36,913 nucleotides of DNA from a virus. The DNA lies in the IMG/VR virus record IMGVR_UViG_3300033144_003759, positions 1 through 36,913 of that record; one strand, 5' to 3'. The position numbers and the translations under genes were made by a program. Positions within the stretch are counted from its first letter, which is position 1. Each line of letters starts with the position of its first letter. The notes under the pieces were generated by a model that saw only the letters and a list, made by a program, of their open reading frames with translations, had not been told where the DNA came from and searched no databases. This document shows, in pieces, positions 1 through 36,913 of this stretch.

Positions 1-1
1 G

Positions 2-688
2 GCCACCGTAATTGTGCAACAGCGGATCCGCGTCCGCATCCGGGAGAGCGCCGAGGCGCCGCCGTTCGCCGTTCTCACGTTCGCTGCGCCCGCGAGCCCG
101 GTCGAGATCGGCGTAGTGGTCGCGCTCCCCGCGTTTGCGGCGACCTACAATCGCCCGCCCGATTTCGCGACACTCACGGACAACGACGGCAACCCGGCGC
201 AGGACGTAAGCGCAAGCCCCGACGCCTTCGCCAGCGTCAATAACTACGCCAAGACCACGCCGAACGCCTCCGTTTCTTGGACGCTCGCCGCCGGAGACGG
301 GCTCGGAGCGGACTCCCAAGTCGACTCGATCCAATGGCAAGCCCGGCGGTTCGTTGGCTGGACAACCGACCCCGGACCGTATGACGAGGCGAAGATCCTC
401 GCATTGAGCCAAATCACAAGCCCGATCCAGGGCGGCGGGCTGTTTGACGTGACGCTAAACCCGGACAACGCTCCGGGCGGCGCTTATCTCGTCGCGGCCT
501 ACCATGACGACTTTAACAGCGCGGTGCCTCTCGATTTCGAGATCGGAAACTTTGGAAACGGCGACGTCGCCGAGGTGCAAACCGGGGTTGCGATGACAAT
601 CCCCGGAGGCTCCGCTCCCTACAGTGTCGCGCGCAGCGACCTAGCGATCCAATCCCCCGGCGGGATTCGATTCGCGCGGGAGAACTAA
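2..688 (+). CDS. Distal tail/baseplate protein, C-terminal part (5' end outside window)
   Basis: The reading frame is open from base 2, so the true start probably lies upstream. A GTG at 14 is a possible but unconvincing start. At least 228 residues are visible. They are rich in Gly, Ala, Asp, Pro and Thr with alternating hydrophobic residues, as in beta-rich phage structural proteins, and contain no catalytic motif I recognise. The gene ends TAATG, giving its stop to the start of the next small gene. Its place just before fibre genes, and the tape-measure start at the opposite end of the window, suggest a minor tail or baseplate component. That role is inferred from position only. Confidence 0.6.
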   Translation, partial: ATVIVQQRIRVRIRESAEAPPFAVLTFAAPASPVEIGVVVALPAFAATYNRPPDFATLTDNDGNPAQDVSASPDAFASVNNYAKTTPNASVSWTLAAGDGLGADSQVDSIQWQARRFVGWTTDPGPYDEAKILALSQITSPIQGGGLFDVTLNPDNAPGGAYLVAAYHDDFNSAVPLDFEIGNFGNGDVAEVQTGVAMTIPGGSAPYSVARSDLAIQSPGGIRFAREN

Positions 689-882
689 TGCTTGAGGCGC
701 TGACCACCGTCGAGGCGGCTTGCTCCGCTGCCGGGTTTGTTTTCGAGAGCGCCGATCCAAAGGTCCGCGCCGTGATCGGCTGCGGATATATCAAAGGGCG
801 CGCGGCGCCGACGGGGCTCGAGCCTCTTTGGGTTGACGCGCTCGCGGCTTGCGACGTTGTCGAGGGTTTTCTCGGAGCTTAG
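688..882 (+). CDS. Small cysteine-bearing protein, paralogue of the gene at 2899-3102
   Basis: A 64-residue protein whose ATG overlaps the preceding TAA. It aligns along its whole length with the 67-residue product of 2899-3102. Shared features are a TT[VI]E start, a C-x-A-A-G-[FY] motif, RAV-x-GC-x-Y, LW-x-x-AL-x-AC and VE-x-F. Three cysteines are conserved between the two. Each copy directly follows a tail or fibre-type gene, so the pair may act as assembly chaperones or small baseplate parts. I do not recognise the family, and the role is inference from duplication and position. Translation is probably coupled to the upstream gene. Confidence 0.65.
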   Translation: MLEALTTVEAACSAAGFVFESADPKVRAVIGCGYIKGRAAPTGLEPLWVDALAACDVVEGFLGA

Positions 883-907
883 GCCGCGCGCCTTGGGAGG
901 TTTTACG

Positions 908-2908
908 ATGCCACAATATGGCGGCGACTTGGTCCAATCCGCTCCGAGCGGGTCCGCGATTCGCGAATTACAGGTCCCGACGATTGTCGACCGCGATCGA
1001 TTGTCCTCGACTGGCGTCGTTCGCGCGGGCGGGCGTGCGTTTGTCGACGCCGACGGTGTGCTTTACGAATGGAACGGCGTCGCTTGGCTTGTCGTGCCGG
1101 AGAACGCTCCCGCGCTCCAAGTCGCAACGCACAACCTCCTAGCAACGATCCCGACGCCGCAGTTAACGCCCGGCGACGTTTGGCTCGTCGACTCGGACGG
1201 GACGCAATGGACCTACACCGGGACCGAGCCCGCCGCGCCGGACCCTAGCGTCGAGGCCGCTTGGGACATTGCCGGGGCCGCGCCCGAATCATGGTTCGCC
1301 GATCCGTTGTTTCCGAGCGCGGAAACCCGCACAGTCTATGTGGACCAGTCAACAGGGAGCGACGTATTCAACAGCGGGGCGGCGGGCCAACCTTGGAGGA
1401 CTCCGGGCCGAGCCATGGATCAAATTCCAGAAAAGCCAGGCGAGCCGCTACGGGGGGCGACGTTTGGGATCACCTACGTTGTCGAGTTCGCCGGAGGCGC
1501 AAAAGCCGACTTGACGAGGTTGACCCCTAAATTCGCGCTGACAACAGCACAACACGTGGTATTCCTCGGCGAGCGTGCGCCTGTTGACCTAGACGGAATC
1601 GGGACGACGGAATTCGCCGCTGCGGTTTTCAATCGCGATCTATCCGGCCCGGTAGTTAGCGGCGGTACTGTAGCGAAGAGGTCGCAATACCGGCTGGGCG
1701 TTGGCGTTACCGTGTTGGCGTCGGTACAGCAGCCAGCCAGCGACGGGCTCAGGTGGCTCCACAAGGAGAGCGATTTCGGGTTTGCGGGCTTTCGCTCGTT
1801 CACTCCCGCGAATAATTGCCGCGTGCACGACTCGCTGGCGGTTATGAGTGCGCAGGATATCGGACTAGCGGGAGGGGGATTTGGTTCCGGGCATAGCAAC
1901 GGCGACGTCGCGAACGTCCTATCGCCCTACGTTACTCAGGTCGACGGCTCGATCAGTTTTGCATCATGGGACCTCGACGGAGCCCTTAACGCTTGTTCTG
2001 CGGCGTTTATCGGGATCGATTTCGCTACGGACATCATCGCCAACTCGCGATCAAATCGAAACATTCGCGGCATTGTCCAGCTTAAAGCGTGCAAATTCAA
2101 AGTAGGAGGGCAGCAGGGCCAATTGGATCTGTATCCGGCGCAACGATTCGTTGGGACGCAGCAACCTCTTGCTGGCTGCACCGTCGTCGGCGAGGGCTCC
2201 GCTGACGCGCTCTCTCTCGTCCGCAGCCGATCCGACAGCGTGCCGAACGGGGCGAGCTATACCGCAAACGTGTTCGTCGACGCCGCCCTCGTTTTGAGGG
2301 AGGGCACCCACGAGCCGTACACTAATGTTTACCGGGGCAACTCTCCGCCCGCCGGAAACAATAGCAGTTTCGCGCGTTTGGTCGTCGGCGCAGATTCCAT
2401 AATTTCTAACGTAACCCCTGTTGTCGGCTGTTTTTCCAACCGAACCGGCGGCGACTTTGAGCGGGAGCCCGGCGCCGCATCTCCGATGTCGACGGGTGAC
2501 GTCGCGGACAACGGCGCCTGCGTCCTAGTTGTTGGCGCGGCGACGCTTTACGCTATCGGCGGGAGCCAGGGACCGTCCACCGTCGACTGTGACGGGCGTT
2601 ATTTGCAGGGCGCATATCGCGCGAATTTGATCCCGCAAGCCAATGCGACATTCGGCGAGAGCACGAGGCCGATCCGGCTTCGCCATGGGTGCAGCTGCGT
2701 CGAAAACAATTTCACGGGGAAAGGGACGGCGAATTTTAGTCCTCTCACCAATAACACCGGAGGCAAGGCGATCCCCGGCGGCGGCGACGTCCAATTCGGC
2801 ATTAAGCCGGCGGGCTCGCCAAACCCGGAATTTGTCCTCGACAACGCCGATCTACCCAACAACGATCTAGGCGAGGGAGCGGAAAGCGAGGGAATTGTAT
2901 GGCGATAA
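908..2908 (+). CDS. Putative tail fibre / tail spike (receptor-binding) protein
   Basis: A protein of about 666 residues. ATG 908 is chosen because GGGAGG lies just upstream at 896-901; the frame stays open to 833, but that would overlap the previous gene by 50 bases. The N-terminal part has a motif (VLYEWNG) like the short domains that mount fibre tips. A TVYVDQSTGSD stretch followed by glycine- and asparagine-rich repeats resembles right-handed beta-helix spike or fibre proteins. No lyase or hydrolase catalytic motif was identified. It is the largest protein of the distal tail block and is followed, with a 10-base overlap, by a small cysteine-bearing gene. Receptor binding is inferred from size, composition and context. 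Confidence 0.65.
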   Translation: MPQYGGDLVQSAPSGSAIRELQVPTIVDRDRLSSTGVVRAGGRAFVDADGVLYEWNGVAWLVVPENAPALQVATHNLLATIPTPQLTPGDVWLVDSDGTQWTYTGTEPAAPDPSVEAAWDIAGAAPESWFADPLFPSAETRTVYVDQSTGSDVFNSGAAGQPWRTPGRAMDQIPEKPGEPLRGATFGITYVVEFAGGAKADLTRLTPKFALTTAQHVVFLGERAPVDLDGIGTTEFAAAVFNRDLSGPVVSGGTVAKRSQYRLGVGVTVLASVQQPASDGLRWLHKESDFGFAGFRSFTPANNCRVHDSLAVMSAQDIGLAGGGFGSGHSNGDVANVLSPYVTQVDGSISFASWDLDGALNACSAAFIGIDFATDIIANSRSNRNIRGIVQLKACKFKVGGQQGQLDLYPAQRFVGTQQPLAGCTVVGEGSADALSLVRSRSDSVPNGASYTANVFVDAALVLREGTHEPYTNVYRGNSPPAGNNSSFARLVVGADSIISNVTPVVGCFSNRTGGDFEREPGAASPMSTGDVADNGACVLVVGAATLYAIGGSQGPSTVDCDGRYLQGAYRANLIPQANATFGESTRPIRLRHGCSCVENNFTGKGTANFSPLTNNTGGKAIPGGGDVQFGIKPAGSPNPEFVLDNADLPNNDLGEGAESEGIVWR

Positions 2909-3102
2909 GCGACGGAATTACGACGATCGAGTGCGCTTGCGGCGCAGCGGGCTACACGCCGATCGGCGCAACGCCTCGAGCCCGCGCCGTGGACGGTTGC
3001 GCCTATGTGCGCGCGCACGCCGCGCCGGACGGCGAGGCCGATCTATGGGCTCAAGCTCTCGAGGCGTGCAGCGCCGTCGAGGCGTTTTTCGCGGGGCGAT
3101 AA
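2899..3102 (+). CDS. Small cysteine-bearing protein, paralogue of the gene at 688-882
   Basis: A 67-residue protein beginning at ATG 2899 inside the end of the fibre gene, with GCGAGGGA upstream. It shares the C-x-A-A-G-Y, RAV-x-GC-x-Y and AL-x-AC-x-x-VE-x-F signatures with the product of 688-882. It differs mostly at surface-type positions and has one extra cysteine near residue 12. It is too small for an independent tail structure. A fibre chaperone, trimerisation helper or baseplate plug is possible, but no function is known to me. The repeated pairing of this family with large tail genes is the main clue. Confidence 0.65.
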   Translation: MAISDGITTIECACGAAGYTPIGATPRARAVDGCAYVRAHAAPDGEADLWAQALEACSAVEAFFAGR

Positions 3103-3103
3103 C

Positions 3104-3715
3104 ATGACGGACCTCCTCGACCTAACCCAAGGCGACACGCGAACGATCGAGATCGAAACGATCGACGACGCGACCGAACTCCCGATCGACTTGACGGGCG
3201 CGGTTTTGAAATTCACCGCCAAGCGCGATCCAACCACGCCAAATATCAAAGCGGAGCTATTCAAAACGAGCTACCGCGCGGACGAGGTGTTGATCGTCGA
3301 CGCGGCGGCGGGGACATATATTGTTCAGATCCAACACGCCGACACAAAGAGCACGGAGCCCGGTCGGCTCGTTTGGGACACACAAATCACCCGGCCCGAT
3401 GCGTCGATCACGGCGGCGGGGACGCTCGAGGTTGTCGGCGGCTCGGCGCTCGGCGGGCTCGTCGTGCTTACCGGGACCGGCGTCGATTTCTCCGGCGTCG
3501 AGGTTGGCGACATTCTCGTCCCCGCCGGAGCGCTGTCCGGCAACGCGGTACGTTGTACGGTCGAGGCGGTCGACGCCGGAGCCGACACGATCGCAACCGA
3601 TCACGTCGACTGGACAACCGAGGCCGGTTTCGCGTTTGAGATTTTTCGGGGAGACGTCAAAACACCGATCGACGGCGCCGGTTGTCTCGAGATAACGCAA
3701 GGCGTTACCACGTGA
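3104..3715 (+). CDS. BppU-like baseplate/tail protein with N-terminal Ig-like domain
   Basis: A 203-residue protein starting at ATG 3104, two bases after the previous stop. The first 100 or so residues follow the pattern of the phage BppU N-terminal immunoglobulin-like domain: a GDTRTIEIE strand, then IDLTGA, LKFTAKRD, and a YIVQIQHADT strand leading to a V-W-D-T-Q-I turn. That domain usually anchors receptor-binding proteins to the baseplate or carries a fibre. The remaining half is a beta-rich region with repeated Gly and Val and looks like a second small domain. The stop overlaps the following gene in GTGA. Confidence 0.7.
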   Translation: MTDLLDLTQGDTRTIEIETIDDATELPIDLTGAVLKFTAKRDPTTPNIKAELFKTSYRADEVLIVDAAAGTYIVQIQHADTKSTEPGRLVWDTQITRPDASITAAGTLEVVGGSALGGLVVLTGTGVDFSGVEVGDILVPAGALSGNAVRCTVEAVDAGADTIATDHVDWTTEAGFAFEIFRGDVKTPIDGAGCLEITQGVTT

Positions 3716-4005
3716 GCGCGCACACAACCCGGAGCGAGACCAAAACGGGCGGCGTCTCGGTCAACATCGGCGCGGGCGCCTCTCTCCCGCCGCCGGTTGA
3801 CACCTCCGCCGCTTCCTCGGCGCCGGTGCTCGCGTGGTGGCCCGTTGTGTTGTTCGCTCTCTCCGTGGCGTTCGCGACCGGCGGCAGCTTTTGGCAGACG
3901 CGCGCGAACGCGGATTCGATCCGGGAGATTCGGACGGACGTCCGCAGTTTGATCCGGTTCCACGGCGTAGCCGCAGCCGTCGACCCGGCGGCCCCGTCGC
4001 GCTAG
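3712..4005 (+). CDS. Small single-pass membrane protein (holin-like candidate)
   Basis: A 97-residue protein. GTG 3712 overlaps the preceding TGA and is preferred over an earlier start at 3682. Residues 1-37 are polar and rich in Gly, Ser and Pro. Residues 39-58 (LAWWPVVLFALSVAFATGG) form one clear membrane segment, followed by a charged NADSIREIRTDVRSLI helix. Single-pass proteins of this shape occur near phage tail and lysis genes and some act as holins or antiholins, but nothing diagnostic is present. The membrane location is seen in the sequence; a holin function is only a possibility. Confidence 0.55.
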   Translation: MSAHTTRSETKTGGVSVNIGAGASLPPPVDTSAASSAPVLAWWPVVLFALSVAFATGGSFWQTRANADSIREIRTDVRSLIRFHGVAAAVDPAAPSR

Positions 4006-4026
4006 GGTCGATCCGGAGGTGGCGCA

Positions 4027-4347
4027 ATGGCTCGACGTATCCGGACACTGACTAAGGAGACGCCGTCGGCGATCGTCGCCTTTGGTGACGACTCGCTAAC
4101 GCTGCGGATAACGCAACATTACGCGCCAGACGCGGGCGGCGTGCCGACTAACGGGCGCGTCGCGGTTACCGTTAACACCGGGGCGGCTCCGGCGGCGTCG
4201 CTCTCAAACGTCGACGACGACACGCGGATCCTCGCGCCCTCCGGGCTCGCGTCTGAATTTACCGAAAGCGCACCCGGCGGGGCGTGGGACGTGCGTCTCG
4301 CGCTGGCGTCTGGCGCTCTCGCGATCGTCGACCTCGAGGAATTTTAA
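4027..4347 (+). CDS. Hypothetical phage structural-region protein
   Basis: A 106-residue protein with a strong ribosome-binding site (GGAGGTGG at 4015-4022, ATG 4027). After a basic N-terminus (ARRIRTLTKE), the sequence alternates short hydrophobic strands with Gly, Asp and Ser turns. It ends with an acidic tail, suggesting a small beta-sandwich. No catalytic or metal-binding motif is visible. It lies between a membrane protein and a fibre gene, so a minor tail component is plausible. I do not recognise the family. Confidence 0.6.
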   Translation: MARRIRTLTKETPSAIVAFGDDSLTLRITQHYAPDAGGVPTNGRVAVTVNTGAAPAASLSNVDDDTRILAPSGLASEFTESAPGGAWDVRLALASGALAIVDLEEF

Positions 4348-4349
4348 CA

Positions 4350-5234
4350 ATGACGGCGACACGGACGGGCCTCGGTGTGCCTTTGGGCGTTAGCGGCGGA
4401 GGCGGCGGCGGCGGCGGAGGCGACACGGTTAGCGTCAACGGCGGCGCGACCGCCTCGACAAATGTCGATCTCGACGACGCAACGCCAGCCGCGCCGGCCG
4501 GCGCCGTGAACGTCAAATTCCAAAAGGACGCGCTAAGCCCCACGAATGTTAGCGCGTCGGTGCAGGGCTCGACGGCGGCGCAAAAGGGCGTCGTCGAACT
4601 TGCGACGCAAGGCGAGGTCGATACGGGGACCGACACGGACCGGGCGATCACTCCCGCGACGCTGGCGGGCACCTCTCAAACATTCGCGCCCGCGACTCAC
4701 GGCGGCGATCATGTCTCGACGGGCTCGGACGCGATCCCCGCCGTCGTCGCTGCGGGCGCCTCCGGCCTGATGACCGGCGGCGACAAAACAAAGATCGACG
4801 GCGTCGAGGCGCTCGCCGATGTTACCGACGCGGCAAATGTTGCGGCGGCGGGCGCTCTCACTGCGGCGGGCATTACGACCGTAGACGCGACCGCGCTCGC
4901 GACCGAGACGTCGACGACGTATGCGGCAATTGCGGACATGAATGTTACACCAGGCGCGGGCGATTTCCTTGTTTGGTTTTCGGCTATGATTTTGGGCGAC
5001 GCCGACGACGAGCAGATGGTTTTCGGTGTTCACGTCGACGGCATTCTAGCCGACACCTCGGAACGCGATCTCCCCAAGGGGACCAATAAGGACAAAAACG
5101 ACACCGCGATCGGTATCCACGCCAAAGTTTCCGGCGTCGGGGCTGGCGAGGTTGTGGACGTGCGCTGGAAGCAGCCGAGCGGAGCGCAAACAATGCAGAT
5201 TACGAATCGGACATTGACCGTAATTAAGGTTTAG
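4350..5234 (+). CDS. Tail fibre protein with poly-glycine hinge
   Basis: A 294-residue protein starting at ATG 4350. Residues 16-24 are nine consecutive glycines, a flexible hinge of the kind that joins fibre domains. Around residues 80-105 is a segment (KGVVELATQGEVDTGTDT, then DRAITPATLAG) that matches the widespread collar repeat of phage fibres, where G-V-V-x-L-A-T is followed by A-x-T-P. A later GLMTGGDKTKID stretch is also typical of fibre stalks. The last 80 residues form a compact beta-rich tip. Fibre identity is well supported; receptor specificity is unknown. Confidence 0.75.
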   Translation: MTATRTGLGVPLGVSGGGGGGGGGDTVSVNGGATASTNVDLDDATPAAPAGAVNVKFQKDALSPTNVSASVQGSTAAQKGVVELATQGEVDTGTDTDRAITPATLAGTSQTFAPATHGGDHVSTGSDAIPAVVAAGASGLMTGGDKTKIDGVEALADVTDAANVAAAGALTAAGITTVDATALATETSTTYAAIADMNVTPGAGDFLVWFSAMILGDADDEQMVFGVHVDGILADTSERDLPKGTNKDKNDTAIGIHAKVSGVGAGEVVDVRWKQPSGAQTMQITNRTLTVIKV

Positions 5235-5238
5235 CGGC

Positions 5239-5607
5239 GTGGATTGCGAGCGATGCGCGGCGGCTTGCTGTCTCGTTTATGATGTCGGGATCACCTCGGA
5301 CGAGATCGCCGCGCTCGAGGCGCGGGGGCATCGAGGATTTACTCGCGACGCCGTCGCGGTGCCTAGCGGCGTCCCTCCGGAGGTTGCTAGCCGACACCTC
5401 GGCGGGTTGCGGTTCGGCAAGTATCTAGCGAAAAAGAGCGGCGGCGAGTGCGTCTTCCTCGAATGGGCAACGGGCGGCGCGGGCGCTTGCTCGGTTTACA
5501 ACTACCGCCCCGGCGTTTGCTTAGACTTTGGCGAGCCCGGCACGGAGTCGGCGATCCGTTGCCGGAAAATTAGGCGCCCGCTACCAGTATTAGAGGCCGC
5601 GCAATGA
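5239..5607 (+). CDS. YkgJ-like (CxxCxxCC family) putative zinc/iron-binding protein
   Basis: A 122-residue protein with GTG start 5239. Cysteines 3, 6, 10 and 11 form a CxxCxxxCC cluster at the very N-terminus. Further cysteines at 71, 84, 94 and 108 lie in the typical contexts C-V-F-L and C-S-V-Y-x-x-R-P-x-x-C. This is the YkgJ/UPF0153 arrangement, thought to chelate zinc or iron; the precise biochemical role of the family is unsettled. Its ATGA overlap with the next gene places it in the lysis transcript. Metal binding is supported by the motif; why a phage would carry it beside lysis genes is unknown. Confidence 0.8.
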   Translation: MDCERCAAACCLVYDVGITSDEIAALEARGHRGFTRDAVAVPSGVPPEVASRHLGGLRFGKYLAKKSGGECVFLEWATGGAGACSVYNYRPGVCLDFGEPGTESAIRCRKIRRPLPVLEAAQ

Positions 5608-5951
5608 GCACAGCGCGAAGGGCGGCGGCTTGGCTCGTCGCTCATTGGTACCTGCCCGCCGTGGCGCTCTTGGGGCTCCTCGCGTTTTTCGCGGGCCGCC
5701 GGAGGCTTTCGAGTGGCACCCGCCGGACACCGATCGCGGACGTCCGGCGCGAGATCGAAGTCATCAAGGCCGGCAGCAAGGCGAAGATCGCCGAGTCGGA
5801 GAGGGGCACGTCTAATGCAATCGAGGAGGTCGAGGCGCTTAACGTCGTCACTATCCGAAAGCTCGACGAAGGGCAGGCGAGGAAGCGCGACAAGCTGCGC
5901 CGCGATCCTCGCGCTCTGTCTCGCTACCTCGAGCGTCTCGGCTCAAGCTGA
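5604..5951 (+). CDS. N-terminally anchored coiled-coil membrane protein (inner-membrane spanin-like)
   Basis: A 115-residue protein whose ATG overlaps the previous TGA. Residues 11-31 are a strong membrane segment (YLPAVALLGLLAFFAG). A highly charged helical region of about 80 residues follows, with heptad-like spacing and many Lys, Arg and Glu. One N-terminal membrane helix plus a periplasmic coiled coil is the topology of an Rz-type inner-membrane spanin. The last 137 bases overlap the next gene in another frame, which recalls Rz/Rz1 pairs. Spanin function is inferred from topology, overlap and the nearby endolysin. Confidence 0.6.
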   Translation: MSTARRAAAWLVAHWYLPAVALLGLLAFFAGRRRLSSGTRRTPIADVRREIEVIKAGSKAKIAESERGTSNAIEEVEALNVVTIRKLDEGQARKRDKLRRDPRALSRYLERLGSS

Positions 5952-6408
5952 AACGATCCCCGGACTCTCCCGGACGTTGCGCGCGGTGCCTCTCGACGAG
6001 GGAGAGCCCGCGCCGTGGGCGGGGCAACTGCTAACGCCGGGGCTTGCGCTCGAACTAGGCGAAAAAGCCGAACGGTGCGAGGCGGTCCGCAAAATCGAGG
6101 CGGATACCCTCGTCGCGGTTTGCAAAATCAAGATCGACGGCGCCGCCGCGGTACGCGGGCTTGTGATCGAGCAACACGTCGCCACGGTCCACAAGCTCGA
6201 GGAGGCGCTCGAGCGGTCCGCAGCCCTCGAGGCGGAGGCGCGCGGGGAGGCCGCGACGGCTCGGTCTGATAGGTGGATATGGGCGCTAATCGGGACCGGC
6301 ACGGGCGGCGCGGTCGGCGTTGTGTTGACGGTCGCGGTCGGCGTCGGCGCAGTATGGGCGGCGGCGAGGCTGGCGGAGATCGTTGTCGCTGGCGAGATCG
6401 CGCCGTGA
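5815..6408 (+). CDS. Exported protein with C-terminal membrane helix (spanin-like, overlaps previous gene)
   Basis: A 197-residue protein. ATG 5815 is chosen for GAGAGGGG at 5799-5806. A basic N-terminus leads to a signal-like hydrophobic core (AAILALCLATSSVSAQA, about residues 29-45) with a likely cleavage after SAQA. A soluble domain with two cysteines and a coiled-coil stretch (roughly 55-150) follows. The C-terminal membrane segment is at about 156-186. A signal at one end and a membrane helix at the other resemble unimolecular spanins, but LALC is not a proper lipobox, so lipid anchoring is not shown. The stop overlaps the lipase start in GTGA. Confidence 0.6.
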   Translation: MQSRRSRRLTSSLSESSTKGRRGSATSCAAILALCLATSSVSAQAETIPGLSRTLRAVPLDEGEPAPWAGQLLTPGLALELGEKAERCEAVRKIEADTLVAVCKIKIDGAAAVRGLVIEQHVATVHKLEEALERSAALEAEARGEAATARSDRWIWALIGTGTGGAVGVVLTVAVGVGAVWAAARLAEIVVAGEIAP

Positions 6409-7232
6409 GTCTCCCCGTTGTCGATCTCGTCTACTCCGGCGGCGGGACGCTCGTCGTCTGCGAGATCGGCGCACACGCTCGGATCTTGGAGTCGCGGCGG
6501 GTCGCCCGGATAGCCGGCACCTCCGCCGGGGCAATTATCGCATGTGCACACGCTTTCGGCGTGTCGCCGCCGGGTATGCGCTCGATCGCTGGCGAGATTT
6601 TCGGCGCCCGCCCAATTCTCGATCGCGCTTGGCCGTGGCGTTGGCGGCCCCGGTTTGGCATTCACAAAGGCGACAAGATCCTCCGATTGCTGCGGGCTCA
6701 CTTCCCGCGGAAAATGGGCGAGGCTCGTATCCCGTGGGGCTGTTTTGCTTACGACCTCGACTACCGCCGGGCGGTATATTTCTCGAGCCTCTCACACCCC
6801 GACATGCCGGCGGCGGACGTGGTGCGCGCGTCGCTTTCGATCCCCGCGTTTTTCAAGGCGGTACGCCTCCCCGGTTGCGGCGATCGTCTTTTCATCGACG
6901 GCGGCCTAACTGCTAACGAGCCGTTCGACGTTTTCGACGACGTGCCGGGCCGCGCGACTCTCGGCGTTAGGTTCCGGGCCGGCGATGACCACACGCCGAG
7001 GCGCGTCGGGAGTTCGATCGACTACGTCCGATCGCTATTGTCCGGCGTTTACGGCGCCGCCAACGCGGCGCACGTATCGGCCAAACAATGGGCGCGCGTG
7101 ATCCAAATTGAAACCGCCGGGGACTCCCTCGACTTTTCGCTTTCGCCGTCCGACCTCGACCGACTACACGCGGACGGCTATCAGAGCGCGTCGGCGTACT
7201 TCGAGCGCACGGACGGAAACGGGGCGGGCTAA
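6405..7232 (+). CDS. Patatin-like phospholipase
   Basis: A 275-residue protein from GTG 6405, which overlaps the preceding TGA. All the patatin hallmarks are present. SGGGT at residues 11-15 is the glycine-rich oxyanion loop. GTSAG at 38-42 is the nucleophile elbow with Ser40. The A-S-L-S-I-P-A-F-F region at 142-150 precedes DGG at 165-167, which supplies the catalytic Asp165, followed by N-x-P as in active family members. Patatins hydrolyse acyl esters of membrane phospholipids. No signal peptide is seen, so access to membranes would be cytoplasmic or lysis-dependent. It lies between spanin-like genes and the endolysin, suggesting a role in envelope disruption. The family call is firm; the lysis role is inference. 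Confidence 0.88.
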   Translation: MSLPVVDLVYSGGGTLVVCEIGAHARILESRRVARIAGTSAGAIIACAHAFGVSPPGMRSIAGEIFGARPILDRAWPWRWRPRFGIHKGDKILRLLRAHFPRKMGEARIPWGCFAYDLDYRRAVYFSSLSHPDMPAADVVRASLSIPAFFKAVRLPGCGDRLFIDGGLTANEPFDVFDDVPGRATLGVRFRAGDDHTPRRVGSSIDYVRSLLSGVYGAANAAHVSAKQWARVIQIETAGDSLDFSLSPSDLDRLHADGYQSASAYFERTDGNGAG

Positions 7233-7915
7233 TGTGGATCGATGACAACCTCGAGGACAAAACGCACCTATCACCCGGCGGCGCGGGGCGGACAAGTCGC
7301 GCCACGACGAGCCACATAATCGCGCACCGAATACGGTACGGCGCGAGTGGCGACCCGTCGACGTGGATCGACCAAATCGCGGCATTTTTCACAGTAGACC
7401 CGGAGGGCGTCGCCGTTATCTCGCTCGGCGGGAGCTACCGGAGCAAGCTCCCAACGATCAATCGATGGCGCGAGGAGGGGATCCCCGCCGCGATCGTGGC
7501 GCGGGCGTTTGTCGCCTACCATCTGATCGTTGATCCGCTCGGCGTCGTCCATCAAATGCTACCGCTCGACGCCAAGGGGGCGCACGCCTATCCGAATTCC
7601 ACCGCGCTCGGCGTCGCGTTTATCGGCGATTTCCGGGCGCCGGACGAGCTTGCAGCATGGGAGCGCCGCGTCCCCGGCGCCCACGGCGGCGACGAGCTAA
7701 CCGCAGCACAAGAAAACAGCGGACGTAAATTGTTTCGCGATCTACTCGTTCGGTATCCCGCCGCCGGAATTCTCACGCATGATGAGAGCCTCGAGGAGCG
7801 CGGCAAGTCCCCCAAAGGGTGCCCCGGCGCCCTTGCGGTCCCGTTTGTCCAAGGCGCGCGATCGTGGGCGACCGTCGCGGCTCGCTCGATCCGGGAGGGC
7901 TCGGCACGCCGATAG
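7232..7915 (+). CDS. Endolysin: N-acetylmuramoyl-L-alanine amidase (Amidase_2/PGRP type)
   Basis: A 227-residue protein; ATG 7232 shares a base with the lipase TAA. The fold pattern of zinc-dependent Amidase_2 enzymes is clear. An early strand with histidines (SHIIAHR, residues 27-33) is followed by AYHLIVDPLGVVHQ, GAHAY, then N-S-x-A-L-G-V-A-F-I-G-D-F and a late T-H-D-E-S plus K-G-C-P-G that supplies the final His and Cys zinc ligands. These enzymes cut the bond between muramic acid and L-alanine in peptidoglycan. There is no separate wall-binding domain and no signal peptide, so a holin is expected. It is the last gene of the lysis cassette. Confidence 0.88.
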   Translation: MWIDDNLEDKTHLSPGGAGRTSRATTSHIIAHRIRYGASGDPSTWIDQIAAFFTVDPEGVAVISLGGSYRSKLPTINRWREEGIPAAIVARAFVAYHLIVDPLGVVHQMLPLDAKGAHAYPNSTALGVAFIGDFRAPDELAAWERRVPGAHGGDELTAAQENSGRKLFRDLLVRYPAAGILTHDESLEERGKSPKGCPGALAVPFVQGARSWATVAARSIREGSARR

Positions 7916-7938
7916 GTGAGGCGCGAGGACCGGCGAGC

Positions 7939-8091
7939 ATGACAACCCGCCGATCCCGCGCCTCGAGGCAAGCCGCCGCACGAACAACGACTCGACCCGC
8001 AGCCTTCCACAAAAAAAAGACGGACGGAAAGCCGCAGCGTTTCGCGGGCTTGCGGACGTTTGCGCGCTTCATCCCAAAAAAAAGACGATAA
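7939..8091 (+). CDS. Possible small basic protein
   Basis: A 50-residue reading frame from ATG 7939 in the leader zone between the endolysin and the first early promoter. It is extremely rich in Arg, Lys, Ala and Thr, and part of its lysine content comes from A8 (8011-8018) and A9 (8076-8084) runs. The ribosome-binding site is weak (GGCGAG). It may be a real small DNA- or RNA-binding peptide, or a chance frame over a regulatory region. Low confidence. Confidence 0.25.
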   Translation: MTTRRSRASRQAAARTTTRPAAFHKKKTDGKPQRFAGLRTFARFIPKKRR

Positions 8092-8105
8092 ACACCGGGC
8101 GAACG

Positions 8106-8170
8106 CTTGCAAAGATAAGGCGAGACGATTAAGATAAAGACAGACCAAGAAACAAAGGGCTCCCGAAATG
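8106..8170 (+). repeat. Promoter/leader direct repeat, copy 1
   Basis: About 65 bases covering the promoter, leader, ribosome-binding site (AAAGGGCTCCCGAA) and start codon of the next gene. By eye, the copy at 9062-9127 differs by three substitutions and one extra A. Similarity continues weakly into the first coding triplets (AACACCG, then AACCGAAACC). A shortened version of the ribosome-binding part also precedes ATG 8546. Confidence 0.8.
8107..8135 (+). promoter_or_regulatory. Predicted sigma70-type promoter, copy 1
   Basis: TTGCAA at 8107-8112 and TAAGAT at 8130-8135 are separated by exactly 17 bases. The surrounding 40 bases are A-rich in an otherwise GC-rich genome. The same arrangement, nearly base for base, recurs at 9063-9091. 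Transcription would start about 25 bases before ATG 8168. Conservation of a non-coding stretch in two copies supports a regulatory role. Confidence 0.6.
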
Positions 8171-8449
8171 TCAAACACCGCAACCGAAACCGCCGCCGAC
8201 CTTAACGCCAACCAAAAGGCTTGGCTCGCCGCGCTCGGGTTTGTCGTCTCAAGCTCCAAGGCTCACGGCGGCATCGCGCTAACCCGCGCCCTCCCCTCCG
8301 CCGCTGGCAACGCGGGCCGGTTTTACGTCGCCGAGGAGACGCGGGGCGCGGGCCGTTTCTTCGCGGACTGGACCTCCGAGGGCGTCACGACTCGCCAGCG
8401 GCTCGGCTCGCTCCGCTCCGTCCTCCGGTTCGTTGCTCGCTTCAAATAG
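8168..8449 (+). CDS. Hypothetical early protein
   Basis: A 93-residue protein, first gene after promoter copy 1, with AAAGGG eight bases before ATG 8168. Its N-terminus (MSNTATETAADLN) resembles that of the product of 9125-9538, which sits behind the second promoter copy. The body is Ala-, Gly- and Arg-rich with a basic C-terminus (RQRLGSLRSVLRFVARFK). No known domain is recognised. Position behind a strong promoter suggests an early-expressed host-takeover or regulatory protein, which is inference only. Confidence 0.65.
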   Translation: MSNTATETAADLNANQKAWLAALGFVVSSSKAHGGIALTRALPSAAGNAGRFYVAEETRGAGRFFADWTSEGVTTRQRLGSLRSVLRFVARFK

Positions 8450-8483
8450 CCGCCGCGCCCGGCCCGCCCTCGAGGCGACGCTC

Positions 8484-8505
8484 CCCCGGACTTGCGCCGG
8501 GGTTT
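8484..8505 (+). terminator. Weak hairpin, possible terminator
   Basis: CCCCGG (8484-8489) pairs with CCGGGG (8497-8502) around a seven-base loop and is followed by TTT only. It lies in the 96-base gap after the gene ending at 8449. The short T-run makes it a weak candidate. Confidence 0.3.
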
Positions 8506-8545
8506 CGGCGTACAGGCGCACGCCGCGCCCCGAAAGGCTCCCCAA

Positions 8546-9061
8546 ATGTCCAGCCCCTCAACCGCCGCCTCCCCTAAGACCGTCGCTCTCCCGATCTGCA
8601 CGCACGCGGAGATCATCGCGGAGGCGGCGGGCGCCGAGATCGAGCACGAGGGCAGCGACGGGATCGGCGAGGATCGTATTGATCTCTGGTACGTCGCCGG
8701 CGTGCTCGTCGTCGAAACAAACGGCGCCGCAGTCTGGCCGGATGACGCCGGATACGCGGAATTGCGAGAGGCGATCGAGCGTGGCGAGCCCGCTCCGGAC
8801 GCCTACGCCGCTAGCCTCGAGGGTCTTTTCGCGGCAATGCTGGCCAACGATCCCGCCGTGCTCGACTCTCACGGCGGCTGGTCCTCCGATCTGCCTAATT
8901 TTGGCGGCCGCCCGCCCACCAACACGGAGGGCGTTTGGAGCTGGGACGCCGACCGCCGGATCGTGGGATCGTGTGCGGCGGACATCGCGATCGAGCCCCG
9001 CGACGATCACGGAAACCGAGAACGGGCTTGCGTGCTTGATCTGTCAAAACGCAAACAATAA
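8546..9061 (+). CDS. Hypothetical early protein
   Basis: A 171-residue protein. ATG 8546 is preceded by GAAAGGCTCCCCAA, a shortened form of the leader seen before 8168 and 9125. An earlier in-frame start at 8492 would read through the hairpin region and is less likely. The sequence is acidic overall, with short helices (THAEIIAEAAG), a strand-rich middle and a tryptophan-rich C-terminal part (GVWSWDADRR). No catalytic motif or known family was recognised. The second promoter copy begins at its stop codon. Confidence 0.65.
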   Translation: MSSPSTAASPKTVALPICTHAEIIAEAAGAEIEHEGSDGIGEDRIDLWYVAGVLVVETNGAAVWPDDAGYAELREAIERGEPAPDAYAASLEGLFAAMLANDPAVLDSHGGWSSDLPNFGGRPPTNTEGVWSWDADRRIVGSCAADIAIEPRDDHGNRERACVLDLSKRKQ

Positions 9062-9127
9062 CTTGCAAAGCTAAGGCGAGACGATTAAGATAAAGACAGA
9101 CTAAGAAACGAAGGGCTCCCGAAAATG
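9062..9127 (+). repeat. Promoter/leader direct repeat, copy 2
   Basis: Second copy of the 65-base element at 8106-8170, ending at the start codon of the gene at 9125. The near identity of a non-coding stretch implies a recent duplication or selection for identical expression. Confidence 0.8.
9063..9091 (+). promoter_or_regulatory. Predicted sigma70-type promoter, copy 2
   Basis: TTGCAA at 9063-9068 and TAAGAT at 9086-9091 are separated by 17 bases, identical in layout to copy 1. The -35 box begins two bases after the stop of the upstream gene, so nearly the whole gap is regulatory. Confidence 0.6.
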
Positions 9128-9538
9128 CGCAACACCGAAACCGAAACCTCGACCCTCGACTCCCTCCGCGCCGCTTGGGCGGAAGCCGCAGCCGTCGCCG
9201 CCCAATGGAAAGCCGACGCGGTCGAGGCCGTCGAGGTTGCCGCCGAGGTTTCCGACGTCGCCGCAGCGAAGCCCGCGAACACCCTCGAGCGCTCCGTCGC
9301 GAACACCGCCGCGCACTATGCCGCCGAGGCCGCACGCGCCGCGCTCCTCGTCGTTGCTGGCGACCTCCCCGCCAAGCTCGGACAAATGCGGCACGGCGAG
9401 CAAATCGTCGCTAACGGAATCACCGCGACGTGCCGCGTTGCCGGTTCGGTCTTTGAAACTCCCGGCTCGGACGGCTTTGTCCGCGTCTACTTTTCAGCCG
9501 AGCAAACCGCCGCGCACCTCGCCGCCGCTTCCCTGTAG
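9125..9538 (+). CDS. Hypothetical alanine-rich early protein
   Basis: A 137-residue protein with GAAGGG upstream of ATG 9125. The first 90 residues are almost entirely helical and Ala/Glu-rich (AWAEAAAVAAQWKADAVEAV), like a coiled-coil or helical bundle. A small strand-rich C-terminal segment contains GITATCRVAGSVFETPGS. Its MRNTETETS start resembles the MSNTATETA start of the product of 8168. No family is recognised. The matched promoters suggest co-regulation with that gene. Confidence 0.65.
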   Translation: MRNTETETSTLDSLRAAWAEAAAVAAQWKADAVEAVEVAAEVSDVAAAKPANTLERSVANTAAHYAAEAARAALLVVAGDLPAKLGQMRHGEQIVANGITATCRVAGSVFETPGSDGFVRVYFSAEQTAAHLAAASL

Positions 9539-9558
9539 GGGCTCCACCTCCCTCCCTC

Positions 9559-9594
9559 GCCCCGCCCGGCTTTCGAGTCGCGCGGGGCTTCCTC
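9559..9594 (+). terminator. Possible rho-independent terminator
   Basis: GCCCCGC (9559-9565) pairs with GCGGGGC (9582-9588), a seven-base GC stem with a 16-base loop, followed by TTCCTC. It lies right after a gene end, which fits a terminator. The T-run is short. Confidence 0.4.
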
Positions 9595-9630
9595 AGTAGA
9601 CGCGCACGAACGCGCCGGAGATTTGAAACA

Positions 9631-10023
9631 ATGAGCCAAACAAGCCGCGACGCCGACCTCGCCCACAAAATCGCAGAAAAAGCCGAGCAACTAGCCCGCC
9701 GCGTTGCCGAGCTAACCGACGCGCTCGCCACCGAGAAAGCCGCGACCGCCGAACTCGAGGCGGAGGTCCGCGACCTAAATTGCGCCCGCGAGGATCGCGA
9801 CGTCCAAATCACGGACCTCGAGGCGGCGCTCGGACGTATGGCGGCGAGCCCGCCGCCGTACCCCGCTCGGCTCCTATCCGCCGCCGTGGGCGTTTGCCGG
9901 GCCGTCGGCGCCACGGACGCCGTGGACGCGCCGCCGGACGTTTGGAGCGCACACGCCGCGCTACTTGGCGCCCTCGTCGATCTCGGTATCCCCGCGGGCG
10001 ACCTCGCAAAGGCCAGCAAGTGA
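9631..10023 (+). CDS. Coiled-coil hypothetical protein
   Basis: A 130-residue protein from ATG 9631 (GGAGA upstream). Residues 8-70 form a long coiled coil of Ala, Glu, Leu, Lys and Asp with clear heptads (IAEKAEQLARRVAELTDAL). This is followed by a Pro-rich bend and a helical C-terminal region ending DLAKASK. Such proteins often serve as scaffolds or inhibitors in phage early regions. No known family is recognised. Its stop overlaps the GTG of the next gene. Confidence 0.65.
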   Translation: MSQTSRDADLAHKIAEKAEQLARRVAELTDALATEKAATAELEAEVRDLNCAREDRDVQITDLEAALGRMAASPPPYPARLLSAAVGVCRAVGATDAVDAPPDVWSAHAALLGALVDLGIPAGDLAKASK

Positions 10024-10529
10024 CCGCGATCGATCTGCTTTTCTCGTCGCTGGATCGCGATTGGCGCCGATCCTCGCGGTCGGCGATCTTCCGCCGCTGG
10101 ATCTTCCTGGAATATGTCGCCGCCGTCGCCCGGCACGGGCGCGACGCTGTGCACGTAACGACGAGCCGGCGGCGGACGCATTGGGAGGTTTTCGTTGAGA
10201 TCGAGCCGCTCGGCGCGAGGACGAAACTCGCGGAGGTCCACGGGGAGACGCTCGAGCTTTGCGGACGGCGCGGCGAGGCCAATAGGACGGAGGGGAACGC
10301 AATGCGCGAGGCTTTCGCGGGCGTGTCGTCTGTCGACCTCGAGCGCGACGTCCGCGACCGGGCCGGCTCGGTCGAATGTGGCGCCGCGCTCCTCGAGCTA
10401 CAGCGGCGCGGGGCGGACGTGGAGGCGCTAGCGATCCGTGTGCTTGCTGCGCTCGGCGAGGATGCCCCGCAAGAGCGCGAACGCCGGTTCGCGGAGGAAG
10501 CTAACCGCAAAACCCGATCGAGCCGCTAG
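10020..10529 (+). CDS. Hypothetical early protein (possible internal start at 10302)
   Basis: A 169-residue protein from GTG 10020, which overlaps the preceding TGA. The first half is basic and aromatic (RRWIFLEYVAAVARHG), with a strand pattern around HWEVFVEIEPLG. The second half is acidic and helical (SSVDLERDVRDRAGS). A strong GGAGGGG site precedes an in-frame ATG at 10302, so a 75-residue product may be made separately or may be the real gene. No family is recognised. Confidence 0.6.
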   Translation: MTAIDLLFSSLDRDWRRSSRSAIFRRWIFLEYVAAVARHGRDAVHVTTSRRRTHWEVFVEIEPLGARTKLAEVHGETLELCGRRGEANRTEGNAMREAFAGVSSVDLERDVRDRAGSVECGAALLELQRRGADVEALAIRVLAALGEDAPQERERRFAEEANRKTRSSR

Positions 10530-10584
10530 ACAGCGCACGCAAAGCCCGATAAAAACAAGGCAAGACACGGAAGGACGTCCACGA

Positions 10585-10935
10585 ATGACACAAGACGCAA
10601 GCACAGATAACCACCGAATTACGATCGAGGCGTGCGCGGAGCGCGTCGGCGTCCCCCATACGACGCTGCGAAAGGCGCTGAAAAGCGGCGATTGCGTCGG
10701 CGTGAATTTTGGGTCTCGGATCGGTTGGCGCGTCTCCCCTCTCGAGGGCTGCGCTTGGCTCCGCAATCTCGAGCTATTGCACGCCGGCAAGATCGCGGCG
10801 CTCGACCTCGAGCGCGTCGCCGGTCGCCTCCGGGCTATCGGGCTCGAGGCGGTCGCAAATGCGGTCGCGGACCTCGAGGCGCACGAGGCAAAGGCGGCGG
10901 CGGAGTCCGAGGACGTCGCGGCGGCGGCGGCATAA
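10585..10935 (+). CDS. Putative helix-turn-helix DNA-binding protein
   Basis: A 116-residue protein from ATG 10585 (GGAAGGAC upstream). Residues 10-37 (ITIEACAERVGVPHTTLRK) fit a helix-turn-helix, with VGVPHTTLRKAL as turn plus recognition helix. A strand-like stretch (VGVNFGSRIGWRV) follows, suggesting a winged or excisionase-like fold. The rest is Ala/Glu-rich helix ending in a run of alanines. It may regulate early transcription. DNA binding is inferred from the motif; the target is unknown. Confidence 0.6.
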   Translation: MTQDASTDNHRITIEACAERVGVPHTTLRKALKSGDCVGVNFGSRIGWRVSPLEGCAWLRNLELLHAGKIAALDLERVAGRLRAIGLEAVANAVADLEAHEAKAAAESEDVAAAAA

Positions 10936-10999
10936 GCCCCGCGTAACCAAAAACACAAACGCGCCCGGCGAACGAGGCCCGGCGAATGGAGCGGACAGA

Positions 11000-11671
11000 A
11001 TGGCCGAAACGACCGAAACGACCGAGCCCGGAAACCCTCTCGCGAGTTTGATCGACCAGCTCAAAGCGGAAGCGGCGGAGCAGAAAAACGAGATCGTCGT
11101 CGAGTTTGCCGAGGACCTGGACCGCGCGACCGCTTTCGAGGTCACGGACGAGGGCAAGGCGTCCTGGGTTCTCGGTAAGCTCCTCGCCTATGACGACGAG
11201 GAGAAGCGCCTCGCGATCCAGTTTGACGTGATGCGGAAAGCCGTCGCCAAGCGCCGCGCGAACTTTGCGGAGCACTTCCTCCCGATGCTCGCGGACTTTT
11301 TCCCGGTGCCCGCAAAGGGGCCGAAATTCCTCGACCTCCCGGCGGGTCGGCTCAGGTGGCGCAGGACCGCATCAACGATCGACGTCCGCGACAAGGCGGC
11401 GCTAGTCGAGCACCTAAAAGCCGCCGGCTCCGAATTTATAACGACGCACACGCCGGCGCCGATCGATAAGCTCGATCTGGCGGCGTTCAAACGGGCGCAA
11501 GCGACGATCGTCGAGGCCGCGATCGACGCCGCAGCCGAGGACCTCCCCACCGATCTCGAGCAAGTCGACGCCGATCGAGCGATCGACGAGGCAATCGCCG
11601 CAGCCCTCCCGCCCGGTGCCCGCTACAGGCCGGAGGCGGACGGGTTCGGATACGCCGCGCCCAAGGCGTAG
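11000..11671 (+). CDS. Gp157/Gam-like helical protein (recombination accessory candidate)
   Basis: A 223-residue protein from ATG 11000 (GGAGCGGAC upstream). It has long helices at residues 13-90, then a short strand region (LDLPAGRLRWRRT) and an acidic C-terminus. This order recalls Siphovirus Gp157 and Mu Gam-like proteins, where a coiled coil precedes a small beta element with the pattern L-x-x-x-G-R-L-x-x-R. Such proteins bind DNA ends or protect phage DNA, and often sit beside single-strand annealing genes. Here the next gene is Erf-like, which fits. Similarity is judged by eye and is tentative. Confidence 0.5.
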   Translation: MAETTETTEPGNPLASLIDQLKAEAAEQKNEIVVEFAEDLDRATAFEVTDEGKASWVLGKLLAYDDEEKRLAIQFDVMRKAVAKRRANFAEHFLPMLADFFPVPAKGPKFLDLPAGRLRWRRTASTIDVRDKAALVEHLKAAGSEFITTHTPAPIDKLDLAAFKRAQATIVEAAIDAAAEDLPTDLEQVDADRAIDEAIAAALPPGARYRPEADGFGYAAPKA

Positions 11672-11697
11672 GCGGACGATTAAAGAGCGGCTAGCGC

Positions 11698-11726
11698 TTG
11701 ACAGGGAGCGATCGAGATAGGATAAC
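11698..11726 (+). promoter_or_regulatory. Predicted sigma70-type promoter for the recombination operon
   Basis: TTGACA (11698-11703), a perfect -35 box, lies 17 bases from GATAAC (11721-11726), which matches four of six -10 positions. The stretch lies in the 109-base gap before the Erf-like gene. The expected leader is about 45-50 bases. Confidence 0.55.
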
Positions 11727-11780
11727 GAGGGACACAAAAAAGCGCGCGGAGATTTGAGGCCGCGCGCCGGAGGCTGGAAA

Positions 11781-12869
11781 ATGAGCGAGCAAACGATCGA
11801 GACGGAAGTGGGGCGCCTCGTCGCGGCGCTCCTCGAGGCACAGCAAGCGATCCAGGGGATCGCAAAGGACGGCGAAAACACGTTCCATCGTTACCGCTAC
11901 GTTAGCGCCGAGAGTATGTTCCGCGAAACGCGGAAGGTTCTCGCCGACGCTGGCGTATCTGTCTTGCCGCTATCCACGTCGATCCGGGTCGAGGAACGAT
12001 CGATCAGGATCCCTATCGGCAACCGCGTAGTGGAGGGAGTCGAGGGTCATGGCATTCTGTGCCGCCGCTACCTCGTCGCCCACCGCTCCGGGCAATCGCT
12101 CGAGTTTTCGCAAGAATGGCCGATCGTGCCGGAGAACGGGCGACCATTGGACAAGGCGACCGGCGCAGCGGATACCGCCTCCTTTTCTTATTTTCTCCGC
12201 GATCTGCTTTTGATCCCTCGAGTCGAGCAAGGGACCGATCTCGACGGCGACGATCGCGACGAGACGGACGTCGCGCCGCCGATGGCAACGCAAAGGCAGG
12301 GGCAGCGAATCGGCGAGCAACTCGACCGGCTCGGCATTGGGGCGACGTTAACCGGCGAGGATTTCGACCGCGCCCGCGCTCGAGCCGTCGGTCGCGCCGC
12401 TGGACTCCGCGAGCCCGTGTTCCCCGGTGCTCTCCGTATGGCGGACGCCGTCCGGTGCCTTGAGGTGCTCGAGGCTGCGGAGACTCCCGCGCCGCCAGCC
12501 CGATCCGCCCATGACAGCAACGGACCGCGGGAGCTTACTCCCGGCCCGATCACGGACGACGCCGCCGACGCCGCCGAGGAGTCGTTCGGGGTCGAGCCGC
12601 CGAGCGCGGAGCCCGATCCACCCTCCGGCGCACGAATCACGCCGATGCAATCACTTGGGATCCGGACCCTATTCGGCGAGCTGGACGTCGCGGACACCGA
12701 TCACCGTCGGCGATTGGTCGAGCACATCGTCGACCGCCCCGTCGAGTCGACCAGGGATTTAACGGCCGATGAGGCGCAACGGGTCCTTGAGCGGCTCACA
12801 AACGAGAGCGCCCGCCGCGAGGTCGGGACAGCGGACCAGACCGAGCCGACCGCCGTCGGCGCGTCGTGA
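11781..12869 (+). CDS. erf: Erf-family single-strand DNA annealing protein
   Basis: A 362-residue protein from ATG 11781 with a good GGAGG site. The N-terminal 170 residues show the ERF superfamily pattern: a helical start, then FHRYRYVSAESMF, then a strand region. The hallmark GAADTASFSYFLRDLLLIP follows, corresponding to the T-Y-x-x-R-Y-x-L core, ahead of an acidic DGDDRDE patch. Erf proteins anneal complementary single strands and help circularise phage DNA. The C-terminal half is a less conserved Pro- and Asp-rich linker ending in a helical domain of about 70 residues. SSB-like, RuvC-like and RdgC-like genes downstream support a recombination module. The stop overlaps an alternative GTG of the next gene. 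Confidence 0.8.
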   Translation: MSEQTIETEVGRLVAALLEAQQAIQGIAKDGENTFHRYRYVSAESMFRETRKVLADAGVSVLPLSTSIRVEERSIRIPIGNRVVEGVEGHGILCRRYLVAHRSGQSLEFSQEWPIVPENGRPLDKATGAADTASFSYFLRDLLLIPRVEQGTDLDGDDRDETDVAPPMATQRQGQRIGEQLDRLGIGATLTGEDFDRARARAVGRAAGLREPVFPGALRMADAVRCLEVLEAAETPAPPARSAHDSNGPRELTPGPITDDAADAAEESFGVEPPSAEPDPPSGARITPMQSLGIRTLFGELDVADTDHRRRLVEHIVDRPVESTRDLTADEAQRVLERLTNESARREVGTADQTEPTAVGAS

Positions 12870-12967
12870 GTGGGGGGCCAGATGAAACGATCGGGACAAG
12901 CAGGCCGGGGCGGCGCGTTACGTGCCGGAGGCGCTCGCGTTGGCAGCGATGGCAGCCGGGGCGGCCT

Positions 12968-13210
12968 ATGAGCTACCTCCCAAAAACATCGGCGTGCGAG
13001 GGAGGCGCGGACAGCCGCGCCGAAAACGCCAAGCGAAAAAGGGCGCGGGCGGTCGAGATCGCCCGCCAACATTGCGCATCGCAGGGCTACGCGGACACCT
13101 CTCAGATCCTCGCGCGTGTCGACCTTGGCCGGACCGTCGTCAACGACGCGCTAGCGGGCGCGGGCTTTTACTATCACCCGGACAAAGTTTGGCGCGAGGT
13201 GAAGCCGTGA
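12968..13210 (+). CDS. Small HTH-like protein, related to the product of 20546-20740
   Basis: An 80-residue protein from ATG 12968 (GGGGCGG upstream). The frame extends to GTG 12866, but the added 34 residues are Arg/Pro-rich and look non-coding. Residues 25-70 (AVEIARQHCASQGYADTSQ, then ILARVDLGRTVVNDAL) resemble a helix-turn-helix, followed by AGF and a Trp-containing strand. The pattern I-x-x-R, V-x-x-x-L, AGF and W-x-R is shared with the 64-residue product of 20546. Probable DNA-binding regulator; target unknown. Confidence 0.55.
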   Translation: MSYLPKTSACEGGADSRAENAKRKRARAVEIARQHCASQGYADTSQILARVDLGRTVVNDALAGAGFYYHPDKVWREVKP

Positions 13211-13590
13211 AAGAGCTACCGCCCGCCGTACACCCTAACGACCGCGTCGCGCTGGCGATGCTCCTCGAGCACGGCGGCAACGCGCTAGGCCCGGAGCCTT
13301 GGGGGACCGCTCGCGGATCTTGGGAGCGCCTCGTCGTCGCCGGGCTCGTCGCCGAGGCGTGGGAGCCCGCGACCTACCGGACGCCGGGCGGACGCAACAA
13401 AAAGGCGACCAGGCTCGATCACTATTCGATCACGCCAGCGGGCCGCGCGTTCGCGGAGGCGGCCCGCATACACCCGGACGAAACTAGGGCCGCGCTCGAG
13501 CGAATGGACCGGCACCCGCAGCGGTCCGGCTCTCTCCTCCGCCTACGGCTGCGCACCCGAACGAGAGAGATCCGCAACGCCGACGGCTAA
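13207..13590 (+). CDS. Putative winged-helix protein
   Basis: A 127-residue protein from GTG 13207, overlapping the previous TGA. The middle part reads as a winged helix-turn-helix: a helix (GSWERLVVAGLVAEAWE), a basic loop with RTPGGRNKKATR, then HYSITPAGRAFAEAA. That last segment is a typical end of small MarR/PadR-like wings. It may regulate phage or host genes. Confidence in the fold is moderate. The C-terminal 30 residues are Arg-rich. Confidence 0.55.
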   Translation: MKELPPAVHPNDRVALAMLLEHGGNALGPEPWGTARGSWERLVVAGLVAEAWEPATYRTPGGRNKKATRLDHYSITPAGRAFAEAARIHPDETRAALERMDRHPQRSGSLLRLRLRTRTREIRNADG

Positions 13591-13658
13591 CCGCTCGGCG
13601 CCGAACGTCAAAACCGCGCGGCGGCTCCGGCCTCCGCGAACAAGAAAAAGGGAAAGCC

Positions 13659-14138
13659 ATGTCGATCGAAAAAGAACAAGCCGCAAAAATTGCACAACTC
13701 GAGGGGCTCGTCGCCAGCAAAACCCACACAATTAGCACGGCGGAGGAGGCGCTCGGCGTGATCGCTAACGCGGTCGGGAGGGCTCTCGAGCGACCCACGT
13801 CGGATCTTAGGAGCGCCAAGCGCGGATCGGAGCTGGCGGCCCTCGTCGTCCAAGCGCTCGCCCGCAACGCTGCGGCGCCGCCGACCGGGGCCACGACGGA
13901 GCGCCCGGACGTTGACGCGCTCGCCGCCGCGTCGATCGAATCGCTCAAGGCTCGGATCGTTGCGCTCGAGGGCGCTCTCGAGACAGCCGGGATCGACCCG
14001 ATCACCGTCCGAGGCGAGGAGCCGAAAGGGTGGCGCGACGGCGACGCAAGCAGGGGCGGGAGGGTTGTCGCGGGAGCCGCCGACGATCTCGCCGCCGCGT
14101 TCGCCGCAAGCAACACGATCGAGCCGGATCGCAGTTAG
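13659..14138 (+). CDS. Coiled-coil hypothetical protein
   Basis: A 159-residue protein from ATG 13659 (AAAAAGGGA upstream). It begins MSIEKEQAAKIAQLEGLVAS, a helical coiled-coil segment. An Ala- and Thr-rich middle and a second helix (SLKARIVALEGALETAG) follow. The C-terminal 40 residues are loose and rich in Gly, Ala and Asp. No domain was recognised. Its architecture is similar to the product of 9631, and both may be scaffold-like early proteins. Confidence 0.6.
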   Translation: MSIEKEQAAKIAQLEGLVASKTHTISTAEEALGVIANAVGRALERPTSDLRSAKRGSELAALVVQALARNAAAPPTGATTERPDVDALAAASIESLKARIVALEGALETAGIDPITVRGEEPKGWRDGDASRGGRVVAGAADDLAAAFAASNTIEPDRS

Positions 14139-14183
14139 TGCCGCCGACGTCGCAAATTGCCGCAAAGGGGGCCAAATTGACGA

Positions 14184-14498
14184 ATGAACAACGCAACAAC
14201 AAAACCCGCCCGCGTCGCGCGGCTTGTCGCCCACCTCGAGAGGAGCGGCGCGATCCCTCCCACCGTCGACCTCGAGGCCGTCGGCTACGTCGCGACGGAG
14301 TGGCAGATCCAGAAGGGCGCCCACCGAAAGGGCGTCCGTGCGGCGATCTATTACGTCTACACCCCGCACACGCCGCCGCACGACGTAACGATCCCGTGGG
14401 CGTGCTCCCTCCCGGCGTGCTCCGGCACGCACGCGGAGACGGTCGAATTCCTCCGCTCCCATTGGCTCGAGGATGCTCGGGCGTATCTGTCGAGGTGA
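14184..14498 (+). CDS. Hypothetical protein
   Basis: A 104-residue protein from ATG 14184 (AAGGGGGCC further upstream). It has a basic helical N-terminus (PARVARLVAHLERSG) and a strand-rich core (RKGVRAAIYYVYTPHT). A late segment contains two cysteines (WACSLPACSGTHAET) and may bind metal together with nearby histidines. No known family was recognised. Confidence 0.6.
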   Translation: MNNATTKPARVARLVAHLERSGAIPPTVDLEAVGYVATEWQIQKGAHRKGVRAAIYYVYTPHTPPHDVTIPWACSLPACSGTHAETVEFLRSHWLEDARAYLSR

Positions 14499-14502
14499 TT
14501 CA

Positions 14503-15003
14503 GTGAGTGGGCAACTGGCGTTTGACTCGCTCGCCAACGCGAGGCGCAGGGTGCAGGCGGGGCTTAACGAGGGGATCGTCTGCCCTTGCTGCGATCAACG
14601 GGTCCGACGGTACAGGCGATCGATCAATTCGGTTATGGCCGCCGGTCTTTTGGTTTTGTTGCGGCTAACCGACGGCGACACAGGGATTTGGGTAAACGTC
14701 CGGCGGATCAATAAGGATCTGTCACACCTCAAGACGAGTAATCCGACGTCGGATTTTTCCAAATTGTCATGGTGGGACTTCATCGCGGCCAAACCAAACG
14801 AGGACCACAAAAAACGATCGTCGGGGGAATGGCGGATCACGCGCCGGGGCGTCCTATTCGCGCAGGCCAGCGAGACCGCTCGCCGGCACGCGATCGTGTA
14901 CGACGGGATCGTCGAGGGTTGGGGCGACGAGTCGACGGATATATTTGAGTGCCTCGGCGATCGGTTTGACTACCGCGAACTCATGCGCCCGGTCCAGCAG
15001 TGA
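14503..15003 (+). CDS. Conserved phage protein with CPCC motif
   Basis: A 166-residue protein from GTG 14503. Residues 27-30 are CPCC followed by a basic stretch and a helix (SINSVMAAGLLVLLRL). I recognise this general pattern (C-P-x-C then R-K-x-N-S-x-M-A-x-x-L) from many unnamed proteins in phage replication regions. It suggests a zinc-ribbon-like start and a winged-helix-like body (SGEWRITRRGVLFAQAS). It probably binds nucleic acid. The stop overlaps the SSB-like gene start in GTGA. Confidence 0.65.
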   Translation: MSGQLAFDSLANARRRVQAGLNEGIVCPCCDQRVRRYRRSINSVMAAGLLVLLRLTDGDTGIWVNVRRINKDLSHLKTSNPTSDFSKLSWWDFIAAKPNEDHKKRSSGEWRITRRGVLFAQASETARRHAIVYDGIVEGWGDESTDIFECLGDRFDYRELMRPVQQ

Positions 15004-15311
15004 GCCGGGCGATCGACACGAATACCGCGACACTAACCGGCGTCGTGCTCGGCGCGGCGTCGAGGACGCCAACAAACGCCGGCTTTCGCCTCTCGGTCCA
15101 AAGCTACCGCCGGCGAAAGGGGGCGGTCGAGGACGTGATCGCCGTCCTAGCGCTCGGCGCGGTCGCGGCGGGGCTCGACCTCCCCGCCGGCGCTTTCGTG
15201 CTCGTCGAGGGTCACCTCGAGAGCCGCGACGGGCGGACGGTGTTCATTGCCTCCGCTGTCCGCCTCCTAAACGCCAAAGGGCGGCCGAGCGCAGAAAAAG
15301 TGCCCGCCTAA
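15000..15311 (+). CDS. Single-stranded DNA-binding protein-like OB-fold protein
   Basis: A 103-residue protein from GTG 15000. The order of elements fits an SSB-type OB fold: an N-terminal strand (TATLTGVVLGAASRTP), then a strand with basic residues (FRLSVQSYRRRKG), then VIAVLALGAVAAGL. The FVLVEGHLESRDG motif that follows corresponds to the G-x-x-V-x-V-E-G-x-L signature of SSB proteins. The acidic tail normally used to recruit partners is absent. Position just before the replication gene and after Erf supports a role in replication or recombination. Confidence 0.65.
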   Translation: MSRAIDTNTATLTGVVLGAASRTPTNAGFRLSVQSYRRRKGAVEDVIAVLALGAVAAGLDLPAGAFVLVEGHLESRDGRTVFIASAVRLLNAKGRPSAEKVPA

Positions 15312-15422
15312 ACATTTGTCCAGCTAGGCGCCGGACCCGGTTCGGCGCTAGGCTTCGGTTGCTCGATTGGGAGCGCGGGAACGGGCCGGTTTCCGTGAGC
15401 GTCTCCGCGCTTTCACCTCGCA

Positions 15423-15460
15423 AACGCCGACGGCCCTCGGCGTTAGCGGGGGTTTTTTTT
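15423..15460 (+). promoter_or_regulatory. Hairpin plus T8 run abutting the replication gene start
   Basis: AACGCCGA (15423-15430) and TCGGCGTT (15437-15444) form a perfect eight-base stem with a six-base loop. AGCGGGGG then eight Ts follow, ending directly before ATG 15461. GGGGG is probably the ribosome-binding site. The layout could be an attenuator or an RNA structure controlling access to the start. As a terminator it is imperfect because eight bases separate stem and T-run. Confidence 0.5.
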
Positions 15461-16483
15461 ATGTCCTTACCTTGGATCAAGCTCGCGACCGGGCTCCCCG
15501 AACACCCGAAATCGGACAAGCTCGCCGACATTCTCGACGAGCCGAGGGCGTGGTCGCACGTTGTCGAGCTTTGGCTTTGGGCGGCGCGTGTGCGCCCCTC
15601 CGGCGACCTCTCCGACCTCTCCCCCAAAATGATAGCTCGCCGGTCCGGCTGGACCGGAGACGCCTCCGCGTTCGTTGCTGCGCTCGAGGGCTCCGGCTTT
15701 CTCGAGGGCGGGCTCCTAGTCGATTGGGACCAATGGCAAGGCGCGCACCGCGAGAAGTTCGTCCGCGACCGTGAGCGAATGGCGGCAACGCGAGCCGAGG
15801 CCAAAGCGGCTAAGTCGCGCGACAGTCACGCGACCAAGCAACCAAACGCCGACCCGCCAGACAATCGCGCGACCGTCGCGGGAGCATCGCAAGACGATAG
15901 CGAGACGGGGCAAGAGTCGCGCGACGGTCGCGCGACGGTCGCGGGTGAGAGGAGAGGAGAGGAGACGAGAGAATTAAACACCCCCCTAACCCCCCTCGCG
16001 GGGGGGACCGAGCCGGATTTCGGCTCCGCCTCTTTAACCGCCGACCAAATCCTCGAGGAGCGTCCCGACGATGGGCGCACGTTCGCCGAGCTTGCTCTCG
16101 AGCAATGGCCCGCGCTCGACGGATTCGAGGGACGGCCTAGCGTGCAAACTGTCGTTGCGGAGGCTCTCGCGGACGATCGAGGGCTGCGCCGAATGGGCGG
16201 CGACGTCGCGCTTTGGCTCGACCGGAAACTCCGCGCAGCCTATGACGCGGCGCGTATTTCGTGGGCCTATGAGCAAAACGCGCACAGCGGCGATCCTACG
16301 CTCAGCCCGGCGGCGCGCGACCGGCGGCGCGTTGCCGAGAACGACCAAAAAACCCGGCACGAAACGGCCCGGCGCGCGATGCTCAGGCCAGCCCGCGAGG
16401 GGCCGGTCGACACGGAGCCGACCGAGCTTTCCGGCCTGATCGACTCACTCCAAAGGGGGGCAAATGCGCGTGATCCGACCTAA
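15461..16483 (+). CDS. Replisome-organiser/DnaD-like replication protein
   Basis: A 340-residue protein from ATG 15461. The first 110 residues resemble the N-terminal winged-helix of phage replisome organisers: WIKLATGLPEHPKSDKLADI, then DLSPKMIARRSGWTGD and a G-F-L-E-G strand ending VDWDQWQG. A basic and polar linker (residues 112-185) carries repeated SRD and ATVAG peptides. The C-terminal 130 residues are helical and may bind the host helicase. Beneath the linker, the DNA has clustered 11-base palindromic repeats and a purine/AT tract, the arrangement seen when an origin lies within an initiator gene. Helicase loading is inferred. Confidence 0.65.
   Translation: MSLPWIKLATGLPEHPKSDKLADILDEPRAWSHVVELWLWAARVRPSGDLSDLSPKMIARRSGWTGDASAFVAALEGSGFLEGGLLVDWDQWQGAHREKFVRDRERMAATRAEAKAAKSRDSHATKQPNADPPDNRATVAGASQDDSETGQESRDGRATVAGERRGEETRELNTPLTPLAGGTEPDFGSASLTADQILEERPDDGRTFAELALEQWPALDGFEGRPSVQTVVAEALADDRGLRRMGGDVALWLDRKLRAAYDAARISWAYEQNAHSGDPTLSPAARDRRRVAENDQKTRHETARRAMLRPAREGPVDTEPTELSGLIDSLQRGANARDPT
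15814..15948. repeat. Iteron-like array of 11-bp palindromic repeats (candidate replication origin)
   Basis: Units of consensus GTCGCGCGACN occur as tandem groups: 15814-15824 and 15825-15835; 15864-15874 and 15875-15885; 15916-15926, 15927-15937 and 15938-15948. Groups start 50-52 bases apart, about five helical turns. The core GTCGCGCGAC is a perfect palindrome. The array lies in the linker of the putative initiator gene. Confidence 0.6.
15945..15980 (+). other. Purine-rich and A/T tract beside the repeat array
   Basis: After the last repeat unit, the + strand is almost pure A and G (GAGAGGAGAGGAG) and then AATTAAA (15972-15978). In a very GC-rich genome this is the local low-stability stretch expected of an unwinding element. 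A CCCCCC-TCGC-GGGGGG hairpin follows at 15990-16005. Confidence 0.45.
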
Positions 16484-16739
16484 CGAAACCCAAACGACCT
16501 TGGTCCGTGCGCGGATGGATCGAATTCGCGCCGCCGGGTTTGATCCGACCGATTGGACGCGCGAGGAGATCAGCGACGCGGCAACGCAGATCGACCGCGT
16601 CCGATACCTCGAATGCCTCCGAGCGGTCGCCGACGCGAGACAACGCCGGGGGCGCCTCCGTGCGGGGCTTGTCGCGGCCCTCGTCCTCGGCGTGTCGGCG
16701 GTTGCCGGCTTTGTTGTCGGCTCAGCCCTCCGCGCATGA
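16464..16739 (+). CDS. Small C-terminally anchored membrane protein
   Basis: A 91-residue protein from ATG 16464 that begins inside the end of the replication gene (20-base overlap). Residues 1-66 are charged and helical (RARMDRIRAAGFDPTDWTRE). Residues 68-89 form one membrane helix (VAALVLGVSAVAGFVVGSAL). The stop overlaps the next ATG. A tail-anchored cytoplasmic domain may tether replication to the membrane, but that is speculation. No family recognised. Confidence 0.6.
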   Translation: MRVIRPNETQTTLVRARMDRIRAAGFDPTDWTREEISDAATQIDRVRYLECLRAVADARQRRGRLRAGLVAALVLGVSAVAGFVVGSALRA

Positions 16740-17068
16740 ATTTCCGCGCCAAGGCGGACGAGGCGGCGGCACAATTGCGATCGGAGGCTTGGGCGGTCCT
16801 CGTCTCGTTTCCGCTTGGGCTCGAGGTTTGGATCGTGGGCGGCGAGGAGGCTCGCCCGATCGTCGAGCCGTGCGCGCCGCCCGTGTTTACCTGCGCAGAA
16901 CTTGGGCGGATTTTCGCGCACACGGCGAGCCCGTCCGCGTTCCGGGCGATCTGCGCGGCGAAACGATCGCTCGGCGTCCGGATCGAACGGGTCGAGAGGG
17001 AGGTCGACAGACCCGCGACGCTCCCGCCAGCGGACGGGCCGCAACCGCTCCGCGCCAAGATAACTTGA
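16736..17068 (+). CDS. Hypothetical protein
   Basis: A 110-residue protein from ATG 16736 (ATGA overlap). It has an amphipathic start (NFRAKADEAAAQLRSEAWAV), a strand-rich centre with WIVGGEEARPIVEP and a cysteine pair further on (C-A-P-P-V-F-T-C). A helical segment containing IFAHTASPSAFRAICAAKR follows, and the C-terminus is proline-rich. No known family. It may be translated together with the membrane protein before it. Confidence 0.6.
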   Translation: MNFRAKADEAAAQLRSEAWAVLVSFPLGLEVWIVGGEEARPIVEPCAPPVFTCAELGRIFAHTASPSAFRAICAAKRSLGVRIERVEREVDRPATLPPADGPQPLRAKIT

Positions 17069-17139
17069 CCGCCGAGCGCTAAACGGCGTACAAAGGCGGA
17101 CAAAGCGCAAGCAAGAACGCAAAACGCGACGGGCAAAAA

Positions 17140-18204
17140 TTGGGACTAATAACAGGCACCTCGACCTATCTCCGCCTTTCGGTGACCGGGGACGCTCGCC
17201 AAATTGTGCCGGTGGGACTTTCGGCGGCTTGTGACTCCGTCGAGAGCGTGAGGGCGCGGCGCTTCGTGCCGATCGACAAAGATGGCGAGGCGGTCGAGGC
17301 GGCGGGGTGGGCGGCGCCCGATGACCCTCTCGACGATGATTTCGTAATTGACGAATCGACCTTCGCCGTCGGCGATCTGCGGTGCCTCGCCTATCGCGAG
17401 GATCGGATCGTGCTCCCTCGTCCGCTGCTCAAAAGCCACGCAAAAAAGCGGCTCGTCGAGCTCGAGGAGAGCGGCGAGGAGGTGACCAAGGCGACGCGGC
17501 AAGCGGTCGAGGCGGCGGTCGCCTCCGAACTCCGGCGCACAACCCGGCCCAAAACGAGGATCGTCGAGCTTGTTTGGGACCTCGAGCGGCAAGAGGTCCG
17601 CGCGTTCGGTCGCGGCCCTATGGTGCTCGAGCGCGTCGTCGCTATTTTCGAGCGGACGTTCGGGCTCCGACTCGAGCCCGCGACCTACGCCCGGCGAGCG
17701 TTCGATATCCCGCTCGGCACCAGTGATCGCTCGGCTCTCGAATCGCTGCTCCCGGCGGACGTGTTCGGCGGCGGCGCGGTGAACGACCTCACCCGCCAAC
17801 TAGCGTCCGCGCGCTCCCCGGCGAACGTGCCGATCCATGAAAAGGAATTTCTCGGCTCCGAATTTTTGACGTGGCTGTATTTCCACCTCACGTCGAACGC
17901 TTGGGCGCTACACGTCGCCAACGGTTACGACGGCGACCCGATCCAGTTTGCGCTAGGCAAGCGCGTGGCGCTCCGACGCCTCGACCAAACAGGCGCGCGG
18001 GTTGTGCTCTCCGGCAATCCAACGCGGCGCGTTGATCGACGAAATGGCGCTCGGCGTGGCGATCGGAAGCCGCGTCTACAGCGTGACGCTAGGCGCGGAC
18101 GGCGGGCTTTCGGGCGTGGCGTTGCCGGATCTTTTCACGGAGCCGGAGGAGGACGGGATCGACCCGGACGAGCCCGCCGAGGCGCCGCGGACGAGACGCT
18201 TTGA
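17140..18204 (+). CDS. rdgC: RdgC-like recombination-associated protein, N-terminal and central part (frameshifted gene)
   Basis: The frame begins at TTG 17140. The start MGLITGTSTYLRLSVTGD fits the usual M-G-x-L-x-G-S-x-T-x-x-R opening of RdgC relatives. Further family-like segments are CLAYREDRIVLPRPLLKSHA, the ELRRTTRPKTRIVELVWD region, IFERTFGLRLEP and FLTWLYFHL. RdgC proteins bind DNA as rings and modulate RecA-type recombination. After about residue 296 (near 18028) the frame turns into Arg/Gly-rich nonsense. The expected C-terminal sequence continues in the +1 frame (18002-18442), so the 354-residue frame is probably a disrupted or frameshifted gene. Confidence 0.7.
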   Translation: MGLITGTSTYLRLSVTGDARQIVPVGLSAACDSVESVRARRFVPIDKDGEAVEAAGWAAPDDPLDDDFVIDESTFAVGDLRCLAYREDRIVLPRPLLKSHAKKRLVELEESGEEVTKATRQAVEAAVASELRRTTRPKTRIVELVWDLERQEVRAFGRGPMVLERVVAIFERTFGLRLEPATYARRAFDIPLGTSDRSALESLLPADVFGGGAVNDLTRQLASARSPANVPIHEKEFLGSEFLTWLYFHLTSNAWALHVANGYDGDPIQFALGKRVALRRLDQTGARVVLSGNPTRRVDRRNGARRGDRKPRLQRDARRGRRAFGRGVAGSFHGAGGGRDRPGRARRGAADETL

Positions 18205-18442
18205 TATTTCGGAGATCGTCGAGCTTAGGGCGTTCTCGTTCGCCGACGTCGAGGACGTGCTCGACGAATTATTCGCCTCGTTTCTTTTCCGCCGCCTATC
18301 GCCAGCGATGGCGGCGGCGGACGCCGACGCAATGCGCGCAACGGTCGCGAGAGGGCTAGGCGGCGCAAAACCAGCAAACGAACGGGGAGAGCAATGCACG
18401 AGCCTTGGATCGATGAATTCGCCGCGAAACTCCACAACCTAA
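18002..18442 (+). CDS. rdgC: RdgC-like protein, C-terminal part in the +1 frame
   Basis: This frame carries the missing end of the RdgC-like protein: ALIDEMALGVAIGSRVYSV, then a strand, an acidic linker and FDISEIVELRAFSFADVEDV. Useful coding probably begins near 18030, continuing from NPT in the first frame. If the two parts were joined, the protein would have about 433 residues. The first ATG is at 18044, but no ribosome-binding site suggests separate translation. Possible explanations are a sequencing or assembly error, a real mutation, or programmed +1 shifting. No known slippery site is present. The end overlaps the next gene by 49 bases. Confidence 0.6.
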   Translation: MCSPAIQRGALIDEMALGVAIGSRVYSVTLGADGGLSGVALPDLFTEPEEDGIDPDEPAEAPRTRRFDISEIVELRAFSFADVEDVLDELFASFLFRRLSPAMAAADADAMRATVARGLGGAKPANERGEQCTSLGSMNSPRNSTT

Positions 18443-19068
18443 GCGGCGACGGTCTAGCGCTTATGGAGGACGTCGACGAGATCGTCCGCGAGATCGTCGG
18501 CGCGACGTTCAAACACGCCGAGCGGCTTTGCCTCGAGCACGAGGCCGCCGCTTACGAGGACGCGGGCGCGGTCCAGCGCAAGGAGGAGATCGAAACGCAC
18601 CGCCGCCGAGCAATCGAAGCGAAGCGAATCGCCGCCGAGCTAGCCGCGCTGCGAGCCTCGGTCGAGCAAGGCGTCGACGTCAGGGCCGAACTTGAGGCGC
18701 TCGCGGAGGCACACGCGGATCCGGAAAGCCTCGAGCCGGAGCCCGGCGAGCAAATCGATCACACGGAGCCGCCTCCCGGTTTCGACCCCGACGCGCCGGC
18801 GCCGGACCTCCTCGCGATCGCGGAGGAAATGGCGAAAACGCGCGATCCTCAAGACCTCGAGCACGGCGAGCACACGATCACGATCCGAACCGGAGCGCTC
18901 TCGACCTCCTCCTCCGAGGCGTTGCTCCGCTTGGGCGCCGTCCACCTCGAAATCGCCGGGCCGGTCCGGGCGGTCCGAATCGCGTCCGAGCGGAGGGCGG
19001 GCGGGTTGCTCGAGACGGAGACGGAATTAACGGCGCCCGCCGTCGCGATTGTCGCGGGCGGTCTCTAG
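18394..19068 (+). CDS. Hypothetical acidic helical protein
   Basis: A 224-residue protein from ATG 18394 (GGGGAGAG upstream). The first 110 residues are mostly helical and charged (a 12-residue start, then DEIVREIVGATFKHAERLC). A Pro/Glu/Asp-rich linker (SLEPEPGEQ) follows. The C-terminal 80 residues are strand-rich (GEHTITIRTGALSTS) and end in a hydrophobic repeat. It may be a two-domain DNA- or protein-binding factor. No known family is recognised. The last base of its TAG is the first base of the next GTG. Confidence 0.6.
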   Translation: MHEPWIDEFAAKLHNLSGDGLALMEDVDEIVREIVGATFKHAERLCLEHEAAAYEDAGAVQRKEEIETHRRRAIEAKRIAAELAALRASVEQGVDVRAELEALAEAHADPESLEPEPGEQIDHTEPPPGFDPDAPAPDLLAIAEEMAKTRDPQDLEHGEHTITIRTGALSTSSSEALLRLGAVHLEIAGPVRAVRIASERRAGGLLETETELTAPAVAIVAGGL

Positions 19069-19235
19069 TGGGACCGCCGATCGACTTGGGTAGGCCCGTG
19101 CCGATCCTCCCCGGTTGGGCTTGGGCCGGGCTTATCGCCGCCGGTATTGTCGTCTGGCTCGCCTCCCCCCTTTGGCGGCCTCCGCTTTACGCCTACGGTA
19201 GGGCGCGGGAATTCGTACACTGGCGCAAGCGATGA
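19068..19235 (+). CDS. Small membrane protein
   Basis: A 55-residue protein from GTG 19068, which shares a base with the TAG before it, and ending in ATGA with the next gene. It has a short N-terminal part, one membrane helix (WAWAGLIAAGIVVWLASPLW, about residues 17-36) and a basic aromatic tail. Size and position in a tightly coupled gene string support real coding. Function unknown. Confidence 0.55.
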   Translation: MGPPIDLGRPVPILPGWAWAGLIAAGIVVWLASPLWRPPLYAYGRAREFVHWRKR

Positions 19236-19588
19236 CGATCACGGACACAAACGGGCGCCCGTACCTCGACGGCGAGGCCGTCGAAATTCGGCGGGAGGTC
19301 GAGGCGACAACGCTCGCAGGGATTGGCCGGAACGTGCTCCCGTGTTGCCTTTGTGGCCTCGAGATACTGCACGGAGCGATCGACGGCGACGAGCGCGAAC
19401 TCGCTAGGATTTTCAGATCGCAACGTCATCTTGGCGTCTTTTGGGTGCCGGTCCGGGACGAGGAGCACCTCGCCGAGTGTTTCGATCCGCCGCCGTCGAC
19501 GTCGAGGTTTTGGGGCGACCGTCACGAGCGAGCCAGCTACAAGGCTTGGCGGCAAAAGCTCGCGGCACGAAACCGAGCCGGAAAGTGA
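19232..19588 (+). CDS. Hypothetical zinc-binding-like protein
   Basis: A 118-residue protein from ATG 19232 (ATGA overlap). A cluster C-C-L-C-G at about residues 38-42 with nearby His and Cys residues could bind zinc. The end is basic and helical (RASYKAWRQKLAARNRAGK). The preceding part alternates charged helices and short strands. No known family. Its TGA overlaps the GTG of the next gene. Confidence 0.6.
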   Translation: MTITDTNGRPYLDGEAVEIRREVEATTLAGIGRNVLPCCLCGLEILHGAIDGDERELARIFRSQRHLGVFWVPVRDEEHLAECFDPPPSTSRFWGDRHERASYKAWRQKLAARNRAGK

Positions 19589-19815
19589 GTATTCGCGACC
19601 GTATCCTCGGCCGGCGACCAATCGAGGCGGACGGCGACGAGGGTCCGGCGACCGTCGCGGGACCGTCGCGCGACCTCTCCCGGTGCTCCCTCGACGATTG
19701 CGAGGGCCGGCTAGGTCCAGCCTATGGCGTTCTCGCGAATTCCTCGACGATCCGCGCGTGTATCCGCTGCGGCTACGTCGTCGATCTGAAAAGAATGATG
19801 ATCACAAAGGGCTAA
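19585..19815 (+). CDS. Small zinc-ribbon-like protein
   Basis: A 76-residue protein from GTG 19585 (GTGA overlap). Four cysteines are arranged as C-x4-C, then a gap, then C-x2-C (ACIRCGYVVDLKR), fitting a zinc ribbon. Its N-terminal half contains PATVAGPSRDLSRC, the same short peptide as the linker of the replication protein, encoded by the same 11-base repeats (19643-19675). Probably binds nucleic acid; the shared peptide and DNA repeat suggest a link with the origin-like array. Confidence 0.6.
   Translation: MSIRDRILGRRPIEADGDEGPATVAGPSRDLSRCSLDDCEGRLGPAYGVLANSSTIRACIRCGYVVDLKRMMITKG
19643..19675. repeat. Second cluster of the 11-bp palindromic repeat
   Basis: Three adjacent 11-base units (19643-19653, 19654-19664, 19665-19675) match the consensus GTCGCGCGACN; the last is perfect and the first has two mismatches. 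It lies 3.7 kb from the array in the replication gene. Only these two loci show tandem units in a reading by eye; single partial matches occur elsewhere. Confidence 0.55.
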
Positions 19816-19820
19816 CGATA

Positions 19821-20549
19821 ATGGCGCCTCTAACATTCGACGAATATCAAAAGCGCGCAGCGCGGACGCTCGTCCGGGACGGTCCGGGCGGCTCTCTCGC
19901 GGTTCTCGCCCTCGGTCTCGCTGGCGAGGCGGGCGAGATCGTCGACCACGTGAAAAAGCACCTCGGACACGGTCACGCGCTCGACGTCCCCAAAACAGCC
20001 GAGGAGCTAGGCGATCTGCTTTGGTATGTCGCGGCCCTCACGACGAGGATCGAGCTAAGCCTCGGCGATCTCGCGGCGGCGAATGTTAACAAGCTCCTCG
20101 AGCGCTACCCGGAGGGCTTTAGCGAGGAGCGCAGCCGGGACCGGAACCACGTCGAGCAACCTAAGCCGACCCCGGAGGCGATCGGCGCAAAACAGGAAAG
20201 CCCGCTCGAGGATTCTAACCAGACCGGCGTCGCGCCCCGCACGCTTCCGGAGTGGACGAGGATCCTACAGCGGGTCCGCGACGAGCGGGACGGGCTCCTC
20301 GAGGACGTGAGGGACGCCGACGCCGTCGCCGCGAAATATATCAAGCGAACGATCGCCGTTGCGGGAGCGTTGCGCGAACTCACCGCGCTGATCCCACATC
20401 GGCGGTTCCCGGCGGACGGCAACGCGCCCGGACACGTCCACGCGGTCGCGGGGATTTGGGACAACGGCGCGAGGGCCGGCGAGTCGTGCGATTGGTGCGC
20501 GGCGTGGAAGTCCGCCCACGACACACTAGCCGCAGCGGGGGACCAATGA
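19821..20549 (+). CDS. MazG-type nucleotide pyrophosphohydrolase with extra C-terminal domain
   Basis: A 242-residue protein from ATG 19821. Residues 1-100 show the all-alpha NTP pyrophosphatase fold. EAGEI (E36, E39) and EELGDLLWY (E61, E62, D65) are the metal-binding motifs, and the last helix ends NKLLERYPEGFS. Such enzymes hydrolyse nucleoside triphosphates (for example non-canonical ones or, in phages, alarmone-related ones). After a linker (106-130) comes a helical segment and an unusual GHVHAVAGIWDNGARAG element with C-D-W-C at about 223-226. The MazG call is firm; the C-terminal part is unrecognised. Confidence 0.8.
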   Translation: MAPLTFDEYQKRAARTLVRDGPGGSLAVLALGLAGEAGEIVDHVKKHLGHGHALDVPKTAEELGDLLWYVAALTTRIELSLGDLAAANVNKLLERYPEGFSEERSRDRNHVEQPKPTPEAIGAKQESPLEDSNQTGVAPRTLPEWTRILQRVRDERDGLLEDVRDADAVAAKYIKRTIAVAGALRELTALIPHRRFPADGNAPGHVHAVAGIWDNGARAGESCDWCAAWKSAHDTLAAAGDQ

Positions 20550-20740
20550 CGACGACGGCAACACACAAACGCGCTCGCATAATTTCAATCGCCCATGGCC
20601 TAAGCACGGCGACAATTGTCGAGCGGATCGGCTGTAGCGGGGAGCTTGTCCGTAACACGCTGGACGCCGCCGGGTTCACGTCGAGCGGGCATAGGGGCGC
20701 GCAAACGTGGTCGCGTCCGACGCAAACGAGAGAGCGCTAA
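20546..20740 (+). CDS. Small helix-turn-helix protein
   Basis: A 64-residue protein from ATG 20546 (ATGA overlap). A basic start (HKRARIISIAHG) is followed by LSTATIVERIGCSGELVRNT, a clear helix-turn-helix, then LDAAGF and a Trp-containing end. It resembles the product of 12968-13210. Probably a DNA-binding regulator. The two related genes frame the recombination and replication block. Confidence 0.6.
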   Translation: MTTTATHKRARIISIAHGLSTATIVERIGCSGELVRNTLDAAGFTSSGHRGAQTWSRPTQTRER

Positions 20741-20743
20741 GAT

Positions 20744-21325
20744 TTGCCGATCCGCGTCTTTACGGTAGCCGATCGCGAGAGCGTGCTCGACCGAATCGAC
20801 ACCGACGGCGAGCGCTCGAAAGAGGTCGCGGCCGATATCGGCGTCGCGTGGCAGACGATCGCAGCATGGCGCCGGCACCTCCGGCCCGGCACCTCGAAAG
20901 CGTCGGCGAGGAAGCCCCGCGACAAAACGGATCGCCGCGTCGCCGACCTCGTCCGCGCGCTCCTACACGCCGCCGATTGCGACGCCGATTGCGAGCGGTG
21001 CCGGGATTATCTCCGGTGGGCAGAGGAGACTCACGCGGGAGTCACGCCGGAGGCGCTGCATACCGAGCTATCCGAACACGTACAGGCCGCCGCCGCCGAC
21101 GTGCTAGGGGCGATCAATAGCGCCCGCGAATTCTTGGCGCCCGGCAAAATGGCGAAAGTCGAGGCGGCGCTCCGGTCGCTCTCAAGCGTGACGGGCGTCC
21201 CGCTCTTACCACCCTCCGGACTGGATCGGCGCGGAGACAAGATCGGCGAGGCCGCTATCGAGGCCGAATTCGAGGCGCTCGGCGCGCGGCGCGAGCTAGG
21301 GAGGGGGCCAATTGTTCGATCTTGA
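20744..21325 (+). CDS. Hypothetical HTH-containing protein
   Basis: A 193-residue protein from TTG 20744, four bases after the previous stop; no better start with a ribosome-binding site is seen nearby. Residues 24-48 (RSKEVAADIGVAWQTIAAWR) form a helix-turn-helix like those of terminase small subunits and transposase-type regulators. A cysteine cluster (C-D-A-D-C-E-R-C) follows near residue 80. The last 70 residues are helical then loose. It may recognise phage DNA. A true terminase small subunit candidate is at 24685. Confidence 0.55.
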   Translation: MPIRVFTVADRESVLDRIDTDGERSKEVAADIGVAWQTIAAWRRHLRPGTSKASARKPRDKTDRRVADLVRALLHAADCDADCERCRDYLRWAEETHAGVTPEALHTELSEHVQAAAADVLGAINSAREFLAPGKMAKVEAALRSLSSVTGVPLLPPSGLDRRGDKIGEAAIEAEFEALGARRELGRGPIVRS

Positions 21326-21476
21326 GAGTCTCAAACCACGCACCTCCGACGAGCGCGATTTTTTCGAGGAGCGCGCAGCCATTTGCGAATTTGTCGGCGA
21401 CCTCACACGCGCGGAAGCGGAGCACGAGGCCCGGCTTTGCTTGCTCGGGTACCGGCGCCGCGAGGGCGCCCCGTGA
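21312..21476 (+). CDS. Small acidic helical protein
   Basis: A 54-residue protein from TTG 21312, preceded by GGGAGGGGG, the strongest ribosome-binding site in this part. It overlaps the end of the previous gene by 14 bases and the start of the RuvC-like gene by 4 (GTGA). It is helical and acidic (TSDERDFFEERAAICEFVG). Tight overlaps on both sides support it. Function unknown. Confidence 0.55.
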   Translation: MFDLESLKPRTSDERDFFEERAAICEFVGDLTRAEAEHEARLCLLGYRRREGAP

Positions 21477-22033
21477 CGATATCGATCCTCGCATTCGACC
21501 CCGGTCGCTACGCAGGTTGGGCGCTCCTCGAGGGCGGACACCTAACCGCGCACGGTACCGCCGACAACGGCGCGGGGCATATGCGGGCGACGGAATCTTT
21601 TGCGGCGGCCCGCCGGGGCATTGCGACGACGATCCCGGACGTGGTCGCGGTCGAGCTACCGTTTATCCCGCGGGGCAAAGACGGACGGAAGGCGAGCGCG
21701 GGATCGGTTTACGCGCGCCATGGCTACTTGGTCGGCGCGTCTATGTCGCGCTGGCACACCGCCCGGATTTGGGAGCCGAACGCGAGCGAGTGGCGGAGCG
21801 TGCTCGGACTGAACAAGGGAGGCCAAAAGCGGGCGGACGTAAATTCCCGCGTGATGCTTTGGGCGCTCGAGACGGTTAGGGGGGCTCGGACGCGCGAGGG
21901 GCAAGCATTCCCCCTCCGGCGAGCAAACCGCGAACGAGGCGAGGAGCTATTCGACGAGGCGAACGCTATCGCCCTCGCGTTTGCCGCGCTCGCAAGATTT
22001 CGGTTTTCCCTCGCGCCGCCGCCGCCGCCGTGA
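21473..22033 (+). CDS. RuvC-like Holliday junction resolvase
   Basis: A 186-residue protein from GTG 21473. The RNase H-like fold of RuvC is visible. The first catalytic Asp is in ILAFDPGRYAGWA (D9), the Glu in VVAVELPF, and a third acidic site in LFDEANAIALAFAAL. The middle, with ASAGSVYARHGYLVGASMS, matches the family pattern. RuvC-type enzymes resolve four-way junctions formed during recombination or before packaging. The protein ends with a run of five prolines from a GCC repeat near 22014-22030. The last acidic motif is less exact than in bacterial RuvC. Confidence 0.7.
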   Translation: MTISILAFDPGRYAGWALLEGGHLTAHGTADNGAGHMRATESFAAARRGIATTIPDVVAVELPFIPRGKDGRKASAGSVYARHGYLVGASMSRWHTARIWEPNASEWRSVLGLNKGGQKRADVNSRVMLWALETVRGARTREGQAFPLRRANRERGEELFDEANAIALAFAALARFRFSLAPPPPP

Positions 22034-22317
22034 TCGGCAAAATGGACTTTTGCCCCGCGCGGTACTCCTACGCGGAGATCGAGGTTTTGCGAGCGCCGGG
22101 CGGTCTAAGGGGAGCCGAGGTGTCTCGGCTACTCGCCACGATCCTGCACCGGGACCGCGTGATCGCCGGGGCAGCAGTGCACCTCGAGGCTACCCGGCGC
22201 CACCTCTCCGCCGCTGGCGTCGTCGATCGGCACGTCGGCTGCGATTGCGGGATCTGCGAGGCGCGGCGAACTTTGGAGCGGGCGGCCCGTGTCGTTAGGG
22301 GCGAGGAGGAGCCTTGA
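22030..22317 (+). CDS. Hypothetical cysteine-containing protein
   Basis: A 95-residue protein from GTG 22030 (overlapping the TGA of the previous gene) or ATG 22042. Mostly helical and basic (GAEVSRLLATILHRDRVIAG), with C-D-C-G-I-C near residues 71-76 that may bind a metal. No known family. It ends in a string of acidic residues. Confidence 0.55.
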   Translation: MIGKMDFCPARYSYAEIEVLRAPGGLRGAEVSRLLATILHRDRVIAGAAVHLEATRRHLSAAGVVDRHVGCDCGICEARRTLERAARVVRGEEEP

Positions 22318-22397
22318 ATTTCTGGCGGCCAAAGTTAGGTTGCGATAGCTTGCGGGTAGGGCGAGACGCACAAAGCGCAAGCGAGAGGGGCGAAGGC

Positions 22398-22748
22398 ATG
22401 ACGGGGCCGGATCGATTGACAGATGCGCCTGCGGCCCTCGACGCCATGCGCGCGGAGCGCGACGCGGAGATCGAACGTAGCGATGACCTGTGTGGGCAGG
22501 TATCCACCGCCCTCGTTGAGCGAAACGCGATGCGCGCGGAGCGTGATGAGGCTAGCGGCGTAGCAATGGCGCTGTCCGCGCAGGTTGACGGCCTAACCCG
22601 CCAACTGGTGAACGTGCGCGAGGTTGTTTTTGGGTTCGGAGATGCGTGTGACGAGTGGATCACGCTTGAGCACATGCAAAATAAGACGATACCGGACCTG
22701 CAAGACATGATTGACGAGGTCAAGAAAGCGATGTGCGCCGATGACTGA
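22398..22748 (+). CDS. Coiled-coil cassette protein with foreign codon usage
   Basis: A 116-residue protein from ATG 22398 (GAGAGGGGCGAAGGC upstream). An 84-base upstream extension to TTG 22314 looks non-coding. Two internal AMRAERD repeats and a helical body lead to VDGLTRQLVNVRE and a final KAMCADD. The product of 22841-23107 shares VDDLTRQLANVR and the same KAMCADD ending. By eye, CTG is the leading Leu codon here, unlike most of the window where CTC dominates. The gene looks like an acquired module. Function unknown. Confidence 0.6.
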   Translation: MTGPDRLTDAPAALDAMRAERDAEIERSDDLCGQVSTALVERNAMRAERDEASGVAMALSAQVDGLTRQLVNVREVVFGFGDACDEWITLEHMQNKTIPDLQDMIDEVKKAMCADD

Positions 22749-22848
22749 CGACGTGCTGAGGGGCCGCGCAGCGATGCGCCGACGGGTGGCGCAAGCGGCC
22801 ACGCTACTGGCGCGTCGGTCCGACAAAACGATGTGTGCCGATGATTGA
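22741..22848 (+). CDS. 35-residue mini-gene ending in MCADD
   Basis: ATG 22741 overlaps the previous stop by eight bases. The product is basic and helical (RGRAAMRRRVAQAATLLARR) and ends MCADD, as do its neighbours on both sides. The following ATG again overlaps its stop by eight bases. The repeated linkers support real coding or a degraded cassette member. Function unknown. Confidence 0.45.
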   Translation: MTDDVLRGRAAMRRRVAQAATLLARRSDKTMCADD

Positions 22849-23107
22849 CGATACGAAAAGAGTAGACCTGTGGACTGCGGGCAAAGGCTCTTGTTACGGG
22901 TCGGACGGGTGGATGGAATACTTCCACGACGACGAAGTGGATGAGTTCGACGAGGTGTATGTGGAGTACGCCGACCACAAGAAAGCCGTTGACGACCTCA
23001 CCCGCCAACTGGCGAACGTGCGACGCAAGCTGAGCAAATCAAACCGCGAGGAAGGCGAACCAACCATAAACAATGCGGAGTGGAAAGCGATGTGCGCCGA
23101 TGACTGA
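22841..23107 (+). CDS. Acidic cassette protein
   Basis: An 88-residue protein from ATG 22841 (GTG 22835 is also open). Its N-terminal half is acidic and aromatic (GWMEYFHDDEVDEFDEVYVE). The second half shares VDDLTRQLANVR and the KAMCADD ending with the product of 22398, so the two genes appear to have exchanged or duplicated their 3' parts. Function unknown. Confidence 0.6.
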   Translation: MIDDTKRVDLWTAGKGSCYGSDGWMEYFHDDEVDEFDEVYVEYADHKKAVDDLTRQLANVRRKLSKSNREEGEPTINNAEWKAMCADD

Positions 23108-23828
23108 CGACGACAACACGTCAGGCGTTGCGTTCGATCTACGCCTCGGCGATTGGGATACAGCCCTCGAGGACGTCGAGGAGGTCGACGCCGTGATCAC
23201 CGATCCGCCATACGGTGCTCGGACGCACAGCGACGAGAGCCTCGCAAAGCAGGTCGTTAGCGCGACCGGGCAAGCAACCCGCCGCCGCCTCGGCTACTCG
23301 GCTTGGGAGCCGGAGAACGTCGCCGAGTTTGTCGCCGCTTGGGCTCCAAGGTGTCGCGGTTGGTTTGTCGCAATGACGAGCCACGATCTAATTCCCGACT
23401 GGGAAAGGGCATACCTCGAGGCCGGTCGCTACGCATTTGCGCCGGTCCCCTGGATAGACAAGCGCCCGCGATTGATCGGCGACGGGCCTAGCTCCTGGAC
23501 TTGTTACCTAATGGTGAGCCGCCCGCGGACAACTGAATTTTCGCGCTGGGGTTGTCTCCCCGGCGCGTACCTCCCCGGCGCGCGTCCAGCCTCTCCGGTT
23601 GTCGGAGGTAAGCCGCTCTGGCTCCTCGAGGCTCTCATCCGCGACTATACGAAGCGCGGCGACCTCGTTTGCGATCCGTGTGCGGGTTGGGGGACGACGC
23701 TCCTCGCCGCCGTCTCGCAAGGCCGGCGGGCGATCGGCTCCGAGGTCGACCCGAAAACGCACGCGCTCGCGATCGAGCGGGCGGCGAGCGGCGTTACGCT
23801 CGATATGTTCGCGGGGTTGCCGCAATGA
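23100..23828 (+). CDS. DNA N6-adenine/N4-cytosine methyltransferase
   Basis: A 242-residue protein from ATG 23100, eight bases inside the previous gene. DPPY at 35-38 is the catalytic motif. The C-terminal part (KPLWLLEALI, DLVCDPCAGWGTTLLAA, then a G-S-E-V-D-P-K end) holds the S-adenosylmethionine-binding motif, so the order is catalytic motif first, as in beta-type enzymes. The middle part would read the target sequence. No partner restriction nuclease is seen; the HNH gene downstream is of packaging type. Likely role: protecting phage DNA or marking it. Target unknown. Confidence 0.82.
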   Translation: MTDDDNTSGVAFDLRLGDWDTALEDVEEVDAVITDPPYGARTHSDESLAKQVVSATGQATRRRLGYSAWEPENVAEFVAAWAPRCRGWFVAMTSHDLIPDWERAYLEAGRYAFAPVPWIDKRPRLIGDGPSSWTCYLMVSRPRTTEFSRWGCLPGAYLPGARPASPVVGGKPLWLLEALIRDYTKRGDLVCDPCAGWGTTLLAAVSQGRRAIGSEVDPKTHALAIERAASGVTLDMFAGLPQ

Positions 23829-24277
23829 AACGGACCGGATTCACACGCAAACCGAGCAACAAGCAAGGCGGGACGCTCAAACGTAGCGGGTTCAAAACGC
23901 GCAAGACCGCGAGCCGGCCCGCCAAGCCCCGGAAGCGGCTCAAGCAACAAAGCGCCAAGCGGACAGCCGAGAACGAGGTCCGCCGCGAAATGCTCGAGGA
24001 GCTAGTCCGCGTGCGCGGGGACGGATGCGAGGCGGGCGAGCGCGTGTTCGTTTTACTCGCCGACCAGCCAGGCGAGCGCGGCGGGTATGAAGGCTGCGCG
24101 CTCACGGCGTGCGACGGCCACGAAAAGCACCCGCGCAGCCAAGGCGGATCGCCGACCGACCCCGACAACGTGCTCCTTGTTTGTCGCGCCTGTCACGACT
24201 GGACGCACGCGCACCCTAACGCCGCCCGTTCGCTTGGGCTTCTCAGGTCGGTAACCTCAAGCGGTACACCCGAATAA
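23825..24277 (+). CDS. HNH endonuclease
   Basis: A 150-residue protein from ATG 23825 (ATGA overlap). A very basic N-terminus (residues 1-45) is followed by the HNH nuclease motif: HEKHPRSQGG (99-108), N115, then LLVCRACHDWTHAHP (117-131) with the metal-binding His residues. Cysteines at 96, 120 and 123 may hold a structural zinc. HNH proteins next to terminase genes in HK97-like phages assist DNA cleavage during packaging, which fits its position about 400 bases before the small terminase gene. Confidence 0.8.
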   Translation: MKRTGFTRKPSNKQGGTLKRSGFKTRKTASRPAKPRKRLKQQSAKRTAENEVRREMLEELVRVRGDGCEAGERVFVLLADQPGERGGYEGCALTACDGHEKHPRSQGGSPTDPDNVLLVCRACHDWTHAHPNAARSLGLLRSVTSSGTPE

Positions 24278-24287
24278 GGCGGCAATT

Positions 24288-24671
24288 ATGGCTCCGGGGA
24301 CCGAGACGGCGGAATCGTGGATGCTACTCCTACAGACCTACGGCGGCTGGGGGACGACGGTCGGTCTGGCTCTTTGGTACGCATTTCGTGAGCGCGGACG
24401 AGGACTCGAGCGGCGGGCGTGGGGCGTCGAGCGCGAGGCTATCCTCGCCGCCGCCAAGGACGAGCGACAGATCGCAGCGCACGCCGCCAAGGAGGAGCGC
24501 GACGAGGTTGTCGCACGCAACGCCGCGCGCTTCCGCCAGCTCGAGGAGGATCGCGACGATTCCCTCGCGAAATATGAGGCGTTAGCGGAGAAAGCGGCGG
24601 AGGACCGGGCGCACAACCGGGCCAAGATCGACACTGTCCTCGACAAAATCGAGGAGATCCGGAAACGGTGA
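24288..24671 (+). CDS. Membrane protein with coiled coil (holin or spanin-like candidate)
   Basis: A 127-residue protein from ATG 24288 (AAGG upstream). Residues 12-34 form one membrane helix (LLLQTYGGWGTTVGLALWY), followed by about 85 residues of strongly charged coiled coil. The topology resembles that of Rz-type or holin-like proteins and also of the product of 5604. It sits between the HNH and terminase genes, away from the endolysin. Membrane anchoring is clear; function is uncertain. Confidence 0.6.
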   Translation: MAPGTETAESWMLLLQTYGGWGTTVGLALWYAFRERGRGLERRAWGVEREAILAAAKDERQIAAHAAKEERDEVVARNAARFRQLEEDRDDSLAKYEALAEKAAEDRAHNRAKIDTVLDKIEEIRKR

Positions 24672-24684
24672 GAAAGTAAGCAGC

Positions 24685-25188
24685 ATGGCAGCGCGAAAAA
24701 AGGCGACGAAAAAGAAAGCGACGAGGAAAAAACGCGGCGGCAATCCGACCGGCAAGGGCGGCGAGGTCACAAAGCGCAAGCTCGAGGAGCGCCGGAGCGC
24801 CGTCGCCGAGAAAATGACCGGGCACGAGGCGCGCGGCAAGTGGATCCCGGACGTTTGCCTCGTTTGGGGCGTGTCGCTCCGCACCGTGGAATACGACATC
24901 GCAGCGATCTACAAGCGGTGGGAAAAAGAAGACGAGGCGGAGCGAAAATATCGCAAAGCGGAGCAGCGTCGGCGCCTGTTTCGGCTAGCGGCCAAGCACT
25001 GCGATCACCCGCAGACCGTTATCAGGGTCGAGGAGCTACTCGCCAAGCTCGACGGGACGCTCGCCGCCGAGCGTGTCGAGGTGTTTGATTTTAAAATGTC
25101 GGACTTGACGGACGACCAGCTCGACCGAATCGCCGACGGGGAGAGCCCGGCGACCGTCCTCGCAATAGGCGCGGCGAGTGTTCACTAG
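24685..25188 (+). CDS. Terminase small subunit (putative)
   Basis: A 167-residue protein from ATG 24685. It has a lysine-rich N-terminus (residues 2-17), a region with GVSLRTVEYDIAAIYKRW that fits a DNA-binding helix-turn-helix, long charged helices and an acidic C-terminus (DLTDDQLDRIADGE). The D-D-Q-L-D-R-I pattern near the end is common in terminase small subunits. It overlaps the large-subunit gene by 11 bases. The small subunit recognises the packaging site and recruits the large subunit. Confidence 0.7.
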   Translation: MAARKKATKKKATRKKRGGNPTGKGGEVTKRKLEERRSAVAEKMTGHEARGKWIPDVCLVWGVSLRTVEYDIAAIYKRWEKEDEAERKYRKAEQRRRLFRLAAKHCDHPQTVIRVEELLAKLDGTLAAERVEVFDFKMSDLTDDQLDRIADGESPATVLAIGAASVH

Positions 25189-26602
25189 GGGAGAAGCGAA
25201 AGCGCAAGCGCTTGCGATTCGGGAGCGACGGCGCCGCCACCTCGTCAGGAGCGAGGGCGTCCTCGACTTCATCGTCCGAATGAATAGAGGCTACACGGCG
25301 CCGACGCACCTCGGCGGCTACGTCGAGCACCTCGAGCGATGCGTTACAGAGGGCGGCGTCCGCGTGATCGGCAACCTCCCGCCGCGCCACGCCAAAACCG
25401 AAACGATCTGCAATTTCATCGCGTGGGGCCTCCGAGCCCGGCCCGATCTCACTTTCGGCTATGCGACCTATGGCGCCGCGCTGGCGAGGACAAAGAGCGA
25501 AAAGATCCGAGGGCTCGCCAAGCGAAGCGGCGTCGAGATCGCGGAGGGTAGCGACCGGATCGACGAATGGCGGACCAAGCAAGGCGGCGGGCTCCTCGCG
25601 GCGGGCTCCTCCGGATCTTGGACTGGCCACGGCGTGGACGTGTTTATCGTCGACGATCCGATCAAAAACAGGATCGAAGCGGAGTCCAGGGTCTACCGAG
25701 ACCGAATCACCGATTGGTTTCGCGATGTCGCATACACCCGGCTCGAGCCCGGCGGCTCGATCGTCGTCAACCAAACCCGGTGGCATAAAGACGACCTGAG
25801 CGGCTACCTCGAGGGAGCGGGCGAGGACTATACCCTCGTCAGGCACCCGGCGATCGACGGCGACGGCAACCCGCTATGGCCGGAGCGTTACAACCTCGAC
25901 GCGCTCGAGAAAATCCGGCGCGTCGTTGGCCCGTACACGTGGCAGAGCCTGTACCAGCAAGCGCCGATCCGTCGCGGCGGGTCGCTGTTTGAATCCGTCT
26001 ACAGCTACGATCGGCTCCCCGCCGGCCCGTGCCGCTTCGCGATTGGCGTCGATCTGGCCTACACCGCGAAAAAACGCGCCGACTATTCCGTCCTCGTCAT
26101 TATGGCCGAATGGCCGGACAACCCCGGCGTTTATTACGTGATCGACGTCGTCCGCAAGCAATGCCGCGCCCCGGCGTTTGGCCGCGAACTCAAAGCCGCG
26201 CAGCGGGACTTTCCAGGCGCCCCGATGCTTTTCCTACACGGCGGCGGAGGCGAGTCCGGCGTCGGCGACTTTCTGAAAAAAGACGGCATTCGGATCAAAA
26301 TGGAAGCCGCCGGAAAGCTCGGCGACAAATTTACCCGCGCGCAACCCGTCGCGGCGCTCTGGAATGTTGACGAGGACGACAGCGGCGACCGGCCTTGCGT
26401 GCTTGTGCCCCGTTCCTCTTGCGGCGACGAATGCGGGCTCGATTGCGACGAGCACCCGCCGCCCGATTGGGTCGACGCTTTCGTCGACGAATGTCTCGAC
26501 TTCACGGGGAACGACGGAGACACGGACGACCAAGTCGACGCGCTCGTCGCGGCGCAAAGGGCGTTTGGGCGAACGATCACGCTTGGGACCGCAACGCGCT
26601 AG
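25178..26602 (+). CDS. terL: Terminase large subunit
   Basis: A 474-residue protein from GTG 25178. Walker A variant NLPPRHAKTET is at 66-76; Walker B VFIVDDP at 155-161; the coupling motif NQTRWHKDDL at 198-207. The nuclease domain begins AIGVDLAYT (D292) and ends with DDQVDAL (D450, D451, D454), the metal-binding acidic residues. The protein powers DNA translocation into the prohead and cuts the concatemer. The length is usual for the family. The arrangement small subunit, large subunit, portal is standard. Confidence 0.92.
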   Translation: MFTRGEAKAQALAIRERRRRHLVRSEGVLDFIVRMNRGYTAPTHLGGYVEHLERCVTEGGVRVIGNLPPRHAKTETICNFIAWGLRARPDLTFGYATYGAALARTKSEKIRGLAKRSGVEIAEGSDRIDEWRTKQGGGLLAAGSSGSWTGHGVDVFIVDDPIKNRIEAESRVYRDRITDWFRDVAYTRLEPGGSIVVNQTRWHKDDLSGYLEGAGEDYTLVRHPAIDGDGNPLWPERYNLDALEKIRRVVGPYTWQSLYQQAPIRRGGSLFESVYSYDRLPAGPCRFAIGVDLAYTAKKRADYSVLVIMAEWPDNPGVYYVIDVVRKQCRAPAFGRELKAAQRDFPGAPMLFLHGGGGESGVGDFLKKDGIRIKMEAAGKLGDKFTRAQPVAALWNVDEDDSGDRPCVLVPRSSCGDECGLDCDEHPPPDWVDAFVDECLDFTGNDGDTDDQVDALVAAQRAFGRTITLGTATR

Positions 26603-26641
26603 CCGTTGGCTCGAGCGACCTCCCGCGCTACCGTGGCGACA

Positions 26642-28939
26642 ATGGGACCATTTGACCGCCTCCGCCTCGCCTGGCGTGCTCTTACGGGCTCGCCTACGCT
26701 TTCCGCGTCTCCGGTTGCGTCCGGCCAAATGCTCGCCCTACCTCCCGCCGAGGACGCCGGCACGGTCGCCGCTGTCCTCCGCCAGATCGACGAGGGAGAG
26801 GCCGGATCCGGCGCCGCGCTTTTGCACGGCATCGTCCAAAGCGGCTACGCACCGCGACGAGAGACGATCGAGATCCTCCTCGCCTACGATCGCGTACCGA
26901 TGCTGCGGCAAACAGTGGGGCGGATTAGCTCGAGCGTGGGCGCGGTCCGCTGGCGACTCTTTGCCACGTCCAAGCGCGGCGACGCCAAGGCGCTAGGCCA
27001 AGCAATCTCGCAAACGAAAGCGGAGTCGGCGCTCGACCTCGGCAAGCGGTCCGCGATGATAAAGGCCGGGCTCGAAACCGGCGACCTCCGCGAAGTCCTC
27101 CGGCATCCTTACTTGGACCTACTCCGCGACCCGAACGGCGAACACACGGGCCTAGCGGTCCGCACGCTTACGCAAACGTATCTGGACCTCGTCGGGGAGT
27201 CGTTTTGGTGGTTGCCAACGGACGGCGCGACAATACCTAACGCGCTTTGGCCGATCGTTCCGCATTGGGTCAAGTCGACGCCGACGCCGAGCTTTGAGTT
27301 CTACGAAGTTTCGCACCGCTCGTTTAACGCGACGATCCCGGCGTCAGAAATGGCATGGTTCCGCGAACTCGACCCGATCGATCCGTACTCTCGAGGCTGC
27401 GGAATAGCTAAGACCCTCGCCGATGAGCTAGACGGCGACGAATGGGCCGCGAAACATATCGCCGCGTTTTTCAAAAATGGCGCGATGCCAGACGGGATCG
27501 GCCTTTTCCCCGACGCCGACGACGATCAGATCAAAATGTTGACCACCGATTGGGCAAACGCAAACAGGGGATCGAACAAGTCCCACCGAATGCATTTTAT
27601 GAACGCCGAGGGGCGGATCCATGAACTCGGCGCGAGTTTTAAGGACTCCGACGTCGTCGAGCTTCGGAAGTTTTACAACGACAAAGTCCGCGCGACTTAC
27701 AACGTACCGCCGGAGGTTGTCGGACAGACCGAGGATAGCAACCGCGCGACGTCGACGGCGGCGCTTCGCCACCTCGCCGTGCTTGTCATCATGCCGCGCC
27801 TGGAATTCCTCCGCGTCGAGCAGCAATCGCGGGTCCTGCCGATGTATCCGGACGGCGACCGGCTCCTGTTGATCTATGACGACCCGATCCCAGAAGATCA
27901 GGAATTCAACCTCAAGGCCGCGGAGGCGAATCCCGGCTCGCTTACCTCCGACGAGTGGCGCGACATTCAAGGGCGCAACCCAATCGCCGACGGCTCGGGC
28001 TCGGTCCACCTCGTCCCTAACAACGTCGTCGCGGTCGAGAGCCTCGCGGACGTTGGCAAGCCCGCCGCGCAGCAGGAGACGCGGTCCGCAGCCGTCCACG
28101 TCGTGCAAAAGGGGCCGCCGAGCGCCGCCGACGTCGAGGGGATGATCGAATTGCTCGAGCCAATCCCGATCCTTGCCCATAGCGATCCGGTTATGGCTCG
28201 TCTCGTCGCGGACTTTGGCGGCGCAATGGTGCGCGAAGTCGGGAGCGACCTCGCCTTTAATGTTTTAAACCCGCTCGTCGTCGAGCACCTCGCGAGCCAA
28301 TCGGTAACGCGGATCGTTGGGCTCGTGCACGAGGGGACAAAACAAGCGCTCCGCGACGAATTGCTCGAGGGCGTCGCACACGGCGAGGGAGCGAAAAAGC
28401 TCGCCAAGCGTGTGCGTACCGTCTTTAGCGTCGCAGATGAAACGCGATCAATGCGGATCGCACGGACCGAGGCGCTCCGCTCCGCGAACTTCGGGCGCCA
28501 ACAGGCGATGTCACAAACGGGCCTAGTCGCCAATAAACAATGGCTAACGGCGAACGACACGCGGGTTCGATTTGAGCCTCGAGAGAATGCCGATCACCGA
28601 ATCTTGAACCGGCAAACGGTCCAGCTCGAGCGCCCGTTCGTTGTTCCATCGGGGCGGCACATTGGGCGGACAGCAATGCACCCGCTCGACTTCGGGGTTA
28701 AGAGCCTTGACATTCAATGCCGGTGCGTCTCGATCCCGATCGTCGCCGAGGTGCGCGGCGGTATGTCTTCGGCGTTTTCCAAGGACGCGACCGACGTCGA
28801 GCTAAAAGCGGTGCTCGACGAATTCGAGAGCCGCGCCGATCGCTGGATCGACATCCTCCGGACCGCGCTCCGCCTTGGATTTTCCGAGCAACAAACGCGC
28901 ATGTTACAATTCATCCGCGCACTAGAGCCGAGGAGCTAA
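26642..28939 (+). CDS. Portal protein fused to MuF-type head morphogenesis domain
   Basis: A 765-residue protein from ATG 26642; an upstream TTG at 26606 is less likely. Residues 1-440 or so are an HK97-type portal (a GPFDRLRLAWRALTG start, YDRVPMLRQTVGRISSSVG, LDLVGESFWWLP, and VPPEVVGQTEDSNRATS near the clip). After a linker, residues 520-700 match the Mu gpF/SPP1 gp7 domain: IARTEALRSANFGRQQAM, W-L-T-A-N-D-T-R-V, and a final L-D-I-Q-C-R-C. Portals form the dodecameric DNA gate; MuF proteins act in head assembly or ejection. A single fused chain is less common than separate genes. Confidence 0.85.
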   Translation: MGPFDRLRLAWRALTGSPTLSASPVASGQMLALPPAEDAGTVAAVLRQIDEGEAGSGAALLHGIVQSGYAPRRETIEILLAYDRVPMLRQTVGRISSSVGAVRWRLFATSKRGDAKALGQAISQTKAESALDLGKRSAMIKAGLETGDLREVLRHPYLDLLRDPNGEHTGLAVRTLTQTYLDLVGESFWWLPTDGATIPNALWPIVPHWVKSTPTPSFEFYEVSHRSFNATIPASEMAWFRELDPIDPYSRGCGIAKTLADELDGDEWAAKHIAAFFKNGAMPDGIGLFPDADDDQIKMLTTDWANANRGSNKSHRMHFMNAEGRIHELGASFKDSDVVELRKFYNDKVRATYNVPPEVVGQTEDSNRATSTAALRHLAVLVIMPRLEFLRVEQQSRVLPMYPDGDRLLLIYDDPIPEDQEFNLKAAEANPGSLTSDEWRDIQGRNPIADGSGSVHLVPNNVVAVESLADVGKPAAQQETRSAAVHVVQKGPPSAADVEGMIELLEPIPILAHSDPVMARLVADFGGAMVREVGSDLAFNVLNPLVVEHLASQSVTRIVGLVHEGTKQALRDELLEGVAHGEGAKKLAKRVRTVFSVADETRSMRIARTEALRSANFGRQQAMSQTGLVANKQWLTANDTRVRFEPRENADHRILNRQTVQLERPFVVPSGRHIGRTAMHPLDFGVKSLDIQCRCVSIPIVAEVRGGMSSAFSKDATDVELKAVLDEFESRADRWIDILRTALRLGFSEQQTRMLQFIRALEPRS

Positions 28940-28942
28940 GCA

Positions 28943-30157
28943 ATGTCCGACACCGAAAAGAAACTCGCGAAGCTCCTCGAGCAACTCGACAGCAAGGCGC
29001 ACACGGTCGCCGCTGAAAAGGACGGCTCGATCCACGTCAAGAAATGGGGCGGCGTCGAGAGCGTGGTCCCAATAAAGGACGGTCACGCCGTTGACGTCGC
29101 CGCGCTCGCCGACAACGAACTCGCGGGCTTTGATCTCGATTTCACGATCTCAACCTCGGACGTCGATCGCGATGACGACACGATCAACCAAGCCGGTTGG
29201 AAAACGGGCGGCTTCGAGGCGGCGGGCTCGCCGGTGCTCTTTGCCCACAACCGAGGCGAGTTTCCGGTCGCTAAAGCCGTGCGGACCTTTGTCGAAAACG
29301 CCAAGCTCCGCAGCGTGGCGCGATTCCCGTCCAAGGAATTGCACCCGGTCGGAAACACCGCCGGGCGTCTTGCCTTGCACGGCTTCGGGATGCGTGGCGC
29401 CAGCGTCGGATTTCTCCCGCAAAAGTTCTCGTTTAACGAGGAGCGCGGACCGTTCGCGATTGATTTCGAGGAACAAGAACTTTTGGAGTGGAGTGTCCTC
29501 CCGATCCCGGCTAACCCGAACGCGGTCGCCGGGGCCAAGAGCTTTGGGATCGACCTCGCGCCGGTTGTCGAATGGGCGACCAAATGGTTAGACGGGGAGA
29601 GCGGCGGGATCGTCGTCCCGCGTCACGTCGTCGAGGCGGTGCTCGCGGAATCCAAGGGACAGCCGGTTAGCTTGCTCGTTTCCAAGGGAGCCGACGGCGC
29701 TTTCGCCTTTGAGGCTGCGCCCGTGAACGCGGACGAGCCGACCGAGGAAGCGAAAGCGGATGAAAGCGCGGAAGCGACCGAAACCGAGCCGGAAGCAAAG
29801 GGCACGGAGCCGGACCTCGAGCCGACCGACGAGCCCGCCGAGGCGGAGGACAAGGCCGCAACCGAGGAGGCCGCGCCCGTGTGCGACCTATGCGCGCGGG
29901 GCTTCGCCGTCGTCGACGGTTGCCACGTTGTCGGATCGGTATCGGACGCTAAAGCGCTCGCGTGCGCGACCCATGAAAAAGCCGCCGAGGAGACCGCAAC
30001 CGCGTCCGACTCTGTAGGGGTTGCCCCGGAGGCACCGGCGGGCGAAGCTAGTCGCGGTTTGACCGTCGCGGACGTTGGCCGACTCGCAGACGCGGCATTT
30101 CGCAAGGCGCGAGCCGAGCACACACAAGCGACAACCGGCGAGCTAGCCGAATTTTAG
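28943..30157 (+). CDS. HK97-type prohead protease with long acidic tail
   Basis: A 404-residue protein from ATG 28943, four bases after the portal stop. The protease domain (about 60-200) contains TSDVDRDDDTINQAGW, LFAHNRGEFPVAKA (H102), RGASVGFLP (S154) and LLEWSVLPIPANPNA. These are the S78 family catalytic and core motifs. The enzyme matures the capsid by trimming. Residues 260-310 are very acidic (Glu/Asp/Ala), like a scaffold domain. A later C-x2-C plus C-x3 element (CDLCARGFAVVDGCH) looks like a small zinc-binding module that is not part of the usual protease. Confidence 0.85.
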   Translation: MSDTEKKLAKLLEQLDSKAHTVAAEKDGSIHVKKWGGVESVVPIKDGHAVDVAALADNELAGFDLDFTISTSDVDRDDDTINQAGWKTGGFEAAGSPVLFAHNRGEFPVAKAVRTFVENAKLRSVARFPSKELHPVGNTAGRLALHGFGMRGASVGFLPQKFSFNEERGPFAIDFEEQELLEWSVLPIPANPNAVAGAKSFGIDLAPVVEWATKWLDGESGGIVVPRHVVEAVLAESKGQPVSLLVSKGADGAFAFEAAPVNADEPTEEAKADESAEATETEPEAKGTEPDLEPTDEPAEAEDKAATEEAAPVCDLCARGFAVVDGCHVVGSVSDAKALACATHEKAAEETATASDSVGVAPEAPAGEASRGLTVADVGRLADAAFRKARAEHTQATTGELAEF

Positions 30158-30168
30158 GAGCCCGAACG

Positions 30169-31470
30169 ATGTCAGAAGCAACCGAAACCGCCGCGCCCGC
30201 GCCGCTTACAGCGGAGCAAGTGAAACAAATTTTCGAGGAAAAGGCCGGCGTTCTCGTCGACGAGATCCTCGAAAAACACGGCAAACCGGCGGCGGAGCAG
30301 CGCAAAAACGCGCTTTCCGAGATCCTCGGCTCCGAGGACAGCAAAACCGGGCGCGTCGACCTCCTCCCGGAGGAGCCACGCGGCAAGCGTTTGGCCCGGA
30401 TGTTTCTCGCGATCGCTGCGGGCAAGGGCGGGCTACCGGAAGCAATCGCCGCGTCCAAGGGATTCTACGAGCACGCGGGCAAGGCGAGCACGGAGACGGG
30501 CGTCGTTACCGGCGGAAGCAAGGCGATCTGGGACGACACAATTAAAAGCCTCGAGGCATCTACGGCGGGCGCCGGCGGCGTGTTTGTGCCGGAGGATATC
30601 CGGGCCGAACTCATCCCGCTGCTGCGGGCTAATAATGTTGTGCGCGCCTCCGGCGCTCAAGTCGTGCCGATGCCGTTCGGCAATAGTTCTATGAATTTCC
30701 AGGCATCGACCGCCGTCTCGACTTACCTCGATGAATTGCAAGCGGTCCAGCCGTCGCAGCCGTCCTACGGCCGGCTCAAGCTCGCCGCGCGCAAGCTGAT
30801 GACGCTCGTCCCGATTTCTAACGATATGATCCGCTTTGGCATGGCGGGTTTTGACGCCATGATCCGCGATGACATCGTCGAGAGCATGGGGAACCGCGAG
30901 GACCTCGCGCTTATCCGCGACCCCGGAAGCGAGAACACACCGAAAGGGCTGCGCTTCCTCGCCGATCCGGCGAACGTCGTCGACGCAACCGACGACGGCG
31001 GATCGATCACCGTCGCGACCGTCACCTCCGATCTAGCGGGCGCGGTCCAGCGTCTCGAGGACAATAATATCCAACTGCGCCGACCCGGTTGGTTGATCAC
31101 TCCCCGCACAAAGTGGTTCCTGATGAGCCAACGCGGCGCCGACGGTGCCCACATTTGGCGCGACGAAATGCGCGGCGGGACGATCTTTGGTTTCCCATTT
31201 CGCACCACAACCCAGATCCCGAATAACCTCGGCGGCGGCTCGGACGAGTCCGAGGTTTTCATGGTCGATTTTTCCTCGATCGTTATCGGCGACGCCGTGA
31301 CGATGGAAGTCGACGTTTTCGACGGCGCCGCCTACCTCGACGGCGCGGACCTCCGATCCGGCGTCTCCCGCGACGAGAAGGTGATGAGAGGAATTTCCGA
31401 GCACGACATTACAGCGCGACAACGCGGTCGCGAGATTTCGGTTATTACCGCTGTCGATTGGACGCTCTAA
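30169..31470 (+). CDS. Major capsid protein (HK97 fold)
   Basis: A 433-residue protein from ATG 30169 (AGGAGCCC upstream). An N-terminal helical region (residues 10-130), presumably the delta scaffold domain removed by the upstream protease, is followed by AGAGGVFVPEDIRAELIPLL, a standard start of the mature HK97-fold coat protein. Later motifs include LVPISNDMIRF, VESMGNREDLALIRD, and a P-domain to A-domain segment ending MRGISEHDITARQRG. It forms the icosahedral shell. Position after the protease is canonical. Confidence 0.9.
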   Translation: MSEATETAAPAPLTAEQVKQIFEEKAGVLVDEILEKHGKPAAEQRKNALSEILGSEDSKTGRVDLLPEEPRGKRLARMFLAIAAGKGGLPEAIAASKGFYEHAGKASTETGVVTGGSKAIWDDTIKSLEASTAGAGGVFVPEDIRAELIPLLRANNVVRASGAQVVPMPFGNSSMNFQASTAVSTYLDELQAVQPSQPSYGRLKLAARKLMTLVPISNDMIRFGMAGFDAMIRDDIVESMGNREDLALIRDPGSENTPKGLRFLADPANVVDATDDGGSITVATVTSDLAGAVQRLEDNNIQLRRPGWLITPRTKWFLMSQRGADGAHIWRDEMRGGTIFGFPFRTTTQIPNNLGGGSDESEVFMVDFSSIVIGDAVTMEVDVFDGAAYLDGADLRSGVSRDEKVMRGISEHDITARQRGREISVITAVDWTL

Positions 31471-31551
31471 GCGAGCGGCCTCGAGCCTTTTCCCGTCGTC
31501 TCGTGACGGCACAACCTAAGACGGGGCGGGAGCCTCAAGGGAGCTAGAATT

Positions 31552-32046
31552 ATGTCAAACCTTGGAGGGCTCGCGTCCGAACGTGGAATGGCCGACGGGA
31601 TCACCCTCGCGGGCGCGGTTGGCGCGAGCGCCGTCGCTGGCGGCGCAGGTGACAACACCGAAACCAACGGCGCGGAGTTCGATCGGCTTCCGCCCGGTCC
31701 CGACGACGCGCAGCGATACGACTCGGCCGCCGTTGCGATCTTCGCACAGGCGACACTGACTGCAACGGAGACCGCAACGCTAACCGCGACGATCCAGCAC
31801 ACGGACGTTACGGGCGGCGCATTTGCCGACATTCCGGCGGCCGATCAACCGACGCCGCTTGTACTTACGGGCGGCGGCGGCGGAACCACGGAACAGGACG
31901 CTCTTAAATTCGCCGTGCGGCTCTCGAAGCTAAAGCGTTTCGTTCGCGTTCAAGTTCTGATCGATCTTTCGGCGGGCGCTACGGACGTGGGCGCCTACGG
32001 CGGCGGGTTTGTGGCTGGCGGCGCGGCGGTTGTCCCGACTCCGTAA
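31552..32046 (+). CDS. Putative head decoration or minor structural protein
   Basis: A 164-residue protein from ATG 31552 (AAGGGAGC upstream). It is rich in Ala, Gly and Thr. A Gly-rich N-terminal part (GITLAGAVGASAVAGGAGD) leads to a beta-rich body with FAQATLTATETATLTATIQH and RLSKLKRFVRVQVLIDLSAG. Similar proteins often follow major capsid genes, some as decoration or head-fibre components. Function is inferred from position; no cement-protein signature was recognised. Confidence 0.6.
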   Translation: MSNLGGLASERGMADGITLAGAVGASAVAGGAGDNTETNGAEFDRLPPGPDDAQRYDSAAVAIFAQATLTATETATLTATIQHTDVTGGAFADIPAADQPTPLVLTGGGGGTTEQDALKFAVRLSKLKRFVRVQVLIDLSAGATDVGAYGGGFVAGGAAVVPTP

Positions 32047-32079
32047 GCGGCGGCGGGCTTGCTCGCTTCCACTAGACCG

Positions 32080-32114
32080 CGTGCACGCCTCGGCCTACAG
32101 TCGAGGCGCACACG
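32080..32114 (+). promoter_or_regulatory. Strong RNA hairpin before the gene at 32133
   Basis: CGCCTCG (32086-32092) pairs with CGAGGCG (32102-32108). The stem is extended across a CA/CA internal loop by CGTG (32080-32083) with CACG (32111-32114). There is no T-run, so it is more likely an mRNA processing or stability element between structural genes than a terminator. Confidence 0.45.
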
Positions 32115-32132
32115 CTTATAGGAGGCGAGAAC

Positions 32133-32504
32133 GTGTCAAAAATTCCCTACCTGAACGCTAAAGACCAGCACGTGATCAAAATCGTGCAAACGGTCCAGCC
32201 CTATAGCTCCGGCGACGTTACCGCGCTCGAGCCGAGACTCGCCGCGAAATACGTCGCGAAGGAGTACGCCGTTTACCTTGACGAGGCGGACCTCGAGGCG
32301 GCTGGGATCCTGGCCAAGATGAAACGACGAAGGACCGCCCGCGACGCCGACGCCGCCCGCGAGTCGCTCGCCAGCGAAGCCAAGGCGATCGAAAACGAGG
32401 AGGTGGTCGCGAAAGCCAAGTCGAGACGACGGAGCAAGGCCAAACCCGACAGCAAGGACACCGCGAGCAAGGCGGAGGCGGAAGCCAGGGCCGCGACCAA
32501 GTGA
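32133..32504 (+). CDS. Hypothetical structural-region protein with basic C-terminus
   Basis: A 123-residue protein from GTG 32133 (GGAGGCGAG upstream). Residues 1-65 (DQHVIKIVQTVQPYSSGDVT, YVAKEYAVYLDEADLEAAG) look like a small globular domain. The last 55 residues are a charged, Lys/Ala-rich helix (KAKSRRRSKAKPDSKDTAS). Genes of this type lie between capsid and connector genes in many phages. Function unknown. The stop overlaps the next possible start. Confidence 0.6.
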   Translation: MSKIPYLNAKDQHVIKIVQTVQPYSSGDVTALEPRLAAKYVAKEYAVYLDEADLEAAGILAKMKRRRTARDADAARESLASEAKAIENEEVVAKAKSRRRSKAKPDSKDTASKAEAEARAATK

Positions 32505-32749
32505 GCGGGAGCGGAAGGCCGGAGGGCGGCGGGGACTTCACCGCGGGCGCTCTCGCGGGCGCTCCGCCGGGCTCGCTAACCGCCGACGCGCTCGGGTGCG
32601 AGCCCTCCCTCGAGGGCGACGGGGAGCTAATGGACGCTTTCGGGCGTGTGATTCAAGGGAGCGTGGACTGTGTCCAAAGTGAAACCGACCGCGCTAACGA
32701 CGATCAAGAGGTGCGAAGGCGAGCTAGGTCGCGAATGCGCCGACACTGA
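32501..32749 (+). CDS. Possible small protein overlapping the connector gene
   Basis: An 82-residue frame from GTG 32501, overlapping the TGA before it. The first half fills an otherwise empty 165-base gap and is Gly/Ala/Pro/Glu-rich. The last 27 residues run over the start of the next gene in another frame and may be non-coding. It may be a real short gene or a chance frame. Confidence 0.35.
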   Translation: MSGSGRPEGGGDFTAGALAGAPPGSLTADALGCEPSLEGDGELMDAFGRVIQGSVDCVQSETDRANDDQEVRRRARSRMRRH

Positions 32750-33368
32750 CGCGCGGGACTATCTCGGTTCGATTATCAATTCGGTTAGCTCTCAGATCGA
32801 GCGCATCCTAAACAGGGCGCTCGCTTTCGAGGCGGGGCGCGTCGAGGACTTGCCCGGTTTTGGGTTGCCCCGGCTCCGGGTCGCCAAGCCTCCGATCGTC
32901 ACACTGACAAGCGTTTCAATTATCGGGACCAAGTCCCCGATCCTCGTCGACCCGATCGACCTCGCAACGCTGAGCGTCGAGGACGACGGGCGGACGGGCA
33001 TTATCTACAACCCCGCCGGCTGGCCAGACACGGGCGGGCGCTCCACTGGCATTGCCGGCGACCGCCTCACCGGGACCGAGGAGCACGCGATCCGGGTGAC
33101 ATTCGACGGCGGATTCGTGACGCCGGAGCAAGCCAAAGCCGACACAACGGACACGCTCGTCCGCAGCCTTCCCGACGAAATCGAGGACGCCGCCGCTATT
33201 GCGGTCGCCTCGAGGTTTTCGCGGCGCGGGGACGATCACGGGATCAAAAGCGAGCGCATCCTATCCGGTTCCGTCTCGTTTGACCTCGACAGCAAAACCG
33301 GCCTACCCAAAATCTGTCTATCGATGATCCGTCCTTATCGGATATTCGCGCAAGGCGCGGGCCAATGA
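32670..33368 (+). CDS. Head-tail connector (gp6/adaptor-like)
   Basis: A 232-residue protein from GTG 32670. The N-terminal part has helices with CADTDARDYLGSIINSVSSQIERIL, then the long strand region VAKPPIVTLTSVSIIG and GRTGIIYNP, then the late helix PDEIEDAAAIAVASRF. The order, a helical pack, a strand with a K-x-P-I motif and a C-terminal helix, is that of phage head-tail connectors of the gp6 type, which sit below the portal. Position just before head closure and neck genes fits. Confidence 0.7.
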   Translation: MSKVKPTALTTIKRCEGELGRECADTDARDYLGSIINSVSSQIERILNRALAFEAGRVEDLPGFGLPRLRVAKPPIVTLTSVSIIGTKSPILVDPIDLATLSVEDDGRTGIIYNPAGWPDTGGRSTGIAGDRLTGTEEHAIRVTFDGGFVTPEQAKADTTDTLVRSLPDEIEDAAAIAVASRFSRRGDDHGIKSERILSGSVSFDLDSKTGLPKICLSMIRPYRIFAQGAGQ

Positions 33369-33694
33369 GCTTCCTGGCGTCGTGGTTCGTTGACCGGACG
33401 ACGATCCTCCCCTTTGTCTCCGACGGTGACGAGGGCGGCGACGTCTACGGCCCGGCCCGCGTTGCGCGTTGTCGCGTCGAGCGATTCGAGGGGATCGTCC
33501 GCTCGTCAAGTGGCGAGGAGCGCGACGTCGAATATAGGATCGCCTATCCGCTCGAGGACGCTCCCGGCCTCCGCGATCGGGTGCTCCTCGAGGACGACGT
33601 CGAGACGAGCACGGACGCCGGGCGCGTGCCGGTCCAAATCAAACGAGCCCGCCGCCGAAACGGAACCGGAGGGCTCGCGGAGGTGTTTCTCTGA
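33365..33694 (+). CDS. Head closure / head-tail joining protein
   Basis: A 109-residue protein from ATG 33365, overlapping the previous TGA. A beta-rich sequence (LASWFVDRTTILPFVSDGD, ARVARCRVERFEGIVRSS, GLRDRVLLEDDV) follows the pattern of head closure (stopper) proteins. It ends with a short Arg-rich strand. Its size and its place between connector and neck genes match head-tail joining proteins. Confidence 0.65.
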   Translation: MSFLASWFVDRTTILPFVSDGDEGGDVYGPARVARCRVERFEGIVRSSSGEERDVEYRIAYPLEDAPGLRDRVLLEDDVETSTDAGRVPVQIKRARRRNGTGGLAEVFL

Positions 33695-34194
33695 TGGCGG
33701 CGACAAAGGGCGGCCTCAAGGTCCGCGTAAGCGTGCGCGGGTTTAAAAAGGTAATTGCCAAAATTAACGCGCTCCGAAAATCGAGCCCGGAAGCCGTCAA
33801 CGCCGCCCTATTTCAGGAGGCGGTTTTGATTTTCGCGGATAGCCAAAGGCTAGTGCCGATCGACTTCGGGTTCCTCCGGAATTCGGGGCTTGTCGCTCCG
33901 GCGGGGACGTTGCTAAAATTCCGCGTCGTCATCGGGTACGGGATGGAATACGCGGAGGCCGTCCACGAAAGGAAAGACGTCCGGCACAACGGGGAGACAA
34001 CGTCCCACTATCTGGAGAAACCATACCGAAAACGAATTTCCGGCATACTGGGGAGGGTAGCCAAGCGCGCGGGCCGGTTTGTCGAGGCGGGCGCAAAGCC
34101 GAAACGACCGACGAGCATCGGAAAGGGCGAGGTCGCCAGCAAAACAACGCGGGACGCGGCTCGCTCCAAGCGCGCAAAGAACAAAAAGAGGTAG
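33694..34194 (+). CDS. HK97 gp10-like neck / tail-completion protein
   Basis: A 166-residue protein from ATG 33694, sharing a base with the stop before it. It contains SVRGFKKVIAKINALRK, then QEAVLIFADSQRLVPIDFG, FLRNSGLV and VVIGYGMEYAEAVHERKDVR. This is the HK97 gp10 family pattern (x-P-x-D-T/F-G-x-L-R-x-S with a G-x-x-Y-A-x-x-V-H element). These proteins complete the neck. The last 50 residues are Lys/Arg-rich. Confidence 0.8.
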   Translation: MAATKGGLKVRVSVRGFKKVIAKINALRKSSPEAVNAALFQEAVLIFADSQRLVPIDFGFLRNSGLVAPAGTLLKFRVVIGYGMEYAEAVHERKDVRHNGETTSHYLEKPYRKRISGILGRVAKRAGRFVEAGAKPKRPTSIGKGEVASKTTRDAARSKRAKNKKR

Positions 34195-34198
34195 GCCA

Positions 34199-34957
34199 AT
34201 GCCCCACGGAATCGCCCCAATCGACTACGCCGAGGATCTCGCGGCGAATCTCTCCGGCCTCTCCTATCCCGGCGGAAACATCCGGGTAGGTATGCCGACG
34301 CCGAAAGCGCGACCGGGGAACGATCCGACCGTTTACGTGTTCGACACACCCGCCGACAATGACGAGGACTACAAGGACGGCGGAGCGGGGACGGGCATCA
34401 CGAAGCCCGCCGTGCAGATACGGATCCGCGGGAGACAGAACGACCCAAGCGGCGCGCGGCGCTTGGCGTTTCGCGTTTACGATCAATTTAGATTTCGCGA
34501 AATTGGTGGGTATTGCCGGGGCGTCGCCCGGAGCCCGTCCGACCTCGGAGTGAATGGCGACGGCGATCCGGAGTGGTCTGTCAGTGTCCAGGCTTGGCGG
34601 GACGTGCGTCCCCGCCCGTGGTATTGGGGCCTCGCCGCGCCGGGCGGATTGGACGAGGCGGGCGTTAACGGTCTGGCCAACGTCGCGACCGCCGATCTGC
34701 GCTTCCGCGCTTTCGATATAATCGTGGGCGCGGCGCTCTCGCTCTATTGGTGCGGCCCGTCTGATCGCAACGGGATCGGCGCGTCCGGCCTCCCGTCGAT
34801 CCTGTCCAAGGGTCCGGGCCAGACGGAGTCTAGTGCGGGGGCTTTTGCGCTAGTGACCGACGCGTTACCTTTCACCACGCCGCTAGGGCTCGACACCTAC
34901 CAAGTTTGGGAGGCGGCCGGGCTACCCGCTGGACCGACCTCCGTCGATGTCCGCTAG
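34199..34957 (+). CDS. Tail terminator-like protein with extra C-terminal domain
   Basis: A 252-residue protein from ATG 34199. Residues 1-125 follow the tail terminator/minor capsid pattern: a helical start (IDYAEDLAANLSGL), a strand around NIRVGMPTP, then AVQIRIRGRQNDPSGARRLAF and a later strand. The second 125 residues carry an extra Gly/Ser-rich, beta-type extension absent in minimal tail terminators. Position between the gp10-like gene and tail tube agrees with tail termination. Confidence 0.55.
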   Translation: MPHGIAPIDYAEDLAANLSGLSYPGGNIRVGMPTPKARPGNDPTVYVFDTPADNDEDYKDGGAGTGITKPAVQIRIRGRQNDPSGARRLAFRVYDQFRFREIGGYCRGVARSPSDLGVNGDGDPEWSVSVQAWRDVRPRPWYWGLAAPGGLDEAGVNGLANVATADLRFRAFDIIVGAALSLYWCGPSDRNGIGASGLPSILSKGPGQTESSAGAFALVTDALPFTTPLGLDTYQVWEAAGLPAGPTSVDVR

Positions 34958-34965
34958 GAGATTCT

Positions 34966-35349
34966 ATGCCCCGTACCGCTTTAACGATCGACCTCCTCGG
35001 CACGCAAGGGCTCGAGGTGGACCTCGAGACGCTCCTCGCCGCACAAACGATCGACGATGTGAACGGCTCGAGCTTTGAGGCGACCGGGGACAACATCCTC
35101 GTCTTGATCGAAAACAATAACGCGGGCGCCGCTGCTGTCACGTTTGCCGACATCGTCTCGCCGGAGGGTCGCCAGCTAACTACGGCGGAAAAAACCACGA
35201 CGATCCCCGCCGGCGAGAAACGACTACGCGGTCCGTTCAAAAGTATCTTTTGGGCCTCGAAAACTCTCGGCGTAGACAAGGGAAAGATCCTCGTCGACTC
35301 CGACGTCCCCACCGTCAACGTCACGCTTTTGCGTGTGCCCCGACTATAA
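34966..35349 (+). CDS. Conserved tail-region protein of unknown function
   Basis: A 127-residue protein from ATG 34966 (GGAG at 34957-34960). Its centre reads GDNILVLIENNNAGAAAVTF, then PEGRQ, then a strand and PAGEKRLRGPFKSIFW, the pattern of a small beta-sandwich found in many phages near tail tube genes. The exact role is unknown. It may be a minor tail or decoration protein. Confidence 0.6.
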   Translation: MPRTALTIDLLGTQGLEVDLETLLAAQTIDDVNGSSFEATGDNILVLIENNNAGAAAVTFADIVSPEGRQLTTAEKTTTIPAGEKRLRGPFKSIFWASKTLGVDKGKILVDSDVPTVNVTLLRVPRL

Positions 35350-35408
35350 CCGCGAGCCTCTCGCAAACTGCCAAACCAAACGGGGCGCAGCCTCGAGGAG
35401 TGTAAAAA

Positions 35409-35828
35409 ATGGGCTGTATCTCTGGACGCCTCTCGAAAGTCGATGTTTCGAGCGACAACTTTGTCGCCGAGGATCTAAACCTCGGCTCGATCGTCGACGC
35501 TACACTAAACATCAACATCGACGAATTGGAGTGCACATCGCACGACGACAACGGCGCGAGGATCTACCTCCCAAATCATCACGACGCGACCGGCGATTTT
35601 TCCCTACGTTGGGACGAGGACGACGCCGGTCAAACGATGGTTCTTGACGCCGTGTTTGCGAAATCCGTTTTCAATATCCGGATGCGGATGCAAACCGGGA
35701 CGGGTTTCCTTCGGTTCGACGCGGGCGCGTTCGCGACCACATTCTCGCCGAGCGGCCCTCTCGACGACGCGGCGGGGCTCGACGTAACGCTCCGCCTTAG
35801 CGGCCTCGTCCGCACGGCCCAGCCCTAG
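35409..35828 (+). CDS. Major tail (tube) protein
   Basis: A 139-residue protein from ATG 35409 (CGAGGAGTG upstream). The sequence follows tail tube proteins: a start with SGRLSKVDVSSDNF, then LNLGSIVDATLNINIDELEC, then TGDFSLRWDEDDAGQTM, a V-F-x-x-R-M-R-M strand and a closing strand with TLRLSGLV. The tube is built from stacked rings of this protein. A terminator-like hairpin follows, as expected after a highly expressed gene, and the chaperone genes come next. Confidence 0.7.
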   Translation: MGCISGRLSKVDVSSDNFVAEDLNLGSIVDATLNINIDELECTSHDDNGARIYLPNHHDATGDFSLRWDEDDAGQTMVLDAVFAKSVFNIRMRMQTGTGFLRFDAGAFATTFSPSGPLDDAAGLDVTLRLSGLVRTAQP

Positions 35829-35879
35829 CGGTTAGGCACAAGCCCCCCCCCGGCGGCTCCCTAGCGGGACCGTCTCCGG

Positions 35880-35919
35880 CCCTCGCGTTGCTCCCCTGGT
35901 AGCGCGAGGGCTTTGCTTT
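35880..35919 (+). terminator. Rho-independent-type terminator after the tail tube gene
   Basis: CCCTCGCG (35880-35887) pairs perfectly with CGCGAGGG (35903-35910), followed by CTTTGCTTT. The 157-base gap between tail tube and chaperone genes holds this hairpin. It would reduce read-through after the highly expressed tube gene. Confidence 0.65.
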
Positions 35920-35985
35920 GCCGCGCGACCAGTAAGCGGCTACCGTTGCCACGCCGCGCACGAATGCGGCGAGAGGCAAGCAACA

Positions 35986-36435
35986 ATGAGCACGATCGAA
36001 CACAACCTCGAGCGGGGGCAATGCTCCGTTCACTTGGGCGGGAAAAGGCGGCTCGTTTGGTTCAAAAACCAGACGCGGCGAAAGCTCGAGGAGCTAAACG
36101 GTAAGGGCCTAATGAGCTTGGACGACCAGTCGAGTCTAGGTTTTGACCTAATAACGAAAATGGTCCGCGCCGGGCTATCGTACCGCGAGAGCGTCGACGG
36201 AATGCCGGCGGAGGAGGACGTCGACGACTGGTTCGACGGGCTCGTTACGCTCGCCGACGCCGAAAAGCCGGAGTGGAAAGAAGCGATCGAGCGCGGGGAC
36301 GCGGAGACGTTCGCGACGCTGGCGAAAAAAGTATCGGAAGCGCTCGCATGGTCAATGACGGGGCGGAGCCCGGCCGAGGAGGCCAAGGAGGAGCCAAGCG
36401 AGGATAGGGCGGGAAAAGAAAGCGCGGCGGCGTAG
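35986..36435 (+). CDS. Tail assembly chaperone gpG-like
   Basis: A 149-residue protein from ATG 35986 (GAGAGGCAAG upstream). The first 60 residues show a small N-terminal domain (CSVHLGGKRRLVWFKNQTRRK), then a helical part with DWFDGLVTLADAEKPEWKEA and a charged end. It precedes the tape-measure gene and contains the slippery heptamer GGGAAAA at 36411-36417 near its end. This is the classic position of the G chaperone, which coats the tape measure during tail assembly. Confidence 0.75.
   Translation: MSTIEHNLERGQCSVHLGGKRRLVWFKNQTRRKLEELNGKGLMSLDDQSSLGFDLITKMVRAGLSYRESVDGMPAEEDVDDWFDGLVTLADAEKPEWKEAIERGDAETFATLAKKVSEALAWSMTGRSPAEEAKEEPSEDRAGKESAAA
36411..36417 (+). promoter_or_regulatory. 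-1 ribosomal frameshift site (slippery heptamer)
   Basis: GGGAAAA at 36411-36417, read G GGA AAA in the zero frame, fits the X-XXY-YYZ rule. A slip of -1 puts the ribosome in the frame open to 36863, and that frame has no stop between the site and the downstream coding part. Phages of many families use this site to make G and GT chaperones in set proportion. Confidence 0.8.
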
Positions 36436-36863
36436 GTCCGTGGGACTGGGACGGCCTCCTCCGTTTGGCGGCGGAGGTCGGCTTAACTCCGTCGCAGTTT
36501 TGGGATCTCACTCTTTGGGAATTCGTCCTTTACGTCGAGGGCCGATCCAGGGTTTGGGAACGAACGCGCGAGCTGACAGCGTGGCAAACCGCGCTGCTGA
36601 TGAATGTCCAGGGATGTAAACCGCGCGTTACCGTCGACCGCTTGCTCGGCCGAAAAAACATCAACAACGAGGCGATCGCCGCATTCGTCGGCGAGAAAGA
36701 CGCCAAGCCGAAATCCAAGGGAGCGGAGCGAGGGCTCGAGGGTCGAGAGAAAGAGCGGAAAAAGGACGCTTTCCGTATGATGATGCGACGACGAACAAGC
36801 GAGGCGAAAGCCGAGCACGCGAAAAAGAAAGCCGCCGACAAGGCGCGGAAGGCCGGAGGGTAG
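36411..36863 (+). CDS. T part of the gpGT-like tail chaperone fusion (-1 frameshift product)
   Basis: In the -1 frame from the slippery site the sequence runs RKRGGVGPWDWDGLLRLAAE, then GLTPSQFWDLTLWEF. The W-D-W-D start and P-x-x-F-W-x-L-T-x-x-E-F pattern are typical of the T domain of tail assembly chaperones. The last 60 residues are a Lys/Arg-rich helix. Standalone translation from TTG 36465 is possible but unlikely. The fused product would contain about 292 residues counted from 35986. Its role is to load tube protein onto the tape measure. Confidence 0.75.
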   Translation, partial: GKRKRGGVGPWDWDGLLRLAAEVGLTPSQFWDLTLWEFVLYVEGRSRVWERTRELTAWQTALLMNVQGCKPRVTVDRLLGRKNINNEAIAAFVGEKDAKPKSKGAERGLEGREKERKKDAFRMMMRRRTSEAKAEHAKKKAADKARKAGG

Positions 36864-36866
36864 GCA

Positions 36867-36913
36867 ATGGCAAAACTCGGATCGGTTTCCGTCGAGCTTG
36901 AAGCCGACGCCAC
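36867..36913 (+). CDS. Tape-measure protein, first residues only
   Basis: ATG 36867 follows GGAGGG and begins MAKLGSVSVELEADAT, the common A-x-L-G-x-x-x-V-x-L-x-A-D/N start of phage tail tape-measure proteins. The window ends after 15 full codons. Its location directly after the chaperone pair is canonical. It would set tail length. Confidence 0.75.
   Translation, partial: MAKLGSVSVELEADA

Follow-up and report, generated by a model that had tools for sequence, protein, structure and literature searches.

Few phage replication origins have, to our knowledge, been mapped by experiment. We analysed a viral DNA of 36,913 nucleotides (IMG/VR record IMGVR_UViG_3300033144_003759; its full length is hereafter called the window), in which a short palindrome is repeated inside a replication gene, raising the question of whether the phage starts copying its DNA at this array. 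A preliminary description had proposed a candidate origin at this place. The proposal is strongly supported by homology of the gene product to phage initiators, recurrence of the repeat in other initiator genes, selection on the repeat above the peptide level, and co-variation between site and protein; the phage very probably does start DNA copying at the array within its initiator gene.

Palindromic repeats within the initiator gene

The gene and the array comprise the following features (window positions):
15461..16483, + strand: replication initiation protein gene, 340 aa (product P0001); phrog_9474, E 9e-19; phrog_3926, E 1.4e-8
15461..15823, + strand: N-terminal domain, the last part of which is a long basic helix (aa 89-121) in AlphaFold2 models
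15814..15834, no strand: iteron group 1, two palindromic 11-bp units
15864..15906, no strand: iteron group 2, two units and two degenerate units in register
15916..15947, no strand: iteron group 3, three units of which the first two are exact

The unit is a 10-bp palindrome of the GTCRCGYGAC type, repeated with a period of 11 bp. Compared with GTCGCGCGAC, the units of group 1 (starts 15814 and 15825) match at 10 and 9 of 10 positions, those of group 2 (15864 and 15875) at 9 and 8, and those of group 3 (15916, 15927, and 15938) at 10, 10, and 7, while degenerate units at 15886 and 15897 (7 of 10 each) prolong group 2 in register. The seven units of about 11 bases that had been described, in groups of 2, 2, and 3 starting 50-52 bases apart, are present, with group starts 50 and 52 bp apart. 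Across the window, the spectrum of site spacings has its peak at 11. The three exact sites in 15461-16483 were reached by none of 5000 synonymous-codon shuffles of the gene, and its two tandem pairs with at least 9 matches in both units by one of 5000. For the whole window, five tandem 11-spaced pairs with at least 8 matches in both units compare with a mean of 0.21 and a maximum of 3 in 200 third-order Markov windows. Because the units occupy all three reading frames (encoding SRD, RAT, and VAG), the array is a DNA repeat and not a peptide repeat.

The protein encoded around the array

P0001 matched three PHROG families, phrog_9474, 3926, and 2509, none of them an O-like family of the lambda type ('replication initiation O-like'). 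AlphaFold2 predicted its N-terminal domain with confidence, the helix motif RDRERM being encoded at 15764-15781, and gave nearly all of the linker (aa 134-201) a pLDDT below 50. The array encodes part of this predicted disordered linker, so that its earlier placement in the linker of a replisome-organiser-like gene agrees with both the phrog_9474 match and the model. Comparison with viral folds returned 'Primosomal protein 1' and 'Replisome organizer'. Searches of the PDB with the domain found no solved structure alike, which we counted against an origin, and sequence-profile matches to CRP/FNR-type regulators were weak only (E about 0.005).

A Pfam search of P0001 gave no family at E values up to 0.01, and the Phage_rep_org_N model (PF09681) was not matched. 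Profile-profile comparison of the P0001 group with the Phage_rep_org_N group nevertheless gave a probability of 97.1% and an E value of 6.5e-11, pointing to remote homology, a score that may partly reflect the motif itself because the DNA motif had served to select the relatives in the profile and SRDSH closes the aligned stretch. Only three close relatives of P0001, 25-28% identical, were detectable; this also weighs against an origin, and most of the comparative evidence consequently comes from more distant families. P0001, alone or together with these three, retrieved nothing further from viral or bacterial collections, a tblastn search gave a single weak match, and the window showed no DNA similarity to named phages. 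Among the subset of window open reading frames (ORFs) that was tested, none was DnaC- or DnaB-like, another point against the origin reading.

The same site in other phage initiator genes

To find the site irrespective of the genes around it, we searched 2.9 million viral contigs for the tandem GTCRCGYGAC pattern GTCRCGYGACNGTCRCGYGAC. This search returned 45 loci, whereas two palindromes scrambled from the same bases gave 3 and 2. Of these 45 arrays, about 37 fall within an initiator ORF, as called by Pfam, PHROG, or evident homology, and usually just behind the N-terminal domain; this figure takes in two near-duplicate loci and three assigned only because they resemble other members. In one locus (L013), the array lies 43 bp upstream of the initiator gene, and the linker of that gene carries no site. 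A variant with 12-bp spacing was present at 28 loci, again mainly in initiator-like ORFs, and the GTCRCGYGAC site also occurs in AT-rich phages. In full viral records, the array is usually, indeed nearly always, single per genome. A match of the scrambled control GCTRCGYAGC (L076, position 8656) lies in a 375-aa ORF with a repetitive tail, possibly a further initiator that has an iteron type of its own.

In 34 initiator genes, site spacings peaked at 11 (58 pairs, 33 of them given by the selection of the loci), 22 (26), 33 (15), and 44 (9). The 50-52 bp spacing of the groups gave no peak in these relatives, so that this part of the preliminary description is not supported. Among named phages, the site is present in the replisome-organizer genes of the Staphylococcus phages phiPV83, 55, 52A, 187, and PH15 and of the Latilactobacillus phage TMW 1.1386 P1, and a 43-mer composed entirely of GTCGCGCGAC had no match. 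The sections of these Staphylococcus and Latilactobacillus phage records that we considered do not mark the site as an origin. In bacterial genomes, the tandem pattern gave 46 matches, of which 9 had initiator homology; since these matches are mostly background, finding the pattern is by itself no proof of an origin.

A second set, of Phage_rep_org_N loci, was gathered by the N-terminal domain alone so that the site itself played no part in the choice; some indirect selection may persist, because the query sequences came from loci chosen by DNA. A few loci of this set were uninformative owing to shortened translations. The 62 distinct linkers contained 82 GTCRCGYGAC sites, compared with 13.2 expected from synonymous shuffles, and 27 of the 62 had at least two. 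Per kb, there were 1.56 sites within the gene and 0.026 beyond it. Both in the window and in its relatives, the array is under selection above the peptide level.

Co-variation of the site with a basic helix

Linkers without the GTC site carried GTARCGYTAC, the same palindrome with a symmetric change at positions 3 and 8. Searching viral DNA for GTARCGYTAC gave at least 120 loci, and 98 of the matches listed fit the N-terminal domain profile, while several others among those listed lie outside initiators and are peptide repeats in tail-fibre-like proteins. Site type followed the helix residue after R-x-R: among 141 distinct sequences, K or N at this position accompanied 60 GTC and 2 GTA sites, and other residues, mostly V or Q, accompanied 73 GTA and 3 GTC sites, the position having been chosen after inspection of the same data, so that a nominal Fisher probability for these counts is to be read with reserve. 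The simpler rule that N versus T in the helix sets the site had to be refined; N also pairs with GTA if Q or V follows RxR.

Because clades could mimic such a link, a tree was built from the N-terminal domain without the helix. The underlying alignment has 113 columns, and the resolution of the tree is poor. The best topology requires 25 switches of site type; counting supported branches only, there are at least 10. The helix differed in the same direction in all nine independent pairs that differ, and one pair did not differ (p 0.004). As helix and array lie within about 100 bp of each other, joint switches could also be co-transfer by recombination, which we counted against the origin reading; such co-transfer may explain the joint switching without any contact between helix and site, and it also fits a pair that works as a unit.

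These patterns raise the prospect of a portable cassette in many dissimilar phage initiators, consisting of a basic helix ([ND]RxR[K/N] or TRxRV type) and its own 10-bp palindromic iterons within about 100 bp, in which one helix residue would set GTCRCGYGAC or GTARCGYTAC, an initiator-to-origin code moving between phages as a unit; we regard the case for this cassette as evenly balanced. The same trend is seen in initiator-like proteins of another family, where L233 combines NERVKRYR with sites of the GTA type and L034 combines AERARRYR with sites of the GTC type, a hint that the code may extend beyond Phage_rep_org_N.

Flanking elements and a second array

Three further features lie beyond the iterons:
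15944..15978, + strand: candidate unwinding region, a purine-rich tract with AATTAAA at its end and weak AT enrichment
15990..16006, no strand: C6/G6 hairpin of the preliminary description, not above chance
19643..19674, no strand: second array within a small ORF (19585-19815), made up of three 11-bp units in tandem

The purine-rich and AATTAAA tract that had been noted after the units is real and includes the longest pure purine run of the window (19 nt at 15947). The 60 nt past the last exact unit are 40% AT, compared with 33% for the gene, a weak AT-rich element that counts against an origin in the window. In the 34 initiator genes, the 60 nt past the array are 54% AT, compared with 45%, and higher in 28 of the 34 (p 5e-6). 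The proposed C6/G6 hairpin can be drawn, but its stability does not exceed that of shuffled sequence (z -0.57). Cumulative GC skew, suggested earlier as a check, does not turn at the array locus, and this too we set against the origin reading. Upstream of the gene, a terminator-like hairpin with a T run (15416-15461; z -3.6) ends directly at the initiator ATG and leaves scant space for a ribosome-binding site; initiator expression may be controlled there by read-through or refolding.

The second array, which was absent from the preliminary description, was found by self-comparison of the window together with reading of the sequence. Its units match at 8, 9, and 10 of 10 positions, and no such triplet arose in 2000 simulated windows that kept third-order base composition but not codon structure. 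The window contains other repeats as well: a 63-nt direct repeat (8106-8168 and 9062-9124, 95% identical), each copy lying just upstream of an ORF start (8168 and 9125), so that the two are possibly duplicated promoter or operator regions, and two families of 30-35 nt repeats at 22584-23112, around small ORFs near a methyltransferase gene at 23073.

Relation to known phage origins

At the lambda origin, palindromic iterons followed by a strand-biased tract lie inside the initiator gene O, with units of about 18-19 bp. The locus described here shares the palindromic iterons, the strand-biased tract after them, and the position inside an initiator gene, and differs in its 11-bp period.

In SPP1, oriL lies in gene 38, where direct repeats in the gene for the initiator G38P stand beside an AT-rich element, and a second initiator-binding site, oriR, lies about 13 kb off among late genes (PMC6316719). 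Repeats inside the initiator gene and a second site elsewhere in the genome, in the window a putative one, are common to both phages, and the adjoining AT-rich element of SPP1 has a weak candidate counterpart in the window; the second array of the window, however, is 3.7 kb away in an early gene instead of about 13 kb, and the likeness drawn here is one of layout. Another locus from the DNA search (L009, 2167-2399) has two non-coding GTCACGTGAC arrays and an AATAAG-rich tract among apparent head genes; its placement recalls SPP1 oriR (PMC6316719), and by this analogy the arrays are a possible oriR-like second origin.

In TP901-1 and Tuc2009, the origin is rich in repeats and lies within the rep gene (PMC8965321). 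By our own reading of the sequences, the units of Tuc2009 and r1t recur every 11 bp, but the replisome-organizer genes of TP901-1, Tuc2009, and r1t have other unit sequences and not the GTCRCGYGAC palindrome. In the Staphylococcus phage 80alpha, complementation of an ORF20 mutant in trans failed, which implies that the gene contains an origin (PMC5499656), and the 80alpha record marks a putative origin within ORF20. This protein has a C-terminal tail in common with phiPV83 orf20, but its N-terminal domain is a different one and its gene lacks a GTCRCGYGAC array. Phage_rep_org_N genes such as orf20 of the Staphylococcus prophage phiPV83 have the same GTCRCGYGAC sites, which follow an N-terminal domain containing a basic helix; P0001 differs from them in having DRERM in the helix instead of NRxRK and in matching no Pfam family.

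The locus, an initiator gene with repeats beyond chance and beyond the peptide, very probably belongs to the class of embedded origins. The earlier statement that the unit has no described match is only in part correct: no description of the 10-bp site turned up in the open literature searched, but the site is present in the Staphylococcus and Latilactobacillus phages named above, and the kind of system is already known, embedded origins in initiator genes being well documented (PMC5499656, PMC6316719, PMC8965321). What appears undescribed in that literature is that unlike initiators share one 10-bp site and that this site co-varies with the helix.

Alternative readings and a model for initiation

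It is quite unlikely, in our assessment, that the array is an operator by which the initiator or a repressor controls its own gene or limits replication, with the origin elsewhere, even though initiators of iteron replicons often use their own sites for control too. The second array at 19643-19674 does sit in another early gene, and the hairpin directly before the initiator gene implies that its expression is probably regulated. About 350 bp into the gene is nevertheless an unfavourable position for an operator, and many unlike phages have the array in this same position; one array is usual in full records, and the best-studied relatives with this layout have their origin in the gene-internal repeats (PMC6316719, PMC8965321, PMC5499656).

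Binding of the palindromes by another phage protein or a host factor, with a replication role still possible, would fit the presence of the site beside initiators with unlike-looking N-terminal domains, and binding of the array by the initiator is a prediction here. We consider such a binder very improbable, given that the iteron type switches along with the initiator helix and that, within Staphylococcus, phiPV83 (rep_org_N) has the site while 80alpha, with another N-terminal domain and a similar C-terminal tail, does not. That the repeat is a by-product, either a peptide repeat or a replication-slippage tract in the linker of a GC-rich gene, is scarcely credible: the linker is disordered, GC-rich sequence makes CGCG palindromes cheap, and some GTA-type matches that do not fall in initiators reflect simple peptide repetition in tail-fibre-like proteins, but the 11-bp period shifts the reading frame at every unit, synonymous shuffles fail to reproduce the repeat, AT-rich phages have the site too, and in L013 it adjoins the initiator gene outside the coding part.

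We find it highly likely that the array constitutes the initiator-binding iterons of a phage replication origin, inside the DNA for the initiator's own disordered linker. Beyond sequence anatomy, selection, and co-variation, the mechanism of origin function that we suggest is modelled on SPP1, lambda, and the lactococcal phages. Probably as a dimer, the N-terminal domain would read the palindrome by means of its basic helix, whose coding sequence adjoins the array; since the 11-bp period is about one helical turn, successive initiators would be stacked along the same side of the duplex. Such a stack may strain or open the tract just downstream of the array, and the C-terminal part of P0001 would recruit a helicase or helicase loader. 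The array at 19643-19674 would be a second initiator site, acting as a minor origin or as a fork barrier like SPP1 oriR.

A DNA motif tied to a protein residue would make origins readable from sequence across many phages, and it would predict which initiator acts at which origin. With two natural initiator classes (NRxRK and TRxRV) and two 10-bp sites (GTCACGTGAC and GTAACGTTAC), this specificity of initiator for origin is directly testable.
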